Shown here piece by piece: positions 1 through 64,000 of a stretch of DNA of 64,000 nt (position 1 is the first letter of the stretch; each line of letters opens with the position of its first letter). The stretch comes from Myroides odoratimimus. Its GTDB lineage: Bacteria > Bacteroidota > Bacteroidia > Flavobacteriales > Flavobacteriaceae. The DNA lies in assembly GCF_001485415.1 (NCBI RefSeq), contig NZ_BCMQ01000002.1:1-64000 (forward strand), read 5' to 3'. The notes under the pieces were generated by a model. It was given only the letters and a program-made list of their open reading frames with translations, did not search any database and was not told the DNA's origin. Made by a program: the position numbers and the translations under genes.

Positions 1-94
1 TCTTGTCGCGCTCTTGAAGGGGGTTAACTTATGATGACAATAAAAAAGCCCTAGACTATATAGACTAAGGCTGTAGGTAATACATTCTTTAATG

Positions 95-122
95 AAAAAA
101 GCTCTTGCCTACTGACAAGAGC
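95..122 (-). terminator. Candidate rho-independent terminator, minus strand
   Basis: Arms GCTCTTG (101-107) and CAAGAGC (116-122) enclose an 8-nt loop. On the plus strand the left arm is preceded by six A, which gives a U-run when the minus strand is read. No gene is identified immediately upstream on that strand other than the distant tRNA. Confidence 0.5.
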
Positions 123-224
123 TCTATTCTATAATTATTTTTCTTCTTTAAAGGATTCAAGCAATGAACAATCATTCTCTTATATACCTTAATATATAGT
201 ATATCACAGATATTCTAGAAAAGC

Positions 225-255
225 GAAAAGCGATACCTATTCGATATCGCTTTTC
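225..255. terminator. Strong inverted repeat, candidate terminator
   Basis: GAAAAGCGATA (225-235) pairs perfectly with TATCGCTTTTC (245-255) around a 9-nt loop, giving an 11-bp stem. T or A tracts flank it on either side only weakly, so direction is unclear. Confidence 0.45.
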
Positions 256-326
256 AAATCCCCTTAAAAAGTAAATTTCTTTACTTGTATTCTTGTTTTT
301 AAAATTCCATAACCTAAACGGTTATA

Positions 327-353
327 AGAAAAAAGCCAGTCAATGACTGGCTT
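327..353 (-). terminator. Terminator of tRNA-Asn
   Basis: AAGCCAGT and ACTGGCTT (333-340 and 346-353) form an 8-bp stem with a 5-nt loop. It lies 5 bases past the tRNA 3' end and is followed on the minus strand by a TTTTCTT tract. The position fits an intrinsic terminator of the tRNA transcript. Confidence 0.7.
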
Positions 354-358
354 CTCTG

Positions 359-432
359 CTCCCCCTCTTGGGCTCGAACCAAGGACCCTCTGATTAACAG
401 TCAGATGCTCTAACCAACTGAGCTAAGGAGGA
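359..432 (-). tRNA. tRNA-Asn (anticodon GTT)
   Basis: The minus strand folds as a 74-nt cloverleaf. Acceptor TCCTCCT pairs with AGGGGGA, with discriminator G. The D arm carries AGCTCAGTTGGTTAGAGC. The anticodon loop is CTGTTAA with anticodon GTT (plus-strand 396-398). The T arm is CTTGG-TTCGAGC-CCAAG. The 3' CCA is not encoded, so it would be added after transcription. Confidence 0.96.
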
Positions 433-522
433 AGGTGATGTCTTACCTTTATTGCGATGCAAATATAATACGATTTTTCATTTCTGCAAACACAACAAGC
501 ATTTTTTTTATATTTTTTTCAT

Positions 523-1866
523 CTAATTAAAAATTGCCTTATAAATATCATTCCCATTCGCGAATAACAATAATGCAATAAGTATGAAGAATCCTACCAT
601 CTGAGCGTTACCCAAGAATTTATCACTTGGCTTTCTTCCAGAGATCATCTCGTACAATAAAAAGATAACATGCCCACCATCTAAAGCAGGGATTGGTAAT
701 AAGTTCATAACCCCTAACATGATAGATAACATCGCTGTAATACTCCAGAACACTTGCCAGCTCCAGAACTGAGGGAAGATATCATAAATCGCTTTAAACC
801 CTCCTACTCCTTTATAAGCACCTGTCTCAGGTTGTACAATTTTCTTTAACTGTCCGAAATAACTCATGATTCTATCTTTCCCCATGTGTAACCCCGCAGG
901 AATAGCTTCTGCTAAAGAGTATTGCTCTCTACTTATCTCATATAGTCCAAGTTTTTGTAAATTATCAAATGGCAAAGCAGGAGCATAATATGTCTCTATC
1001 TTACCTTCTTGATTTACCTTTACATCAACAGTCGTATCTTTTCCATCGCGATTCACTACAACAGCAACAGTCTTTCCTTTGTTTTCTTCTAACACATTGC
1101 TTACCATATCAAAGAAAGGTGTTTCTACCCCATTAATAGACTTCACAATATCTTTAACCATTAATGTACCTTCATTAATAGAGTTTTCACCAAATCCTGC
1201 TACAATAAAAGGAATACGCAATCCTATGAAACCATTTCCTTTATTCTCTGTGATTTGTCCCAAAAAGTCAACTGGCAACTGTACATGCTCTACAACACCA
1301 GCACGCTCTACCTCGATATCTTTCCCCATAAGGATTGCCTCTGGCAGACTATTAAACTTCACAATCTCCTTTCCATCAACCTTTAATACCTTGTCTCCCG
1401 TTTTTAGACCAGCGTCTTCTAAGATAGGATTCTGAACCCAGATTCCACTCTTTACATCTTTATTAGCTATATATGACTCACCATACGCATAAGCCATACC
1501 AATATAGATAACAAAGGCTAAAATAAAGTTCACCGTAACTCCACCTAACATAATGATCAAACGTTGCCAAGCAGGTTTAGATCTAAACTCCCAAGGTTGT
1601 GGCTCACCAGCTAATTGGTCTGTATCCATACTTTCGTCCACCATACCAGATATTTTTACATACCCTCCTAATGGCAACCACCCAATACCATAAACAGTAT
1701 CTCCTATCTTCTTTTTAAACAAAGAAAACTTAACATCAAAAAATAAGTAAAACTTCTCGACACGTGTTTTAAAAAGTTTAGCAGGAATAAAATGCCCTAA
1801 CTCGTGTAAGATAATTAACAACGACAAACTCAATAAGAATTGAGATAATTTAATAAGTATATCCAT
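523..1866 (-). CDS. rseP: RIP metalloprotease RseP (site-2 protease)
   Basis: Membrane-embedded zinc metalloprotease of the M50 site-2 protease family, which cleaves membrane-anchored anti-sigma factors or remnant signal peptides within the inner membrane. The protein has 447 residues. The HELGH zinc motif is at residues 21-25 in the first membrane helix. PDZ-like sequence fills the middle, and the conserved C-terminal motif NLLPIPALDGGH (about 388-399) supplies the third metal ligand. A final hydrophobic segment follows. It is transcribed toward the tRNA and divergently from serS. The start ATG is preceded by a TACTTTTG promoter-like element. The substrate cannot be told from sequence. Length and motifs are normal for the family. 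Confidence 0.95.
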   Translation of the reverse strand: MDILIKLSQFLLSLSLLIILHELGHFIPAKLFKTRVEKFYLFFDVKFSLFKKKIGDTVYGIGWLPLGGYVKISGMVDESMDTDQLAGEPQPWEFRSKPAWQRLIIMLGGVTVNFILAFVIYIGMAYAYGESYIANKDVKSGIWVQNPILEDAGLKTGDKVLKVDGKEIVKFNSLPEAILMGKDIEVERAGVVEHVQLPVDFLGQITENKGNGFIGLRIPFIVAGFGENSINEGTLMVKDIVKSINGVETPFFDMVSNVLEENKGKTVAVVVNRDGKDTTVDVKVNQEGKIETYYAPALPFDNLQKLGLYEISREQYSLAEAIPAGLHMGKDRIMSYFGQLKKIVQPETGAYKGVGGFKAIYDIFPQFWSWQVFWSITAMLSIMLGVMNLLPIPALDGGHVIFLLYEMISGRKPSDKFLGNAQMVGFFILIALLLFANGNDIYKAIFN

Positions 1867-1899
1867 TTTTATTTTTTACAGACTCTAATATTATTCAGA

Positions 1900-1907
1900 C
1901 AAAAGTA
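1900..1907 (-). promoter_or_regulatory. Candidate -7 promoter element of rseP
   Basis: The minus strand reads TACTTTTG, a full match to the Bacteroidota -7 consensus TAnnTTTG, 34 nt before the rseP start codon. No clear -33 TTTG was seen at the expected distance. Confidence 0.4.
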
Positions 1908-2151
1908 AAATATTACTTTAACTAATCTCACTTTTTTTTAAATCAAGGCTTAAATTATCAATTCTTTCACATAAATAACAAGATAAACAAAGTGTAATAA
2001 AGCTAAAAAGCACTTCACATATTATTCTAAAGTAATTCTATTTATTAAATTATTATTTAGAAAAGCTAATAAACTACCAAATAAAGTGCATAATGTTCTA
2101 CAAAACTTATAAAGAGGTACGTAAAATAGCTGCTAATAGAAAAGTATTTTC

Positions 2152-2159
2152 TAACTTTG
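2152..2159 (+). promoter_or_regulatory. Candidate -7 promoter element of serS
   Basis: TAACTTTG matches TAnnTTTG and ends 22 nt before the serS ATG. The rest of the rseP-serS divergent spacer (1867-2181) is AT-rich and shows no other feature I can support. Confidence 0.45.
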
Positions 2160-2181
2160 CTTTACAATTAATATTTATAAT

Positions 2182-3453
2182 ATGTTACAGATAGCTTTTA
2201 TTAGAGAAAATCAAGAGCAAGTGGTTAAAGGATTAGCCAAAAGAAATCTTGATGTTGCCGATTTGCTAAAAGAAGTGCTTGAATTAGATGAGAAAAGAAG
2301 AAGCACACAGGTGGAATTAGACAATGTATTAGCAGAATCGAACAAACTATCCAAAAGCATCGGGGAGTTGATGAAAAGTGGTGAAAAAGCAAAAGCTGAA
2401 ATCATCAAAGAGAAAACATCAAACTTACGTGACCAAAGCAAACAATTAACTGAAGAGCTTAATAATGTATCTGCATTATTAACTGAGAAGTTATATACTA
2501 TACCAAACGTACCAACAGATATCGTACCTGCTGGTAAAGATGCTGATGATAACTTAAATGTATTCGAAGCAGGAGAAGTACCTACACTACACGAAGGTGC
2601 TTTACCACACTGGGAATTAGCAAAGAAATATGACATCATTGACTTTGAACTAGGGAATAAAATCACTGGAGCAGGTTTCCCTGTATATAAAGGTAAAGGA
2701 GCTCGTTTACAACGTGCGTTAATCTCTTACTTCTTAGACAAAAATACAGATGCAGGATATAGAGAGTATCAAGTTCCTCACTTAATCAATGAGGCATCAG
2801 GATACGGTACAGGACAATTGCCAGATAAAGAAGGACAAATGTATCACAGTACAGTTGACGATTTATACTTAATCCCAACAGCAGAGGTTCCTGTGACTAA
2901 TATCTTTAGAGATGTTATCTTACAAGAGACAGAGTTACCTATTATGTGTACAGCTTATACACCATGTTTCCGTAGAGAAGCGGGATCTTATGGAGCACAC
3001 GTAAGAGGTCTTAACCGCCTTCACCAATTTGACAAAGTAGAAATCGTACGTATCGAACACCCTGATAATTCTTATCAAGCATTAGACGGAATGGTAGAAC
3101 ATATTAAAGGACTATTGAACGACCTTAAACTTCCATATAGAATCTTAAGATTATGTGGTGGAGATATGGGATTCACATCAGCTCTTACTTATGACTTCGA
3201 AGTGTTCTCTACAGCACAAGACAGATGGTTAGAAATTAGTTCTGTATCTAACTTCGAGACATTCCAAGCGAATAGATTGAAATTAAGATTCAGAGATAAA
3301 GATGGTAAAAACCAATTAGCACATACTTTAAATGGTAGTTCATTAGCATTACCTCGTGTACTAGCAGGTATCTTAGAAAACTATCAAACACCAGAAGGAA
3401 TCGTAATTCCAGAAGTTTTACGCCCTTACACAGGATTTGATATTATCAACTAA
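2182..3453 (+). CDS. serS: Serine--tRNA ligase
   Basis: Charges tRNA-Ser with serine in the cytoplasm. The protein has 423 residues, typical for bacterial SerRS. The N-terminal 110 residues form the charged antiparallel coiled-coil arm that contacts the tRNA. The class II catalytic core follows, with motif 2 around residue 262 (FRREAGSYGAHVRGLNRLHQ) and motif 3 near 383 (LNGSSLALPRVLAGILENYQ). The start is supported by the -7 element just upstream. The gene ends at a strong hairpin, so it is probably a single-gene transcript. Confidence 0.98.
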   Translation: MLQIAFIRENQEQVVKGLAKRNLDVADLLKEVLELDEKRRSTQVELDNVLAESNKLSKSIGELMKSGEKAKAEIIKEKTSNLRDQSKQLTEELNNVSALLTEKLYTIPNVPTDIVPAGKDADDNLNVFEAGEVPTLHEGALPHWELAKKYDIIDFELGNKITGAGFPVYKGKGARLQRALISYFLDKNTDAGYREYQVPHLINEASGYGTGQLPDKEGQMYHSTVDDLYLIPTAEVPVTNIFRDVILQETELPIMCTAYTPCFRREAGSYGAHVRGLNRLHQFDKVEIVRIEHPDNSYQALDGMVEHIKGLLNDLKLPYRILRLCGGDMGFTSALTYDFEVFSTAQDRWLEISSVSNFETFQANRLKLRFRDKDGKNQLAHTLNGSSLALPRVLAGILENYQTPEGIVIPEVLRPYTGFDIIN

Positions 3454-3480
3454 TTAACACCAATAACCTTATAAACAAAA

Positions 3481-3520
3481 AGCACCAAATATTCGAAATA
3501 AGACATTTGGTGCTTTTTTT
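3481..3520 (+). terminator. Terminator of serS
   Basis: AGCACCAAAT (3481-3490) and ATTTGGTGCT (3505-3514) form a perfect 10-bp stem with a 14-nt loop, followed by a run of seven T. Confidence 0.85.
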
Positions 3521-3527
3521 ATCTTTG
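3520..3527 (+). promoter_or_regulatory. Candidate -7 promoter element for the DUF4286-rsmA-mgtE run
   Basis: TATCTTTG matches TAnnTTTG. It begins in the T-run of the serS terminator and lies 32 nt before the DUF4286 start codon. Confidence 0.45.
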
Positions 3528-3559
3528 CAAAAAATAATTCATTCAGTGTAATTAAAATT

Positions 3560-3874
3560 ATGATCATATATAATATCACAGTCAACATTCATGAAAGCGC
3601 ACATGACGTATGGATGCAATGGACAAAAAACGCTTATATACCAGGAATATTAGCAACTGGAAAGTTTGACAAAGCTAAAATTGTCAAAGTACTCATCGAA
3701 GAAGAAATGGGAGGAAAAACTTATTCTATTCAATTCGAAACACAGAGTAAAGAGTTACTAGATCAGTTCTATAAAGAAGACTTTGATCGTTTTGAGAACG
3801 AAGCTAAACGCCTTTTTGGTGAGCTTATGCTAACATTTAAAACAGAACTAGAATTAATCAGCGAACATCAATAA
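3560..3874 (+). CDS. DUF4286 family protein
   Basis: A 104-residue cytoplasmic protein that I recognise as the DUF4286 family, common in Bacteroidota and of unknown function. It begins [10 protein letters not shown] and is predicted to be a compact alpha/beta fold like small ferredoxin-like domains. It has no signal peptide, membrane segment or catalytic motif. It is 7 nt upstream of rsmA and very likely co-transcribed with it and mgtE. This neighbourhood appears conserved in flavobacteria and may hint at a translation-related role, but no function should be assigned. Confidence 0.85.
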
Positions 3875-3881
3875 GATAACC

Positions 3882-4661
3882 ATGGATAAAGTAAGAGCAA
3901 AAAAACACTTAGGTCAGCATTTCTTAACTGACGAAAGTGTCGCAAAGAGAATCGCTGATACCTTGACATTAGAAGGATATAAGAAGGTATTAGAGATTGG
4001 TCCAGGTATGGGAGTTCTAACCAAATATATATTAGACAAACCGATAGAAACATTCGTAGTAGAAATAGATACAGAGTCTGTAGATTATCTACATGCTCAT
4101 TATAACAAACTACACGACCATATATTCGCACAAGACTTTCTAAAATTCGATATAGTACGTGCTTTTAATCAAGAGCCTTTCGCTGTAATCGGTAACTTCC
4201 CTTATAATATCTCTACACAAATCGTGTTTAGAGCATTAGAACTAAGAGACTATATCCCTGAGTTCTCAGGGATGTTCCAAAAAGAAGTAGCAGAACGTAT
4301 CTGTGAGAAAAAAGGAACTAAAGCTTATGGTATACTTTCAGTATTAGCACAAGCATTCTATGAAACAGAATATTTGTTCACTGTAGACGAACACGTATTT
4401 AACCCACCTCCAAAAGTAAAGTCAGGAGTAATGCGTATGATCCGTAAAGAAGATTACAGTCTACCTTGTAGTGAGAAATTATTCTTTACAGTAGTAAAAA
4501 CTGCCTTTAATCAGAGAAGAAAGACATTACGCAACAGCTTAAAAAGCTTTAACTTGCCAGAGGAAATAAGATCCGAAGAAGTATTTAATTTAAGACCAGA
4601 ACAATTAGACTATAAAGAATTTATAGAACTAACAAAGAAAATAGAAGCCTATGGAGTTTAA
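3882..4661 (+). CDS. rsmA: 16S rRNA dimethyladenosine transferase RsmA (KsgA)
   Basis: Dimethylates the two adjacent adenosines near the 3' end of 16S rRNA, using S-adenosylmethionine, late in small-subunit assembly. The protein has 259 residues. It opens with the family motif KKHLGQHFL, has the SAM-binding loop EIGPGMGVL near residues 38-46, and carries the catalytic NFPYNIS motif near residue 105. The RNA-binding C-terminal part includes [12 protein letters not shown]. The last 11 nt overlap the mgtE start, indicating translational coupling. Motifs and length are normal. Confidence 0.97.
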
Positions 4662-6003
4662 AATCAGTAGAGAATCTTTACAACAATTCGAAGATTTAAT
4701 CGCTGAAAAGAATGAAAAGGAATTATTAGAGATTCTTAAAGATTTACACTACGCCGATATAGCAGAGATTATGAATGAGCTTTCTGGAGAAGAAGCGATA
4801 TACATATTCGATATATTAGATAGTGAAGTAACAGCAGAAATCCTTTTAGAATTAAATGAAGATGTCCGTGAAAAGATCTTAAAAACGCTATCTCCAAAAG
4901 AAATTGCAGAGGAGTTAGACGAATTAGACACGGATGACGCTGCTGATATTATCTCTGAATTACCAGAATCTAAGAAGGAAGAGGTTCTTTCTGAGCTGGA
5001 AGATTTAGAGCATGCAAAGGACATCGTTGAACTATTGCGTTATGACGAGGACACTGCAGGGGGGTTAATGGCCAAAGAGTATGTCTCTGTTAATGAGAAT
5101 TGGTCAGTGCTTACTTGTGTCAAAGAAATGCGCAAACAGGCTGAGCATGTATCTAGAGTACACTCTATCTATGTAATAGATAATGAAGGAAGGCTAAAAG
5201 GGAGACTGTCGCTAAAAGACCTCCTTACCTCTTCTACTACTACCCATATTAGTGATGTCTATATTAGAAATGTAGACTCAGTAAAAGTAGATACAAAAGA
5301 TGTAGAGGTAGCTCGTATTATGCAGAAGTATGACTTAGAAGCCATTCCTGTTATAGATGAAATGGGAAGGTTAGTAGGTCGTATTACCATAGATGACATC
5401 GTAGACGTTATTAAAGAAGAAGCAGATAAAGATTACCAATTAGCAGCAGGTATTTCTCAAGACGTAGAGGCTAATGACAGTATCCTTATGCTGACACGAG
5501 CTAGATTACCTTGGTTAATATTAGCCATGATAGGTGGATTCGTAGCTGTTAATGTATCTAGAAGTTTTGAAGGAGCTATGGAGAAGTTTGGTGTACTATT
5601 CTTCTTCACCCCTCTTATTGCGGCTATGGCAGGTAATGTTGGAGTTCAATCTTCTGCTATTATCGTACAAGGACTAGCTAATAACTCTATCACCGGATCT
5701 ATATGGAAGCGATTAGGAAAAGAAGTAACGCTTAGTTTACTAAATGGTTTCTTACTTGCTATTCTGATGATGCTAGGAAGTCACTTCTTATTAGGGGTAG
5801 ATTATATCATAGGTATCACTGTATCTATAGCACTGATTAGTGTAATAATCATCGCTAGTCTTATCGGTACCTTTGTTCCGATCTTACTGAATAAATATGG
5901 TATAGACCCTGCTTTAGCCACAGGTCCTTTTATCACTACAAGTAATGATATCTTTGGAATCTTAATTTACTTTTCAATTGCAAAGGTTATTTTAGGTTTC
6001 TAG
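4651..6003 (+). CDS. mgtE: Magnesium transporter MgtE
   Basis: Mg2+-gated magnesium channel or transporter of the inner membrane. The protein has 450 residues in the usual order: an acidic, helical MgtE_N domain (about 1-130), a pair of CBS domains (about 135-255), a connecting plug helix, and a C-terminal domain of about five membrane helices (about 285-450) that forms the pore. The N-terminal domain is rich in Asp and Glu, as expected for a cytosolic Mg2+ sensor. The start overlaps rsmA by 11 nt. Confidence 0.96.
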
Positions 6004-6027
6004 ATTATTTAAAGCTACATCACAACC

Positions 6028-6972
6028 ATGAACACTAAGAAAGTATTACATATAGATAGTAATCATCCTTTAATGATTACACAACTAGCAGAACTAGGAT
6101 ACGAAAATGTAGAAAACTACACTGCTAGTAAAGAAGAAATAGCAGAAAACATACACGAATATGAAGGTATCATTATCCGAAGTCGCTTTTCTATTGATCA
6201 ATCTTTTTTAGAGAAAGCAACTAACTTAAAGTTCATTGGACGTGTCGGTGCAGGACTAGAGAATATAGACTGTGCATATGCAGAGACTAAAGGTATAGCG
6301 CTTATCGCTGCTCCAGAAGGTAATAGAACTGCAGTAGGAGAACACGCCTTAGGGATGCTACTAAGCCTAATGAATAAACTCAACTTAGTCGACCAAGAAG
6401 TAAGACAAGGAATCTGGATTAGAGAAGGAAACAGAGGACATGAGATAGAAGGTAAAACAGTAGGTATTATAGGCTATGGAAATATGGGAAATGCTTTTGC
6501 CAAACGCCTACAAGGGTTTGACTGTGAAGTAATCTTCCACGATATCAGAGAAGGACTAGAGAATGCCTATGCAAAACAAGTAAGTTTAGCAGAGTTACAA
6601 GAACGAGCTGATATCCTAAGCCTACATACTCCACAGACACCGGAGACCATGTATCTCATCAACAAGGAACTAATCCAAGGGTTCAAAAAGCCTTTCTGGT
6701 TTATAAATACAGCTAGAGGGAAGTCTGTCAATACTACAGATCTAGTCGAAGCTTTAAAGTCTGGTAAAGTAAGAGGTGCTGCATTAGACGTATTAGAGTA
6801 CGAGAAGTCTTCTTTCGAGAATATGTTCTCAGATAATACTCTTCCTGAACCTATGCAATACTTAATACAAGCTAAGAATGTATTACTATCCCCTCATATC
6901 GGAGGATGGACTATAGAAAGCAAAGAAAAACTAGCGCAAACGATTATAGACAAAATCAAATTACTATACTAA
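6028..6972 (+). CDS. D-isomer-specific 2-hydroxyacid dehydrogenase (SerA-like)
   Basis: NAD-dependent oxidoreductase of the D-2-hydroxyacid dehydrogenase family, 314 residues, without the C-terminal ACT domain of long SerA enzymes. The nucleotide-binding glycine motif GIIGYGNMGNAFAKRL lies near 150-165. The catalytic Arg is in INTARG and the catalytic His in LSPHIGG. GAGLENID and APEGNRTAVGEHALGMLL are typical of the phosphoglycerate dehydrogenase/hydroxypyruvate reductase branch. Oxidation of 3-phosphoglycerate for serine synthesis is plausible, but no serB or serC lies nearby. It follows mgtE by 24 nt, with a strong terminator after it. Confidence 0.88.
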   Translation: MNTKKVLHIDSNHPLMITQLAELGYENVENYTASKEEIAENIHEYEGIIIRSRFSIDQSFLEKATNLKFIGRVGAGLENIDCAYAETKGIALIAAPEGNRTAVGEHALGMLLSLMNKLNLVDQEVRQGIWIREGNRGHEIEGKTVGIIGYGNMGNAFAKRLQGFDCEVIFHDIREGLENAYAKQVSLAELQERADILSLHTPQTPETMYLINKELIQGFKKPFWFINTARGKSVNTTDLVEALKSGKVRGAALDVLEYEKSSFENMFSDNTLPEPMQYLIQAKNVLLSPHIGGWTIESKEKLAQTIIDKIKLLY

Positions 6973-6978
6973 AAACAA

Positions 6979-7008
6979 AAAGGAGTTTCAATAGAAACTC
7001 CTTTTTTT
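6979..7008. terminator. Bidirectional terminator between convergent genes
   Basis: AAAGGAGTTTC (6979-6989) and GAAACTCCTTT (6994-7004) form an 11-bp stem with an AATA loop. A T-run follows on the plus strand and an A-run precedes it, so it can serve both the dehydrogenase and the acyltransferase gene. The stop codon of the latter lies at 7007-7009, at the edge of the T-run. Confidence 0.85.
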
Positions 7009-8842
7009 ATGACTCTTGCTTTTCGCTTTTGTTATTTTCTTCTTGAATCTTTCTTTCAAGTTCTGCTTCGAATTCTTCCATTACAGGTTTCACTGTGCTT
7101 TCTGGTAGATCAGCAATCTTGATATACATCAGACCATCTATTGCATTATTAAACAATGGATCAACATTAAAAGCGATCACCTTTGCATTCTGCTTAATGT
7201 ATTTTTTAATCAATACAGGCAATCTTAACTTTCCTGGTTCTACATCCTCAATGATCTTATCGAATTTATTTAAATCAGAATCTGTCTCACTAAAGATCAA
7301 ATCTTTCTCACTATCCTTAAGATTTACTTTATATTCCATCTTAGGAGTGACGTACTGAGCGATATAAGGATCAAAATAGTGTGATCTCATAAACTCAATC
7401 ATTAATGATTTAGAGAAATCAGAGAACTGATTACTAATACTCACTCCACCGATTAAGTATTTGTGTTCAGGATATCTCAATGTAGTATGTACAATACCTT
7501 TCCACAATAAGAATAGAGGCATTGGCTTCTGTTGATACTCTTTAATGATAAAAGCTCTACCCATCTCTATAGACTGAGACATCATCGGATATAACTCAGA
7601 CTCAAAGCGGAACAACTCATTTAAATAGAACCCATTGATTCCATATTTCTTATAAATCTCTGTTCCCAATCCCATACGGTATGCTCCACAAATCTGTTGA
7701 GTATCATTATCCCATAAGAACATATGGTGATAATACTTATCGTATTGATCTAAGTCTAGTTCATTATTCGTTCCCTCTCCTACTTGTCTAAACGTAATTT
7801 CTCTTAAACGTCCTAATTCTGTTAGAATCGTTGGTATTAGATCTGATTTACACAAGAATATCTCGTAATTCTTACTCTGTAATAATCTATAATTACCTTC
7901 TCTCAGCGTATTAATCTCTTCTAAAATCTTCTCTACTGGCTGTGCCTCAATAATATCTTTCACGCTTTTTGGTAATTTGAAATTAAATGAAGGTACTTTA
8001 ATCCATTTACGTATATCTTCATCCTTATATGCATTCGACAATAAGTATGTTTTAAAACGCAGGAAGTTACCATAATCATTTATATCATAGTGTTCACTTT
8101 GTTCTTCTACTGATATCGGTCTACCTATCCTTACTTTGATCACTCTATTTTTTTGAGTCAATAGTTCAGAAGGCAGTTTAGCTGTACGCAACGTAGGATT
8201 TATTTGAGACAAGAAATAGAATAACTTACTATTTGTTGCATGAAAATAAATAGGTACTACAGGTACATTTGCTTTCTTTATCAGCTTAATCGCTCCTTCT
8301 TCCCAAGGTTTATCTACGATAAGTTTATCATCTTTATACGTAGACACTTCCCCAGCAGGGAATATCCCTAAAGGCTTTCCATCACTTAAATGTCTTAAAG
8401 TATCTTTTAATCCTATAACGCTTGATTTAACATCCTTATTGTTCTCAAAAGGATTCACAGGCATAATATAAGGCTTTAATGGCTCTATGCGATGTAATAA
8501 AAAGTTAGCGATAATTTTAAAATCAGGATCATGCTCTAACATCAGTTTAAGCAATAGAATACCGTCTATTCCTCCTAACGGATGATTAGAAATAGTTATA
8601 TAAGGCCCTTTCTTAGGCAGTCTCTTAAGTTCTTCTGGATCTATTTCAAATTCTATTTGAAATTCTTCTAAGATAGCATTTAAAAAATCTAGATTAGACA
8701 AATGCTTATTGCGGTCGTAAATTTTATTTAACGTAGTGATTTTAAGCGCCTTCATCAACATCCACCCCGTAAAGGTTCCTAGAAAACCATACTTATCTAC
8801 GTTAATTGCCTTTGCTACTTCTTTCGCCGTTACTAACCCCAT
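7007..8842 (-). CDS. olsF: OlsF-like bifunctional acyltransferase (PlsC domain plus GNAT-like N-acyltransferase)
   Basis: A 611-residue two-domain acyltransferase. Residues about 75-270 are a PlsC-type glycerolipid acyltransferase domain with the HPLGGID block (His87, Asp93) and FPAGEVST near 161. Residues about 310-560 resemble the OlsB/Acetyltransf_5 N-acyltransferase fold (GAYRMGLG, LNELFRFE, EMGRAFI). This order is that of OlsF, described in Flavobacterium johnsoniae and Serratia, which makes ornithine lipids by N-acylating ornithine and then O-acylating the product. Glycine-lipid synthesis is a possible alternative. His and Asp are one residue further apart than the classical HX4D. The enzyme would act at the inner face of the cytoplasmic membrane. 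Confidence 0.8.
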   Translation of the reverse strand: MGLVTAKEVAKAINVDKYGFLGTFTGWMLMKALKITTLNKIYDRNKHLSNLDFLNAILEEFQIEFEIDPEELKRLPKKGPYITISNHPLGGIDGILLLKLMLEHDPDFKIIANFLLHRIEPLKPYIMPVNPFENNKDVKSSVIGLKDTLRHLSDGKPLGIFPAGEVSTYKDDKLIVDKPWEEGAIKLIKKANVPVVPIYFHATNSKLFYFLSQINPTLRTAKLPSELLTQKNRVIKVRIGRPISVEEQSEHYDINDYGNFLRFKTYLLSNAYKDEDIRKWIKVPSFNFKLPKSVKDIIEAQPVEKILEEINTLREGNYRLLQSKNYEIFLCKSDLIPTILTELGRLREITFRQVGEGTNNELDLDQYDKYYHHMFLWDNDTQQICGAYRMGLGTEIYKKYGINGFYLNELFRFESELYPMMSQSIEMGRAFIIKEYQQKPMPLFLLWKGIVHTTLRYPEHKYLIGGVSISNQFSDFSKSLMIEFMRSHYFDPYIAQYVTPKMEYKVNLKDSEKDLIFSETDSDLNKFDKIIEDVEPGKLRLPVLIKKYIKQNAKVIAFNVDPLFNNAIDGLMYIKIADLPESTVKPVMEEFEAELERKIQEENNKSEKQES

Positions 8843-8864
8843 TAAAATTCAAAATTAAGTAATA

Positions 8865-8872
8865 CAAATATA
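8865..8872 (-). promoter_or_regulatory. Candidate -7 promoter element of the olsF-like gene
   Basis: The minus strand reads TATATTTG, a full match to TAnnTTTG, 23 nt before the start codon at 8842. Confidence 0.5.
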
Positions 8873-9001
8873 CTAAAATCTTCAGCTATTCCATTTTATT
8901 TTATCAGACTAGTACTATAATTCATAAAAAAGAAATTACAAAATGTATAAATAACTGATTAAAACAAAGATAAGATATTAAATCAAAAAATATATTTTTT
9001 A

Positions 9002-9009
9002 TATTTTTG
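9002..9009 (+). promoter_or_regulatory. Candidate -7 promoter element of xth
   Basis: TATTTTTG matches TAnnTTTG and lies 27 nt before the xth start. It sits in a very AT-rich stretch, so chance is a real possibility. Confidence 0.4.
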
Positions 9010-9036
9010 ATTTTTTAAACTACATACTCATTTTAT

Positions 9037-9801
9037 ATGAAGATAATCTCGTATAACGTAAATGGAATACGTGCTGCTATAAACAAAGGATTTATAGAAT
9101 GGATTCAAGAAGAGAATCCAGACATTATATGTCTACAAGAAATAAAAGCAAAAGAAGATCAAATACCTGTAGCGGATATACTAGCTGCCGGATATCCATA
9201 CCAATACTATTATTCTGCTCAGAAAGCTGGTTATAGTGGAGTAGCTATCTTGTGCAAACAAGAACCTAAGAACGTAGTATTCGGAACAGGTATAGACTAT
9301 ATGGACTTCGAAGGTAGAAACTTAAGAGTAGATTATGACGATATCTCTGTGATGTCTCTATACCTACCTTCTGCTTCTAATATAGAGCGACTAGACTTTA
9401 AATATCAGTATATGGATGACTTCTTCAACTATATCGATAACCTAAAGAAAGAGATTCCAAACCTAGTGATCTGTGGAGACTATAATATCTGTCACCAAGC
9501 TATCGATATCCATGACCCTGTGCGCAATGCTAAAGTATCAGGTTTCTTGCCAGAAGAACGTGCATGGTTAGACAAGTTTATCAACAATGGGTTTATAGAC
9601 AGCTTCCGTATGTTCAACCAAGAGCCACATAACTACAGCTGGTGGACATACAGAGCGAATGCTCGTAATAATAATAAAGGGTGGAGAATAGACTATCACT
9701 TAGTGACAGAGAATATGAGAAGCAAGATAAAACACGCGACTATACTACCTGATGTAAAGCACTCTGATCACTGCCCAATACTCGTAGAGATAGACGCATA
9801 A
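9037..9801 (+). CDS. xth: Exodeoxyribonuclease III (AP endonuclease)
   Basis: Mg2+-dependent exonuclease/AP endonuclease of the EEP fold, acting in base excision repair. The protein has 254 residues, close to the usual ExoIII length. It shows the N-terminal YNVNGIRAA block, the metal-binding Glu in CLQEIKA (Glu35), the catalytic GDYNICHQAIDIHDP block, and the C-terminal His in KHSDHCPI. The ompA-like gene begins 31 nt downstream and may be co-transcribed. Confidence 0.96.
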   Translation: MKIISYNVNGIRAAINKGFIEWIQEENPDIICLQEIKAKEDQIPVADILAAGYPYQYYYSAQKAGYSGVAILCKQEPKNVVFGTGIDYMDFEGRNLRVDYDDISVMSLYLPSASNIERLDFKYQYMDDFFNYIDNLKKEIPNLVICGDYNICHQAIDIHDPVRNAKVSGFLPEERAWLDKFINNGFIDSFRMFNQEPHNYSWWTYRANARNNNKGWRIDYHLVTENMRSKIKHATILPDVKHSDHCPILVEIDA

Positions 9802-9832
9802 CCCCTATTTTCCCCTCATAAAACAACAAACT

Positions 9833-10738
9833 ATGTCAATTAAAAAGATTAGCCTAGGCTTATTAGCGCTTACCATGTTATCATCATGTGTGACACGCAA
9901 GTTATACAATGAACTAGATCAACAGTACAAAGATGCATTAGCCGAAAACGAACAACTAAGTAGTGAATTAGACCTGATGAATAGTTCTAATACAGACTTA
10001 GAAAATATCAAAAGACAACTAGCTGCTCAGTTAAAAGAACTTCAACAAGAGAGAAGTAATCTTAATGCTGAGATAGCCGCTGCACAGAACAAACTAAGAG
10101 ATCTAGAGAAGTCTTATAACAACTTAGAACAACACAGTGCTGAGACACTAAAAGCAGAAGCTGCTAGACTAGCTAAAGCCAAAACGGAACTAGAAGAGAA
10201 ATCAAGACGTGTAGCTGAGCTAGAGAGTATCTTAGCGGCTAATGATAAGCAGATGCGTACCCTAAAAGACAACTTATCTAATGCCCTAAACGCATTCGAA
10301 GGAAGAGGACTGACCATCGAACAAAAAAATGGACGTGTCTATGTCTCTATGGAAAACAAATTGTTGTTTAAATCTGGTAGTTGGACGATCAGTGATGAAG
10401 GAAAAGAGGCAGTAGTAGAGCTAGGCAAGGTATTAGCTGACAACCCCGATATCACAGTACTGATAGAAGGACATACAGATAATGATAAGATATTAGGTAA
10501 TCTAGGAGATGGAGTGAAGACCAATTGGGACTTATCTACTAAACGATCTCTAACTATCGTGTCTATTCTAGAGCAAACGCCTCAGATAGATAAGAGAAAT
10601 CTTACAGCTGCAGGTAGAAGTGAATATGCTCCGCTAGCAAGTAACACCACTGCTGAAGGCAAAGCGAAGAACAGACGTATAGAAGTTATCCTAACTCCTA
10701 ATCTGGATAAAATCAACTCTATGCTGAATCAATTATAG
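9833..10738 (+). CDS. OmpA-family lipoprotein with coiled coil
   Basis: A 301-residue envelope protein. The N-terminus is a lipoprotein signal peptide with the lipobox ending at Cys19 (TMLSSC). A long Glu/Lys/Leu-rich coiled coil follows (about 25-150). A C-terminal OmpA domain (about 175-290) contains VLIEGHTDN and the TKRSLTIVSIL and GRSEYAPLASN blocks that bind peptidoglycan. It likely tethers the outer membrane to the cell wall. The coiled-coil spacer makes it look like a Pal-type or YiaD-type protein rather than a beta-barrel OmpA. Confidence 0.92.
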   Translation: MSIKKISLGLLALTMLSSCVTRKLYNELDQQYKDALAENEQLSSELDLMNSSNTDLENIKRQLAAQLKELQQERSNLNAEIAAAQNKLRDLEKSYNNLEQHSAETLKAEAARLAKAKTELEEKSRRVAELESILAANDKQMRTLKDNLSNALNAFEGRGLTIEQKNGRVYVSMENKLLFKSGSWTISDEGKEAVVELGKVLADNPDITVLIEGHTDNDKILGNLGDGVKTNWDLSTKRSLTIVSILEQTPQIDKRNLTAAGRSEYAPLASNTTAEGKAKNRRIEVILTPNLDKINSMLNQL

Positions 10739-10766
10739 CATTAAAAGAAAATATAAAATAACCTAT

Positions 10767-10800
10767 AAAAGGCGAGATGTTAAACATTTCGCCTTTTTTT
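10767..10800 (+). terminator. Terminator of the xth-ompA unit
   Basis: AAAAGGCGAGATGT (10767-10780) pairs with ACATTTCGCCTTTT (10784-10797), 14 bp with one G-T pair and a 3-nt loop, followed by T-rich sequence. Confidence 0.85.
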
Positions 10801-10975
10801 ACATCGTGACAATACACTCACTTCAGATTCACCTGTTTTTTCAACAGTTTATACTTTTCTTAAGTGATTTCTCTAAAAAATTAATTACTTTTCACACACA
10901 TTAGCAGTACTCATTTGTATTTGTCTGCTATAATGCTTATATTAAAAGAGCTATAAATATAAAAGCCATAATTAC

Positions 10976-12319
10976 ATGATGATTAATAACTATCTAGTTA
11001 CTAATATTAACTCTATTATCAATACAGAAGATTTCAACGGACTATATCAGTGGTTCTATAACCTGCTAGACTTCTTAAATCTATCAGAATATGCTACCCA
11101 TGTAGTGACAGCTATTCTATTACTAACGTCATTTACAATCTGTATGTTCATTTTAGATTATATTCTAAAGAACTTTTTTATTGTCTTAGTAAAGACTTTT
11201 AGTTCTAAGACTAAAACGACGTTCGATGACTTATTAGTAGAAAATAAATTCTTTCACAATGTCACACACTTAATTCCGATTGCCTTAGCGAAGATCTTAT
11301 TTCCGATTTTCTTTTTAGGCTTTCCGAACCTAACGAAGTTTGTGATGTCCTTGACGGATATCTTAGTCACAGTGGCTCTGACCTTAGTGATTAGATCTAC
11401 TATACGCAGTATCCGAGATTACCTAAAGAGCAAGCCACGTCTAGCAGACAAACCATTAGATAGCTACGCACAGGTATCTAGCATACTAGTCTATTTCTTC
11501 TCTGGGATTATTATATTCTCTATCATCACAGGTACAGACCCTATCAAATTCTTAATCTCATTAGGAGCAGCCTCAGCCATTCTTATACTAGTGTTTAAAG
11601 ATACCATTATGGGATTCGTAGCGAGTATTCAAGTTTCTTCTAATGATATGGTACGCGTAGGAGACTGGATAGAGATGGCGAAGTATGGTGCAGATGGTAC
11701 AGTACTAGAGATGAACCTAAGTACGGTGAAGGTGCAGAACTTTGACAAGACAATCACCACCATACCGACTCACCTTCTAATCAGTGACTCGTTTAAAAAC
11801 TATAGAGGAATGCAGACTTCTGGAGGTAGAAGAATAAAGAGAAGTATCAATATTAAAATCTCTTCTATTCGCTATCTAGAGAAGGATGAAATAGAACTAC
11901 TTAAAAAGATACAACTATTAGCTCCGTATATAGAAGAACGCCAAAAAGAAATAGAAGAATACAATGAGAGAACACAAGCTGATCAATCTATGCCTATCAA
12001 TGGTCGTAGAATAACAAATATAGGAATGTTCAGAGCGTATGTAACGAGATACATACAGCAGAACCCTAATATTCACAAAGAATATCCTCTGATGGTAAGG
12101 CATCTACAGCCTACAGAGCACGGGCTACCGATAGAGATATACACCTTCACGAATACCACTGTATGGGCAGTATATGAAAATATCATGGCAGATATATTCG
12201 ACCACGTATTAGCCGCTGTAGATTATTTCCACCTAGATGTATTCGAGTTGCCTTCTTCTGATGACGTAAGACATTTCATACAGAACAGCACGACTAATCA
12301 TGATTCGTTTGGTAATTAA
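10976..12319 (+). CDS. Mechanosensitive ion channel family protein (MscS superfamily)
   Basis: A 447-residue inner-membrane channel that opens under membrane tension to release osmolytes. There are about five N-terminal hydrophobic segments (about 45-210). The MscS core follows: the pore-lining glycine/alanine-rich helix (SLGAASAILILVFKDTIMGFVASI, about 193-216) and the beta domain (VRVGDWIEM, DGTVLEMNLSTVKVQNFD). The cytoplasmic part is larger than in small MscS and carries a charged insertion (about 310-340). Length and layout resemble E. coli YbdG/YnaI. The 237 bases before it hold the ompA terminator; I could not fix a promoter. Confidence 0.92.
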   Translation: MMINNYLVTNINSIINTEDFNGLYQWFYNLLDFLNLSEYATHVVTAILLLTSFTICMFILDYILKNFFIVLVKTFSSKTKTTFDDLLVENKFFHNVTHLIPIALAKILFPIFFLGFPNLTKFVMSLTDILVTVALTLVIRSTIRSIRDYLKSKPRLADKPLDSYAQVSSILVYFFSGIIIFSIITGTDPIKFLISLGAASAILILVFKDTIMGFVASIQVSSNDMVRVGDWIEMAKYGADGTVLEMNLSTVKVQNFDKTITTIPTHLLISDSFKNYRGMQTSGGRRIKRSINIKISSIRYLEKDEIELLKKIQLLAPYIEERQKEIEEYNERTQADQSMPINGRRITNIGMFRAYVTRYIQQNPNIHKEYPLMVRHLQPTEHGLPIEIYTFTNTTVWAVYENIMADIFDHVLAAVDYFHLDVFELPSSDDVRHFIQNSTTNHDSFGN

Positions 12320-12411
12320 GGATACTTATTACCATGATTATAACAGGTCGCTATAGCCTGTCTTCTCTTAGACATGAAAGAAAGACTATAATATAGCAAA
12401 CTACATACGAT

Positions 12412-12446
12412 GAACACGGTCATGGAGATACTCTATGACCGTGTTC
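12412..12446. terminator. Terminator between convergent mscS-like gene and xseB
   Basis: GAACACGGTCAT (12412-12423) and ATGACCGTGTTC (12435-12446) form a 12-bp stem with an 11-nt loop. Moderately T-rich sequence follows on the plus side. Confidence 0.7.
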
Positions 12447-12451
12447 TTATT

Positions 12452-12646
12452 TTATAGTCCTAGCTTCTCTATAATACCTTCTACTTGTTGTTCTGTAGAG
12501 GTCAATTTCTCTTTACAGAACACTATTAGTTTAGATGCGCGCTCTACTTTACTCGCTAATTCGTCTACTGTGACTTCATCATTCTTTAAATCATTCAGAA
12601 TTGCTTCTAATTCTAAAGCGGCTTTTTCATAAGTAAGTTGTTCCAT
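12452..12646 (-). CDS. xseB: Exodeoxyribonuclease VII small subunit
   Basis: The 64-residue small subunit of ExoVII, the single-strand-specific nuclease that degrades DNA to oligonucleotides and works in mismatch and damage repair. The sequence matches the family: ALELEAILNDLKND followed by LASKVERASKLIVFCKEKL, two helices that bind the XseA coiled coil. Its start lies 34 nt inside the end of xseA in another frame, so translation is probably coupled. Confidence 0.93.
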   Translation of the reverse strand: MEQLTYEKAALELEAILNDLKNDEVTVDELASKVERASKLIVFCKEKLTSTEQQVEGIIEKLGL

Positions 12647-14133
12647 TGCTTCACTTCTTTTATTTCTGCTAATATAATTCTATACTTCTTATTATAGATC
12701 GCTATCTCTAGCTCATCTCCTATATTTAATTCTTGGTGTTCATTCAACAGTTGTCCATTGTGCATCACAATCGCAAACCCTTTCCTTAGAATAGAACTCA
12801 GGTCATACGCTGTCGTAATCTCTTCGAAGGTAACTAATCGTACACGTTCTTTCTTCAACTGTCCTTTTGCTTGATAGACTAGTTTCTCTAGCGAAGTATT
12901 CAGTTGTTGTTGATGTACATCGATACACTGTTGCGCCAAATATGCTACTAGTTTTGTTTTCTCTTTTAACGCCTGAGTCTCTTTACCCGTTATACGTTGA
13001 GATCGATAGGAGATAGACTGCGTAGCACTCTCTATAAACGACTCTTCTGTATGTAGACGTTTTCTTACTTCTGTTATCAGTCTATTAGACAATGTATCTA
13101 GTTCTTGCTTTTTTTGTTTGGCTTGTGCCACTCCATATAACCTTATCTCCTTCTCTGCCACTTCTAGCTTATGCTGTTCTACAGTGATACACTGTTTATA
13201 AGACTGCATAATGCCATCATACATCCTACTGATATCCGTATAGAACAGAGCAGTCCGCTCCACGATATAAGCCGCTACAGCACTCGGCGTTTTAAAATAG
13301 CGATTAGCCACAAAGTCAGCTAACGAACTATCAGTCTCATGCCCTATCCCAGTAAATACTGGTGTATGACTTGTGGCTAGCGTCACCGCTAACTCGTAGT
13401 GATTAAACACATCTAAGTCTAGCGCCGATCCTCCCCCTCTAATCAGCACGATCACATCATACGCATCTGACTCTATCTCACTCAGTGCCTCTTGTATAGA
13501 CGCTACAGCCCCATCACCCTGCACTTGACAGTCATAATGATCTAGATGATAGACGAAGTTATACTCGTTCTCCTCTAGTTGTTTTATAAAATCGGCATGC
13601 CCCGCTGTCCCTTTAGAACTTACTAAGGCTATGCGTTGAAGCACAGCAGGTAGATACAGTTCTTTATTCTTCTGATGATATCCCCGCTCTACTAGCTTTC
13701 TTAGATTTTCCTGCTTTATGCGTTCTACTTCTCCTAATGAGTATGACAAGTCTATCCGATGTATATTAATAGACATCCCGTATAGATTACTAAACGTGAC
13801 TTCGCAATAGCACATGATCTCAGCCCCATTCTTCAGTATCTCATTCGCATTCTCCCCTAAAGTTTTTTTAATCACATAGGCATTAGATTGCCAGATATTC
13901 GCACGACACTTAGCTAATACTACTCCATCTTTGTGCTCTACGAGTTCTAGATAGAGATGTCCCTTTCGGTCTTCTTTTAGTTGACCTATCTCTGCCCTTA
14001 ACCAAAAGTAGTTATTCGATATAGCCTTATCTACTATATCCTTCACTCTATAGAGGATAGTGCTCAGTCGATAATACTTATTGTCTATATACATCTGTTT
14101 AAAATCTAGAAACTCTTTAGACCAAAAATACAA
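12613..14133 (-). CDS. xseA: Exodeoxyribonuclease VII large subunit
   Basis: The catalytic subunit of ExoVII, up to 506 residues. The N-terminal OB-fold nucleic-acid domain (about 20-125, LSTILYRVKDIVDKAI, FWLRAEIGQLKEDRKGHLYLEL) is followed by the Exonuc_VII_L catalytic domain with VLIRGGGSALDLDVFN and FTGIGHETDSSLADFVANRYFKTPSAVA, then a long coiled coil for XseB. The open frame allows a start at 14133. The ATG at residue 14 (14094) is equally likely and places the protein nearer the family start. Residues 1-13 may therefore not be translated. Confidence 0.94.
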   Translation of the reverse strand: MYFWSKEFLDFKQMYIDNKYYRLSTILYRVKDIVDKAISNNYFWLRAEIGQLKEDRKGHLYLELVEHKDGVVLAKCRANIWQSNAYVIKKTLGENANEILKNGAEIMCYCEVTFSNLYGMSINIHRIDLSYSLGEVERIKQENLRKLVERGYHQKNKELYLPAVLQRIALVSSKGTAGHADFIKQLEENEYNFVYHLDHYDCQVQGDGAVASIQEALSEIESDAYDVIVLIRGGGSALDLDVFNHYELAVTLATSHTPVFTGIGHETDSSLADFVANRYFKTPSAVAAYIVERTALFYTDISRMYDGIMQSYKQCITVEQHKLEVAEKEIRLYGVAQAKQKKQELDTLSNRLITEVRKRLHTEESFIESATQSISYRSQRITGKETQALKEKTKLVAYLAQQCIDVHQQQLNTSLEKLVYQAKGQLKKERVRLVTFEEITTAYDLSSILRKGFAIVMHNGQLLNEHQELNIGDELEIAIYNKKYRIILAEIKEVKQWNNLLMKKPL

Positions 14134-14199
14134 TCTTTATTAAGATATCTAAACGAAATCTATGGTCATCGCTTCTCATTATTATATTTATGAATAGCA

Positions 14200-14207
14200 C
14201 AAAAATA
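14200..14207 (-). promoter_or_regulatory. Candidate -7 promoter element of xseAB
   Basis: The minus strand reads TATTTTTG, matching TAnnTTTG, 67 nt before the longer start and 106 nt before the shorter one. The distance is greater than for other promoters here, so this is tentative. Confidence 0.3.
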
Positions 14208-14325
14208 GCTCCGAAATAAGTCTAAAACGTCCTATCGATCAGAATTGCTATAATTTATAACAGCTCCTTTCTTACATCTCCTTATTTCAGCAGGATTATC
14301 ACTTCATTCTTTGAGTCTAGTCCTT

Positions 14326-14431
14326 GTGATCATTATTTGCTAGGCTATTGATCGGTAAGTGGTCGGCTATTTTATAGTACTTTTTAGCCGACCACATGCC
14401 CATCATATGCCGACCACAAGCCGACCACCCC
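14326..14431. repeat. Dispersed intergenic repeat with four 11-bp units, copy A
   Basis: Four head-to-tail 11-mers run from 14387 to 14430: GCCGACCACAT, GCCCATCATAT, GCCGACCACAA, GCCGACCACCC. Upstream, GTGGTCGGCTA (14359-14369) is the exact reverse complement of TAGCCGACCAC (14385-14395), giving an 11-bp hairpin with a 15-nt loop. A homologous block with the same unit order lies at 38320-38425. This is the main content of the 400-bp xseA-dut spacer. It has no open frame and resembles no insertion sequence I know. Confidence 0.8.
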
Positions 14432-14505
14432 TATAAAAACATAAAAAACACAATATCACACTCATACTTAATCGCATAATGTTCTTTTAATCAGTATAAC
14501 TTTTT

Positions 14506-14513
14506 TATCTTTG
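14506..14513 (+). promoter_or_regulatory. Candidate -7 promoter element of dut
   Basis: TATCTTTG matches TAnnTTTG and ends 20 nt before the dut ATG, the commonest spacing in this window. Confidence 0.55.
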
Positions 14514-14533
14514 TTAACCATTAAAAAATAAAT

Positions 14534-14971
14534 ATGACTACCGTAAAAATCATCAATAAATCTAAACATTCATTGCCGAATTATGAGACGAATCAGTCTG
14601 CAGGTATGGATCTTAGAGCGAACTTAGAAGAACCTATCACACTAAACTCTCTAGAGAGAGCCATCGTACCTACAGGTCTATTTATAGAACTACCTGAGGG
14701 ATACGAAGCACAGATCAGACCTAGAAGTGGATTAGCTGCAAAAAGAGGAATCACTTTACTAAATAGCCCTGGTACTATTGATGCTGATTATAGAGGTGAA
14801 ATAGGTATTATCTTAGTCAATCTGTCAAAAGAACCTTTCGTGATAGAGAACGGGGAACGCATTGCTCAAATGGTAATCGCTAAATACGAACAAATCCAAT
14901 GGCAGCCTGTAGAGGTACTTACTGATACAGAGAGAGGTGCTGGAGGTTTTGGGAGTACTGGAGTAAAATAG
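14534..14971 (+). CDS. dut: dUTP diphosphatase
   Basis: Hydrolyses dUTP to dUMP and pyrophosphate, preventing uracil incorporation and feeding dTMP synthesis. The 145-residue protein shows all five trimeric dUTPase motifs: [44 protein letters not shown], and the C-terminal [10 protein letters not shown] arm. It is followed after 26 nt by a sugar nucleotidyltransferase gene, probably in one transcript. Confidence 0.97.
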
Positions 14972-14997
14972 ATATTGTAATATAAAGATATTAGAAA

Positions 14998-16008
14998 ATG
15001 AAAATTATTGTACCAATGGCTGGTCGTGGGTCTAGACTTCGTCCTCACACATTAACTGTTCCTAAACCATTAATCCCTATCGCTGGGAAACCAATTGTAC
15101 ACCGATTAGTAGAAGACATCGCTAAAGTTCTTAACGATACGATAGATGAGATTGCATTTATCATCCACGAGAGCTTTGGGAAAAAAGTAGAAGAAGACTT
15201 AATCGCTATCGCTGCTAAACTAGGAGCGAAAGGGACAATCTGCTATCAAAACGAAGCTCTAGGAACTGCTCATGCTATCCTATGTGCTAAAGAAGCTATG
15301 CAAGGACCTATCGTGGTAGCGTACGCAGATACGTTATTCCGCGCTGACTTTAACCTAGAGAAAGATGCTGACAGCGTTATCTGGGTAAAACAGGTAGAAG
15401 ATCCTAGCGCATTCGGTGTAGTACAACTAAATGATAAAAACGACATCGTAGATTTCGTAGAGAAGCCTAAAGAGTTTGTCTCTGATCTAGCGATCATCGG
15501 TATCTACTACTTTAAAAGTGGTGAAACGTTGCGCAAAGAATTAGAGTACTTACTAGATAATAATATTATCAAAGGAGGCGAATACCAACTAACAGACGCT
15601 CTAGAGAATATGAAGCAAAAAGGAATGCGCTTCGTACCTGGTCAGGTAGATGAGTGGATGGACTGCGGTAATAAAAATGTAACTGTAGATACGAATAATA
15701 GAATGCTAGGTTTCTTAGAACAAGGGAACGCTAACTATGTATCTAGTAATGTAGTGCTAGAGAACAGTACGATCATCCGTCCATGTTATATCGGAGAAAA
15801 TGTAGTATTAGTGAATACGACTGTAGGACCTAATGTATCTCTAGGAGACAACTGTAAAGTAGAAAATGCTACCATCAAAAACAGTCTTATCCAAACAAAC
15901 TCTACGATCAAAAATGCAAATCTAGATAATGCTATGGTGGGTAACCATGCTACTTATGACGGTAAGCATACGAGTATCAGTATCGGAGACTACTCTGTAC
16001 TAGACTAA
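14998..16008 (+). CDS. Sugar-phosphate nucleotidyltransferase with left-handed beta-helix
   Basis: A 336-residue cytosolic enzyme. The N-terminal nucleotidyltransferase domain has the signature MKIIVPMAGRGSRLRP and PKPLIPIAGKPIVH, then GTAHAI and the metal-binding YADT. The last 90 residues are hexapeptide repeats of a left-handed beta-helix (for example STIIRPCYIGENVVL). The family activates sugar-1-phosphates with UTP or dTTP, or GTP, for envelope glycan synthesis. The exact sugar and base cannot be read from the sequence; glucose-1-phosphate thymidylyltransferase-like is the usual annotation. Co-transcription with dut is likely. Confidence 0.88.
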   Translation: MKIIVPMAGRGSRLRPHTLTVPKPLIPIAGKPIVHRLVEDIAKVLNDTIDEIAFIIHESFGKKVEEDLIAIAAKLGAKGTICYQNEALGTAHAILCAKEAMQGPIVVAYADTLFRADFNLEKDADSVIWVKQVEDPSAFGVVQLNDKNDIVDFVEKPKEFVSDLAIIGIYYFKSGETLRKELEYLLDNNIIKGGEYQLTDALENMKQKGMRFVPGQVDEWMDCGNKNVTVDTNNRMLGFLEQGNANYVSSNVVLENSTIIRPCYIGENVVLVNTTVGPNVSLGDNCKVENATIKNSLIQTNSTIKNANLDNAMVGNHATYDGKHTSISIGDYSVLD

Positions 16009-16102
16009 ATCATGATATAGACGTCGCCTGTATACTCTGTAGATGTATTTTATAGACTACCTCTCTATCAATATTTGATAACAGAACAGGCTCTAAAATA
16101 TT

Positions 16103-16140
16103 AAATCCGTTTTAAACTTTATTTAAAACGGATTTTTTTT
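16103..16140 (+). terminator. Terminator of dut-nucleotidyltransferase unit
   Basis: AAATCCGTTTTAAA (16103-16116) and TTTAAAACGGATTT (16122-16135) form a perfect 14-bp stem with a 5-nt loop, followed by T-rich sequence. Confidence 0.9.
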
Positions 16141-16176
16141 ATCTATCTTGCTACTATAAAATAGTTTTAGACAATT

Positions 16177-16962
16177 ATGAGAAAGATATCCCTACTTATT
16201 ATATGTACTTTATTTCTAGTCGTAGGATGTAAGAAGAAGAACATGGATGGTATACTAGACGAGAGTGAGGCTAGTAATGCTAAAACTGTGCTTACGATTC
16301 TAAACAACCACAATAAACAAATAGTAGACTTCACTACCACTGCTATTCGCTCTTCTGCATCTTATGAGGCAGATAACGAGTCTAAGAAGTTCTCTATGGA
16401 TATCTTTATCGAAAAGGATAAACAGATCTTGCTGAACATTCGCTTTATAGGTATTCCGATAGCGAAGGTATATGTAACTCCAGAAGGAGTGCAGTACTAT
16501 GAGAAGTGGAATAAGGTATTCTTCAAAGGAGACTTCAGTATGCTAAGCCAGTGGCTAGGTACAGACCTTAACTATACTAAGTTTCAGAATCTGCTATTAG
16601 GTCAGGCTCTAGATGCTCAGTCAGGAACTAATAAGTATGAAGCATCTATAGAAGAAGGATTGCACAAAATCAAAGCTAAGGTAGAAGAAGATATTCAATC
16701 TGCTTATTTCTTCGAAGACCAAAATGGATTATTGAAAAAAGAAGAGATATCTCAGGCATCTAGCAATAGAATTGTCACTATTTCGTATCCAGAATATAAA
16801 AAAGTGGGAAAATATACGACTCCTACTGAAATAAATATAGATGCAAGACAAGAAAAAAGCATACATTTGAACATTCGTTATGACAATGTGACTTTTAATG
16901 ATAACTTGAACTTTAATTACAAAGTTCCAGCAGGTTATAAACAAGTCGGAATAAAACAATAA
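16177..16962 (+). CDS. DUF4292 lipoprotein
   Basis: A 261-residue predicted lipoprotein; the signal peptide ends in the lipobox LVVGC (Cys18). The mature part is rich in short beta strands (FSMDIFIEKDKQILLNIRF, GVQYYEKWNKVFFKGDF). It belongs to DUF4292, which is thought to resemble the LolA/LolB lipoprotein-carrier fold, so a role in envelope lipid or lipoprotein handling is possible but unproven. It lies 23 nt before the EnvC-like gene and is probably in the same operon, consistent with an envelope function. Confidence 0.85.
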   Translation: MRKISLLIICTLFLVVGCKKKNMDGILDESEASNAKTVLTILNNHNKQIVDFTTTAIRSSASYEADNESKKFSMDIFIEKDKQILLNIRFIGIPIAKVYVTPEGVQYYEKWNKVFFKGDFSMLSQWLGTDLNYTKFQNLLLGQALDAQSGTNKYEASIEEGLHKIKAKVEEDIQSAYFFEDQNGLLKKEEISQASSNRIVTISYPEYKKVGKYTTPTEINIDARQEKSIHLNIRYDNVTFNDNLNFNYKVPAGYKQVGIKQ

Positions 16963-16985
16963 GATCAACAAGAAGTAATCTACAA

Positions 16986-18242
16986 ATGAGACGAGCGTAT
17001 TTATCCTTATTATTAATATGTACTGTTTTTGCTTACGGGCAAAAGAAAGAAACGCAAGAACAACTGGAGCGTAGAAAGCAGCAAATCTTAGTGGAGATAA
17101 ATATTGTCAAAGATTTACTTAAAAAAGAAAAGACGAAAGAGAGAAATATTCTATTAGAAATAGATGAGAACAACCGTAAGATTAACTTAAATAGACAGTT
17201 AATAAACAATGTTCAAAAACAAATATCTGCAACAAATAGCAATATCTCTAAAACAGAAAAAGAGGTTAATACCCTAGAAGCAGAGTTGGCTAAACTTAGA
17301 AAAGACTATGCTGATCTGGTATTAAAATCATATAAAACAAAGTCTAGCCAAAGTAGACTGATGTTCGTATTATCATCAGATAACTTCCTTCAAGCTTATA
17401 AACGAGTACAGTATATGAAGCAATATGCTGACTATAGAAAATCTCAAGCAGATGAGGTGAAGGCTAAGGCTGAATCTCTAAAAGAGGCACTCGCTAGACT
17501 GAGTATACAAAAAGCAAAACAGCAAAAGCTACTTGCTGAACAACAACAGAACGAAAAGAACTTACAAGAGGATCTAGGAGAACAAAAGAACCTAATGTCT
17601 ATCGTACAAAAAGATCAGCAAAAGTATAACAAACACATCAAGCAAAAGCAAGAGGAGACAAAGGCAATCGATAGAAAAATCAAGCAATTGATCAAAGAAG
17701 CGATTGAAGAAGCGAACCGTATCGCTAGAGAGAAAGCCGCTAAAGAAGGTAAGAAGACGACTAAGTCTACTGCCTCTACTAAGTCTGCTACTGCCTTTGA
17801 GCTTACTCCAGAAGGGAAAATCGTAGCAGATAACTTTAGAGCAAATCAAGGTAAACTACCTTGGCCAGTAGCTAAAGGATATATCTCTCTACCTTATGGA
17901 GATCAGCCTCACCCTGTACAGACTCAGCTGACGATACACAATAGTGGTGTAGAGATCACTACTGAGGCAGGCGCTAGAGCTAGAGCAGTATTCGGAGGGG
18001 ATGTGCTTCAGGTACAGGTATTACCTGGTGGTAATAAAGCTGTCTTAATACAACATGGAGATTATATAACTGTTTATCAAAACTTAGGTGATGTATCTGT
18101 GAAAAAAGGAGATAAAGTAAGTCTAAAACAAGACATCGGGTCTATCAGTACGAATAGTAATGGTCAGACGGTGCTGAAGTTCTTACTGTCTCGAAATACA
18201 GATATCTATAACCCACAAAGTTGGCTGAGCAGAAGTAATTAA
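16986..18242 (+). CDS. EnvC-like murein hydrolase activator (degenerate LytM domain)
   Basis: A 418-residue exported protein: signal peptide (1-18), a long Lys/Glu/Gln-rich coiled coil (about 20-260), a basic linker, and a C-terminal M23/LytM fold (about 300-415). The zinc ligands are lost. The usual His-x3-Asp becomes HNSGVE, and the closing HxH is replaced by LKFLL. Such proteins (EnvC, NlpD) activate amidases during division instead of cutting peptidoglycan, and coiled-coil EnvC types are controlled by FtsEX. That role is inferred. It is co-linear with DUF4292, and nbaC starts 15 nt downstream. Confidence 0.85.
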   Translation: MRRAYLSLLLICTVFAYGQKKETQEQLERRKQQILVEINIVKDLLKKEKTKERNILLEIDENNRKINLNRQLINNVQKQISATNSNISKTEKEVNTLEAELAKLRKDYADLVLKSYKTKSSQSRLMFVLSSDNFLQAYKRVQYMKQYADYRKSQADEVKAKAESLKEALARLSIQKAKQQKLLAEQQQNEKNLQEDLGEQKNLMSIVQKDQQKYNKHIKQKQEETKAIDRKIKQLIKEAIEEANRIAREKAAKEGKKTTKSTASTKSATAFELTPEGKIVADNFRANQGKLPWPVAKGYISLPYGDQPHPVQTQLTIHNSGVEITTEAGARARAVFGGDVLQVQVLPGGNKAVLIQHGDYITVYQNLGDVSVKKGDKVSLKQDIGSISTNSNGQTVLKFLLSRNTDIYNPQSWLSRSN

Positions 18243-18257
18243 TTCATATATCATACT

Positions 18258-18791
18258 ATGAGTACACAGTCATCATTCAATATATTTAAATGGGTAAAAG
18301 AGAATAAAGATTTATTAAAACCACCTGTTGGCAATAAAAATATTTACCCTGAAGCAGCTGATTATATCATTATGGTCGTAGGTGGCCCTAATGCTAGAAA
18401 GGATTTTCACTATAATGAAGCTGAAGAGTTCTTCTTTCAACTAGAAGGAACTATCTATATCGATATACAAGAAAATAACGAGCGCAAGCGCATTACCTTA
18501 AACGAAGGAGACATTTATCTACTACCTGCTAAGGTACCTCACTCACCTATCCGTACAGAGAACTCTGTAGGTCTAGTGGTAGAGAAAAAGAGAAAAGACC
18601 CTGGGGCAAAAGATGGATTAATGTGGTTCTGCGAAAATTGTAATCATAAATTATATGAAGTCTATTTTGAATTGACGGATATAGAGAAAGATTTCTTACC
18701 TCATTTTAAACATTTCTACTCATCTGAAGAATTGAGAACCTGTAAGTGTTGTCAGACTGTGATGCCTACTGATGCAAAATTCGTAGAATAG
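18258..18791 (+). CDS. nbaC: 3-hydroxyanthranilate 3,4-dioxygenase
   Basis: Non-haem Fe(II) cupin dioxygenase that opens the ring of 3-hydroxyanthranilate to 2-amino-3-carboxymuconate semialdehyde, the precursor of quinolinate and NAD or of further breakdown. The 177-residue protein has the catalytic iron ligands His51, Glu57 and His95, and the second rubredoxin-like metal site with Cys125/Cys128 and Cys162/Cys165 known from the Cupriavidus enzyme. It is only 15 nt after the EnvC-like gene, so it may share its transcript, with an aldehyde dehydrogenase gene next. No other kynurenine-pathway gene is in the window. Confidence 0.95.
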   Translation: MSTQSSFNIFKWVKENKDLLKPPVGNKNIYPEAADYIIMVVGGPNARKDFHYNEAEEFFFQLEGTIYIDIQENNERKRITLNEGDIYLLPAKVPHSPIRTENSVGLVVEKKRKDPGAKDGLMWFCENCNHKLYEVYFELTDIEKDFLPHFKHFYSSEELRTCKCCQTVMPTDAKFVE

Positions 18792-18878
18792 TAGATTACT
18801 GTACATTACACTCCCTGTCAATTTTTTTTTTTATATTAGCAAGTAACAATCAATTACAAACTATAAATAAAAAAACAA

Positions 18879-20426
18879 ATGACGACATCTAATAACCAAT
18901 TTGGTATTTCGGAAGTATTAGAAAAATTAGGACTCGTGGCAGAGAACAATGGTTCTTCTACAGGTCTTAACTCTTTTTCTAACGGTAGGATTATAGAATC
19001 TTATTCTCCTGTAGACGGTCAACTTATCGGAAAAGTAAAAGCTTCTACAAAAGAAGATTACCAAAAAGTAATGGCTACTGCAGAGGAGGCTTTTAAAAGC
19101 TGGAGACTAGTACCTGCTCCTAAACGAGGCGAAATCGTAAGACAAATAGGTGAAGAACTTCGAAATAAAAAAGAATACTTAGGCAAGCTAGTATCATACG
19201 AGATGGGAAAAAGCCTTCAAGAAGGTCTAGGTGAGGTACAGGAGATGATCGACATCTGTGACTTCGCAGTAGGTCTATCTCGTCAGTTATACGGACTAAC
19301 GATGCATTCTGAGCGCCCTATGCACCGTATGTATGAGCAGTGGCACCCTATCGGAGTGGTAGGTGTTATCTCTGCATTTAACTTCCCGGTAGCAGTATGG
19401 AGTTGGAATACCATGATCGCATGGGTATGTGGTGATGTGTGTATCTGGAAACCTAGTTCTAAGACACCATTATGTGGTGTAGCGTGTCAGAATATCGTAG
19501 CTGGCGTATTCAAGAAAAACAATATCCCTGAAGGTGTATGTAACCTAGTTATCGGTAATGAGTGTGGTGATCTAATCAACACGGATCCTAGAATCCCTCT
19601 AGTGTCATTCACGGGGTCTACTCGTATAGGTAGACATGTATCTAAGACTGTAGCAGAACGCTTCGGTAATACTATCCTAGAGCTTGGAGGTAATAATGCT
19701 ATCATCGTATCTGAGCATGCTGATATCAACATGGTATTAGTAGGGGCTGTATTCGGAGCTGTAGGTACTGCAGGACAGCGCTGTACTAGTACGAGAAGGC
19801 TGATCGTACACGAGAGCGTATATGATAAAACAGTAGATGTACTACAAAAGGCATATGCACAATTAAAAATAGGGAACCCATTAGACGCTACTAATCACGT
19901 AGGACCACTTATCGATAAAGCAGCTGTAAAAGATTACTTAGACGCTATAGAAAAGGCAAAAGCTGAAGGTGGTAAGGTCATCGTAGAAGGTGGTGTACTA
20001 GAAGGTGCTGGGTATGAGAGTGGATGTTATGTAAAACCGTGTATCATAGAAGGTAAGAATACTTACGAAATTATACAGGCTGAGACATTCGCACCTATCT
20101 TATACATCATGAAGTACAAAGATATCGAAGAGGCTATCGCTATGCAAAATGGGGTGCCTCAAGGGCTATCTTCTTCTATCTTCACGAATAGTATGAGAGA
20201 AATGGAGTTATTCTTATCTCATGCAGGCTCTGACTGTGGTATCGCTAATGTGAATATCGGTACATCTGGTGCTGAGATCGGAGGCGCATTCGGAGGTGAA
20301 AAAGAGACTGGTGGAGGAAGAGAGTCTGGGTCAGACGCGTGGAAAGCTTATATGAGAAGACAGACGAATACAATCAACTATGGTACAGAGCTACCATTAG
20401 CACAAGGTATTAAATTTGACTTCTAG
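18879..20426 (+). CDS. ALDH7-type aldehyde dehydrogenase
   Basis: NAD(P)-dependent aldehyde dehydrogenase, 515 residues. The Glu of [12 protein letters not shown] and the catalytic Cys of [10 protein letters not shown] (about 300) are present. The stretch [31 protein letters not shown] is typical of ALDH7 (antiquitin, AmaB), which oxidises alpha-aminoadipic semialdehyde in lysine breakdown. The position after nbaC might suggest 2-aminomuconate semialdehyde as substrate, but the family signature argues for the lysine pathway. The upstream spacer has TATATTAG (18832-18839), one base off the -7 consensus. Confidence 0.9.
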
Positions 20427-20438
20427 TCTATATGTATA

Positions 20439-20479
20439 AAAATAGAGGGTGCTTACAGTTAGTAAGCACCCTCTATTTT
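20439..20479. terminator. Bidirectional terminator, ALDH gene and outer-membrane gene
   Basis: AAAATAGAGGGTGCTTAC (20439-20456) and GTAAGCACCCTCTATTTT (20462-20479) form a perfect 18-bp stem with a 5-nt loop between convergent genes, with its A/T ends serving both directions. Confidence 0.9.
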
Positions 20480-20497
20480 ATTCTATTATCTAGGTGT

Positions 20498-21055
20498 TTA
20501 GAATCTATATCCTAAGTTAATCCCTGCATTAAACTCAATAGCAGAGAATCTGTCATTCACTTCACTACTGAAGTTTCTCGCAATATCTGCAAAAGGATGA
20601 ATCGTGAATGAGTCTCCTAAAGCCCACTTATACCCGAAGCCTACTCCAAAGATGAAGCTATTCATATCTACTTTAGTTCTGATAGATGTATCTGCTGCTT
20701 CTGACCATAGATTCTCTTTAAAATCTCCAAAACGGTATTTCAAGAAAGGAGATACTACATAACCACTGCCATGTGCATCATTCCCTGACCCAAAATAGTA
20801 GTTGTAGTTAACAACTAAACTATTGGTATTAAACTTTTGGTTCTTTCCTCCTTTTTCTTTGTGGTAAGAAAAACGGTCGTTGATATTAAAATTAGCTCCT
20901 ATCGACTGGTTGTGCCCGATAAAGTGCTCATACCCGATTTCTACTGATGCAAGTGCAAGTGTATTAAACACATTCACTTTTACTTCATTAACAGCCTGTG
21001 CTCTAGCTCCTACTGTACCTACTAAGAGTAATAGTACTAAATATATTTTCTTCAT
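20498..21055 (-). CDS. Predicted outer-membrane beta-barrel protein
   Basis: A 185-residue protein with a clear signal peptide (MKKIYLVLLLLVGTVGARAQA) followed by alternating hydrophobic/polar strands (ASVEIGYEHFIGHNQSIGANF, FIFGVGFGYKWALGDSFTIHPFADIARNF) and a C-terminal aromatic residue (LGYRF), all typical of a small outer-membrane beta barrel. Its ligand is unknown. An open frame extends upstream to 21121, but I choose 21055. Only that start gives a signal peptide at the N-terminus, and a -7 promoter element lies 20 nt before it, inside the longer frame. Confidence 0.85.
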   Translation of the reverse strand: MKKIYLVLLLLVGTVGARAQAVNEVKVNVFNTLALASVEIGYEHFIGHNQSIGANFNINDRFSYHKEKGGKNQKFNTNSLVVNYNYYFGSGNDAHGSGYVVSPFLKYRFGDFKENLWSEAADTSIRTKVDMNSFIFGVGFGYKWALGDSFTIHPFADIARNFSSEVNDRFSAIEFNAGINLGYRF

Positions 21056-21074
21056 ATAACAAGATTGTGTGTGA

Positions 21075-21082
21075 CAAATATA
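21075..21082 (-). promoter_or_regulatory. -7 promoter element deciding the start of the beta-barrel gene
   Basis: The minus strand reads TATATTTG, a full match to TAnnTTTG. It lies 20 nt before the ATG at 21055 and within the 22 codons that a longer reading would add, so the longer start is unlikely. Confidence 0.55.
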
Positions 21083-21095
21083 ATAAAAGTGTTTT

Positions 21096-21836
21096 TTATT
21101 TATGGTTCCTTCCCTCCTCATCTGGGTATAGCTCAGCGACTACATCGCTCTGCCAATACTCCTTTGTCTCTATATCTAGAATAGAAATACGTCCTAAGAA
21201 TGCTGCTCCTGTATCTATATTCCATACATTGGCAAAGTTCATAGGATGCTTAAAACCATAATTAGTAACAGGTGTATGTCCTATAAAGATTTCATGATAG
21301 TGCAACAATCTCTTCGGGTATCTAATGTCTTCCTTACTGATCGTTGTATCCATAGATAATACCATCTCCCATAACGTTCTATCCCAATAAAGGCCTTCTT
21401 CAATATACTCGTCCTTCACTCCTCTTAAATTAGTAAAGCCTGCATGAACGAAAAGTCTATTGTTCTCATCGATATAATAGTTCTGTAAGTTTCTAAAGAA
21501 ATGAAGATGTTTCTCTCTCATTTCCTTTGTGATATTACCTAGTGAATAAGACTTAACAGAAGCGTCTCCTCCATTGCCTTCCCATAGTTTATTCTCCTTA
21601 CCTGTTTCTAACCAATTCACTAAAAGCGTCTCATGGTTACCTCTTAAGAATGTACAATTATTTGTCTCCTTCAAAGCTAATAAATACTCTACTACCTTCT
21701 CAGATTCACTCCACCCATCTACATAGTCTCCTAAAAAAATTAATTTATCTGAAGGGGTTACTTTTGCACGTTCCATCACTTGTAATAGCGCCTTATAACC
21801 ACCGTGTATATCTCCTATAACTAGTGTTCTACTCAT
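21096..21836 (-). CDS. PPP-family metallophosphoesterase
   Basis: A 246-residue cytosolic phosphatase of the PPP/ApaH-like class. Metal-binding blocks are in order: GDIHGG (residues 8-13), FLGDYVDGW, LRGNHETLL, and GHTP with NIDTGAAFLG near the end. Members include serine/threonine phosphatases (PrpA type) and diadenosine tetraphosphatases; the substrate cannot be told. Its start overlaps the end of the AlbA_2 gene by 8 nt, so the two are translationally linked and probably work on a common process. Confidence 0.9.
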   Translation of the reverse strand: MSRTLVIGDIHGGYKALLQVMERAKVTPSDKLIFLGDYVDGWSESEKVVEYLLALKETNNCTFLRGNHETLLVNWLETGKENKLWEGNGGDASVKSYSLGNITKEMREKHLHFFRNLQNYYIDENNRLFVHAGFTNLRGVKDEYIEEGLYWDRTLWEMVLSMDTTISKEDIRYPKRLLHYHEIFIGHTPVTNYGFKHPMNFANVWNIDTGAAFLGRISILDIETKEYWQSDVVAELYPDEEGRNHK

Positions 21837-22977
21837 CTATTTCTGTTTCGTATTTCAGTTTACGCAAGATACGCATTACTTCTTTAAAGGCTATAAAGAG
21901 CTGAGGGTCATTCGAATATTTTAGATAATCTTTAACGGAGATTAGTTCATCTTTAGCATCTTCAAAACCGTTTAGGTAGCACAGCATCATATTAAAACAT
22001 AGTTTACCTAAGACACGTTCTTCCTTAGAAGTCAGTTTAAGGTTGTTCTGAAGTTTATAAATAACATTAAGACTAGATCCGTAGATATGTCCAAGGATAT
22101 TTCTATTATAGGATGGTGCTTTAAATAAGACTGTGTTGGTCATAGAATAAGTCCCGTTCTCTGAGAAAGAGATCATCACTTCTTCGAATGGGTAATAACT
22201 CGTCTTATCATTCAGCCCTAGATTTAGATACTCTGTTATCACAAACTTATGCCCATTATACGCAATCGTGACAGAGTCAAGATCTGAATAAAACAACTTA
22301 ATCTGCTCATTGACAAACTCTATATCTACTCTAGAATAAAAAGGCATCCCCCTAACCATCTTTTTATTACCTGCCCAACAGATGATAAATTGTTCTCTAA
22401 AAACATTATATCTCGGCTTCATATCTCGATGCGTATCTGTCATAAAGGTGATAACACTATCTAAGATACTCGCTAGGTCATTCTGAGAGTTCTTCTCTAT
22501 GCTTTTTACTATTTCCCTATTCGTGCTACGAGGTACTACTGCATCAGGAACAGAGGTACTGCCTATCCTCACGAAATAACTTCCTTCTGCTATCTCACTG
22601 ATTGACCGCTTAAACGTCGTTAGACCGATACCTGATCGAATAGAGACAAGACCTACTACCTTATCTTTGGGTAAGTCATTAAAAGCCACATTATCATAGG
22701 TGATAAGCGGAGGGTTATCTAAATAAGCGTTGACTAAGTTCTGAATCTTACTGTCATCATAGAAGTCTACACCTACTATTTCGTTATCTTCATCTTCTAT
22801 CCCTACTAATAAATAGGAGCTATTGTCTGGATTTGAATTCGCTAAAGCACAGATATGTTTTAAAAACTTAGCTTTGCCTGATTTACTGTGCAGATTGAGT
22901 TGCCTCTTCTTATCATAAAAGCTATTCTCATCATAATGCGCTAGTAAATTTTTAATAAGTAATCGCTTATTAATCAC
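21829..22977 (-). CDS. AlbA_2 (Schlafen-like) domain protein
   Basis: A 382-residue cytosolic protein. Residues about 15-150 match the AlbA_2/divergent AAA-4 domain (KAKFLKHICALANSNPDNSSYLLVGIEDEDNEIVGVDF, then PPLITYDNV and GSTSVPDAVVPRST), a nucleic-acid-associated fold also found in Schlafen proteins. The remaining 230 residues contain no motif I recognise. It heads a two-gene unit with the PPP phosphatase (8-nt overlap) and is divergent from moxR. It could be a regulator or an RNA/DNA-acting enzyme; I do not assign a function. Confidence 0.8.
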   Translation of the reverse strand: MINKRLLIKNLLAHYDENSFYDKKRQLNLHSKSGKAKFLKHICALANSNPDNSSYLLVGIEDEDNEIVGVDFYDDSKIQNLVNAYLDNPPLITYDNVAFNDLPKDKVVGLVSIRSGIGLTTFKRSISEIAEGSYFVRIGSTSVPDAVVPRSTNREIVKSIEKNSQNDLASILDSVITFMTDTHRDMKPRYNVFREQFIICWAGNKKMVRGMPFYSRVDIEFVNEQIKLFYSDLDSVTIAYNGHKFVITEYLNLGLNDKTSYYPFEEVMISFSENGTYSMTNTVLFKAPSYNRNILGHIYGSSLNVIYKLQNNLKLTSKEERVLGKLCFNMMLCYLNGFEDAKDELISVKDYLKYSNDPQLFIAFKEVMRILRKLKYETEIDE

Positions 22978-23146
22978 AACATTCTTGTTTTGTTCTTAAA
23001 ATTATAAAAAGAAACTCACAATTCAGACCTAAATCAGAAACCTCTTTGTTATATTTAACCATACATTAACAACTTAATAGAGAATATTTTTTGAATTTGC
23101 GGTAAGAATCAGAAAAGTATATTACTTTAGAAAAAAAACTATAGAT

Positions 23147-24151
23147 ATGGACACAACAGGATCTAATTATGATATCCGTGAATTAAACGAATTAATAGAA
23201 AGAGAGAGTGCATTTATCGATATCCTAACCATGGAGATGAATAAAGTTATTGTTGGTCAGAAACATATGATCGATAGACTTTTAATTGGTTTGTTAGGAC
23301 AGGGGCATATTTTATTAGAAGGAGTACCTGGATTAGCAAAAACTTTAGCCATTAATACTTTATCTAAAGCAGTACATGGAACATTTAACCGCATCCAGTT
23401 TACGCCTGACTTATTACCAGCAGACGTTATCGGTACAATGATCTATAACGTAAAAGAAAATGACTTTTCGATCAGAAAGGGACCTATATTCGCTAACTTC
23501 ATTCTAGCGGATGAGATTAACCGTGCTCCTGCTAAGGTACAATCTGCATTACTAGAAGCGATGCAAGAGAAACAAGTAACTATCAGTGATGACACTTTCA
23601 AACTAGACAAGCCATTCTTAGTTATGGCTACTCAAAACCCAGTGGAGCAAGAAGGTACTTACCCTCTACCAGAGGCACAGATGGACCGTTTTATGCTTAA
23701 GACAGTTATTGATTATCCTAAATTAGAGGATGAAAGACTTGTTATCCGTCAAAACTTAGCTGGTGAGAAACCTCAAGTTAATGCTGTAGTAACTCTAGAA
23801 CAAATACAACGAGCTCAAGAAGCTGTTAAGAAAGTATATATGGATGAGAAAATAGAGAAGTATATCTTAGATATTATCTTCGCTACTCGTTATCCAGAAC
23901 AATTTAAACTAGAGAAGTTAAAACCTATGATTAGCTTCGGTGCATCTCCTCGTGGAAGTATCAACTTAGCTCTAGCAGCTAAATGTTACGCTTTTATCAA
24001 AAAGAGAGGGTATGTAATTCCAGAAGATGTGAGAGCAGTAGTAATAGATGTATTACGCCATAGAATCGGGGTTACTTATGAAGCAGAGGCTGAGAATATT
24101 ACTTCTGTAGATATTATTAACCAAATCGTAAATGAAATAGAAGTTCCTTAG
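23147..24151 (+). CDS. moxR: MoxR-family AAA+ ATPase
   Basis: A 334-residue AAA+ chaperone-type ATPase. The Walker A motif is GVPGLAKT (59-66), Walker B is ILADEINRAP, followed by sensor 1 (LVMATQNPVEQEGTYPLPEAQMDRF) and a C-terminal lid. MoxR proteins mature or gate partner complexes containing von Willebrand A (VWA) proteins. Here it begins the seven-gene downstream run of a DUF58 protein, a BatD-like protein and batA-E. Upstream, TACTTTAG (23123-23130) resembles a -7 element with one mismatch, and TTTG at 23096-23099 is a possible -33. Confidence 0.95.
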   Translation: MDTTGSNYDIRELNELIERESAFIDILTMEMNKVIVGQKHMIDRLLIGLLGQGHILLEGVPGLAKTLAINTLSKAVHGTFNRIQFTPDLLPADVIGTMIYNVKENDFSIRKGPIFANFILADEINRAPAKVQSALLEAMQEKQVTISDDTFKLDKPFLVMATQNPVEQEGTYPLPEAQMDRFMLKTVIDYPKLEDERLVIRQNLAGEKPQVNAVVTLEQIQRAQEAVKKVYMDEKIEKYILDIIFATRYPEQFKLEKLKPMISFGASPRGSINLALAAKCYAFIKKRGYVIPEDVRAVVIDVLRHRIGVTYEAEAENITSVDIINQIVNEIEVP

Positions 24152-24177
24152 TAGAACAAGGATAACTTTTAATATAC

Positions 24178-24211
24178 AAAACCTATTTATAGTTAAGTGT
24201 AGATAGGTTTT
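24178..24211 (+). other. Hairpin in the moxR-DUF58 spacer
   Basis: AAAACCTAT (24178-24186) and ATAGGTTTT (24203-24211) form a 9-bp stem with a 16-nt loop inside the 92-nt gap between moxR and the DUF58 gene, the only sizeable gap in the operon. It could be an mRNA processing or partial termination site. Confidence 0.5.
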
Positions 24212-24243
24212 GATGATTTTGTTAATTTGAAAGCTGTATAGTC

Positions 24244-25107
24244 ATGGAAACCAAAGATATCTTAAAGAAGGTCAAGAAGATCGAAATAAAAACAAAGCGA
24301 TTAAGTGACCATATTTTTTCGGGAGAGTATCACACTTCTTTTAAAGGGAAAGGTATGACCTTCTCAGAGGTGCGTCAATATCAATTTGGCGATGATGTAA
24401 GGGCTATAGACTGGAATGTTACTGCACGTTATAATGAGCCTTATATCAAAGTATTCGAAGAAGAGCGTGAGTTAACAATGATGCTCTTAGTGGATGTGAG
24501 TGGTTCGGAAGCGTTCGGGTCTACTGATCAGTTTAAAGAGGATATTGTACTCGAAATAGCTGCTACACTTGCCTTCTCTGCTACTCAAAACAATGATAAA
24601 ATAGGTCTAATACTGTTCTCTGATCAGATAGAGTTATTCATTCCTCCTAAAAAGGGAAAAACACATGTGCTGAGAATAATCAGAGAGCTTATCGACTTCA
24701 AACCTAAAAGTCTAAAGACAGATGTAGGCTTTGCTCTTGAGTATCTCTCGAAGGTAGTCAAGAAGAAAGCTATTGTCTTTGTGCTTTCAGACTTCATTAC
24801 ACACTCTTTTGAACAGACTTTAAGGATATCGGCAAAAAAACACGATATTACAGGCATAAGAATCTACGATAAAAGAGAGAAAGAACTTCCTAATGTAGGT
24901 CTTATCAATGTATTCGATGCAGAGACTCATACAGAACAGTTAATCAATACTTCTGATGCTAGTGTAAGAAAAGCCTATGCTTCTCACTTCCACAAGCAAG
25001 AAGAAAACTTTACCAAAGTATTTCAAAAATGTGGAGCAGGAACTATCAATATTGAAGTAAATGATAGTTATGTCAAAAAATTACTAGGATACTTTAAATC
25101 GAGATAA
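24244..25107 (+). CDS. DUF58 domain protein
   Basis: A 287-residue protein of the DUF58 family, which usually travels with MoxR. It shows the family core SGEYHTSFKGKGMTFSEVRQYQFGDDVRAIDWNVTAR (about 27-63) and then a VWA-like fold with LLVDVSGSEAFG (metal-ion-dependent adhesion pattern DxSGS) and AIVFVLSDF. No membrane segment is evident. It probably binds a partner under MoxR control. It is 5 nt from the next gene. Confidence 0.93.
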   Translation: METKDILKKVKKIEIKTKRLSDHIFSGEYHTSFKGKGMTFSEVRQYQFGDDVRAIDWNVTARYNEPYIKVFEEERELTMMLLVDVSGSEAFGSTDQFKEDIVLEIAATLAFSATQNNDKIGLILFSDQIELFIPPKKGKTHVLRIIRELIDFKPKSLKTDVGFALEYLSKVVKKKAIVFVLSDFITHSFEQTLRISAKKHDITGIRIYDKREKELPNVGLINVFDAETHTEQLINTSDASVRKAYASHFHKQEENFTKVFQKCGAGTINIEVNDSYVKKLLGYFKSR

Positions 25108-25112
25108 GGACA

Positions 25113-26735
25113 ATGAAATCTAATTTTCTACATATCGCTATTATTTTTTTAATTGCTACTTTCTCTACTCTAGCTCAAAATAGAATAGAAACGCAAGTAG
25201 ATACTACTGCTATAAAAATAGGAGACACCTTTCTATACACCATAAAGGCCCATTCTAACACAGGAAGTTTAATTACATTCCCTGCTACAGAACAGATAGG
25301 GAACTTTGATGTAGTAGAGTCATTCCCTATTGATACGATTAAGAATGATAATACACAGGAGCTTATTAAGAAATATCACTTGACGCAATTCGACCCAGGT
25401 GATTTTAGTATTCCTGCTGTACCTGTTATAGTAGATGCTAAGCTATTTCATACAGACTCTATACAGATACATGTACAAGATGTAGCAGTAGATACATTAA
25501 AACAACCTCTTTATGAAATTAAGTCAATCTCTAAAGAAGGAGCTTCTTTCTCTACAGATTGGTATTATCTACTGTTTATCTTCATCGCTGTACTAGCGGG
25601 GATAGGTATCTATATCTATATCAGAAGACAACAAGAGAAGGACCTTACGGAGGATGATAAATACAAAACTCCTTATGAGAAAGCAGTTAAAAAACTGAAG
25701 AAACTAGAAGAGAAGAAAAACTGGAATAGAGGTGATGCTAAACCATACTATTCTGACATGAGTATTATCACAAGAGGGTTTATAGAAGATACTTTTGGAA
25801 TCTCAGCAAAAGAATTGACGACTTTCGAAATTATCACTATTCTTAAGGCTACTTTAAATGATAAGAAGGTAAAGCTAGATCCTGTGGTGATTAAAGAATT
25901 AAAACGAGTTCTAGAATCTGCTGACTTAGTTAAGTTCGCTAAGTCTCAACCTACTGAAGGTGAAATAACAGCAGATACTTCTAAGATACAGAATGTCATA
26001 GACAGTATCAATACAGCTTATCCTATCTCTGCTGCAACACAAACAGAGTTAATCAGAAGAAGAGAGGAAAGTAAAAAGAAAAAGAAAAGAATACGTATAT
26101 GGATCCCTACAGCCATCACAGCTTTCTTAGTTGTTGTGACTGGCATAGTGTATATTATCAATACTTCTGCTAAAGAAGACTATCATTGGTTTACATTCAA
26201 CAATACGAAGAAACTGATGAACAAAGAATGGATTACTAGTACGTACGGTACTGCTCCAGGACTGACTATCTCAACTCCTGAAGTTCTAATCCGTAAGAAT
26301 GAACCTTTATTGCAAGAAGGAAAACCTGATGGTATATCATCACTTAATCAATTTAAATATGGTGTACTAGAAGACCCTATTCACATTGTATTAAATAATG
26401 TAGTTACCACTAAGGAATATAAATATACTGATAAGGAATTGATTACTTATTCTATTTCATTGCTGACACAAAACAATAAAATAGAAAACTTAGAGTATAA
26501 AGATGAACGCTTTGAGAATGCAAATGGTATTCTCGGGACACTTGTTTATGGTGAGTTTGCATTCAAGAACCCTACTAATCAAGTAGAAGAGAAAGTAATG
26601 TTCGAAGGAGTATTAACAGACAATGGTGCTAACAAAGATCAAGTATGGATATTCTATCTAGCAGAAGATGAGATAGCTCCTAAGCTAGTAGAACGTATGT
26701 TTGATTCAATACAGTATAAAAAAGAGGAGAAATAA
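25113..26735 (+). CDS. BatD-like two-pass membrane protein of the Bat operon
   Basis: A 540-residue protein: signal peptide (about 1-21), a periplasmic beta-rich BatD-like domain (about 22-148), a membrane helix (about 150-168), a cytoplasmic DUF4381-like helical part rich in Lys and Glu (about 170-330), a second membrane helix (about 331-351), and a further exported domain of about 190 residues. It lies between the DUF58 gene (5 nt) and batA (2 nt), so it belongs to the complex. The extra C-terminal domain after the second helix is not something I can assign. Confidence 0.75.
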   Translation: MKSNFLHIAIIFLIATFSTLAQNRIETQVDTTAIKIGDTFLYTIKAHSNTGSLITFPATEQIGNFDVVESFPIDTIKNDNTQELIKKYHLTQFDPGDFSIPAVPVIVDAKLFHTDSIQIHVQDVAVDTLKQPLYEIKSISKEGASFSTDWYYLLFIFIAVLAGIGIYIYIRRQQEKDLTEDDKYKTPYEKAVKKLKKLEEKKNWNRGDAKPYYSDMSIITRGFIEDTFGISAKELTTFEIITILKATLNDKKVKLDPVVIKELKRVLESADLVKFAKSQPTEGEITADTSKIQNVIDSINTAYPISAATQTELIRRREESKKKKKRIRIWIPTAITAFLVVVTGIVYIINTSAKEDYHWFTFNNTKKLMNKEWITSTYGTAPGLTISTPEVLIRKNEPLLQEGKPDGISSLNQFKYGVLEDPIHIVLNNVVTTKEYKYTDKELITYSISLLTQNNKIENLEYKDERFENANGILGTLVYGEFAFKNPTNQVEEKVMFEGVLTDNGANKDQVWIFYLAEDEIAPKLVERMFDSIQYKKEEK

Positions 26736-26737
26736 CA

Positions 26738-27742
26738 ATGATACAGAATATAACTTTTGCCAATCCTGAGTTCTTCTGGTTATTTATACTATTACCAATA
26801 GTCCTATTTGTATGGTATAAAAACAGAAAGAAACAGCGTGCTACTGTCAAGCTAAGCACTATACAAGGTGTACAAGAGCATACTTCACTATTAGTTAAGT
26901 TATTGCCTATTTCTATTATCTTACGAGTACTAGCCTTTAGTGCCATTATAGTGGGTATGGCTAGACCTCAAATCGTGAATGTAGATTCACAGATACACTC
27001 TACGCATGGTATCGATATCGTGATGGCTATGGACGTATCAGGAAGTATGTTAGCACGAGATCTAAAACCAAACCGTTTAGAAGCATTAAAAACTGTAGCT
27101 GCAGACTTCGTATCACAACGTGTGACAGATCGTATAGGATTAGTTATTTATGCTGCTGAAGCATATACTAAGACGCCAGTGACTAGTGATAAATTACTGA
27201 TACTAAATGACCTTAAGAGTATAAAATATGACAATGTACTAAGAGATGGTACTGCTATAGGTGTAGGTTTAGCGACATCAGTAAACAGATTAAAAGACAG
27301 CCCTGCTAAAAGTAAGATTATCATACTTCTTACAGATGGTGTCAATAATACGGGTACAGTAGACCCTACATTAGCTGCTGAGATCTCTAAAGAGTACAAT
27401 ATTAAAGTATATACTATTGGTATCGGTACTAATGGGTTAGCAGAATCTCCAGTAGGAATAAGAGAGAACGGTGAAATAGTATATGAGAAAGTACCTGTAG
27501 AACTAGATGAAGAGCTTATGAAGTCTATCGCTAAGACAACAGGAGGTAAATACTTTAGAGCAACAGATACTAGTAAGCTTAAAGCAATTTATGAAGAAAT
27601 CAATCAATTAGAGAAAACGAAGATTGACGAACAGAAGTTCGTTAAATCTGATGACAAGTTTCAATTCTTAGTGTTACTTGCCTTTATTCTATTGTGTATT
27701 GATTTCACATTACAAAAAACATTATTCAGAGGATTCATATAA
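26738..27742 (+). CDS. batA: BatA: membrane VWA protein
   Basis: A 334-residue protein with two N-terminal membrane helices (about 10-27 and 53-75), a periplasmic VWA domain (about 88-290) with intact metal site MAMDVSGSML (DxSxS) and LLTDGVNNTGTV, and a C-terminal membrane helix. Bat proteins form a periplasmic complex implicated in aerotolerance and stress resistance in Bacteroidota and Leptospira. The gene is 2 nt after its upstream neighbour and 6 nt before batB. Confidence 0.94.
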   Translation: MIQNITFANPEFFWLFILLPIVLFVWYKNRKKQRATVKLSTIQGVQEHTSLLVKLLPISIILRVLAFSAIIVGMARPQIVNVDSQIHSTHGIDIVMAMDVSGSMLARDLKPNRLEALKTVAADFVSQRVTDRIGLVIYAAEAYTKTPVTSDKLLILNDLKSIKYDNVLRDGTAIGVGLATSVNRLKDSPAKSKIIILLTDGVNNTGTVDPTLAAEISKEYNIKVYTIGIGTNGLAESPVGIRENGEIVYEKVPVELDEELMKSIAKTTGGKYFRATDTSKLKAIYEEINQLEKTKIDEQKFVKSDDKFQFLVLLAFILLCIDFTLQKTLFRGFI

Positions 27743-27748
27743 TAGATT

Positions 27749-28780
27749 ATGTGGGAGTTAGACAATAAACAATATCTTTTTCTATTTTCAATCATAGCAA
27801 TATTGATCTTAATCTTTATTGGGGATATCTTGTGGAAGAAAAAGAAGCAACAATCATTTGCTACAGCTAAAGCAATTAAAACTTTGGCACCTAATCAATC
27901 TAAGAATAAACCAATCATTAAGGCATCTATTTATCTAGTAGCTCTAATATCTATTGTAATTGCTTTAATCAATCCTAAGATAGGAACAAAGGTTATTACA
28001 GTCAAAAGACAAGGTGTTGATATCGTATTCACATTAGACGTATCTAAGAGTATGTTAGCTCAGGATATGGCTCCTGATAGATTGGCAAAGATGAAACAAC
28101 TAGTCTCTCAGATTATCAATAATCTAGGACCAGATAGAATAGGTATAGTAGGATATGCAGGTACGGCATTCCCGATGTTGCCTATTACTACAGATCATTA
28201 CGTAGCTAAGATGTATCTTCAGACGATGAACACAGATATGGTCTCTTCACAAGGTACCGCATTTGAGGACGCTATCTATGTAGCTTCTAATTTCTATGAC
28301 AATCCCAATACAAGCAAAGTCATGATCCTTATCTCTGATGGAGAAGACCACGGAGAAGAAATGGAGAATGCTATCAAAATAGCAAAAGAAAAGAAAGTAA
28401 AGATTATCACCATCGGTGTAGGAACAGAGGCAGGAGGGCCTATCCCTATTAAGACACCTAAAGGCGTAGAATATAAAAGAGATTGGAACAATGAGATCGT
28501 TACTACAAAGCTCAATCCATCTACACTTAAATATATAGCTGATGCTACTGGAGGAAAGTATTATTACGGTTCGAATACGCAAGAGATTGTAGACCTTATT
28601 AAAAACGACCTTAGCAAAATAGAAAAAACAGATTTTGAAGATCAACAAATCGCAGAGTACCAATCTCAATATCAGTGGTTCTTAGGGTTTGCTTTCTTAC
28701 TGATCTTTATCGATTTATTCATACTAGAAAGAAAGACTATCTGGATGAAGAAACTTAATTTGTTCAATGAAAAAGAATAG
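27749..28780 (+). CDS. batB: BatB: membrane VWA protein
   Basis: Paralogue of BatA, 343 residues, with the same layout: two N-terminal helices, VWA domain with TLDVSKSMLAQDM and LISDGEDHGEEM, and a C-terminal helix (WFLGFAFLLIFIDLFIL). The metal site DxSxS is kept, so ligand binding is expected. It directly follows batA, and batC starts about 13 nt after its stop. Confidence 0.94.
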   Translation: MWELDNKQYLFLFSIIAILILIFIGDILWKKKKQQSFATAKAIKTLAPNQSKNKPIIKASIYLVALISIVIALINPKIGTKVITVKRQGVDIVFTLDVSKSMLAQDMAPDRLAKMKQLVSQIINNLGPDRIGIVGYAGTAFPMLPITTDHYVAKMYLQTMNTDMVSSQGTAFEDAIYVASNFYDNPNTSKVMILISDGEDHGEEMENAIKIAKEKKVKIITIGVGTEAGGPIPIKTPKGVEYKRDWNNEIVTTKLNPSTLKYIADATGGKYYYGSNTQEIVDLIKNDLSKIEKTDFEDQQIAEYQSQYQWFLGFAFLLIFIDLFILERKTIWMKKLNLFNEKE

Positions 28781-28793
28781 CATGCGATTAATT

Positions 28794-29657
28794 ATGAAAA
28801 ACTCATTCTACATCACGATATTTTTATTGTTTACTGCTTACTCATTTGCACAGTCTGCTGGTAGAGCACTGAGCACAGGTAATGAAGTATTCGAGAACAA
28901 ACATTATACTCATGCAGAATCTTCTTATAGAATAGCTAATTCTAAAGACAGTAAGTCTGTAGCTGATTATAACTTAGGAAACTCTTTATACAAACAGCAA
29001 TTAACCAAAGAAGCAGAAGCTGCCTACCTTAGAGCCATACAAAAAGCGACAACCAAAGAAGCTAAGCACCAAGCCTACCATAACTTGGGGAATGCTTATA
29101 TGAAATCTAAGAATTATCAAGCAGCAGAACAAGCTTACAAAAAGGCTTTATTAAACAATCCTAAAGATGATGAAACTCGTTATAACTATGCTGTAGCGAA
29201 GAAAATGAACAAAGAGAATCCTCAAGACAATCAAGACAACAAGGATAATCAAGATCAAAACAAAGATCAGAATAAGGATAATCAAGATCAGAATAAAGAC
29301 CAAAACAAGGACAACAAAGATCAAGACCAAAATAAAGATAATAAAGACAAAGGGGATAAAGGAGACCAAGACAAGAAAGATCAAGATCAAAATGATAAAG
29401 GAGATCAGGATGACAAGAACAAAGATGGTCAGAATGATAAAGATAAAGACGATAAAGGAGACCAAGACAAGAAAGATCAACCTAAACAGAATACCCCTAA
29501 AACACCTAATCAAGATCAGATGGATCGAATATTAGATGCGATGAATAAAAATGAAAAAGATGTACAGCAGAGGCTAATTAATAGAGGTCCTAAAGGTGGT
29601 AAACCAGAGAAAGGACAACCTGCTGGACAAAATGAACAAAGAAAAAAAGACTGGTAG
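28794..29657 (+). CDS. batC: BatC: TPR protein with Asp/Lys/Asn/Gln-rich tail
   Basis: An exported protein of about 287 residues: signal peptide (MKNSFYITIFLLFTAYSFAQ), three to four TPR units (about 20-130), then about 110 residues made almost only of D, K, N, Q and G, and a short Pro/Gly-rich basic end. I choose the ATG at 28794 because it starts a clean signal peptide; ATGs at 28767 (overlapping batB) and 28782 are in frame. The tail is highly repetitive in DNA, including a 30-bp exact repeat, and may vary in length between strains. Confidence 0.88.
   Translation: MKNSFYITIFLLFTAYSFAQSAGRALSTGNEVFENKHYTHAESSYRIANSKDSKSVADYNLGNSLYKQQLTKEAEAAYLRAIQKATTKEAKHQAYHNLGNAYMKSKNYQAAEQAYKKALLNNPKDDETRYNYAVAKKMNKENPQDNQDNKDNQDQNKDQNKDNQDQNKDQNKDNKDQDQNKDNKDKGDKGDQDKKDQDQNDKGDQDDKNKDGQNDKDKDDKGDQDKKDQPKQNTPKTPNQDQMDRILDAMNKNEKDVQQRLINRGPKGGKPEKGQPAGQNEQRKKDW
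29355..29480 (+). repeat. 30-bp direct repeat inside batC
   Basis: The same 30 bases (starting GATAAAGGAGACCAAGACAA) occur at 29355-29384 and 29451-29480. The 96-bp offset keeps the reading frame, so recombination would remove or add 32 codons of the low-complexity tail. Confidence 0.85.
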
Positions 29658-29663
29658 AATACA

Positions 29664-31424
29664 ATGAAAATACTGCGTTACTACATATTATTATTCGCTC
29701 TGATTTGCACTCAAGCAATCTTAGCTCAAATCAGCTTTGAAGCAACAGTAAGTAGAGATAACATACCGCTTAACGACAATGTTCGCGTTGACTTTGCTAT
29801 GAACCAAGATGGAGATAACTTCTCTCCACCTCGTTTTGACAATTTCACTGTAGTTGGAGGGCCTAACCAATCTGTTAGCTACGCTTGGACAAATGGTAAA
29901 AAGTCTTTTAATAAAACCTATTCTTACTTCTTACAACCGAAGAAGAAAGGAACTTTATCTATAGGTTCAGCATCTATAGAAATAGAAGGACAGGTCTATA
30001 AAACCAAACCGATTACCATTACAGTATCTGACGCTGTAGCAAAGCAAGATCCTAGACAGCAATATAATCAAGTACAGCAGAAAGCTCTAGATGAAATACA
30101 TCTAGTCGCTGAGGTGACGAATCAGAATCCTTATATAAACGAACCTGTAACGATAACGTATAAACTGTACTTCAATACCAATATCGCAGGATATACAGGA
30201 AGAAAAATACCTACTTATGAGAAGTTCTGGGTGCACAATGTAGACATCCCTAGACGACCTGAAGTGAAGCTAGGTAAGTATAAAGGGACAGATTATAACT
30301 ACATTGTATTAAAGCAAGATGTATTAATGGCTCAAGAAGCAGGCAATCTTAGTATAGATCCTCTTGAGTTAATGATACAAGCAGAAGTTCCTACAGGTAG
30401 ACGTGACTTCTTCGGATATCCAGAGTTTGGGTATATGGAGAAAGAATACAGTACAGGTAGAGTAACAATCAAGGCAAAAGACCTTCCTGAAGCAGGTAAG
30501 CCTGACAATTTCTCTGGAGGTGTTGGGACATTTACATTTAAAGTAACACCAACTAAGACAAGCCTTAAATCAGGTGAACAACTAAACCTAAAAGTTGAAG
30601 TTGCAGGTAAGGGTAACTTGGATTTATTGACCATTCCCACCCCTACTGCGCACTCTGCTCTAGAGATGTATGACCCTACTAGTTCAGATAAGATTACTTC
30701 TGGGGTACATGGTATGCAAGGTAGCAGAGTGAACGATTACATCATTATCCCTCAGTATAAAGGGGATTATATGATTGACCCTATGGAGTTCTCATATTTT
30801 GACTTAAGTACTAAGAAGTATAAGACTATTCACATTGACAGCTTAGCGATTAATGTACTAGAAGGGCCTACCCTACCAACTAATACAGAAGCAAAAGACA
30901 CAGACGTAGTAGATAAGAGCGAATTATTCCAACCGAATAAAGCTACACCTACAGTAGTAGAAGCTTCTACTAGCACATATTGGGACACTACGTTATTCTA
31001 CGTCCTTACAGTACTGCCATTCGCTGCTATACCGCTATTCTTACTTGTAGTGATACAGCGTCGTAGATATGCATCAGACACAGATGGTATCCGATTGAGA
31101 AACAACAATAGACTAGCTAGAAAATACTTAGGGGAAGCGAAGAAAAACATCAATAACAAAGAATTATTCTATGAAGCACTAGAGCGCTGTCTACACAACT
31201 TCCTAAAAGCGAAGCTAGACATGGTGACTAGTGAGATGAGCAATGAAAACATTACAGAGATTCTAACAGATAGAAATATTACTGAAGACGCTATTAAGAA
31301 CTTTATGGATATAAAGAACGCTTGTGAATGGGCGCGTTACGCTCCGACTGATCAGGTTAATATCAATAAGGACTATGACAATGCGATTACAGTAATCTCT
31401 GAACTAGAAAAACAATTCAAATAG
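29664..31424 (+). CDS. batD: BatD: oxygen-tolerance protein
   Basis: A 586-residue exported and membrane-anchored protein. It has a signal peptide (about 1-22), a long periplasmic beta-sandwich region (about 23-440) with the family signature around FTVVGGPNQSVSYAWTNGK, one membrane helix (about 447-470), and a cytoplasmic C-terminal helical domain. BatD is thought to be the scaffold of the Bat complex. The spacing of 6 nt on each side fits tight co-transcription. Confidence 0.93.
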   Translation: MKILRYYILLFALICTQAILAQISFEATVSRDNIPLNDNVRVDFAMNQDGDNFSPPRFDNFTVVGGPNQSVSYAWTNGKKSFNKTYSYFLQPKKKGTLSIGSASIEIEGQVYKTKPITITVSDAVAKQDPRQQYNQVQQKALDEIHLVAEVTNQNPYINEPVTITYKLYFNTNIAGYTGRKIPTYEKFWVHNVDIPRRPEVKLGKYKGTDYNYIVLKQDVLMAQEAGNLSIDPLELMIQAEVPTGRRDFFGYPEFGYMEKEYSTGRVTIKAKDLPEAGKPDNFSGGVGTFTFKVTPTKTSLKSGEQLNLKVEVAGKGNLDLLTIPTPTAHSALEMYDPTSSDKITSGVHGMQGSRVNDYIIIPQYKGDYMIDPMEFSYFDLSTKKYKTIHIDSLAINVLEGPTLPTNTEAKDTDVVDKSELFQPNKATPTVVEASTSTYWDTTLFYVLTVLPFAAIPLFLLVVIQRRRYASDTDGIRLRNNNRLARKYLGEAKKNINNKELFYEALERCLHNFLKAKLDMVTSEMSNENITEILTDRNITEDAIKNFMDIKNACEWARYAPTDQVNINKDYDNAITVISELEKQFK

Positions 31425-31430
31425 ACCAAC

Positions 31431-32189
31431 ATGAAACACATCATCACTCTTTTTATATTTGTTTTGAGCTTTCATACATGGGCACAAACGGATTCTTGGA
31501 AACAACAATTTGACAAGGGGAATGCCTTGTATCAAAAAGAAAAATATAGTGAAGCAATCACAGCCTTTAAAGCCATAGAGAAACAAGAAGCTTCTTCACC
31601 AGAAGTATTCTTTAATCTAGCGAATGCTTATTATAAAACACGCGATTACGTCAATGCTGTTTATTACTATGAGAAGGCCTTAAAGCTTAATCCTAGTGAC
31701 ACTGCTATAGAGACTAATCTAAACTATGCACGCAAAGAACTTATAGACGATATTACGATAGTGAAGCAGTATGATAACGAAGACATACTTCACCAGTCAT
31801 TAGGGAAGCTATCCGTTGACCAATGGGCTACACTAGCCACAGTGATGTCCTTTGTAGTACTATTGTGTTTTGTGGTATATTATCTGAATCACAGCAGTAC
31901 TATTAAGCGTATTAGCTTTGTATTGATGCTTGTTTCTATCCTAGTGATAGGAGGTAGTGTCTACGCAGCTACATTTGAGCAGAAGTATGCTTCTAAGACT
32001 ACAGCTGCTATCTTATTTACTGAAAAAGTAAACCTTAAAGAAGAAGCGAAGAACACCTCTCGTACACTAAAAGAACTACACGAGGGTACTAAGGTGTATA
32101 TCTTAGAGAAAAAAGCATTGTGGATCAGAGTGAAACTAGATGATCAGCAAGAAGGATGGATAGAAGAGAATACGATTAAGTATATCTAG
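31431..32189 (+). CDS. batE: BatE: TPR and SH3-like protein
   Basis: The last gene of the Bat run. The 252-residue protein has a signal peptide (about 1-18), TPR repeats (about 25-100), two membrane helices (about 131-150 and 157-178), and a C-terminal bacterial SH3-like domain (KVNLKEEAKNTSRTLKELHEGTKVYILEKKALWIRV). The SH3 part may bind peptidoglycan or a partner. The gene ends tail-to-tail with cvpA, overlapping by 4 nt. Confidence 0.92.
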   Translation: MKHIITLFIFVLSFHTWAQTDSWKQQFDKGNALYQKEKYSEAITAFKAIEKQEASSPEVFFNLANAYYKTRDYVNAVYYYEKALKLNPSDTAIETNLNYARKELIDDITIVKQYDNEDILHQSLGKLSVDQWATLATVMSFVVLLCFVVYYLNHSSTIKRISFVLMLVSILVIGGSVYAATFEQKYASKTTAAILFTEKVNLKEEAKNTSRTLKELHEGTKVYILEKKALWIRVKLDDQQEGWIEENTIKYI

Positions 32190-32728
32190 ATCGTTTCGGG
32201 TTCTTTTATATCCTGTATCATATCGATACTCTTAGAGAATAAAGATTTAACTAAATCGTATAAACTAGGTAGTACAGACTCAGACAGAGATACATATATT
32301 TTATAACTAGTAGAGTTCATTAATGTTTCATGACTAACGAACTTAAATATCGCGTTAACCTCATCGAATATAGAGAGAAAGATACTTCCTACTAGGATCA
32401 CAATCAAGATCTGAAATACAGCCCCAAAAAGTCTGTTGAACAGCCCTAAGAATACCGCTTGTACAAACTTAGTTGCTAACTGAGCGATGAAGCGTGCAGC
32501 TAATACTGCCAACACAAAAGCCAAAACAAAAGCGAGTAAAGGAATAGAAGGTGACTCCCATCCTAGAGAATTCATCAGAAATTCTTTGATAATATTTGAG
32601 AATTTCAATGCTCCTATTATTCCGATAAATAGAGATAGAAAAGAAACTACTGAAATAAAAAAACCATCTCTAGCTCCTTTTATAATAGCAAAAATAACGG
32701 CGATAAGGCATATAATATCTAAAAACAT
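32186..32728 (-). CDS. cvpA: CvpA family inner-membrane protein
   Basis: A 180-residue protein with four hydrophobic segments and the family pattern (DIICLIAVIFAIIKGARDGFF, LAARFIAQLATKFVQAVFLGLFNRLFGAVFQ). CvpA was named for colicin V export; in many bacteria it helps envelope integrity. A full -7 promoter element lies only 8 nt before the start codon, which would give a nearly leaderless mRNA. Confidence 0.9.
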   Translation of the reverse strand: MFLDIICLIAVIFAIIKGARDGFFISVVSFLSLFIGIIGALKFSNIIKEFLMNSLGWESPSIPLLAFVLAFVLAVLAARFIAQLATKFVQAVFLGLFNRLFGAVFQILIVILVGSIFLSIFDEVNAIFKFVSHETLMNSTSYKIYVSLSESVLPSLYDLVKSLFSKSIDMIQDIKEPETI

Positions 32729-32735
32729 AAATACT

Positions 32736-32743
32736 CAAATATA
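32736..32743 (-). promoter_or_regulatory. Candidate -7 promoter element of cvpA
   Basis: The minus strand reads TATATTTG, matching TAnnTTTG. It ends 7 bases before the cvpA ATG, so transcription would begin almost at the start codon. Confidence 0.4.
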
Positions 32744-32795
32744 TTCTGTGCGAAGATATTACAATTCTATTAATTACAATAGAGCAGAACTGTAG

Positions 32796-32803
32796 TATAT
32801 TTG
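32796..32803 (+). promoter_or_regulatory. Candidate -7 promoter element of the gene at 32824
   Basis: TATATTTG matches TAnnTTTG and ends 20 nt before the ATG at 32824. Confidence 0.55.
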
Positions 32804-32823
32804 TCACCATTACAACTAACAAT

Positions 32824-33180
32824 ATGGCAAGAGACGAACAATTAAAAGCTAGATGGGACGCTGTCGTTCAGAAAGTATCTGACCGATTCGGAGACGGAGA
32901 GACACTAGACTTAGAAGCTATCATATATTTAATCGGAGTACAAGAACTAGGTAAAATCAAAAAGAGATATAAAAAAGATGACAAAGTGAACTTAATGCAT
33001 ATCGCTATCTGTCGTCTATTAGAACCTTATGGTTATTACGAGTTTGATCACTTCGACCAAGACGGATGGCCACACTATAATGTAAAAGAAAATCTACCTA
33101 GTCTTAAAGCAGGTGAACAATCGGTTTTAATGAAAGAAGCAATAGTCAATTACTTCTTAGAAAGTAAGTTTATTGACTAA
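32824..33180 (+). CDS. Small conserved protein of unknown function
   Basis: A 118-residue soluble protein with no signal peptide or membrane helix. It begins MARDEQLKARWDAVVQKVSDRFGDGETLDLEAIIYLIGVQELG and contains an acidic aromatic patch (YGYYEFDHFDQDGWPHYNV). It looks like a hypothetical family widespread in Bacteroidota, but I cannot name it. Its own promoter element and normal codon use support expression. pheS follows, but has its own promoter element. Confidence 0.8.
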   Translation: MARDEQLKARWDAVVQKVSDRFGDGETLDLEAIIYLIGVQELGKIKKRYKKDDKVNLMHIAICRLLEPYGYYEFDHFDQDGWPHYNVKENLPSLKAGEQSVLMKEAIVNYFLESKFID

Positions 33181-33240
33181 CATAAGAAACAATTATAAAA
33201 ATTATAGCTGTTTATAATTTTATGTCTAATTGAAAAGCAG

Positions 33241-33248
33241 TAAATTTG
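33241..33248 (+). promoter_or_regulatory. -7 promoter element deciding the pheS start
   Basis: TAAATTTG matches TAnnTTTG. A possible upstream TTG start at 33246 falls inside it, so the ATG at 33267, 18 nt after the element, must be the real start. Confidence 0.6.
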
Positions 33249-33266
33249 CTTTTTACTTTACTTAAG

Positions 33267-34283
33267 ATGATAGATAAAATAAAAGAATACATCGGTGAAG
33301 CGGAACACTTTAACACCGATAATAAAGAGACGCTTGAAACATTTAGAATTAAATTCTTATCTAAAAAAGGAATTTTAAACGACTTATTTGCACACTTTAA
33401 AACGGTGCCTAATGAGCAGAAAAAAGAGTTTGGTCAAGCTATCAATCTATTAAAAAGCACTGTCGAGAATAAAGTAAAATCTATTCAAGATGAACTAGAA
33501 TCTAAAGATGTGCAAGGTCTTTATGGAGACTTAACACGTCCAGGTTACCCTCTAGAGATCGGGTCTAGACACCCTATTTCACTAGTGAAGAACCAAATCG
33601 TTGATATCTTTAATAACATTGGTTTTAATATCTCTGAAGGTCCTGAGATTGAAGATGATTGGCATAACTTCTCTGCGTTGAACTTCCCAGAGTATCACCC
33701 AGCTCGTGATATGCAAGATACATTCTTCGTTCAGACGAATCCAGAACAACTATTACGTACACATACTTCATCTGTACAGACTCGTTATATGGAGAAGAAT
33801 ACACCACCTCTGAGAACTATATCTCCAGGGCGTGTATTTAGAAACGAAGCTATATCATCTCGTTCACACTGTATATTCCACCAAGTAGAAGGTCTTTACA
33901 TTGATAAAGATGTTTCTTTTGCTGACTTAAAACAGACTTTGTTATACTTCACTAAAGAGATGTTTGGTAAATCTAAGATTAGATTACGTCCATCATACTT
34001 CCCATTTACAGAGCCTAGTGCTGAGGTAGATATCTATTGGGGATTAAAGACTGAGACAGACTACCGTATTACTAAAGGTACAGGGTGGTTAGAGATCATG
34101 GGATGTGGTATGGTTGACCCTAACGTTCTTAAGAACTGTAATATCGACCCTACTGAGTACAGTGGTTTTGCCTTTGGTATGGGGATAGAGCGTATCGCTA
34201 TGCTATTATACCAAATCGGAGATATCCGTATGTTCTTTGAGAACGATGTACGTTTCTTAGAACAATTTAAATCGAACTTCTAA
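33267..34283 (+). CDS. pheS: Phenylalanine--tRNA ligase alpha subunit
   Basis: Catalytic subunit of the alpha2beta2 PheRS that charges tRNA-Phe. The protein from the ATG at 33267 has 338 residues, beginning [13 protein letters not shown]. The N-terminal coiled coil (1-80) is followed by the class II core with motif 2 ([28 protein letters not shown]), the Phe-binding [12 protein letters not shown], and motif 3 ([18 protein letters not shown]). A frame open from a TTG at 33246 was rejected because that codon lies in the promoter element. pheT is not adjacent, which is usual in Bacteroidota. Confidence 0.97.
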
Positions 34284-34303
34284 TAAGAAAACGATATATA
34301 GTA

Positions 34304-34339
34304 AAAACACCTCATCTGATCTTGATGAGGTGTTTTTTT
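34304..34339 (+). terminator. Terminator of pheS
   Basis: AAAACACCTCATC (34304-34316) and GATGAGGTGTTTT (34324-34336) form a perfect 13-bp stem with a 7-nt loop and a following T-run. Confidence 0.9.
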
Positions 34340-34356
34340 ATATCCTTATACATATA

Positions 34357-34390
34357 AGCCCTTATAATCACTACATGCATCATAAGGGCT
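34357..34390 (-). terminator. Possible terminator of the DUF5686 gene
   Basis: AGCCCTTA (34357-34364) and TAAGGGCT (34383-34390) form an 8-bp stem with an 18-nt loop just past the stop codon of the minus-strand gene. It lacks a good U-run, so it may only protect the 3' end. Confidence 0.4.
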
Positions 34391-34419
34391 ATTTATTTCT
34401 AATAATACTTGATGATTAA

Positions 34420-36906
34420 CTAAAAGCTCTTCTTCACTCCTATCATAATACCGTCTTTAGCAAACGCCCCACCTTGATATGAGCGTACATAGTCTATACG
34501 GAAGAAATTAATCTTACCAAATCCGAAGTTAGACAGACCTGCTGTAAACTCGTGATATGGCTTTATATCACTTACCATAGCATTGTGATACCCTAATACT
34601 ACATTCCATCCTGTCTCTCTTAGCAAAGGAACCTTATTAATCAAGAATCCTTTAAAATCATACTCAAAATGACTCTCTACATAAGACTTATTCGTGCTCA
34701 GAGCATAATATGGCAATAGGTTAAACGAGGTCAATCTATCATTCGTGATGTTTAGATGAGTCTCGTTACCTGTGAAGTGTTTTCTATCCACATAAGAGAT
34801 ATTATCAGCACCAAAATATTTACCCATCAATACATTATACTCAAATCTCCCTTTATTGCTCACCGTTAGTCCTTGGCTAAACCTAGCTTCTAGCTTATCA
34901 TACTCTAATCCTTTCTCACTACCACTGAATCCCTTTTCATAGTTCACCTCTATCAGAGGATAGTTAGGATTGCGCATATAGATACGCTTAGTAGGATAGC
35001 TTACATAGTTCATCCCTAAGGATAGCGTAGTACCTACTCTAAACTTGTATAGATGATGATTCGTGATCGGACTACTGTTCATATCTAGAGGAGCTAGCGG
35101 ATCATTAGAGGTATAAGCTCTACTACCCTTATAGAATGAGCCATTCGCATTATTATACAGCAGGCTTCTATCCTCATACCCTATCGCACTGTGTACCTTT
35201 AGAGCTTCATTGAAGAACTGACCGTAATACCCCACATACACATCATTGTGATTGTAGTACTTCGCATAGTTCTTTCTCATTAATAGGGAGAATGCAGTAT
35301 TTAGTAGTTCAGGTATATTCTCCTTATTATACTGTTCTATCTTACTTCCTCCTTCTATATATACTGCTGACTTAGATGCTCCCTTAAACTGGCGCAATAG
35401 CTTTCCATACACTCTCAGCCTATCAGAGGCAAACCCGTAACCAAAACTAGCTTTACCATACGTATACCCTATCTTATCCTTATCGTAGATAGAACCATAC
35501 ACATCCGTCTTCATATTGAACCCCTGCACAGTATTAAATCCAGGTTTATCCATCCCTATTAACCCAGTGTAGCCGATGCTATACTTATTATCTTCTCCTC
35601 TATAGTTATACCCACCGAACACATCACCTACTTTAAATCTATTGTGCTTCTTGCGAATACTATCTTTATATGCAGGAGACTCCTTAATTAGTCTGATACT
35701 ATCCTTCACTCGATAATCATTCAACTCCTCTTCAGACAAAGCAAATAATCTATTCTCTTTCCAGAAATCATCCCCTTTCTTATTCACATCCTTCGCAAAG
35801 GATAAAATCTCTTTATCAAAGCTCGCTCTAGTGAAATTAGGTGTGAAGTTATAGTTATTAAACACACTTAAGAACACGGCTTGTATCCGTACTCCTAATG
35901 CTCCAAACACTAAGTCAAGGTTCTGCGAGCGCTTCACCCAGCTCTTATTGTCCTCATTATAACTAAAGTTCTGACTCACATTGATCTCTTCTATCAATGG
36001 TTGCTGTACACTTACTCCCGTTACTTTTAAATCTATACCATAGATAGCCCCTATCCCATCTACTAAGTAGAGATCACCTGAGAACACAGGCTGAACTGAT
36101 GACTTAGGCGTTACCTTGATTTTATTAATCAATACCCCTTGATCTCTGAAGGTAGCCTCTAGCGTGTACTTATAGTATGAGAACGCTACATCTGCTATCG
36201 GAGAGATTAGTTTAGTATCCATATCTCCGATCACGATATGATTATCATAGAAGTCATAGAAGGACTCATCCGCAGTATTAAAGCTATATCCACTATTGCT
36301 CCCACTTACCTTAGACGCGATGATATGCTCCTTTAATTTATTCGGTTTTTGGTACTTTAGACTAGACACCGTCTCTGACAGATACACTATCCCTCTACCT
36401 AGTGAATCCACACCAGATAATCCACTGCCATTCACCTGTACCTTCTTTTGAAAAAACTTAGACATCTTCAGCGTCTTCAGCATCCCTTTAGAGTAAAAAT
36501 CTGCAGTGAAAGCAGACATTCCTTCTGTATTCTTCTGTTTGTTCTTTATCGCTAGACGGATCAGATCATCTGCAGGATTCTTACCAGCTGTGATCACGAT
36601 ATCTTCTAGTATGAAGTCTTCAGACTCCAGTACCACATTTACCTCTTGGGCAGTACCAGTATAGGTAATATTCTTTCGCAGCGTCTTATAGCCTAAGAAT
36701 TGATATACGACTGTGTACTCCCCCTTCTGAGGTAAGCTTAATTCATATAATCCTTGTTCATTACTTATTGTATTCTGTTGGCTTTTTTCTAGATATACCG
36801 TAGTATAACTAATGGGCTTACCCTCTGTGTCTTTTATACTTCCCTTTAGTTGACCGAATACAGTCAAGCCAATCAGAAGCATAAAAAGTGTAACAAATTG
36901 TTTCAT
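34420..36906 (-). CDS. DUF5686 outer-membrane protein with carboxypeptidase-like regulatory domain
   Basis: An 828-residue exported protein. The signal peptide (about 1-18) is followed by a CarboxypepD_reg-like beta sandwich (about 19-100, LKGSIKDTEGKPISYTTVYLEKSQQNTISNEQGLYEL) as in TonB-dependent receptors. The long remaining part is DUF5686, ending in strands typical of an outer-membrane beta barrel and a C-terminal Phe (GVKKSF). There is no TonB plug domain, so it is not a classical SusC receptor. Its substrate is unknown. The 297 bases upstream (36907-37203) hold no further gene; only the reductase promoter element is identifiable there. Confidence 0.88.
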   Translation of the reverse strand: MKQFVTLFMLLIGLTVFGQLKGSIKDTEGKPISYTTVYLEKSQQNTISNEQGLYELSLPQKGEYTVVYQFLGYKTLRKNITYTGTAQEVNVVLESEDFILEDIVITAGKNPADDLIRLAIKNKQKNTEGMSAFTADFYSKGMLKTLKMSKFFQKKVQVNGSGLSGVDSLGRGIVYLSETVSSLKYQKPNKLKEHIIASKVSGSNSGYSFNTADESFYDFYDNHIVIGDMDTKLISPIADVAFSYYKYTLEATFRDQGVLINKIKVTPKSSVQPVFSGDLYLVDGIGAIYGIDLKVTGVSVQQPLIEEINVSQNFSYNEDNKSWVKRSQNLDLVFGALGVRIQAVFLSVFNNYNFTPNFTRASFDKEILSFAKDVNKKGDDFWKENRLFALSEEELNDYRVKDSIRLIKESPAYKDSIRKKHNRFKVGDVFGGYNYRGEDNKYSIGYTGLIGMDKPGFNTVQGFNMKTDVYGSIYDKDKIGYTYGKASFGYGFASDRLRVYGKLLRQFKGASKSAVYIEGGSKIEQYNKENIPELLNTAFSLLMRKNYAKYYNHNDVYVGYYGQFFNEALKVHSAIGYEDRSLLYNNANGSFYKGSRAYTSNDPLAPLDMNSSPITNHHLYKFRVGTTLSLGMNYVSYPTKRIYMRNPNYPLIEVNYEKGFSGSEKGLEYDKLEARFSQGLTVSNKGRFEYNVLMGKYFGADNISYVDRKHFTGNETHLNITNDRLTSFNLLPYYALSTNKSYVESHFEYDFKGFLINKVPLLRETGWNVVLGYHNAMVSDIKPYHEFTAGLSNFGFGKINFFRIDYVRSYQGGAFAKDGIMIGVKKSF

Positions 36907-37174
36907 TGGTTAGGTTTTGTTTAATAGTAACTATTAGACATTGTATTTATTGCATTGTTACACCTTGACCATGATATTATACTAAATAACAGAACTCTTC
37001 ATACAGTGATCATACCTCATCACATCGCTAACCTTCATATTCATTGACTTCATACCACTATATACTCACTCAGAATAAGACAATACCTAAGTAGAGAAAG
37101 TTCTAAAGCGTTAATTAACTGTAAAAGAATTAGTCATTATAACATTAAATACACCTTTAACTCATTCTCTTTTG

Positions 37175-37182
37175 TATTTTTG
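37175..37182 (+). promoter_or_regulatory. -7 promoter element deciding the reductase start
   Basis: TATTTTTG matches TAnnTTTG. An upstream in-frame TTG at 37180 is part of the element, so the ATG at 37204 is the start, 21 nt downstream. Confidence 0.55.
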
Positions 37183-37203
37183 TCAGTTCAAACTAAACTA
37201 CCT

Positions 37204-38256
37204 ATGTCAAGATTCAACCTATTAACTGTAAAAGAAGTTCGCAGAGAGACTCCTAATGCAGTATCAATAGCATTTGATATTCCTGCCAACCTAAAAGAGG
37301 AATTTGCATTCACAGCAGGTCAATATCTTAATATTAAATACCAACACGAGGGGAAAGAGATTCGTAGAGCTTACTCTATCTGCTCTACTCCTACTAGTGG
37401 AGAAGTACGTGTAGCAGTAAAAAAAGTAGAACACGGTGTGTTCTCTACATTTGCTAATGACACACTGAAAGCTGGTGATCAGCTAGAAGTAGAAAGCCCA
37501 GAAGGAAGATTCACTTTTGAGCCAAATGATTCAGTAGCTAATAACTATGCAGCCTTTGCAGCAGGTAGCGGTATCACTCCTGTGATGTCTATACTAAAGA
37601 CAGTATTAGAGCAAGAGCCTAACAGCAAGTTCGTACTAGTATACGGTAATAAAAATGCGGAAGAGGCTATCTTCCACGACGAATTATACAAACTACAAGA
37701 ACAATACGCAGAGCGTCTATTCATCCACTTCGTTTACTCTCGTATTAGAGAGAACGATTCTATCTTCGGACGTATAGATAAAGCAGCAATCAACTTCGTA
37801 GTAAACAACAAACACAAAGATGTAGCGTTCGCTCGTTTCTTCTTATGTGGTCCAGAAGACATGATCGATACTGTAAGTGCTACTCTACAAGATAGAGGAG
37901 TTGCTAAAGACAAAATTGCTTTTGAGATCTTCACTCCTAACACAGATGGTGTAAACCCTGTACAGGCAGAAGGAGGTACTACTAAGGTGACTGCACTAGT
38001 AGATGACGAAGAAGCTAGCTTCGAGATGCCGAAGAGTGAAGTATTACTAAACGGTGTGCTTAAAGCCGGTATAGATGCTCCATACTCATGTCAGGGTGGT
38101 ATCTGTAGCTCATGTATGTGTAAGATCGTTAAAGGATCTGCTGTGATGAAGAAGAACAGCATCCTTACAGATGATGAGATAGCAGACGGACTTATCCTAT
38201 CATGTCAAGCTATCGTTACATCAGACGAAATCTATGTAGACTACGACGATATATAA
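37204..38256 (+). CDS. PaaE-like ferredoxin--NADP reductase with 2Fe-2S domain
   Basis: A 350-residue flavoprotein electron-transfer subunit. An FAD-binding domain (RRAYSICSTPTSGEVRVAVK) and NAD(P)-binding domain (AAGSGITPVMSILKTVL, FLCGPEDMIDTV) are followed by a plant-type 2Fe-2S ferredoxin domain with SCQGGICSSCMC and a distal Cys in LILSCQA. This is the layout of PaaE, the reductase of phenylacetyl-CoA epoxidase, but no other paa gene is nearby. It probably serves another oxygenase or desaturase. I choose the ATG at 37204 because the alternative TTG lies in the promoter. Confidence 0.92.
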   Translation: MSRFNLLTVKEVRRETPNAVSIAFDIPANLKEEFAFTAGQYLNIKYQHEGKEIRRAYSICSTPTSGEVRVAVKKVEHGVFSTFANDTLKAGDQLEVESPEGRFTFEPNDSVANNYAAFAAGSGITPVMSILKTVLEQEPNSKFVLVYGNKNAEEAIFHDELYKLQEQYAERLFIHFVYSRIRENDSIFGRIDKAAINFVVNNKHKDVAFARFFLCGPEDMIDTVSATLQDRGVAKDKIAFEIFTPNTDGVNPVQAEGGTTKVTALVDDEEASFEMPKSEVLLNGVLKAGIDAPYSCQGGICSSCMCKIVKGSAVMKKNSILTDDEIADGLILSCQAIVTSDEIYVDYDDI

Positions 38257-38275
38257 TAGATATACGATATAATCT

Positions 38276-38305
38276 AAGCTCTCCCACAGTGGAGAGCTTT
38301 TTTTT
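38276..38305 (+). terminator. Terminator of the PaaE-like reductase gene
   Basis: AAGCTCTCC (38276-38284) and GGAGAGCTT (38291-38299) form a 9-bp stem with a 6-nt loop, ending in a run of eight or more T. Confidence 0.9.
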
Positions 38306-38319
38306 GCGATAATACTCCG

Positions 38320-38425
38320 AGGTGATAGTCTATTGCTCCCTATATGATAGGCTAGTGATAGGCTATTTTTGGTACTTTTAAGCCGACCAAATGCCCATCA
38401 CATGCCGACCACATGCCGACCACCC
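38320..38425. repeat. Dispersed intergenic repeat with four 11-bp units, copy B
   Basis: Four 11-mers from 38382 to 38425 (GCCGACCAAAT, GCCCATCACAT, GCCGACCACAT, GCCGACCACCC) match copy A unit for unit, including the divergent second unit. The preceding TTTTTGGTACTTTTA also aligns with copy A. Upstream are three copies of TGATAG(T/G)CTA (38323, 38345, 38356), of which copy A has only relics. The upstream inverted arm is degenerate here (GTGATAGGCTA). No open frame is present. Confidence 0.8.
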
Positions 38426-38522
38426 CACAAAAAAAGGTAATAAAAGCACATTTAATACTTTAGAAATAATACTCAGATTGCAAATCCGGGTCGAAATATA
38501 AAACACATTAAAACATCACAAT

Positions 38523-38579
38523 AAAAAAGAGCTGTACAAAGCATTATACTTCATACAGCCCTAAATCAATTATAGCTAA
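38523..38579 (-). terminator. Direct-repeat terminator, copy 1, after the small orphan gene
   Basis: On the minus strand a GCTGTA...TACAGC hairpin (38531-38536 with 38554-38559) is followed by six T. The whole 57-bp block recurs at 39062-39118 with only two differences. It sits about 60 nt past the stop codon of the gene at 38640. Confidence 0.7.
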
Positions 38580-38639
38580 TAACATTATATTAGCTATTCT
38601 AACATTTCACATATAGCTCTACTACCAAAAACTATCTTA

Positions 38640-38960
38640 TTACAATAATTTTTTGTACCTGAAACCACTTCTTTTTAAAGGTAATTTCCATTTTACAGAA
38701 TCATATAAAATATTAAAAATGCAGCCTATAACTATATATGTGTAAACATCTATAAGTTTTTTATCCTTATCAAAAGGGCTTCTTAAACTCTTCAATACTC
38801 TATAGTTACTTTCTATCATTTCATTATCCTCTTTGTTTAGTATCTTCATATTTAAAACACGTGAATGTAACTGAATTACTGTATAAAGAATATATACGTC
38901 GTGTTTAAAACATCTTGAACATGACAACATATCATGTAATAATTTCTCTTTTGTATTCAT
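38640..38960 (-). CDS. Small orphan protein between repeated terminators
   Basis: A 106-residue soluble protein that I do not recognise. It begins MNTKEKLLHDMLSCSRCFKHDVYILY, is rich in Lys and hydrophobic residues, has a CSRC motif near residue 13, and ends in a basic tail (KRSGFRYKKLL). A longer frame reaches 39017 from a GTG, but the ATG at 38960 is preceded by a full -7 element 20 nt upstream that lies inside the longer reading. Own promoter, own terminator and flanking 57-bp direct repeats make it look like an inserted or duplicated expression cassette. Function unknown. Confidence 0.55.
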   Translation of the reverse strand: MNTKEKLLHDMLSCSRCFKHDVYILYTVIQLHSRVLNMKILNKEDNEMIESNYRVLKSLRSPFDKDKKLIDVYTYIVIGCIFNILYDSVKWKLPLKRSGFRYKKLL

Positions 38961-38980
38961 AATTTTATATTTAAAAGAAA

Positions 38981-38988
38981 CAAACGTA
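38981..38988 (-). promoter_or_regulatory. -7 promoter element of the small orphan gene
   Basis: The minus strand reads TACGTTTG, matching TAnnTTTG, 20 nt before the ATG at 38960. It excludes the longer GTG start and supports the gene being expressed. Confidence 0.5.
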
Positions 38989-39061
38989 AAAAGAAAACAT
39001 ACCATGAGATGTGACACGAAAAACGATAACTAAGTTGATATATAACTAATTATAAATTATA

Positions 39062-39118
39062 AAAAAAGAGCTGTACGAAGCATTATACTTCATACAGCCC
39101 TAAATCAATTATAGTTAA
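39062..39118 (-). terminator. Direct-repeat terminator, copy 2, after the arginine operon
   Basis: Identical to copy 1 at 55 of 57 positions. On the minus strand GAAG...CTTC extends the GCTGTA/TACAGC stem across one mismatch, and a run of seven T follows. It lies about 65 nt past the argH stop codon. Confidence 0.75.
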
Positions 39119-39140
39119 CAGTGATAAATTAATAAATAGC

Positions 39141-39173
39141 AAGAGGCTCTCCCACCGCGTGGAAAAGCCTCTT
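39141..39173 (-). terminator. Compound hairpin directly after argH
   Basis: AAGAGGCT (39141-39148) pairs with AGCCTCTT (39166-39173), and an inner CCAC/GTGG stem lies in its loop. No good U-run follows, so it may act as a 3' stabiliser ahead of the stronger terminator at 39062. Confidence 0.5.
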
Positions 39174-39181
39174 TCAATCTA

Positions 39182-40513
39182 TCACAACACTAAACTTACT
39201 AGTTTCTCATTTACTTGGTCAAAGTTGAATGACGTGTACACACGGTCAAACTCTCCTTTGATTGCTTCATTCATCAGGTTACCTACACTACCTTCATGTG
39301 TATGGTTTACCTCTTTTGACGGTTGATAAGTACCTGCCTCTATCGACAGCCCTATCTCTTTATATGCTTCTCTAAAAGGCATCCCCTTTAGTACATAATC
39401 ATTCACTACCTCAACGCTAAACAAATAGTCGTATTTCGGATCGCTTAATATCTCTTTATTCACCTCTATATTGTCCAACATCAGTTTCAGAATATCTAAA
39501 CACTCTTTCAATGACGTGAAAGCTGGGAACAAGTTCTCTTTTAACAACTGAAGATCTCTGTGGTACCCAGAAGGCAAATTAGTGGTCATTAAGGCTATTT
39601 CGTTAGGCAAAGCTTGTATCTTATTACATCTTGAACGAATAAGCTCTAGAACGTCTGGATTCTTCTTATGTGGCATAATGCTCGAACCTGTAGTCAAATG
39701 ATCTGGGAATTTAATAAAGCCCATGTTCTGACTCATATACAAGCATCCGTCCATCGCGAACTTAGCTAAAGTAGCTGCAATAGCGCTTAACCCTTGTGCT
39801 AAAATACGCTCTGTCTTTCCCCTACCCATCTGTGCATAGACTACATTATAATTCATAGACTGAAAGCCTAATAAGTCTGTAGTCATCTGCCTGTTTAACG
39901 GAAATGATGAGCCATAACCTGCAGCCGATCCCAATGGGTTCTTATTCGTAACCTTCCACGCAGCTAGCATCATCTCTAAATCATCTACAAGGCTCTCTGC
40001 ATACGCCCCAAACCACAAGCCAAATGACGAAGGCATTGCGATTTGTAAATGCGTATAACCAGGCAGTAAAACATCTTTATACTGATTACTCAATTGCTGT
40101 AGTGTATCAAATACCTCCTTCGTCTTAGTAACTATCTCCTCTATCTCATGGCGAAAATAAAGTTTAAGGTCTACTAATACTTGGTCGTTTCTAGAACGTC
40201 CTGAATGTATCTTCTTACCAGCCTCACCTATTCTCCTAGTCAATAATAACTCTACTTGAGAGTGTATATCTTCTACATCATCTTCTATCTCGAATTGACC
40301 AGCTAATATCTCTTGGTATATCTGTTTTAATTCTTTTTGGATAAGGACTAAGTCTTCTGACTCTAATAACCCTATACTTTCTAACATCTGTGTATGTGCT
40401 AGTGACCCCATAACGTCAAATGCCGCTAGGTTCATATCTAACACTCTATCTTGTCCTACTGTGAAGGTATCTACATTACTATCTACAGTAGTGTTTTTTT
40501 GCCATAATTTCAT
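39182..40513 (-). CDS. argH: Argininosuccinate lyase
   Basis: Last step of arginine synthesis: argininosuccinate to arginine and fumarate. The 443-residue protein has the fumarase/aspartase-superfamily blocks: HSGRSRNDQV, PGYTHLQIAMP, NPLGSAAGYGSSFPLNR, and the signature TGSSIMPHKKNPD near residue 275. It is the last gene of the minus-strand arginine operon, 3 nt after the deacylase gene. Confidence 0.97.
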   Translation of the reverse strand: MKLWQKNTTVDSNVDTFTVGQDRVLDMNLAAFDVMGSLAHTQMLESIGLLESEDLVLIQKELKQIYQEILAGQFEIEDDVEDIHSQVELLLTRRIGEAGKKIHSGRSRNDQVLVDLKLYFRHEIEEIVTKTKEVFDTLQQLSNQYKDVLLPGYTHLQIAMPSSFGLWFGAYAESLVDDLEMMLAAWKVTNKNPLGSAAGYGSSFPLNRQMTTDLLGFQSMNYNVVYAQMGRGKTERILAQGLSAIAATLAKFAMDGCLYMSQNMGFIKFPDHLTTGSSIMPHKKNPDVLELIRSRCNKIQALPNEIALMTTNLPSGYHRDLQLLKENLFPAFTSLKECLDILKLMLDNIEVNKEILSDPKYDYLFSVEVVNDYVLKGMPFREAYKEIGLSIEAGTYQPSKEVNHTHEGSVGNLMNEAIKGEFDRVYTSFNFDQVNEKLVSLVL

Positions 40514-40516
40514 TTG

Positions 40517-41575
40517 CTACACGATTTGCGTTAACATCTCTATATACAAGGCTATTCCCTCTTCTATCTCCTTTACATAGACGAATTCGTCTGCTGTATG
40601 TGAGCGAGCAGAGTCGCCAGGTCCACACTTAAGCGATGGAATACTTAACAAAGCTTGGTCACTCGTAGTAGGTGAGCCATACGTCTCTCTACCTAGTGCT
40701 ATACCCGCCTGTACGATAGGGTGATCTTTAGCTATAGACGAAGGCTTTAATCGAGTAGAACGCGCATTGACCTCACAGTCTACATGCTGTCTCACCATCT
40801 CTAATACTTCTTCGTTTGTATAAGCATCTGTCACACGTACATCTACAACAAAATCACAAGTAGAAGGCACCACATTATGCTGTGTACCAGCATTGATCAT
40901 TGTCACACTCATCTTGATAGGTCCAAACTCTTCAGATACCTTAGGGAACTGATAGGTATTAAACCACTCTATATCTTTTATTGCTTTAAATATCGCATTG
41001 TCTCCTTCATTACGCGCTGCATGTCCTGAGCGCCCATGAGCTACACAGTCTAACACCATTAGTCCACGTTCTGCTACAGCTAAGTGCATTTGTGTAGGTT
41101 CTCCTACGATAGCGAATTCTAATTCTCCTAATTTAGGTATTACAAATTCTAAGCCATCATTCCCTGATATCTCTTCTTCTGCCGTAGCAGCGATACAGAA
41201 GTTATACTTCATTCCCTCTTTTTCATAGAAGTAAAGAAATGTAGCGATTAAAGAGACCAAGCACCCTCCAGCATCATTACTCCCCAATCCGAACAACTTG
41301 CCATCTATAATCTCAGGCTTAAAAGGGTCACGAGTATAGTCTTTATTTGGTCTCACAGTATCGTGGTGAGAGTTCAATAAGATCGTAGGCTTACTCGGAT
41401 CATAGTGCTTATTAAACGCCCATACATTAAAAAGCTCTCGGTGAATAGCTACTCCATGAGACTCTAAAAAGTTAGCGATTAGATCAGAAGTCAAATGCTC
41501 TTCTTTACTAAAAGATGGAGATGCTATAAGGCTTTCTAATAAAGCTATTGCCTGTTGTGATAAGTTGTCTTTCAT
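40517..41575 (-). CDS. argE: ArgE-like M20 acylcitrulline deacylase
   Basis: M20 zinc aminoacylase of 352 residues. Metal ligands are visible: HHDTV, the bridging Asp in GSNDAGG, the general base in AATAEEEI, GEPTQ, and a late His in ARSHTADE. Because the operon contains an ArgF' that acts on acylated ornithine, this enzyme most likely removes the acyl group from acetyl- or succinyl-citrulline rather than from acetylornithine. It is 3 nt from argH and 43 nt after argB. Confidence 0.9.
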   Translation of the reverse strand: MKDNLSQQAIALLESLIASPSFSKEEHLTSDLIANFLESHGVAIHRELFNVWAFNKHYDPSKPTILLNSHHDTVRPNKDYTRDPFKPEIIDGKLFGLGSNDAGGCLVSLIATFLYFYEKEGMKYNFCIAATAEEEISGNDGLEFVIPKLGELEFAIVGEPTQMHLAVAERGLMVLDCVAHGRSGHAARNEGDNAIFKAIKDIEWFNTYQFPKVSEEFGPIKMSVTMINAGTQHNVVPSTCDFVVDVRVTDAYTNEEVLEMVRQHVDCEVNARSTRLKPSSIAKDHPIVQAGIALGRETYGSPTTSDQALLSIPSLKCGPGDSARSHTADEFVYVKEIEEGIALYIEMLTQIV

Positions 41576-41618
41576 TGTGGTTTTATATAGTTATGGGTAG
41601 TTGTCTTGTTATCTTATA

Positions 41619-42398
41619 TTAGAGTTGAATCGTAGTACCAGCTTTTATATCTAATAGATCCTCTGCTTTCTTGATACATACCTTATCTACTCCTTGGTTG
41701 ACAGCCGCCAAAGCATTCTCTATCTTTGGCAACATACCATCAGCTATCACCCCTTGTTGTTTTAGTTGTGTAAAGTTCTCTTGATTAATGGTATTGATCA
41801 CAGAGTTCTCATCGTTAATGTCTTGCAGTACCCCTTTGCGCTCAAAGCAATATACTAAGGCTACTTTATACTTAGTAGCGAGAGCAACGGCTATATTAGA
41901 GGCAATAGTATCTGCATTGGTATTTAGTAGTTGGCCTTCCTTATCAGCCGTAATCGCAGAGAATACAGGACTAATCCCTATCTCTAACAATTGTTGTAAT
42001 CGAACCACATTCACATCGCTTGCCTCAAAGTCCCCTACATAGCCATAGTCTATCGGCTCAATAGGGCGTTTATGACTCTGTATCAGCTTAGCGTCTGCTC
42101 CTGAGATTCCCATCGCATCACAACCTCTTGCTTGAAGTTGTGCTGTGATTTGTTTGTTTATCAAACCTGCATACACCATTACAGCTATAGGCAACATCGC
42201 TTCGTCAGTGATACGACGCCCATTGACCATCTGAGTTTCTATCCCTAACTGCGCAGCCATACGCGTAGCTAATTTACCTCCACCATGTACTAAGACCTTA
42301 GGGCCTTCTATACGAGCATAGATGTCTAAAAAAGCGTTTAACGCAGACTCGTCATCGACGATATTACCTCCTATCTTAATAACTGTAAGGCTTTGCAT
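41619..42398 (-). CDS. argB: Acetylglutamate kinase-type enzyme
   Basis: Phosphorylates N-acylglutamate at the gamma-carboxylate. The 259-residue amino-acid-kinase-fold protein shows VIKIGGNIVDD, VHGGGKLATRMAAQLG, NGRRITDEA and NTNADTIASNIAVAL. It has no N-terminal helix of the arginine-inhibited hexameric type, so strong allosteric feedback by arginine is not evident. The gene is 3 nt downstream of argF'. Whether the acyl group is acetyl or succinyl depends on the whole pathway. Confidence 0.94.
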   Translation of the reverse strand: MQSLTVIKIGGNIVDDESALNAFLDIYARIEGPKVLVHGGGKLATRMAAQLGIETQMVNGRRITDEAMLPIAVMVYAGLINKQITAQLQARGCDAMGISGADAKLIQSHKRPIEPIDYGYVGDFEASDVNVVRLQQLLEIGISPVFSAITADKEGQLLNTNADTIASNIAVALATKYKVALVYCFERKGVLQDINDENSVINTINQENFTQLKQQGVIADGMLPKIENALAAVNQGVDKVCIKKAEDLLDIKAGTTIQL

Positions 42399-42401
42399 AA
42401 T

Positions 42402-43400
42402 TTATTGGTTTTTAAGCATTTCTTTTAATACAGCTTGTGCTGCCCATACTCTGTTCCCTGCTTCTTGTATCACGATAGCATGCTCGCTATCTAATACTTC
42501 TGACGAGATCACTAAATCACGTCTAACAGGTAGGCAGTGCATTACTTTGGCTTGGTTTGTTGCTTCTAATTTATCAAGAGTTAACATCCAAGACTTATCT
42601 GTACACGTTATCTGTCCGTAGTCTTCATAACTCGACCAGTTCTTTACATATACGAAGTCTGCATCTGCTAAAGCTTCATCCTGATTAGTAGTCACTGTAG
42701 CTCCTACTGTAAACTCCTCTTTCAGCGCATAACCCTCTGGATGAGTCACCACAAAGTCTACAAGACCTTCTGCCTGAGCTCTACACATCCACTCTGCGAA
42801 AGAGTTCGGTACTGCCTGCGGAAGTGCCTTAACGTGCGGTGCCCATGTCAATACTACTTTAGGTTTTTTGCCTTGAGGTACTAATTTATCTTGTGCAGCG
42901 TCATAATTATAATCGAAGTGCTCTACTATGGTGATCAAGTCTGTAAAGCTCTGTAGGGGATGTCTTGTCGCGCTCTCTAAGCTCACTACAGGTTTGCCAC
43001 AGTACTTAGCGAACTTGCTAAACAATTCTTCGCTATAGTCTTCCTCAGCATCTTTTAACCCAGGGAATGAACGAAGTCCTAATATATCACAGTACTCTCC
43101 CATCACAGCTGCAGCTTCTCTAATATGCTCTGCTGTATTTCCGTCCATCACTACGCCGTCTTTAGTCTCTAAAGCCCAACCGTCTGATGTCATATTCATC
43201 ACCATTACATTCATCCCTAAGTTAGCAGCAGCCTTCTGAGTACTCATCCTTGTACGCAAACTTGGATTTAAGAATACTAAACCTATTGTTTTGTGCTTGC
43301 CAAGAGTTTCTTCTGCAAAAGGGTTTGCCTTACACGCTAATGCGCTGTTTACTGCTTTAGATAGAGAAGGTATATCGTTAACGGAAAAAAATTGTTTCAT
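42402..43400 (-). CDS. argF': N-acylornithine carbamoyltransferase (ArgF')
   Basis: Transfers carbamoyl phosphate to N-acetyl- or N-succinyl-ornithine, giving acylcitrulline. The 332-residue protein from ATG 43400 (MKQFFSVNDIPSLSKAV) has the carbamoyl-phosphate motif NPSLRTRMSTQKAA in place of SxRTR of ordinary OTCase, the HPLQ motif, and HCLPVRRD. This is the Xanthomonas AOTCase/Bacteroides SOTCase type. By my alignment the residue that separates these (Glu in the acetyl type, Pro in the succinyl type) is Ala90 here. An upstream extension to 43463 was rejected as it would overlap argD. Confidence 0.93.
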   Translation of the reverse strand: MKQFFSVNDIPSLSKAVNSALACKANPFAEETLGKHKTIGLVFLNPSLRTRMSTQKAAANLGMNVMVMNMTSDGWALETKDGVVMDGNTAEHIREAAAVMGEYCDILGLRSFPGLKDAEEDYSEELFSKFAKYCGKPVVSLESATRHPLQSFTDLITIVEHFDYNYDAAQDKLVPQGKKPKVVLTWAPHVKALPQAVPNSFAEWMCRAQAEGLVDFVVTHPEGYALKEEFTVGATVTTNQDEALADADFVYVKNWSSYEDYGQITCTDKSWMLTLDKLEATNQAKVMHCLPVRRDLVISSEVLDSEHAIVIQEAGNRVWAAQAVLKEMLKNQ

Positions 43401-43413
43401 TGTAATTGTCTTT

Positions 43414-44553
43414 TTAGAATTGTTGTAATCTGTTGTTGAATTTATCCAAGAATAAATCTGCATCAGCTTGAGTCAGATTTAATGCTGGTAACAACCGAAT
43501 TACATTAGGGCTTGCATTACCCGTGAAGATGTGGTCTTTCACTAATAGTTCTTTACGAACCTCTTTTAACTCAGGAGCAAGGTCTATTCCAATCATCAGT
43601 CCTTTTCCTCTTACTTCCTGTATCTTGTCTAATTTCTTTAATTCATTGATTAAGTAATTTCCAACCTGTGCGGTATTTGCCATTAGGTTGTCTTGCTTCA
43701 TTACTTCTAATACAGATAATGCTGCTGCACATGCTAAGTGATTTCCTCCAAAAGTAGTTCCTAACTGTCCATGCCAAGGCTTAAACTGCTCTCCTATCGC
43801 TATTGCTCCAATAGGGAATCCATTCCCCATTCCTTTCGCCATCGTATAGATATCAGCACTCACTCCACCGTCATTCACTGCGTAGAAAGCCCCTGTACGT
43901 CCATATCCACACTGTACTTCATCTGCGATAAATACTGCATCATATTGCGTAGTAAGACTTCTGATTTTCGCTAAGAAGCTATCTGTAGCTACCTTAATCC
44001 CACCTACACCTTGTATTCCTTCGATAATCACTGCTGTTACTTCATCACCGTAAGATGCGAAAGCTTGTTCAAGAGCTTGCTCATCGTTAAAAGGCAAGAA
44101 CACAATGTTCTCTGTTTGATTGACTGGGGCAACTATCTTTGGGTTATCAGTAGCAGAAACAGCAAGAGAAGTTCTCCCATGAAAAGCTTTATCAAAAGCG
44201 ATAACTTTCTTTTTACCATTATAAAAAGAAGCTAATTTTAAAGCATTTTCATTTGCTTCTGCTCCTGAATTACACAAAAACAATTGATAATTGTCCATCC
44301 CAGCTACTTCCCCTAATAAGGCAGCTAATTGCTGCTGAAGAGGGATTTCTATAGAATTAGAATAAAATCCGATTTTGTTTAATTGGTCCGTTAATCTCGC
44401 TACATAGTGCGGATGAGTATGTCCGATAGAGATCACAGCGTGCCCTCCATATAAGTCTAAATACTCTTGACCCGTGCTGTCATATACTCTACTCCCTAAT
44501 CCTTTTACAATCTCGATAGGGTTAAGTGGGTATACATCATATAATTTCATCAT
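43414..44553 (-). CDS. argD: Acylornithine aminotransferase
   Basis: PLP enzyme making acylornithine from the acylglutamate semialdehyde and glutamate. The 379-residue class III aminotransferase shows DLYGGHAVISIGHTHP, FCNSGAEANENALKLA, the Asp of FIADEVQCGYGRTG, and the PLP lysine in TMAKGMGNGFPIGAI. It lies 12 nt after argC and 13 nt before argF'. Two adjacent ATGs (44553 and 44550) are possible starts. Confidence 0.95.
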   Translation of the reverse strand: MMKLYDVYPLNPIEIVKGLGSRVYDSTGQEYLDLYGGHAVISIGHTHPHYVARLTDQLNKIGFYSNSIEIPLQQQLAALLGEVAGMDNYQLFLCNSGAEANENALKLASFYNGKKKVIAFDKAFHGRTSLAVSATDNPKIVAPVNQTENIVFLPFNDEQALEQAFASYGDEVTAVIIEGIQGVGGIKVATDSFLAKIRSLTTQYDAVFIADEVQCGYGRTGAFYAVNDGGVSADIYTMAKGMGNGFPIGAIAIGEQFKPWHGQLGTTFGGNHLACAAALSVLEVMKQDNLMANTAQVGNYLINELKKLDKIQEVRGKGLMIGIDLAPELKEVRKELLVKDHIFTGNASPNVIRLLPALNLTQADADLFLDKFNNRLQQF

Positions 44554-44565
44554 AATTAATCGTTG

Positions 44566-45537
44566 TTAGAAAGCCGAAGCTTTTAGTTGTAAACCTGTTT
44601 TTTCGTCTAATCCGAATAGCAAGTTCATGTTTTGAACAGCTTGTCCGCTTGCTCCTTTCAGTAAGTTATCTATCGCACTAGTCACTAATACATCATTTTC
44701 ATTCTTTACGATAGACACCAAGCATTTGTTCGTATTTACCACTTGCTTTAGGTCGATGCCCTTTTTACTTACGTGTGTAAATGGATGCGATGCATAATAC
44801 GTATTGTACATGGTATAAAGCTCATCTTCTGTCAAAGTCGATTCAAACATCACACTTGCAAAAATCCCTCTAGCGAAGTCTCCTCTCTCTGGGATAAACT
44901 TAATGTTCTGTACATAGTCAGATTGTAGTTGTACAAGGCTTTCTCCTATCTCGCTAAGGTGTTGGTGAGTGAAGGCTTTATATACTGATATATTATTCGC
45001 TCTCCAACTAAAGTGAGATGTAGTAGATAAACTCTGTCCAGCTCCTGTAGACCCTGTCAAAGCATTGATATAAACAGACTCAGGCATCTTAGCTGCATGT
45101 GCTAAAGGCAACAAGGCTAACTGTAATGCTGTAGCAAAACAACCTGGATTAGCTATATAATTCGCTTTCTTTATCTTCTCTTTATTCAACTCTGGCAAGC
45201 CGTAAACGAACTCTCCTGCTGTATCTTTTAATCTAAAGTCTTGGCTGAGGTCTATAATCTTAATCTCCTTATCAATGTCATTCTCTGCTAAGAACACTTT
45301 AGAATCTCCATGCCCCATACACAAAAACAATACATCGATATCCTCCATCAACACATTCGTAAAATGTAAGTCTGTATCTCCGAATAGGTCACTGTGAATC
45401 TCATATACCGGCTTACCAGCGCTACTGTTAGAGTGTACAAAGGTGATCTCTACTGCGGGATGAGGTAAGAGAAGTCTCAACAACTCTCCTCCCGTATAGC
45501 CAGCACCTCCTACTATTCCTACTTTTATTGTCTGCAT
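44566..45537 (-). CDS. argC: N-acetyl-gamma-glutamyl-phosphate reductase
   Basis: NADPH-dependent reduction of acylglutamyl phosphate to the semialdehyde. The 323-residue protein has the N-terminal GIVGGAGYTGGELLRLLLPHP nucleotide motif and the active-site block ANPGCFATALQLALLPL with the catalytic Cys. It sits 4 nt after argG and 12 nt before argD. Confidence 0.96.
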   Translation of the reverse strand: MQTIKVGIVGGAGYTGGELLRLLLPHPAVEITFVHSNSSAGKPVYEIHSDLFGDTDLHFTNVLMEDIDVLFLCMGHGDSKVFLAENDIDKEIKIIDLSQDFRLKDTAGEFVYGLPELNKEKIKKANYIANPGCFATALQLALLPLAHAAKMPESVYINALTGSTGAGQSLSTTSHFSWRANNISVYKAFTHQHLSEIGESLVQLQSDYVQNIKFIPERGDFARGIFASVMFESTLTEDELYTMYNTYYASHPFTHVSKKGIDLKQVVNTNKCLVSIVKNENDVLVTSAIDNLLKGASGQAVQNMNLLFGLDEKTGLQLKASAF

Positions 45538-45541
45538 AATT

Positions 45542-46738
45542 CTATTGGTCTTGGTTATTAACTTTGTGCCAAATCATGACTTGGTTACCAAAGATCTTAG
45601 AGAACCCTTTTACATCTTCGCCTGTCCATGCATTGTTCATCTCTCCATAGCTACCAAACTTATTAGACATTAGGTCATGCGCTGACTCTATACCTATCAC
45701 TACAAAACGGTGTGGGTGTAACTCTACGATTACCTTACCACTTACAGTCTGCTGTGTACTGCTCAAGAATGCTTCCATATCTCTCATTACTGGATCGTGG
45801 AACTGTCCTTCGTGTAAGTAGTTACCATAGAATGATGCTAACTGTTCTTTCCAGCTCAGTTGCCACTTCGTCAACGTATGTTTCTCTAAAGTGTGGTGTG
45901 CTTTTACCAAGATGATAGGTCCTGCTGCTTCAAAACCAACTCTCCCTTTAATCCCGATAATCGTGTCTCCTACGTGGATATCTCTACCGATACCGAATGG
46001 TTGAGCTAAGTCTTGTAACTGTTGGATAACCTCAGTAGGTTTTAGTTTCTTACCATTTAAAGCTACTGGCTCACCCTTCTCAAAAGTAATCTCCACTGTC
46101 TCAGGAGTTGCTTTAGTCACTGGTGTAGGCCATGCCTCTTCTGGTAAATATAGATTAGAGGTTAGGGTTTCTTTTCCACCTACTGAAGTTCCCCATAAAC
46201 CTTTATTAATTGAATATTTTGCTTTCTCTGCATTGATTTCGACACCGTGTTTTTGTAAGAACTCGATCTCTTCTTCTCTGCTTAATTTTAGATCTCTAAT
46301 TGGCGTAATAATCTGTACACTAGGCACCAATATATTAAAGATCATATCAAAACGCACTTGGTCATTCCCTGCCCCTGTACTACCGTGAGCTACCGCTTCG
46401 GCACCAATCTTCTTAGCGTAGTTAGCAATAGCTGTAGCCTGACACACACGCTCAGCACTTACTGATAATGGGTAAGTAGCATTCTTCAATACGTTACCAA
46501 ATATCAAGTACTTCACACTGTCATTATAGTAGTCTTCTGTCTCATCGATAGTCGTGTGAGAAGCAACTCCTAAAGCATACGCTTTCTCTTCGATAGCCTT
46601 CACTTCTACTGCATCAAATCCACCTGTGTTTACCACTACAGAGTGTACTTCATACCCTAATTCTTCTTTTAAATAAATTACACAGAAGCTAGTGTCTAAT
46701 CCTCCGCTAAATGCTAATACAACTTTCTTATTATTCAT
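45542..46738 (-). CDS. argG: Argininosuccinate synthase
   Basis: ATP-dependent condensation of citrulline with aspartate. The 398-residue protein begins with the PP-loop ATPase motif LAFSGGLDTSFCVIYLKEELGYEV and continues with AHGSTGAGNDQVRFD and GRDIHVGDTIIGIKGR. It is the second gene of the operon, 18 nt after the GNAT gene. Confidence 0.97.
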   Translation of the reverse strand: MNNKKVVLAFSGGLDTSFCVIYLKEELGYEVHSVVVNTGGFDAVEVKAIEEKAYALGVASHTTIDETEDYYNDSVKYLIFGNVLKNATYPLSVSAERVCQATAIANYAKKIGAEAVAHGSTGAGNDQVRFDMIFNILVPSVQIITPIRDLKLSREEEIEFLQKHGVEINAEKAKYSINKGLWGTSVGGKETLTSNLYLPEEAWPTPVTKATPETVEITFEKGEPVALNGKKLKPTEVIQQLQDLAQPFGIGRDIHVGDTIIGIKGRVGFEAAGPIILVKAHHTLEKHTLTKWQLSWKEQLASFYGNYLHEGQFHDPVMRDMEAFLSSTQQTVSGKVIVELHPHRFVVIGIESAHDLMSNKFGSYGEMNNAWTGEDVKGFSKIFGNQVMIWHKVNNQDQ

Positions 46739-46756
46739 GATTGATGTGTTTTAAAA

Positions 46757-47437
46757 TTAAAATAGATGTGTTTTTTTGACTGTTTTCTTCAATTGCATTT
46801 GCAATCGTTTCAGCAATGAGTACTTTTTCTGCATATTTTTAAGTCTCTCTTTTGCTTTGGTCTTTTGGTCTATTTTATTCCGAAGCTCTTTTTCTTTATC
46901 TTCTGGGTTCCAAAGCATGGCTGTACAAAGACAGTTCTTCTTCTCTTTACTCTGTAAGATTTGGAAGTTTACACAACTCTCACACCCTTTCCAGAACATC
47001 TCATCCTGAGTAAGTTCTGAGTAAGGCACAGGTTCATAGCCTAAATCTGAGTTGATCTTCATAACAGCAAACCCTGTAGTTAGACCGAATATTTTAGCCT
47101 TTGGATATTTCTTTCTAGATAATTCAAAAACACATTTTTTAATAGCTTTTGCCAGTCCCTCTTTTCTAAAAACAGGGTTCACAATCAGTCCAGAATTGGC
47201 TACATAATCACCGTGACTCCAAGTCTCTATGTAACAAAAACCAGCCCAAGTACCATCAACATGTAGGGCGATAACAGCCTTACCTTCAACCATTTTATTG
47301 GCAACGTACTCTGGTTTTCTTCTAGCAATACCAGTCCCTCTAGCAAGAGCTGACTGAGCCATTTCTTCACAAATTTGTTCCGCATATCCTACGTGTGTTT
47401 CATTCGCAGGAATTACGATAAACTGATTTGAATTCAT
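46757..47437 (-). CDS. GNAT acyltransferase, probable N-acylglutamate-forming first enzyme
   Basis: First structural gene of the arginine operon, 226 residues. Residues about 5-140 are a GNAT fold (GLIVNPVFRKEGLAKAIKKCVFEL is the acyl-CoA loop). After it comes a Cys cluster, CESC and, 13 residues later, CLC, then a very basic Lys-rich tail. No argA or argJ is present, so acylation of glutamate by this protein is the natural inference; acetyl- or succinyl-CoA could be the donor. The Cys residues might bind a metal. Confidence 0.8.
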   Translation of the reverse strand: MNSNQFIVIPANETHVGYAEQICEEMAQSALARGTGIARRKPEYVANKMVEGKAVIALHVDGTWAGFCYIETWSHGDYVANSGLIVNPVFRKEGLAKAIKKCVFELSRKKYPKAKIFGLTTGFAVMKINSDLGYEPVPYSELTQDEMFWKGCESCVNFQILQSKEKKNCLCTAMLWNPEDKEKELRNKIDQKTKAKERLKNMQKKYSLLKRLQMQLKKTVKKTHLF

Positions 47438-47546
47438 TTCAAAACAAGTGATTAAGAATCAAACGAGCCAAGATATTGATACCGAATAGGTACAATAATC
47501 CTCAGACTGTCTGAAAAGCATTAAAAATCAATGATATATGTACAGA

Positions 47547-47570
47547 TATAATGCCAAAAAAGGCATTATA
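47547..47570 (-). other. Perfect hairpin in the arginine operon leader
   Basis: On the minus strand TATAATGCC and GGCATTATA form a perfect 9-bp stem with a loop of six T, between the leader ORF and the GNAT gene. It lacks a following U-run, so it is not a standard terminator. It could form part of a leader switch or stabilise the processed mRNA. Confidence 0.55.
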
Positions 47571-47572
47571 CT

Positions 47573-47598
47573 AAAAAAAGGCTAAAAAAGATTAAGCC
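47573..47598 (-). terminator. Candidate attenuator terminator of the arginine operon
   Basis: On the minus strand GGCT (47598-47595), then an 11-nt loop, AGCC (47583-47580), then seven T (47579-47573). The stem can be lengthened by two A-U pairs past one mismatch. The 5' arm consists of the last codons of the leader ORF (last base of Arg CGG plus Ala GCT). The stem is short, so strength is uncertain. Confidence 0.4.
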
Positions 47599-47699
47599 CG
47601 GGCGCGAGATGACCGCGATGTAGACAATGAGAAAACCGCAACAGTTGCTAAGGCAATGTTGTTAGAGATAAAAGTAATATTTAAATCGGTTCTCTTCAT
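47592..47699 (-). CDS. Candidate arginine operon leader peptide (35 codons)
   Basis: A short ORF from ATG 47699 to TAA 47592, beginning MKRTDLNITF and ending STSRSSRARA. Four of 35 residues are Arg, three of them among the last eight, encoded by CGG (47613-47615), CGC (47604-47606) and CGG (47598-47600). In serS of this window I see AGA, CGT and some CGC for Arg but no CGG, so CGG looks rare. The ORF lies on the operon strand, about 25 nt after a promoter-like pair, 154 nt before the GNAT gene, and overlaps a terminator-like hairpin. An arginine-sensing attenuation peptide is my inference. Confidence 0.55.
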   Translation of the reverse strand: MKRTDLNITFISNNIALATVAVFSLSTSRSSRARA

Positions 47700-47729
47700 A
47701 AGTTTTATAACTGCTTAAATAAGCATGAA

Positions 47730-47761
47730 CAAAGTTTTCTAATTAAAATTGGATTATGCAA
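47730..47761 (-). promoter_or_regulatory. Candidate promoter of the arginine operon
   Basis: On the minus strand TTG (47761-47759) as -33 is followed after 21 nt by AAACTTTG (47737-47730), seven of eight with TAnnTTTG. Transcription would begin about 25 nt before the leader ORF. Confidence 0.45.
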
Positions 47762-48050
47762 GGTTTTTATTAAAAAAATAAAACATCACTCAATACCTTA
47801 TATACTAAGAGTTTGACAGTATTTGATTCAAAATATTTTTAGTTCATTTTACCTAATAGTTCATTTTGAACGTCATTTCTGCACTCTCCCTTTATTTAAA
47901 ATAGGATATAAACCACCATTAAAAAGGGTATTTTATTCTCTAAATAAACGCTATAAAAATATCGTTTTTACCTCTAATATTCCACTCAATTAGCCTATAA
48001 TAACGGTGATAAAATGGAATAAAAAAGAGGAATTATTCTCCAATAACACA
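47762..48050. other. AT-rich spacer without identified feature
   Basis: Between the candidate arginine promoter and the apt terminator no open frame of useful length, RNA gene or clear repeat is visible on either strand. The stretch is very AT-rich and could hold regulatory sites that I cannot identify. Confidence 0.4.
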
Positions 48051-48051
48051 A

Positions 48052-48099
48052 TAAAAAAAGCCCTATTCAATGTCTCTTATAATAAGACACTGAATAGGG
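48052..48099 (-). terminator. Terminator of apt
   Basis: AGCCCTATTCA.TGTCT and its complement AGACA.TGAATAGGGCT form a stem of about 16 bp with one mismatch (48059-48104 region). The minus strand continues into a T-run (the plus strand has seven A before the left arm). It lies just past the apt stop codon. Confidence 0.8.
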
Positions 48100-48122
48100 C
48101 TATAAGTATGTTTTTTATCGTA

Positions 48123-48635
48123 TTAGTAGCTAATTAAGCTCTTCACGTCATAATTAGATAACTTATCTCTTCCGTGTAAGAATGATAGTTCCATTAAGAA
48201 GTTTACTTGTACTATCTCTCCTCCTAAACGCTCTACAAGCTTACATACAGCCTCTGCTGTACCTCCAGTAGCTAATACATCATCATGGATTAATACCTTC
48301 TCTCCTGGCTTAATCGAATCAGTATGTATCTCTAGGATATCTGTTCCGTACTCTAATCCATACGCTTCAGATATCGTGTCAAAAGGAAGTTTACCTGGTT
48401 TACGCACAGGAATAAATCCTGCTCCAAGCTTCTCTGCTAACAAAGTAGCAAAAAAGTAACCTCTACTCTCCATCCCTACTACTCTATCAATCTTCTTATC
48501 ACCTACTAATGCTAATAACTGATTAGTAGCTTCTACCATAGCTGCATGGTCATTTAATAATGGAGTGATATCTTTAAAACCAATACCTTCCTTCGGAAAA
48601 TCTTGAATATCTCTAATATAATCTGCTATGTTCAT
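48123..48635 (-). CDS. apt: Adenine phosphoribosyltransferase
   Basis: Purine salvage: adenine plus PRPP gives AMP. The 170-residue protein from ATG 48635 (MNIADYIRDIQDFPKEGIGFKDITPLL) has the PRPP-binding motif VLIHDDVLATGGTAEAV and the specificity region VGMESRGYFFATLLAEKLGAGFIPVRKPGKLP. A TTG two codons upstream is in frame but not needed. The GT9 gene lies 30 nt upstream on the same strand and may be co-transcribed. Confidence 0.96.
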   Translation of the reverse strand: MNIADYIRDIQDFPKEGIGFKDITPLLNDHAAMVEATNQLLALVGDKKIDRVVGMESRGYFFATLLAEKLGAGFIPVRKPGKLPFDTISEAYGLEYGTDILEIHTDSIKPGEKVLIHDDVLATGGTAEAVCKLVERLGGEIVQVNFLMELSFLHGRDKLSNYDVKSLISY

Positions 48636-48664
48636 AGTCAATATTTTATACTGTAAAAATACAA

Positions 48665-49711
48665 TTATTTATCTGATTTTATTACTTCTATAACCTTGTC
48701 ACACACTACTTGTGGATCTATTGTATGCATCGCATTCTCATATCCTTCTACAATCTTATTTCCATACACAGACGTAGGTAATAATGGATACTGTGATCTA
48801 TCTGCAGTGATACAATAGTCTGCTGGTTGATTAAACGGTGCAAACCCCGCATAAGGGTGTGTCGCTCCCCACAGAGTCACAACTTTCTTGCCAAGCATAG
48901 CCGCTATATGTGCATTTCCTGAATCCATAGATAGCATCACATCTAAATGCTGTATAAGATTAATCTCTATATCAAACTTCACCTTACCTGCCATCACGAT
49001 TACATTATAGTTATCGCGCTTTAGCTGGTTCAATAAAGCTATTTCTTTCTCTCCTCCTCCAAATAAGAATATAATAGACTTCTCACGTTCTGCTAAAGAG
49101 TCTACCACTTGTTGCATCAAGTTAAGAGGATACACTTTCGTATCATACTGTGCGAAAGGAGCAATCCCAATCCATATGGTATCTTTCTCCTTTACATATT
49201 GTAATAACTCTGGGGCTAACTCTGGTACAGCAGGGAACTGAGGATTAGTTAAATCCACTTTAAAGCCAAGCTTAGCTAATGTATTCTGATGATTAGAAAA
49301 CATCGTAGGCAACTGTTTAAAGACTTTGTTCTCTGCTCGAGTAAGTTCTTTCTTTCCTTCTCTTCCTTTATCTAATGCAGCTACTTTAGTACCACTTAAA
49401 CTAAATAAGCTTCTGATAATCTGTGCTCGTAGTACATTGTGAAAATCAGCAAAATAATCAACCTTAAGCTTCTTTAAGTCACTAAATAATCTGATCAAAC
49501 CCAAGAATCCTTTGTGTCGTTTCTTTACGTCAACTGCAAAGAAATCAACCCTGTCTATATCTTTAAAAAAAGGTTTGAAAAAAGGACGAGATACTACAGT
49601 CACCCGTACATCTGGATGCTGTGCTACTAAAGCACGCACTACAGGCACTGTCATAGCGACATCCCCCATAGCAGACAATCTAAATACCAATATATGTTTC
49701 AACTGTGCCAC
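48665..49711 (-). CDS. Glycosyltransferase family 9 (heptosyltransferase-like)
   Basis: A 348-residue GT-B glycosyltransferase, GT9 type, used for lipopolysaccharide core or similar envelope glycan synthesis at the inner face of the cytoplasmic membrane. The opening ILVFRLSAMGDVAMTVPVVRAL, the middle IGIAPFAQYDTKVYPL, and the C-terminal DSGNAHIAAMLGKKVVTLWGATHPYAGFAPF are characteristic. The open frame starts with GTG at 49711; no ATG precedes the conserved core, so GTG (or the TTG three codons on) must be used. The sugar donor is not deducible. Confidence 0.88.
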   Translation of the reverse strand: MAQLKHILVFRLSAMGDVAMTVPVVRALVAQHPDVRVTVVSRPFFKPFFKDIDRVDFFAVDVKKRHKGFLGLIRLFSDLKKLKVDYFADFHNVLRAQIIRSLFSLSGTKVAALDKGREGKKELTRAENKVFKQLPTMFSNHQNTLAKLGFKVDLTNPQFPAVPELAPELLQYVKEKDTIWIGIAPFAQYDTKVYPLNLMQQVVDSLAEREKSIIFLFGGGEKEIALLNQLKRDNYNVIVMAGKVKFDIEINLIQHLDVMLSMDSGNAHIAAMLGKKVVTLWGATHPYAGFAPFNQPADYCITADRSQYPLLPTSVYGNKIVEGYENAMHTIDPQVVCDKVIEVIKSDK

Positions 49712-49739
49712 AACTAGTTAAATTAGGTTATGAACAAGA

Positions 49740-49761
49740 AAAGCGTGAATACTCACGCTTT
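49740..49761. terminator. Hairpin after the DUF4254 gene
   Basis: AAAGCGTGA (49740-49748) and TCACGCTTT (49753-49761) form a 9-bp stem with loop ATAC. T-rich sequence flanks both sides. It lies between the DUF4254 gene and the GT9 gene on the minus strand. Confidence 0.7.
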
Positions 49762-49786
49762 CTATATTTTTTTATCAAAGATATGA

Positions 49787-50392
49787 TTATTTCTTGTTTT
49801 GGTACAATACAGGGTTTAATTCCTCATCATTGTACATTTTCATTTGCTTGTATACTTTCATATACTTATCTCCGTTAGCGATATCATTTAATAAATCATC
49901 GATAGCAGTAGTTAAGTCTTTCTTTTGTTCTAAAAGTACATCCAATTTAGCTTGACATTTATCTCTGTGATCTTGAGTAGCTTCAGGTCTAGTAGCTTCT
50001 TCATTCATGTGATAAATCTTAAGAGCTAAGATAGATAATCTGTCAATAGCCCAAGCTGGACTCTCAGAGTTAATCTTAGCAGTAGCCTTTACTTGTACAT
50101 CTTTATGTTTTTGTAAGAAATAGCTATCAATATATTCTACCATATCTGTACGCTCTTGATTCGAAGCATCAATTCTTCTTTTCAATGCTAATGCAGCTAC
50201 AGGATCAATCTGTGGATCGCGAATAATATCTTCGAAATGCCATTGAACAGTGTCAATCCAGTTCTTTAAATACAATAAATGTTTGATATCATCTTTTGGA
50301 TATGGGTTGTTGATTGGCTGGTCAACATTATCAAATTTATGATAGTCACGAATACTCTCTTCGAATATTGGAAATGCTAATTCTGAAAACAT
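49787..50392 (-). CDS. DUF4254 family protein
   Basis: A 201-residue, mostly helical soluble protein of DUF4254, a family of Bacteroidota with no established function. It has a recognisable core NWIDTVQWHFEDIIRDPQIDPVAALALKRRIDASNQERTD, then AWAIDRLSILALKIYHMNEEATR. It is found beside a GT9 gene, as here, so a role linked to envelope glycan synthesis is possible. A full -7 element precedes it. Confidence 0.88.
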   Translation of the reverse strand: MFSELAFPIFEESIRDYHKFDNVDQPINNPYPKDDIKHLLYLKNWIDTVQWHFEDIIRDPQIDPVAALALKRRIDASNQERTDMVEYIDSYFLQKHKDVQVKATAKINSESPAWAIDRLSILALKIYHMNEEATRPEATQDHRDKCQAKLDVLLEQKKDLTTAIDDLLNDIANGDKYMKVYKQMKMYNDEELNPVLYQNKK

Positions 50393-50409
50393 ACTAATTA
50401 TTTTATTTA

Positions 50410-50417
50410 CAAATATA
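50410..50417 (-). promoter_or_regulatory. -7 promoter element of the DUF4254 gene
   Basis: The minus strand reads TATATTTG, 17 nt before the start codon. With the plus-strand element at 50425 it makes a compact divergent promoter in a 59-nt spacer. Confidence 0.5.
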
Positions 50418-50424
50418 GTTTTTA

Positions 50425-50432
50425 TACCTTTA
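50425..50432 (+). promoter_or_regulatory. Candidate -7 promoter element of upp
   Basis: TACCTTTA matches seven of eight positions of TAnnTTTG and ends 19 nt before the upp ATG. Confidence 0.4.
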
Positions 50433-50451
50433 TCGTACTAATTATACCGAG

Positions 50452-51105
50452 ATGAAAATTCATTATATTTCAGCAGAAAACAGTATCCTGAACCACTTTT
50501 TAGCACAACTTAGAGACGTTAATATCCAAAAAGATAGCATGCGATTTAGAAAAAATATCGAGCGAATCGGAGAGATTATGTCTTATGAATTAAGTAAGAA
50601 GTTACCTTATAAGGATATCGCTGTACAAACTCCTCTAGGAGTTAAACACACAACGTGCATTGAAGACAATGTAGTATTATGTTCTATCCTACGTGCTGGA
50701 TTAGCGCTACACACAGGGTTTATGAACTTCTTTGACAACGCTGAGAATGGATTCGTATCTGCTTATCGCCGTCATGGAAAACACGGTGAGGCTAGTGAGA
50801 TCTTAGTTGAGTATCAAGCGGCACCTTCATTCCAGGACAAAATATTGATCCTTATTGACCCTATGTTAGCTACAGGACAATCTCTAGTAGCCGTAATCAA
50901 TAAGCTAATGGCTGAAGAAAAGCCAAAAGAACTACATATAGCTGTAGTTATCGCTGCTCCTGAAGGAGTACAATACTTAGAAGAAAACCTTCCTGATAAT
51001 GTAAATCTATGGGTAGCTACTCTAGATGAGAAATTAGATGATCACAATTATATCGTACCAGGACTAGGTGATGCTGGAGATCTAGCATACGGACATAAAC
51101 TATAA
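50452..51105 (+). CDS. upp: Uracil phosphoribosyltransferase
   Basis: Pyrimidine salvage: uracil plus PRPP gives UMP. The 217-residue protein has the PRPP loop LILIDPMLATGQSLVAV, the RAGLALHTGF stretch and the C-terminal uracil-binding YIVPGLGDAGDLAYG. The gene ends tail-to-tail with the DUF6427 gene, overlapping by 6 nt. Confidence 0.96.
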   Translation: MKIHYISAENSILNHFLAQLRDVNIQKDSMRFRKNIERIGEIMSYELSKKLPYKDIAVQTPLGVKHTTCIEDNVVLCSILRAGLALHTGFMNFFDNAENGFVSAYRRHGKHGEASEILVEYQAAPSFQDKILILIDPMLATGQSLVAVINKLMAEEKPKELHIAVVIAAPEGVQYLEENLPDNVNLWVATLDEKLDDHNYIVPGLGDAGDLAYGHKL

Positions 51106-52038
51106 TACTAACTGCATGAAGTAGAAGAATACCCCTAGTCCAAATACGCTGTATACTATGGCTTCTCTTCTCCACTTCTGTGGAATATCTTCTATATAAT
51201 TAGCTCCTAATACAGCTAATGGGAAGAAAGTAAATATTAAAGTTCCGTTGTTTTTATCAGCAGAAATCACATAAATAGCAACGCCTATAAGGAAAGATAA
51301 CAGTATTTTCTTATAGGTGCTTTGCATATTAAAAGGCTTCGAAGAAATACTCGCTGCTTGGCTAACAAAGAATAGTAAAGCAATAGGTACATAGACTGCC
51401 AAAGCAATATTCTGATATACGTTTTCAAAATACATAAAGTCAAAGCTCACTCTACACTTCTCCCAGAACCAGTCATAATAACTACCGTCTGTAATCACTA
51501 AGTACAATTCTAAAAATATAGAAACACAGAAAAAAGCAATAATTGGGATAAACCAGTTTCTATAATCTTTTGCTCCAAAATAAGTTATCGCAAAGAACAA
51601 TAGAAGTAAAAATAATACACTCCAAAAGTGAAATAACCCTGCTACAAAAATCCATAAAGAGGTATCAAACATCTTCTCCTTAGACTGCTTCAATGAATGC
51701 AATGAGAATATTCTTCTCAGAGCCAACATGATAAAGTAGTTGGCTATAATAACCTTACTATGTACTAAAACAGTAGGGAATAGCATTAAAAAAGAGACGA
51801 ATAAAAGAGGTACATAAGCATTGTCCCTTACTAATCGATTACGAGTAGCAATAAACTGTGATAAATACATCATCACCATTAGCAAAGCTAGTAAAACAGT
51901 TCTTTTACCAAACTCATAAGTAGTCCAAACCAACTGATCTTGGTCTATAAATAAGTACAAAACACTGATTAATAGAATTAAGATGGTCAGTATAATGTAA
52001 TTAATTGGTTTTGTTTTACTAAAAATACTTGCTAACAT
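51100..52038 (-). CDS. DUF6427 family membrane protein
   Basis: A 312-residue integral membrane protein with about nine to ten hydrophobic helices and short loops. It opens MLASIFSKTKPINYIILTILILL, which I associate with DUF6427 of flavobacteria. No enzymatic motif is visible. In flavobacteria it lies regularly between upp and a small DUF6341 gene and purD, as seen here, but its role is unknown. Confidence 0.82.
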   Translation of the reverse strand: MLASIFSKTKPINYIILTILILLISVLYLFIDQDQLVWTTYEFGKRTVLLALLMVMMYLSQFIATRNRLVRDNAYVPLLFVSFLMLFPTVLVHSKVIIANYFIMLALRRIFSLHSLKQSKEKMFDTSLWIFVAGLFHFWSVLFLLLLFFAITYFGAKDYRNWFIPIIAFFCVSIFLELYLVITDGSYYDWFWEKCRVSFDFMYFENVYQNIALAVYVPIALLFFVSQAASISSKPFNMQSTYKKILLSFLIGVAIYVISADKNNGTLIFTFFPLAVLGANYIEDIPQKWRREAIVYSVFGLGVFFYFMQLVL

Positions 52039-52149
52039 TTATATATTTTATATTTTTGTACATATTAAGCCTATACTTCCATTTTATCGGTTGAATAAGT
52101 TTAGTAACGGATTAATAAAATAATTTTATTTAATTTAAAATAAAGTACA

Positions 52150-52380
52150 ATGACTTCATTTTTTCTTGGATTAGGATTCCTTTTTGAAAAAGTTCTATTT
52201 ATTCCAATGGATCTTTTTGCAAAATTAGAATTAACAAATTGGTGGACTGCAAATATTATTACTTGGGCGTTTATCCTTATTACTTGCTACTATTTTGCTT
52301 TTTGGTTAAAACAACTAAAAATCTTCAAAGCAAATAATGAAGATGACCAAGATACTACAGCCCACTCATTTTTAAAATAG
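52150..52380 (+). CDS. DUF6341 family small membrane protein
   Basis: A 76-residue protein with two hydrophobic segments (about 3-20 and 36-54), the core MDLFAKLELTNWWTANIITWAFILI, and a polar acidic tail ending THSFL-like (TAHSFLK). It matches the small DUF6341 family of flavobacteria. The function is unknown. TATTTTTG at 52050-52057 is a possible -7 element, implying a leader of about 85 nt. Confidence 0.8.
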   Translation: MTSFFLGLGFLFEKVLFIPMDLFAKLELTNWWTANIITWAFILITCYYFAFWLKQLKIFKANNEDDQDTTAHSFLK

Positions 52381-52403
52381 TTTCGATTTTTACAAATCGA
52401 AAC
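52380..52403. terminator. Hairpin shared by DUF6341 and purD 3' ends
   Basis: GTTTCGATTT (52380-52389) and AAATCGAAAC (52394-52403) form a 10-bp stem with a 4-nt loop. It begins at the last base of the DUF6341 stop codon and includes the purD stop codon (52390-52392), so it may end both transcripts, though U-runs are weak. Confidence 0.55.
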
Positions 52404-53661
52404 CTATATCTGAACGGTAATAAATCTTATCGAAATTTAGCTTAGCTATGTTTTGATAAGATTTTTTTAATGCTTCATCGTAACTGTTTCCATAAGATGT
52501 AACAGCTAATACACGACCACCATTAGTCACTACTTCTCCATCTTTTAGTGCTGTTCCAGCATGGAATACAATAGAGTCTGTTACGTCATCTATACCTGTA
52601 ATTACTTTTCCTTTCTCATACTCTTCAGGATAACCACCCGATACTAACATTACTGTAGTAGCTGTGCGCTCATCTAACTCTATCTCTACTGTATCAAGTG
52701 TTTCGTTAGCCACTGCTTCAAAAAGATCTACTAAATCAGTCTTCACTCTAGGCATCACCACTTCTGTCTCAGGATCTCCCATACGTACATTATACTCGAT
52801 CACGAATGGATCATCTCCAACCTTAATCAATCCAATGAATACGAAACCTTTAAAGTCTAAGTTGTCTTCTTGCAATCCTCTTACAGTAGGAATAACTACT
52901 CTCTCTTCTACTTTCTTTAAAAAGTCATCAGTAGCAAAAGGAACTGGAGAAACTGCTCCCATACCTCCTGTATTTAACCCTTTATCTCCTTCTCCTATTC
53001 TCTTGTAGTCTTTTGCAGTTGGTAATAACTTATATGATTTACCATCCGTTAATACAAAACAACTCAATTCTATACCAGACAAGAATTCTTCAATAACTAC
53101 TTTAGAACTAGCATCACCAAACTTAGCATCTACTAACATATTCTCTAACTCCGCCTTAGCTTCATTGATGTCTTCTAAAATAACTACTCCTTTACCTGCT
53201 GCTAATCCATCTGCTTTCAATACATAAGGAGCTTTTACTGTATCTAAGAACTTCTTCCCTTCTTCTACTGTATCTTTTGTGAAAGTAGCATAACCAGCTG
53301 TCGGTATATTATGTTTAAATAAAAACTCTTTAGCGAAGTCTTTACTTCCTTCTAATTGTGCTCCTTTCATAGAAGGTCCTATTACAGGAATATGATTTAC
53401 TAGATCATCTCCTTTAAAGAAATCTACAATTCCTTTTACAAGAGGATCTTCAGGTCCTACTACCACCATATCAATCTTATGCTCTAGAACAGTCTTCTTT
53501 ACTGCTTCAAAATCATTTGGATTGACCGCTATATTCTTAGCAATTTTCGCTGTACCAGCATTTCCTGGTGCTACGAATAACTCTTCACATTTAGAACTTT
53601 GAAGCATTTTCCAAGCAAGTGCGTGCTCACGTCCTCCTGAACCTAATAGTAAAATTTTCAT
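52390..53661 (-). CDS. purD: Phosphoribosylamine--glycine ligase
   Basis: Second step of purine synthesis: phosphoribosylamine plus glycine and ATP give GAR. The 423-residue ATP-grasp enzyme shows LLLGSGGREHALAWKM at the N-terminus, PSMKGAQLEGSKDFAKEFL, VLKADGLAAGKGVVIL, the signature EYNVRMGDPETEVVMPR, and the C-terminal GRVLAVTSYG block. Transcribed alone, with a promoter element upstream. Confidence 0.97.
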   Translation of the reverse strand: MKILLLGSGGREHALAWKMLQSSKCEELFVAPGNAGTAKIAKNIAVNPNDFEAVKKTVLEHKIDMVVVGPEDPLVKGIVDFFKGDDLVNHIPVIGPSMKGAQLEGSKDFAKEFLFKHNIPTAGYATFTKDTVEEGKKFLDTVKAPYVLKADGLAAGKGVVILEDINEAKAELENMLVDAKFGDASSKVVIEEFLSGIELSCFVLTDGKSYKLLPTAKDYKRIGEGDKGLNTGGMGAVSPVPFATDDFLKKVEERVVIPTVRGLQEDNLDFKGFVFIGLIKVGDDPFVIEYNVRMGDPETEVVMPRVKTDLVDLFEAVANETLDTVEIELDERTATTVMLVSGGYPEEYEKGKVITGIDDVTDSIVFHAGTALKDGEVVTNGGRVLAVTSYGNSYDEALKKSYQNIAKLNFDKIYYRSDIGFDL

Positions 53662-53687
53662 TAATTGTGTTGTTTGTTATTAAACAC

Positions 53688-53695
53688 CAAAAATA
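53688..53695 (-). promoter_or_regulatory. -7 promoter element of purD
   Basis: The minus strand reads TATTTTTG, matching TAnnTTTG, 26 nt before the purD start codon. Confidence 0.45.
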
Positions 53696-53734
53696 AATAT
53701 AAATAACACAATAACGAAAGTTACTCTAAAGAAA

Positions 53735-53762
53735 AAAGCATCTAATTTAGTTTAGATGCTTT
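53735..53762 (-). terminator. Terminator of the polysaccharide locus
   Basis: AAAGCATCTAA (53735-53745) and TTAGATGCTTT (53752-53762) form an 11-bp stem with a 6-nt loop. On the minus strand a T-run follows. It lies 4 nt past the end of the sugar transferase gene and probably ends the whole locus transcript. Confidence 0.85.
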
Positions 53763-53766
53763 CCTA

Positions 53767-55116
53767 TTAATATGCTTTTTTTTCTCCTTTAAAAACATTG
53801 TAAACAGTAAGATACACAATCTTTAAATCTAAGAGTATAGACCAGTTCTCTAAATAAAACAAATCATACTTGAATCGATTAATAATATCTCTATCTGTTT
53901 CTATTTCTCCTCTATATCCATGTGTCTGTGCCATCCCTGTAATTCCAGGCTTGATAAGGTGACGTAGCATAAACTTGTTTACTCTCTTTGAATATAACTT
54001 CGTATGAACCACCATATGAGGTCTAGGCCCTACGATAGACATATCTCCTAAAAAGACATTGATAAACTGAGGGAATTCATCTAAGCTAGTTTTACGAATA
54101 AAAGCTCCTATCTTAGTTACACGCATATCATTCTTAGTCGCTTGCTTCTGATCACAATCATCATTAACAGCCATAGACCTGAACTTATAACATACAAACT
54201 CTTCATCATTGACTCCAGTTCTTTTTTGTTTAAAGAATACAGGTCCTTTAGATTCTCTTTTAATCAAAATAGCGAGTAAAGGAAATAACCAAGACAACAC
54301 AAATACAATCACTAAAGAAGAGAATACAATATCAAATAACCTTTTTAATAACTTATTATAGGGCTTATCCAAAGGAATAACACGTCTAGGGACAATAGCT
54401 ATCAAGTCATAATAGTCTACCTTCAGATTATGTGTAATAATCTGTTTTTGGGTAGGTACATACTTTAATGTTACTAAATTATTATCTGCCAACTCTAACA
54501 ATCTATGATAATCCTCCCCTTGGATTATTGAAAACTGTATATAAATCTCATCTACCTTATTCTCCAAGATAAGTTGTTCTATCTCATCTACTTTTTCTAA
54601 ACATAATACATCATCATAAGTAGCAACTATTCTATATCCAAGATCTCCTCTCTTTATAAACAGTTTATTTAATAAAGATATTTCCTTACTCTTTCCTATT
54701 AAAATGATATTTCTAGAGTTCCCCCCTAGTACTTTTCGAAAATACTTTAAAGAGAAAAAGATAAAAAACTTCACTCCTGTAATAATCCCAAAAGCATATA
54801 CACAGTATAGGAATATATCTAAAGGTTCTGCAAACCTAGCTGCAATCCCGTTAAAAGAGGTAATCAATACTAAGATCAGAACAAACTGCTTTACTATTTT
54901 CTCTCCAATCTTAACTACTCGTGTATGGCGGAAGACTCCATAGAAGTCGCTCATCCATGCTGCAATAATCCAACCAATAGTAATGACTAAATGAAATAGA
55001 TATACTCCTTTTAAACTAGAGAAGTATAAAGCTGCCATTGTATTGATTACAAACAAATCAATAGCTATAGTCAATGGTCTAATTAAATACGAATATCTAC
55101 CTGAATTTTTACTCAC
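53767..55116 (-). CDS. Polyprenyl-phosphate glycosyl-1-phosphate transferase (WcaJ-type)
   Basis: Starts repeat-unit synthesis by moving a sugar-1-phosphate from a nucleotide sugar to undecaprenyl phosphate. The 449-residue protein has four N-terminal membrane helices (about 10-120), a nucleotide-binding-like middle domain (NIILIGKSKEISLLNKLF), a fifth hydrophobic helix (about 264-285) and the catalytic bacterial sugar transferase domain with FFKQKRTGVNDEEFVCYKFRSM, RKTSLDEFPQFINVFLGDMSIVGPRPH and KPGITGMAQ. It is the last gene of the locus. Glucose or galactose phosphate is the usual substrate of this shape. Confidence 0.92.
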   Translation of the reverse strand: MSKNSGRYSYLIRPLTIAIDLFVINTMAALYFSSLKGVYLFHLVITIGWIIAAWMSDFYGVFRHTRVVKIGEKIVKQFVLILVLITSFNGIAARFAEPLDIFLYCVYAFGIITGVKFFIFFSLKYFRKVLGGNSRNIILIGKSKEISLLNKLFIKRGDLGYRIVATYDDVLCLEKVDEIEQLILENKVDEIYIQFSIIQGEDYHRLLELADNNLVTLKYVPTQKQIITHNLKVDYYDLIAIVPRRVIPLDKPYNKLLKRLFDIVFSSLVIVFVLSWLFPLLAILIKRESKGPVFFKQKRTGVNDEEFVCYKFRSMAVNDDCDQKQATKNDMRVTKIGAFIRKTSLDEFPQFINVFLGDMSIVGPRPHMVVHTKLYSKRVNKFMLRHLIKPGITGMAQTHGYRGEIETDRDIINRFKYDLFYLENWSILLDLKIVYLTVYNVFKGEKKAY

Positions 55117-56099
55117 TAATATATATACTTTGAAAAATCTTTATGTTCTTCTCTTAATAAATCCTCACTTGAATAAGCTTTAAAGTACTCATACGTCAAC
55201 TTCATACCCTCACTTCTACCGACTTTTGGTTCCCAACCTAATATTTTCTTAGCCTTCTCAATACTAGGACAACGTTGTAAAGGGTCATTTATTGGTAAAT
55301 CCTTATAAATAATCTTTTGTTCTGACTGAGTAAGGGCAATAATCTCTTTAGCAAAGTCTAATATTGTAATCTCATCTGGATTTCCAATATTAACTGGTAG
55401 GTGATAGTCTGATAACAGTAATCTATAGATACCTTCAACTTGATCATCTACATAACAGAAAGATCTAGTCTGACTACCATCACCAAAGACAGTTAAATCT
55501 TCTCCTCTTAATGCTTGCCCAATAAATGCAGGTATAACACGTCCATCATTAAGTCTCATACGAGGGCCATAAGTGTTGAAAATACGTACTATCCTTGTTT
55601 CTACATTATGAAATGTATGATATGCCATAGTAATAGATTCTTGGAATCGTTTAGCTTCATCATATACCCCTCTTGGTCCTATCGTATTTACATTTCCGTA
55701 ATATTCTTCTGTCTGTGGATGTACTAATGGATCTCCATATATCTCTGATGTAGATGCTATCAAAATACGTGCTCCTTTTACACGAGCTAAGCCAAGTAGA
55801 TTATGCGTTCCTAATGAACCTACTTTTAGCGTCTGAATAGGTATCTTTAAATAATCTATCGGACTCGCTGGTGATGCGAAATGAAGTATATAATCTAATT
55901 CTCCAGGTATATGCACAAACTTCGTTACATCATGATGATAAAACTCAAAGTTCTCTAATTGAAATAGGTGTTGGATATTCTTTAAATCACCTGTGATTAG
56001 ATTATCCATTCCTATTACGTGAAAACCTTCAGCTATAAAACGATCACATAAATGCGAGCCTAAAAAACCTGCTGCTCCTGTTATTAATATTTTTTTCAT
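55116..56099 (-). CDS. UDP-glucuronate decarboxylase (UDP-xylose synthase)
   Basis: Extended short-chain dehydrogenase that converts UDP-glucuronate to UDP-xylose. The 327-residue protein has the NAD motif [22 protein letters not shown], the catalytic Ser/Thr region [11 protein letters not shown] and Tyr-x3-Lys in GVYDEAKRF, and [22 protein letters not shown] plus [14 protein letters not shown]. These blocks are those of UXS enzymes rather than of epimerases. It shares one base with the sugar transferase gene and 4 nt with the WecG-like gene, so translation is coupled. It suggests xylose or a derivative in the polymer. Confidence 0.92.
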
Positions 56100-56833
56100 C
56101 CTTTTCTAAACTTCTCTTTAACTACTAAAAAAATAAACTTACCATTGGTAATAAAGCTTCTTTTCCACATTCTCTTAGGTTCTTGAAGAAATCTATAAAA
56201 CCATTCCATTCCACATTGTTGAACCCATAGAGGAGCGCGCTTTACCTTTCCTGAAACAACATCAAAACTTCCACCTACCCCCATAGTAAAACCTATTAAA
56301 GATAATTCCTCTTTGTATGTTGACAAGAATATTTCTTTTTTTGGAGAGCTAATTGCTACAAATAAATAAGTAGCTTTACTATTCACAATATCTTGTACAA
56401 TACTGGGTTCCTCTTCTTTTGTAAAGTATCCATTACGATACCCTCCTATAACTTGATCACCATATTTTTCTTTAAACTTATCTGCTACCTTACTTACAAC
56501 TTCTTCATTTGCACCTAACAAATAGACTGATTCTCCTCTATTTGCAGCATTTTCTACAAGTTTGACGAACAAATCAACTCCTGATACTCGTTCTTTCAAT
56601 GATTTTTTTAAGAATTTAGAGGCCCATACCACAGCCATTCCGTCAGCATTAACTAGATCAGCATTCTTAATACTATCAAACAACTCTATATCACTTTGCA
56701 TATTTACAAGTTTAGCAGCATTAACCACTATATGCATAATAGGTTCTTTAGTATCTATAGATTTATTAATAACATCTAATGTCTCATTCATAGACAAATT
56801 ATCAATGGAAATATCAAAAATTTCTTCTTTCAT
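56096..56833 (-). CDS. WecG/TagA/CpsF family glycosyltransferase (GT26)
   Basis: A 245-residue GT26 enzyme that adds an N-acetylmannosamine-type or related sugar to a lipid-linked intermediate. It shows [73 protein letters not shown], the usual C-terminal signature. The C-terminal basic residues probably anchor it to the membrane face. It overlaps its neighbours by 4 and 20 nt. Confidence 0.92.
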
Positions 56834-58091
56834 TTTTCAAATTAATTAATGTAAAAATACTTGCATAAAAACTAAAAAATATAATAGCCATATTACGATA
56901 TAAAATAGAATCAAATAAAGAACCAACACCTATAATTACAAATAAAAACAAGAAAGTAAAATTTTTTGCTCTAATATTATGTATTACATTAACTACAAGA
57001 AAATAGAAAAACAAAGCAACTCCTACTAAACCATATTCAATAAAAAAAGACAAATACTGATTATGAGGTCCGTACTTTTCTTTTACTGCATAAATTAATC
57101 CTTCTTGTTTATAAGCTTCCAGTGAAATTCTATCTTCACTTCCTGATCCAGAGCCTACAAAAGGATGTTCCATTCCTTTATAAAAAATAGCTTCCCATCT
57201 ACTCCATCTGCTATCATTTTTAAACTCTCCACTATAAGATGTTCCCTTATTCTCAGTTAGCTCCCATACAACTTGGCTTGAAATTCTTTCATAAAGATAT
57301 GTTCCTTTTAAAACCTGATTCAGCCCCAAAGAAGAGAATATTACCAAAGAGACCACTATCAATAGTTGTATCCCACCTTTGCGATACTTTACAAATAAAA
57401 CAAATGCTCTTATTATACAAAATAATATATATAATGTTAATAGTAAAAAAGGGCTTCTACTATTTAAAAACAACAAACAAATTACTAAAACAAAAACTAA
57501 TAGAACTCTTACAGTTTTATGAAATACAGTTTTATTTTCTAAAACAATTACCAATGCAAATACTACATAGAAACCATAGAAAACTGGATGAAAGTCAAGC
57601 AAAGAAGCAAATACGTGATAAGTAAAATCATAACTAAAAATATCTCTTTCTAAAACTATACTTTGCCCCTTAAATAAATAATAGTTATAGAAATTATTTA
57701 ATATCAATATACAACTAGATACAAACGTTCCACCAACAAATGCCTTAAATGAAACATCCTTAATCTTCTGTAAAAAAACTAAAGGAAAAAAACTAAATAT
57801 TATAGGTATAAGTAAATAAGAAGAAAACCTCTCAATCAATTTTATTGAATTCTTCAGATCTTCTGTATAAAGTAAACCTAAAATCAATAATACAAAAATA
57901 AAAACAGTCGTCTTAAAGCTATTTTTTACATATATTTTTAATCCATAAATCTCTAAATTCTTTCGATTCTTATAAATATAGAATAATACACTGACTACTA
58001 ATAAGCCTAAACCTATATTAGCCAACTTTGTGTAAATAGGTATTAAAAAACAAAATAACGATGTCCCTAATAAAACTAATTTCCTTTCCAT
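56814..58091 (-). CDS. O-antigen ligase/polymerase family membrane protein (first of two)
   Basis: A 425-residue protein with about eleven membrane helices and the Wzy_C/O-antigen ligase region late in the chain: WEAIFYKGMEHPFVGSGSGSEDRI, then KYGPHNQYLSFFIEYGLVGVALFFYFL with the conserved His. It could be the polymerase Wzy, or a ligase that transfers polymer to a lipid carrier. The start overlaps the WecG-like gene by 20 nt. A second protein of the same class follows upstream in the locus. Confidence 0.82.
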   Translation of the reverse strand: MERKLVLLGTSLFCFLIPIYTKLANIGLGLLVVSVLFYIYKNRKNLEIYGLKIYVKNSFKTTVFIFVLLILGLLYTEDLKNSIKLIERFSSYLLIPIIFSFFPLVFLQKIKDVSFKAFVGGTFVSSCILILNNFYNYYLFKGQSIVLERDIFSYDFTYHVFASLLDFHPVFYGFYVVFALVIVLENKTVFHKTVRVLLVFVLVICLLFLNSRSPFLLLTLYILFCIIRAFVLFVKYRKGGIQLLIVVSLVIFSSLGLNQVLKGTYLYERISSQVVWELTENKGTSYSGEFKNDSRWSRWEAIFYKGMEHPFVGSGSGSEDRISLEAYKQEGLIYAVKEKYGPHNQYLSFFIEYGLVGVALFFYFLVVNVIHNIRAKNFTFLFLFVIIGVGSLFDSILYRNMAIIFFSFYASIFTLINLKNERRNF

Positions 58092-58092
58092 T

Positions 58093-59313
58093 TTAAATCT
58101 TTTTAAACATTATAGCAAACCCAAATCCTATATACACACCAGCTATTCCTGAATTTAATATATGTCCTGATAAGCACGATAGTAAAAGTAAAAAACATAA
58201 AAGAATTAAAGTTACTCGACCAAAAGGGAATTCCTGCTTTTTACTAAGCAAAATAGATTCTTTTAATAGACTTCCATAAAATTGAAAAAAAAGTAAAACC
58301 CCCATTATACCATAAGAGAAAAAAATATCTATCATATCTATTTCTACAAATTTAGATGCCCATTCATAATATTGCGTAGGCCCAACTCCTATAAAATAAT
58401 TAATTAGATTATATTTCTCTTGTATAATCAACCAAGTCTCATGGAAATATAAATTCCTGCTTGACAAAACAAAAGTTACAAAATCTAACTTATCCCAAAA
58501 TAAAGTATATCTATCAAATATTGATGTATTTGTTATAAAAAGAACAATTATAATTAATATGCTACTAATTCCTAATAATGCCTTACCAATTGTTGCTTTA
58601 GATATATTTTTAGAAAAATCATAAACACTTAAAAGAATTGCAATATAAACAAGAACAATTCCTAGCATCCCTGTTTTAGAGCTAATCAATAAACCTAAAA
58701 CAAAACTAAAGGCTCCATAAAAAATAAAAGCTAACTTGTCCTTTTTAACAACCAAATAATAATAACCTATGATAGCAGATAGAACAATTAGTAATGCTGA
58801 TATTTCATTACCTGCAATAAAATATCCTCTTGTCCCGATATTACCAAACTCATACATTGGATAACCTAAACCTACCAACTTACTCAATAAATTGGATGCT
58901 AAAATCCAAAATGAAAATTTTATCCACCTCCATAAAATAGTAAAACTATTATTATCAACTAGATAATATTTAAAATAATAAAAGGAGATAATAATAATTA
59001 GATACTTCGAAGTTCTAATAGTGTCCTGAAAAAGGAGGTTGAGGTCTGAATTATAAAAACAAAATTGAGTGATTGAAGGAATAAAAAGGATAAGCGTATA
59101 TAATAAAATTTTTTGAAACACTTTAGGGTATAAAATAAGCCTAACACTTAATAATAAAATAAGAATAGACTTATACAATTGACTTAAAGAAAATATAAAC
59201 TCAATCTTATTCTCATGTAATATACCATTTATCATGTCCAAAATCAATAATGGAAACAATAAATATCCTATAATAAAATCTAGCTTTTTTACATTATCAT
59301 GTATTAATTTCAT
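58093..59313 (-). CDS. O-antigen polymerase-like membrane protein (second of two)
   Basis: A 406-residue protein with about eleven to twelve membrane helices. The region SSRNLYFHETWLIIQEKYNLINYFIGVGPTQYYEWASKFVEIDMIDIFFSYGIMGVLLFF is the Wzy/ligase large periplasmic loop followed by the closing helix. The sequence is more AT-rich and less conserved than its neighbours, usual for strain-specific Wzy. I think this one is the more likely repeat-unit polymerase, but this is inference. It is 1 nt after its downstream neighbour and overlaps the GT4 gene by 4 nt. Confidence 0.75.
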   Translation of the reverse strand: MKLIHDNVKKLDFIIGYLLFPLLILDMINGILHENKIEFIFSLSQLYKSILILLLSVRLILYPKVFQKILLYTLILFIPSITQFCFYNSDLNLLFQDTIRTSKYLIIIISFYYFKYYLVDNNSFTILWRWIKFSFWILASNLLSKLVGLGYPMYEFGNIGTRGYFIAGNEISALLIVLSAIIGYYYLVVKKDKLAFIFYGAFSFVLGLLISSKTGMLGIVLVYIAILLSVYDFSKNISKATIGKALLGISSILIIIVLFITNTSIFDRYTLFWDKLDFVTFVLSSRNLYFHETWLIIQEKYNLINYFIGVGPTQYYEWASKFVEIDMIDIFFSYGIMGVLLFFQFYGSLLKESILLSKKQEFPFGRVTLILLCFLLLLSCLSGHILNSGIAGVYIGFGFAIMFKKI

Positions 59314-60434
59314 GTCACAATTTGTTTTAATAAGAAAAGTTCTTTTTCACCTTGTTTTCGCCAATTAATTTTCGTCATTCCACTCCTACCTTCTTTTACT
59401 ATATTCTCCATCACATGAGAATCATTAGTAATCTCAATGATTCTCTGTGCAAGTTTCTCTAGATCATCATCAATTAAACCCCCTATTCTATCTTCAATAA
59501 ATTCACTTATTGCAGAATTATTATTACTTATTGTTAACAATCTACTTGCCATAGCTTCGCACATAATAACTCCTTGAGAATCAAACAAAGTAAAAGCGCT
59601 AAAAATACCATAATTAGAAAACAACGTAGGCAAATCTTTTCTCTCTATAAAATCGTCTATTATCCTAACTCTATTCTCTAGATTATACTTCTTTATTAGC
59701 TGTTCATATTTATACTTCAAAAAACCTTTACCATAAATATCTAATGTAAATATATCCGGTAAAAATCTCATTAATTCTATAGACATATCAACTCCATATT
59801 TAACATCAGAGAGAGGTCTTATTGTAATAATCTTATGTCTATTTTGATAATTAAACGGAACATCAAACAACTCAGTATCAACCCCATTAGGAACTGCATA
59901 AAACTTTTCAAACTTTATAGCAAGAATCTTCTCAGTATGGTTTTTCATCCATAGTGAAGGCGTCATAATTAAGTACCTATTTGATAAACTTATTTGCCTT
60001 AAGAAGCGCTTCATCCAAAAATGATTCCAAGTATTAATATATAGATACTTCACAATACCTTTTATTGACCAAGTAAAATCATACAAATACTCAGGATACT
60101 TTAACACATCTGTTCCATGAATATAGATTGCTACAGGATATTTATTCTTTAAAATAGCATTGTATATACTAAAGCCACCATTCTTTAATGGATATTGATT
60201 AAGTAAATGCAGATATAATAGATCATACTTCCCTAATACATTAGCTATTTCACTTGACACATCCTCTATTACATGAATCCCTTGATAATTATATATACTT
60301 TTCTCCTTTGCTGGTACTAAAATAGTCACATCTACTCCTTGAGATTTAAAATACAATGCCCTAACATGAACAAACATATGATTGTATGGCTGATTTTCTT
60401 TAGGATATCTAGATGTTATAATTGCAATTTTCAT
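59310..60434 (-). CDS. Glycosyltransferase family 4
   Basis: A 374-residue GT-B retaining glycosyltransferase. The N-terminal acceptor domain begins MKIAIITSRYPKENQPYNHMFVH; the C-terminal donor domain has PNGVDTELFD, KIITIRPLSDVKYGVDMSIELMRFLPDIFTLDIYGKG, and the E-x7-E type motif in FDSQGVIMCEAMASRLL. It probably adds one sugar of the repeat unit. It overlaps asnB by one base and the polymerase gene by 4 nt. Confidence 0.88.
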   Translation of the reverse strand: MKIAIITSRYPKENQPYNHMFVHVRALYFKSQGVDVTILVPAKEKSIYNYQGIHVIEDVSSEIANVLGKYDLLYLHLLNQYPLKNGGFSIYNAILKNKYPVAIYIHGTDVLKYPEYLYDFTWSIKGIVKYLYINTWNHFWMKRFLRQISLSNRYLIMTPSLWMKNHTEKILAIKFEKFYAVPNGVDTELFDVPFNYQNRHKIITIRPLSDVKYGVDMSIELMRFLPDIFTLDIYGKGFLKYKYEQLIKKYNLENRVRIIDDFIERKDLPTLFSNYGIFSAFTLFDSQGVIMCEAMASRLLTISNNNSAISEFIEDRIGGLIDDDLEKLAQRIIEITNDSHVMENIVKEGRSGMTKINWRKQGEKELFLLKQIVT

Positions 60435-62254
60435 TATTTATTAAATAAGTAATAAATCGATAGTAATGTAAAAATCTGTTTTTCTCTATTAAAGCCTTTT
60501 TTGTGTTGTTCAAAAATATCCAATACAGCCTTTTTATTAAACAATTCAAAATAAGGACTATCACTTTCTTTAATCATTTGTATATAATACTCGCCTAAAT
60601 CCTCTCTAAACCACTTTTCAGTTGGAGACATAAAACCTTTCTTAGGTCTATTAATTATTTCCGTAGGTAAAATTTCTTCTGCAAATGCTCTATGTATTCT
60701 TTTTGTTTTTCCATCAGCTATTTTAAAATCATATGGTAAAGATTCTAAAAACTTAATTAATTCAACATCTAACATTGGAACCCTTGTTTCTATTGTAAAA
60801 TTCATGGAAACTTTATCTGTATACATTAAGAGATCATCTGCTAAATTCATTCTCAAATCAACCGCCATCATTCCTTCAACACCTTTCTTGTCTTTACACT
60901 TTAATAATTCATAGTAATAACAGATTCTATCATAGCTTTTATAATCACTATGATTTATAAGTGTATTGATTTCGGTATCTGTAAATAGGGCATAGATGTT
61001 TTCCCAACGCTTTACATCATTCTTAATAGACAATGATTGAGCAGCTCTAATCCATCTCTCTTTTTTACTGTAATTAGCAATCGGCTTCATTAATTGAAAC
61101 ATAAAAGAAGGAAACTTATCTGCTAAGATTTCTCCTTTATAGCGAGTATATCCACCAAGTGGTTCATCTGCTCCCTGCCCTGTTAAAACTACTTTTAAAT
61201 CTTTACTTACAGCCTCATTTAAATAGAACATTGGTAATATTGAAGTTGTTCCTAAGGGTTCTTCAACAATACGACATGTCTCTTCAAAAATCTCTTTAAA
61301 ATTACTAGCTGATATAATAATATTATGATGATCTGTCTTTAAGAAATCAGCAGACCTTTGAGCATCTTCTATTTCATTAGCAAATTCATTCTCTTCAAAC
61401 CCTACTGTATATGTTTTAAGCCTATTATCAGAATGTTTCTGAGCAAAATAAGTAACTAAAGCAGAGTCTATTCCTCCACTTAGTAAAGTACCTACTTCTA
61501 CATCAGACATTAATTGTCTCTTAACAGCATCTTCAAAAAGTTGACCATATTTACCTACTGCCTTATTAAAGCTATAATTCTTAACTATTGCAACTGGGTT
61601 TATATAACTATAAATATCAATAGAGCTCTTCTCTAAGTCATACTCTAGAATATGTCCAGGACGCACTTTTAAAATACCTTGATAAATAGTATCTGGCGAA
61701 GGATTATATCTAAGTTTCAATAACTCAGCTACATTCTCTTGATCTATCTCTAATTTTCCCTTGTAATATCTTAAAGGTCTAATCTCTGAAGAGAAGAGTA
61801 ATTTATTAGATTCTTCTAATAAATAGTATAAGGGTTTAACACCAAAGTGATCGCGAACCAAATACACTTTTTGACTCTTTTTATCTAGCAAACAAAAACT
61901 AAATATTCCATTAAAATCCTTTATCGCCTCAATACCAAATTTAGCTAAATAGTAAAGAATAGTTTCAGTATCAGAATTTCCTTTAAAACTAATCTCAGGC
62001 AATTTCTTTCGAAGCTCTAAATGATTGTATATCTCACCGTTAAAAACAATTACAAAATTTTGATCTATAGATGTCATAGGTTGATATCCTGCTTCTGTTA
62101 GTTCAACAATGGCTAATCGTCTATGTCCTAAAAAAACAGTACTATTCTCTATATCAAAACTTTCAATAGCTCCACTATCTGGACCTCTATGATATATTGT
62201 ATTTAATGTTGCTTCACCAAATGGTAAATTTATACTTCCTAAAATTCCACACAT
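60434..62254 (-). CDS. asnB: Asparagine synthase (glutamine-hydrolysing), in polysaccharide locus
   Basis: Class II amidotransferase of 606 residues. Cys2 after the initiator Met (MCGILGSINL) is the glutaminase nucleophile, with YHRGPD and FNGEIYNHLELR nearby. The synthetase domain has the ATP PP-loop LLSGGIDSALVTYF and TGQGADEPLGGYTRYK. In capsule and O-antigen loci such enzymes usually amidate a uronic acid or an amino-sugar derivative rather than make asparagine; that is inference from context. It lies 3 nt from the flippase gene. Confidence 0.9.
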   Translation of the reverse strand: MCGILGSINLPFGEATLNTIYHRGPDSGAIESFDIENSTVFLGHRRLAIVELTEAGYQPMTSIDQNFVIVFNGEIYNHLELRKKLPEISFKGNSDTETILYYLAKFGIEAIKDFNGIFSFCLLDKKSQKVYLVRDHFGVKPLYYLLEESNKLLFSSEIRPLRYYKGKLEIDQENVAELLKLRYNPSPDTIYQGILKVRPGHILEYDLEKSSIDIYSYINPVAIVKNYSFNKAVGKYGQLFEDAVKRQLMSDVEVGTLLSGGIDSALVTYFAQKHSDNRLKTYTVGFEENEFANEIEDAQRSADFLKTDHHNIIISASNFKEIFEETCRIVEEPLGTTSILPMFYLNEAVSKDLKVVLTGQGADEPLGGYTRYKGEILADKFPSFMFQLMKPIANYSKKERWIRAAQSLSIKNDVKRWENIYALFTDTEINTLINHSDYKSYDRICYYYELLKCKDKKGVEGMMAVDLRMNLADDLLMYTDKVSMNFTIETRVPMLDVELIKFLESLPYDFKIADGKTKRIHRAFAEEILPTEIINRPKKGFMSPTEKWFREDLGEYYIQMIKESDSPYFELFNKKAVLDIFEQHKKGFNREKQIFTLLSIYYLFNK

Positions 62255-62257
62255 AAT

Positions 62258-63484
62258 TTAATATTTTTTTAATTGTTTCTCCCCACTCCACAGAATTAAA
62301 GCAAAAACAATAAATGTTGAAATCAAATTAGTTCCTATAGCTCCCACTACTCCATATTTGGGTAACAATGTGAATATGGTTATTAAATTAACTACAGCCC
62401 CAATAACCATAATTAAAAAACGTATTTTCTGTTTATTTAAAGCTACTAATAACATTTCGTACCCTGAATAAACAAAACTGAAAAATATAATCCCTAACAC
62501 ACCGATATACGCTTGATTAATTGTTTCTGTTAAAGCTAACTTGGCTATTTTTTCTAAAACAAATTCTCTAAAAACATACATTACTCCTAAAATCAATACT
62601 AGAATAGGAATAGCTATTTTTTGCAGAGAATGAAATACTATTCCTTTTTCTTCAACAGAAACATTTTTTATTTGATTTAATAATACTTGTGAAAACGCAA
62701 GATTTAATAGAGCAAATGGAGCCACAATTAATAACAACCCTCTATACGTTCCATAAATATCTCCTTGAACTAAAAGTGGCAATAGTAACATTCCTCCCTG
62801 AACAAAAGAAGCTGTAACTATATCCTGTAATCCATAATACTGTCTCGCTTTCCAAACAAGTAACAACTGTTTTTTAGTTAGAAGAACTGTAATATCTTTA
62901 AACAAAGAAATACCTTTAGATAAATTAAGAAAAGTAGCTGTCGTTAATAGATTAAATAAAATCAATAAGTAAAAAATTGTATTGATTTCTAATGTTTCAA
63001 TATAAATTACATACCCCATTAGAGCAAAAATTAATAAAGAAAAAACAACATTTATCTTTAATTCAAAGCCAAACTGCCCTATTCCTTTTAAATAAGAAAA
63101 AAGAATATTATTAATACTAAAAACTACTCCTAAAATCCAACCTAAATATATTACATAACCATAACTATTAACTCCTAGAAAATCTAAAATCAAAATTACT
63201 CCAAATACTAAAAATGATAATATAGTAAGTATAAGAACTGATGCCTGTAACTCTTTACTATTATCCTTATCTATGTTTGTTTCTTTTATTAAATAAAACT
63301 GACTACCGAAGGGTAGAACTGATACCAAAATATTAGCCAACGAGTAAATAAATGAAAAAATTCCAAAAGGGATAATTCCTAATTTTGACAATAAAACAAT
63401 ACTAAGTAACCATCTTGATCCAAACTGTAATCCTAATGATAAATTATTAATAATAATATTTTTTATAAATTCCTTATTCATCAA
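62258..63484 (-). CDS. wzx: Wzx-type polysaccharide flippase
   Basis: A 408-residue protein with about twelve hydrophobic helices and no large soluble domain, with the N-terminal pattern NNLSLGLQFGSRWLLSIVLLSKLGIIPFGIFSFIYSLANILVSVLPFGSQFYLIKET typical of the MOP exporter superfamily. It would flip lipid-linked repeat units across the inner membrane for the polymerase. It is a little shorter than many Wzx proteins. It overlaps the next upstream gene by 4 nt. Confidence 0.87.
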   Translation of the reverse strand: MMNKEFIKNIIINNLSLGLQFGSRWLLSIVLLSKLGIIPFGIFSFIYSLANILVSVLPFGSQFYLIKETNIDKDNSKELQASVLILTILSFLVFGVILILDFLGVNSYGYVIYLGWILGVVFSINNILFSYLKGIGQFGFELKINVVFSLLIFALMGYVIYIETLEINTIFYLLILFNLLTTATFLNLSKGISLFKDITVLLTKKQLLLVWKARQYYGLQDIVTASFVQGGMLLLPLLVQGDIYGTYRGLLLIVAPFALLNLAFSQVLLNQIKNVSVEEKGIVFHSLQKIAIPILVLILGVMYVFREFVLEKIAKLALTETINQAYIGVLGIIFFSFVYSGYEMLLVALNKQKIRFLIMVIGAVVNLITIFTLLPKYGVVGAIGTNLISTFIVFALILWSGEKQLKKY

Positions 63485-64000
63485 TCAATTACATTTTTTC
63501 TAATAGAATTTAAAATATACTCTACTTTATCATCTTGGTCAAATAACACATTTATTTCTCTCAAGCTCACGTTTCCTCTACTACCAACATCGAAACTTAT
63601 CTTTAACTTATTGGTAGCAAATGATACAGGAAAGTAGTTTATATCAATAAATGTATCGAATCCTCCTGTTTTATAATACTTTCTATTTTTATTATAGATA
63701 TCTTTATTGGTATATATTTTTTCCCAATTATCTTTTTCCCACACATAAATAGAATAATTGTGTGGTAAAGATTCTTCAGTAGGGCTATAAAAAACAATAC
63801 CTTCTATATTTCTTCGATACTTATCAAACTCTATTATTAGTTCATTATCTTTATTTTTTGTACTCCAAAAATTCCCCCAACTCCACAACTCATCAGTTAA
63901 CACATCTATATTTTCTTGTAATTTTAAAGAAGTTACTTTCTTAAATTTATCGAAATCATAATAACTATCAATTTTTCCAGTATCATACTTAATAAACTTA
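63481..64000 (-). CDS. Partial CDS: C-terminal part of a discoidin-like protein
   Basis: The reading frame stays open to the window edge, so only the last 172 codons are seen. The GTG at 63903 is not a real start: frame-compatible sequence continues beyond it (ending FKKVTSLKLQENID before it). The visible part contains ELWSWGNFWSTKNKDNELIIEFDKY and GSRGNVSLREINVLF, a beta-rich pattern like F5/8 type C (discoidin) carbohydrate-binding domains, with GFDTFIDINYFPV in between. It overlaps the flippase start by 4 nt, so it belongs to the polysaccharide locus. Function and full length are unknown. Confidence 0.7.
   Translation of the reverse strand, partial: KFIKYDTGKIDSYYDFDKFKKVTSLKLQENIDVLTDELWSWGNFWSTKNKDNELIIEFDKYRRNIEGIVFYSPTEESLPHNYSIYVWEKDNWEKIYTNKDIYNKNRKYYKTGGFDTFIDINYFPVSFATNKLKISFDVGSRGNVSLREINVLFDQDDKVEYILNSIRKNVID

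Follow-up and report, generated by a model that had tools for sequence, protein, structure and literature searches.

Introduction

How is arginine biosynthesis controlled in Myroides odoratimimus, whose genome gave no match to the arginine repressor ArgR (PF02863)? In the window, by which we mean the whole stretch of 64,000 nucleotides that was analysed, the genes for this pathway form an operon of eight, and a preliminary description had placed a 35-codon open reading frame (ORF) ending in SRSSRARA upstream of them, at 47699-47592. The window sequence bears this out, and the elements to which we refer below are as follows (all on the minus strand).

39182-46738, minus: argG, argC, argD, argF'-like, argB, argE/dapE-like and argH (NCBIfam models)
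46757-47437, minus: gene 1 of the operon, encoding 226 aa (unmatched by Pfam and NCBIfam models)
47546-47571, minus: HP2, stem GTATAATGCC/GGCATTATAT directly downstream of HP1 and its T-run (fold comparison with relatives)
47573-47579, minus: run of seven T behind HP1, a possible weak intrinsic terminator tail (window sequence)
47579-47599, minus: HP1, whose 5' arm is the last Arg and Ala codons, GGGCT (47599-47595) with AGCCT (47583-47579) (sequence and swap test)
47592-47699, minus: candidate arginine leader ORF, 35 codons, ending in SRSSRARA and a stop codon (window sequence and relatives)
47603-47617, minus: HP0, a small hairpin inside the Arg codons, CGCGG/TCGCG (predicted fold)
47730-47761, minus: promoter-like element of Bacteroidota type, TTG (47761-47759), 21 nt, AAACTTTG (47737-47730) (window sequence)
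48060-48100, minus: strong terminator behind apt, the gene upstream (terminator scan; apt from a protein model match)

Results

The operon, a promoter-like element and a candidate leader ORF

Seven of the eight operon proteins were named by NCBIfam models as ArgG, ArgC, ArgD-like, N-acetylornithine-carbamoyltransferase-like (argF'-like), ArgB, ArgE/DapE-like and ArgH, the scores of the argD, argF' and argE matches being below the curated cut-offs. The product of the first gene had zero matches among Pfam and NCBIfam models. It may be acetyltransferase-like and might carry out the first step of arginine synthesis. Its relatives occur in 169 of 392 genomes of the phylum, and the nearest named ones, among the matches listed, belong to Myroides.

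The strong terminator behind apt suggests that the leader and the operon form a separate transcript. The promoter-like TTG-N21-AAACTTTG described earlier is present upstream of the ORF, its box one letter away from a perfect TAnnTTTG; of the 82 leaders tested, 43 have a perfect box no more than 100 nt ahead of their ATG, against 10.5% of shuffles.

The ORF translates as MKRTDLNITFISNNIALATVAVFSLSTSRSSRARA followed by a stop codon, and its 3' end reads TCG CGG TCA TCT CGC GCC CGG GCT TAA, in which the last three Arg codons, as had been reported, are CGG, CGC and CGG. A gap of 154 nt separates its end from the first operon gene. The peptide is without a Pfam match, and the pattern CGGNNNNNNCGSNNNCGGGCNTAR occurs once in the M. 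odoratimimus genome.

Recurrence of arginine-ended leaders

To score a region as carrying an Arg-ended ORF, we required an ATG start, a length of 12-70 codons, a position inside the 330 nt before the gene with an end at least 60 nt before it, and at least three Arg among the last ten residues. Comparison of the leader region across relatives, the check that the preliminary description had proposed, establishes that such an ORF, with its Arg-rich end, recurs: in 80 named loci from a first-gene search, among the matches listed, 75 carry it upstream of the first operon gene, compared with 2/80 on the reverse strand and 40/1600 shuffles (2.5%). Four of the five misses (L039, L041, L042 and L044) do show a leader-like ORF, which is poorer in Arg or starts with a different codon; no leader-like ORF was seen upstream at the fifth, L097. 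A second set comprised 80 upstream regions from 65 genera of the phylum, picked from the first-gene matches listed and leaving out weaker ones, some families among them; here 47 regions passed and 33 failed the strict test, with controls of 4/80 on the reverse strand and 77/1600 in shuffles (4.8%). Split by kinship, 34 of 49 regions from the window's own class and 13 of 31 from other classes passed. Ten of these 13 belong to family f38, in which 10/10 passed, and the remaining three, one each in three families, may be at chance level. Within the M. odoratimimus genome itself, 2 of 145 sampled upstream regions passed the same test, one of them being the arg leader.

The peptide ends differ by clade: SRSSRSRA in Myroides, RRPILPRA in Sphingobacterium and Parapedobacter, SRRRLFIPRV in Mucilaginibacter, IPRRR in part of family f38 and TRRRP in other Flavobacteriaceae. 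Flavobacterium leaders (TSPEVR type, n = 15) have a lower Arg content. By eye, some Flavobacteriaceae (L156, L157, L158, L164, L165 and L208) have a tandem pair of apparent Arg-ended frames upstream of the gene; behind the second comes a hairpin whose loop is AGGTGAGTCC or a close variant.

Codon choice and signs of translation

The suggestion that CGG is rare in neighbouring genes prompted a proposed codon count, and the count upholds it: CGG makes up 24 of 4394 Arg codons, or 0.2 per 1000 of 122,379 codons, in 327 ORFs of at least 150 aa from the window and 20 further stretches (roughly 461 kb out of 4.23 Mb, with ORFs taken from either strand and a few of them possibly spurious). Across 15 Myroides-type leaders, by comparison, 40 of the 45 Arg codons among the last 14 codons are CGG, which accounts for 1.5% of 582 Arg codons in the flanking genes. 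The choice is another codon elsewhere, CGA contributing 109 of 151 leader Arg codons in Sphingobacterium and Parapedobacter (8.9% in flanking genes) and 36 of 60 in the Mucilaginibacter/Pedobacter set (5.8%). In each of the three clade sets compared, the leader Arg codons are therefore the rare ones of the respective clade, and comparison thus establishes the rare-codon choice; a CGA-CGA pair is invariant in 38/38 leaders of 44 aa.

Among the M. odoratimimus tRNA loci scanned (most of 78 matches, the few omitted being partial ones at contig ends and same-score duplicates), tRNA-Arg genes with the anticodons UCU (three), ACG (two) and UCG (one) were present and none with CCG. The tRNA that reads the CGG codons of the leader is therefore probably the one with the anticodon UCG, encoded by a single gene.

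Differences at codon positions 1, 2 and 3 number 2264, 664 and 4123 over all pairs in codons 31-44. In codons 2-30 they number 162, 171 and 319 between close pairs and are nearly flat over all pairs, and pN/pS of the N-terminal part is 0.92 over all pairs and 0.39 in 37 close pairs. The third-position excess in codons 31-44 and in the N-terminal close pairs looks like the pattern of a translated ORF.

RNA structure in the Myroides-type leaders

The hairpin built from the last Arg and Ala codons and followed by seven T, a central element of the earlier proposal, is present as HP1. It is weak (-5.7 kcal/mol) and absent from the output of a terminator scan that admits loops of 3-8 nt. Where the last codon has become GCA (L039) or GGA (L043), the 3' arm of HP1 is altered in step. 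When 3' arms were exchanged among 15 species in a narrow test, the observed energy was reached in 1/5000 permutations, which establishes covariation between HP1 and the codons for a test window that was set post hoc, after a broad test and guided by the hairpin of the preliminary description; the broad swap test was not significant for the Myroides types (306/2000). In an unbiased pairing scan of these leaders (family-wise P 0.027), HP1 ranked second, behind one unexplained window. The scan identified no antiterminator helix in the Myroides types and no pairing of the leader with the start region of the first gene (family-wise P 0.2).

A run of at least five T follows HP1 in 8 of the 15 Myroides-type leaders (the window and 7 of 14 relatives) and is absent in seven, and the usual terminator rule (a stem of at least 5, a loop of 3-8, then a T-rich stretch) applies to 1 of 15 spacers, the window not being that one. 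The spacers of these leaders have C and G fractions of 0.14 each. The HP2 stem is kept with different letters in relatives. Swap tests of HP2 and of a hairpin in family f38 gave 0/5000 each and are biased, because the arms were chosen by folding each own sequence; the mean folding energies relative to shuffles (z -7.6 for HP2, -5.0 for f38) are alone independent of that choice.

Pairings in Sphingobacterium and Parapedobacter

Three pairings of the leader codons were found in this set. In P1, a segment behind the stop codon pairs with the codons for Leu-Pro plus the opening base of the final Arg codon. K joins Arg-Ala-stop to the loop of a hairpin some 40 nt beyond the stop codon. P3 links the Arg-Arg-Pro codons to a motif roughly nine nt ahead of the first gene, which reads GGGTCG, AGGTCG or nearly so. 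Swap tests gave 0/5000 permutations for each (n = 33, 34 and 28), and a wider test of P3 gave 9/2000. The unbiased scan placed P1 and K on top and P3 behind an unexplained window, the top windows having a family-wise count of 0/300.

In an alignment of 33 sequences covering P1, K and a second hairpin, with P3 not counted, 95.8% of cells are paired, compared with at most 45.2% in slid controls, and 63 cells have both sides changed, compared with 17.0 (sd 5.2) in shuffles; further pair types are no more numerous than in shuffles (238/500). At one position of K, 20 of the 33 sequences have A-U and 12 have G-C, and the accompanying codon change, CGA to CGG, is synonymous. All 35 named RPILPRA leaders, among the matches listed, have GGTC in the last 30 nt ahead of the start; so does one of 11 other PRA/PRT leaders, a group whose Daejeonella type is without it, and none of 36 other named leaders does. 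This restriction confines P3 to the Sphingobacterium/Parapedobacter set. The terminator rule applies to 6 of 35 spacers here, and a run of at least five T occurs anywhere in 19 of 35.

The peptide itself is also conserved in places. Among 37 distinct leaders of 44 aa, P-[VI]-L-R, which lies outside the RNA pairs, is kept as amino acids with varied codons: P, L and R at positions -13, -11 and -10 occur in 36, 34 and 35 of the 37, and codons 31-35 have a pS of 0.68 and a pN of 0.28 over all pairs. Conservation of this kind outside the pairs would be compatible with a part played by the nascent peptide.

Other clades

HP1-type swap tests were not significant in Mucilaginibacter/Pedobacter (1386/2000), family f38 (490/2000) and the RRP type of Flavobacteriaceae (1040/2000), and gave 67/2000 in family f18 (n = 7). 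The pairing scan found leader pairings downstream of the stop codon in f38 (n = 6, family-wise P 0.01) and Flavobacterium (n = 15, 0/300); its family-wise P was 0.06 in Mucilaginibacter/Pedobacter and 0.17 in the RRP type. No start-region pairing was found in Mucilaginibacter/Pedobacter, f38, the f1 RRP type or Flavobacterium (family-wise P 0.56, 0.32, 0.43 and 0.95, respectively). The spacer of f38 is C-rich and G-poor (C 0.27, G 0.11). By eye, a stem in family f18 (L136, L141, L144 and L149), CTGATAGG/CCTATCAG or CTGACAGG/CCTGTCAG, starts at the leader stop codon.

Searches for ArgR, structured RNAs and other leaders

PF02863, the C-terminal domain of ArgR, had no match in 79 of the 80 Bacteroidota genomes searched, M. 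odoratimimus included. The sole match, in the leader-positive genome G091, scored 25.0 bits (at the cut-off) and contains an internal stop. With the same model, a control search of 14 named genomes detected ArgR in eight, among them Bacteroides ihuae. Since ArgR is missing from leader-positive and leader-negative genomes alike, we regard its absence as context and not as a correlation.

A known structured RNA (T-box, riboswitch or Rfam leader) was considered for the leader region and rejected, no Rfam 15 family matching it at gathering score. At that score the window's matches consist of one tRNA; a lax threshold gave five matches in the leader region, all far below gathering scores, and eight related loci gave none.

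Two further leader-like ORFs were observed in the M. odoratimimus genome. A His leader ORF, MYPSQLHHHHHSTCTLTSW and a stop codon, precedes hisG on contig C11 (L211:1158-1217), with a terminator-like hairpin and T-run in the spacer. A Thr/Ser-rich ORF ending in TSTVTTITLTSSSSSSISTL and a stop codon precedes a thrA-like gene on contig C8 (L217:325-471), with a small hairpin, seen by eye, across its stop codon.

Discussion

We consider it likely that the ORF at 47699-47592 is a cis-acting, arginine-sensing leader peptide that controls the arg operon by ribosome-mediated attenuation, because of the conserved Arg end, the rare-codon choice, the covariation of HP1 in the narrow test, the promoter-like element and the absence of an ArgR match; the His and Thr leader ORFs of the same genome were also counted in its favour. 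Against it stand the broad HP1 test, the second rank of HP1 in the pairing scan, the HP1-type tests in other clades, the nearly flat codon positions of the N-terminal part and the 33 phylum regions that failed the ORF test. From the sequence comparisons we infer that the leader is transcribed, that ribosomes stall on it and in which direction it controls the operon. Transcription would start just upstream of the ORF, as the promoter motif suggests. When charged tRNA-Arg is ample, the ribosome would complete the peptide and depart, the freed last codons would fold into HP1, and expression of the operon would go down. When charged tRNA-Arg is scarce, the ribosome would pause at CGC and CGG, the final two Arg codons, and cover the 5' arm of HP1, and the operon would be on. 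A ribosome reaches about 12 nt from its A-site codon. With this reach, a stall at CGC or at the final CGG would cover the arm, and one at the first CGG would fall about 3 nt short, so that the earlier claim that a ribosome stalled on these Arg codons would cover the arm holds for two of the three.

How the state of the leader would be read out in M. odoratimimus is a more delicate matter. The preliminary description had HP1 and its T-run acting as a terminator, and intrinsic, premature termination at the U-run is a reading that we hold tentatively, at slightly below an even chance. It draws on the seven T directly behind HP1, on the runs of at least five T in 7 of 14 relatives, and on the terminator-like hairpin and T-run of the M. 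odoratimimus his leader; the weakness of HP1, a U-run present in 8 of 15 leaders and hence not conserved, and a terminator rule that applies to 1 of 15 speak against it. The same observations have led us to weigh a readout in which the sensor is unchanged and HP1, HP2 and the downstream structure decide on translation of the first gene or on Rho-dependent termination, a prospect that is likewise close to even without reaching it. The pairing that extends to the start region in Sphingobacterium and Parapedobacter and the C-rich, G-poor spacer of family f38 favour this second readout. The Myroides types themselves offer less to it, as no start-region pairing was found there and their spacers are not C-rich. 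For Sphingobacterium and Parapedobacter, the most likely readout is translational, a lock that a stalled ribosome would open, because the Arg-Arg-Pro codons are predicted to pair just ahead of the first gene's start. The broader proposal would be that Bacteroidota lineages lacking ArgR place arginine biosynthesis under Arg-codon leaders, and that in Sphingobacterium and Parapedobacter the RRPILPRA end and its stop codon are held in a pseudoknotted lock (P1, K and P3), a translational attenuator which could be opened only by an arginine-starved, stalled ribosome; taken as a whole, we put it forward as a possibility that may fail somewhat more readily than it holds.

The nature of the sensor itself was also weighed. 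The nascent leader might be an arrest peptide that senses arginine or strengthens the pause, its amino-acid sequence mattering beside the charging of tRNA-Arg, and the retention of P-[VI]-L-R with varied codons in the 37 Sphingobacterium-type leaders, together with the low pN of codons 31-35, would fit such a role. We nonetheless judge it improbable, as the peptide ends vary from clade to clade with Arg codons as their common element, and the choice of rare codons suits the sensing of tRNA charging. That the ORF is a chance frame, or a small protein with a function of its own, is very improbable indeed: its N-terminal part is weakly conserved at long range, as such an account would have it, but its placement, its frame and its Arg end are found repeatedly among the sampled regions. 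An unconserved N terminus combined with covariation between codons and RNA structure fits the cis-acting leader that we favour.

If the arginine leader reading is true, many Bacteroidota in which ArgR was not found would have a specific control by arginine, and arginine biosynthesis would join the operons run by leader-peptide attenuation. It would also provide a clear case of clade-specific rare codons and codon-overlapping RNA helices evolving together.

Comparison with known systems

The preliminary description knew of no ribosome-mediated attenuation by arginine in Bacteroidota. A full-text literature search agrees with regard to arginine, in that no arginine leader peptide in this phylum was found among the titles, abstracts and selected passages of the matches listed. 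Leader-peptide attenuation as such is a different case, since the passage on Flavobacterium psychrophilum in PMC9723704 reports clues of it at amino-acid biosynthesis operons. The likeness lies in the family, Flavobacteriaceae, and in the kind of operon; the passage names neither the operons nor an amino acid, and arginine may or may not be included. Leader-like small ORFs are mentioned for Bacteroides thetaiotaomicron (PMC7366714), and leader ORFs in general are treated in PMC4833913, in passages in which arginine does not occur.

The enterobacterial his and trp attenuators share with the window's leader a short ORF with codons for the operon's product and a hairpin before the first gene, and their codon choice matters, as here, according to the passages of PMC1183508. 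The leader in the window differs in that it concerns arginine, in that direct occlusion of the 5' arm of HP1 is proposed and no antiterminator helix was found, and in that its stem is weak and its U-tail not conserved.

With respect to sensing, the closest systems among the matches listed are orf34 of speF in Salmonella and rbfL in Staphylococcus aureus. In the passages on the former (PMC6386406), Arg codons in the leader respond to arginine through ribosome pausing, and the leader RNA pairs with the downstream ribosome-binding site, as we propose for Sphingobacterium and Parapedobacter. SpeF, however, makes putrescine from ornithine, whereas the window's leader precedes genes of arginine biosynthesis, and the speF leader is a DUF2618 (PF10940) peptide, in contrast to the window's leader, which has no Pfam match. 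The rbfL leader peptide, as described in the passages of PMC13009471, resembles the one studied here in having a rare Arg codon that responds to the arginine supply. There, the paused ribosome blocks the downstream ribosome-binding site and a biofilm regulator is lowered, whereas a pause on the Arg codons of the M. odoratimimus leader is predicted to induce biosynthesis.
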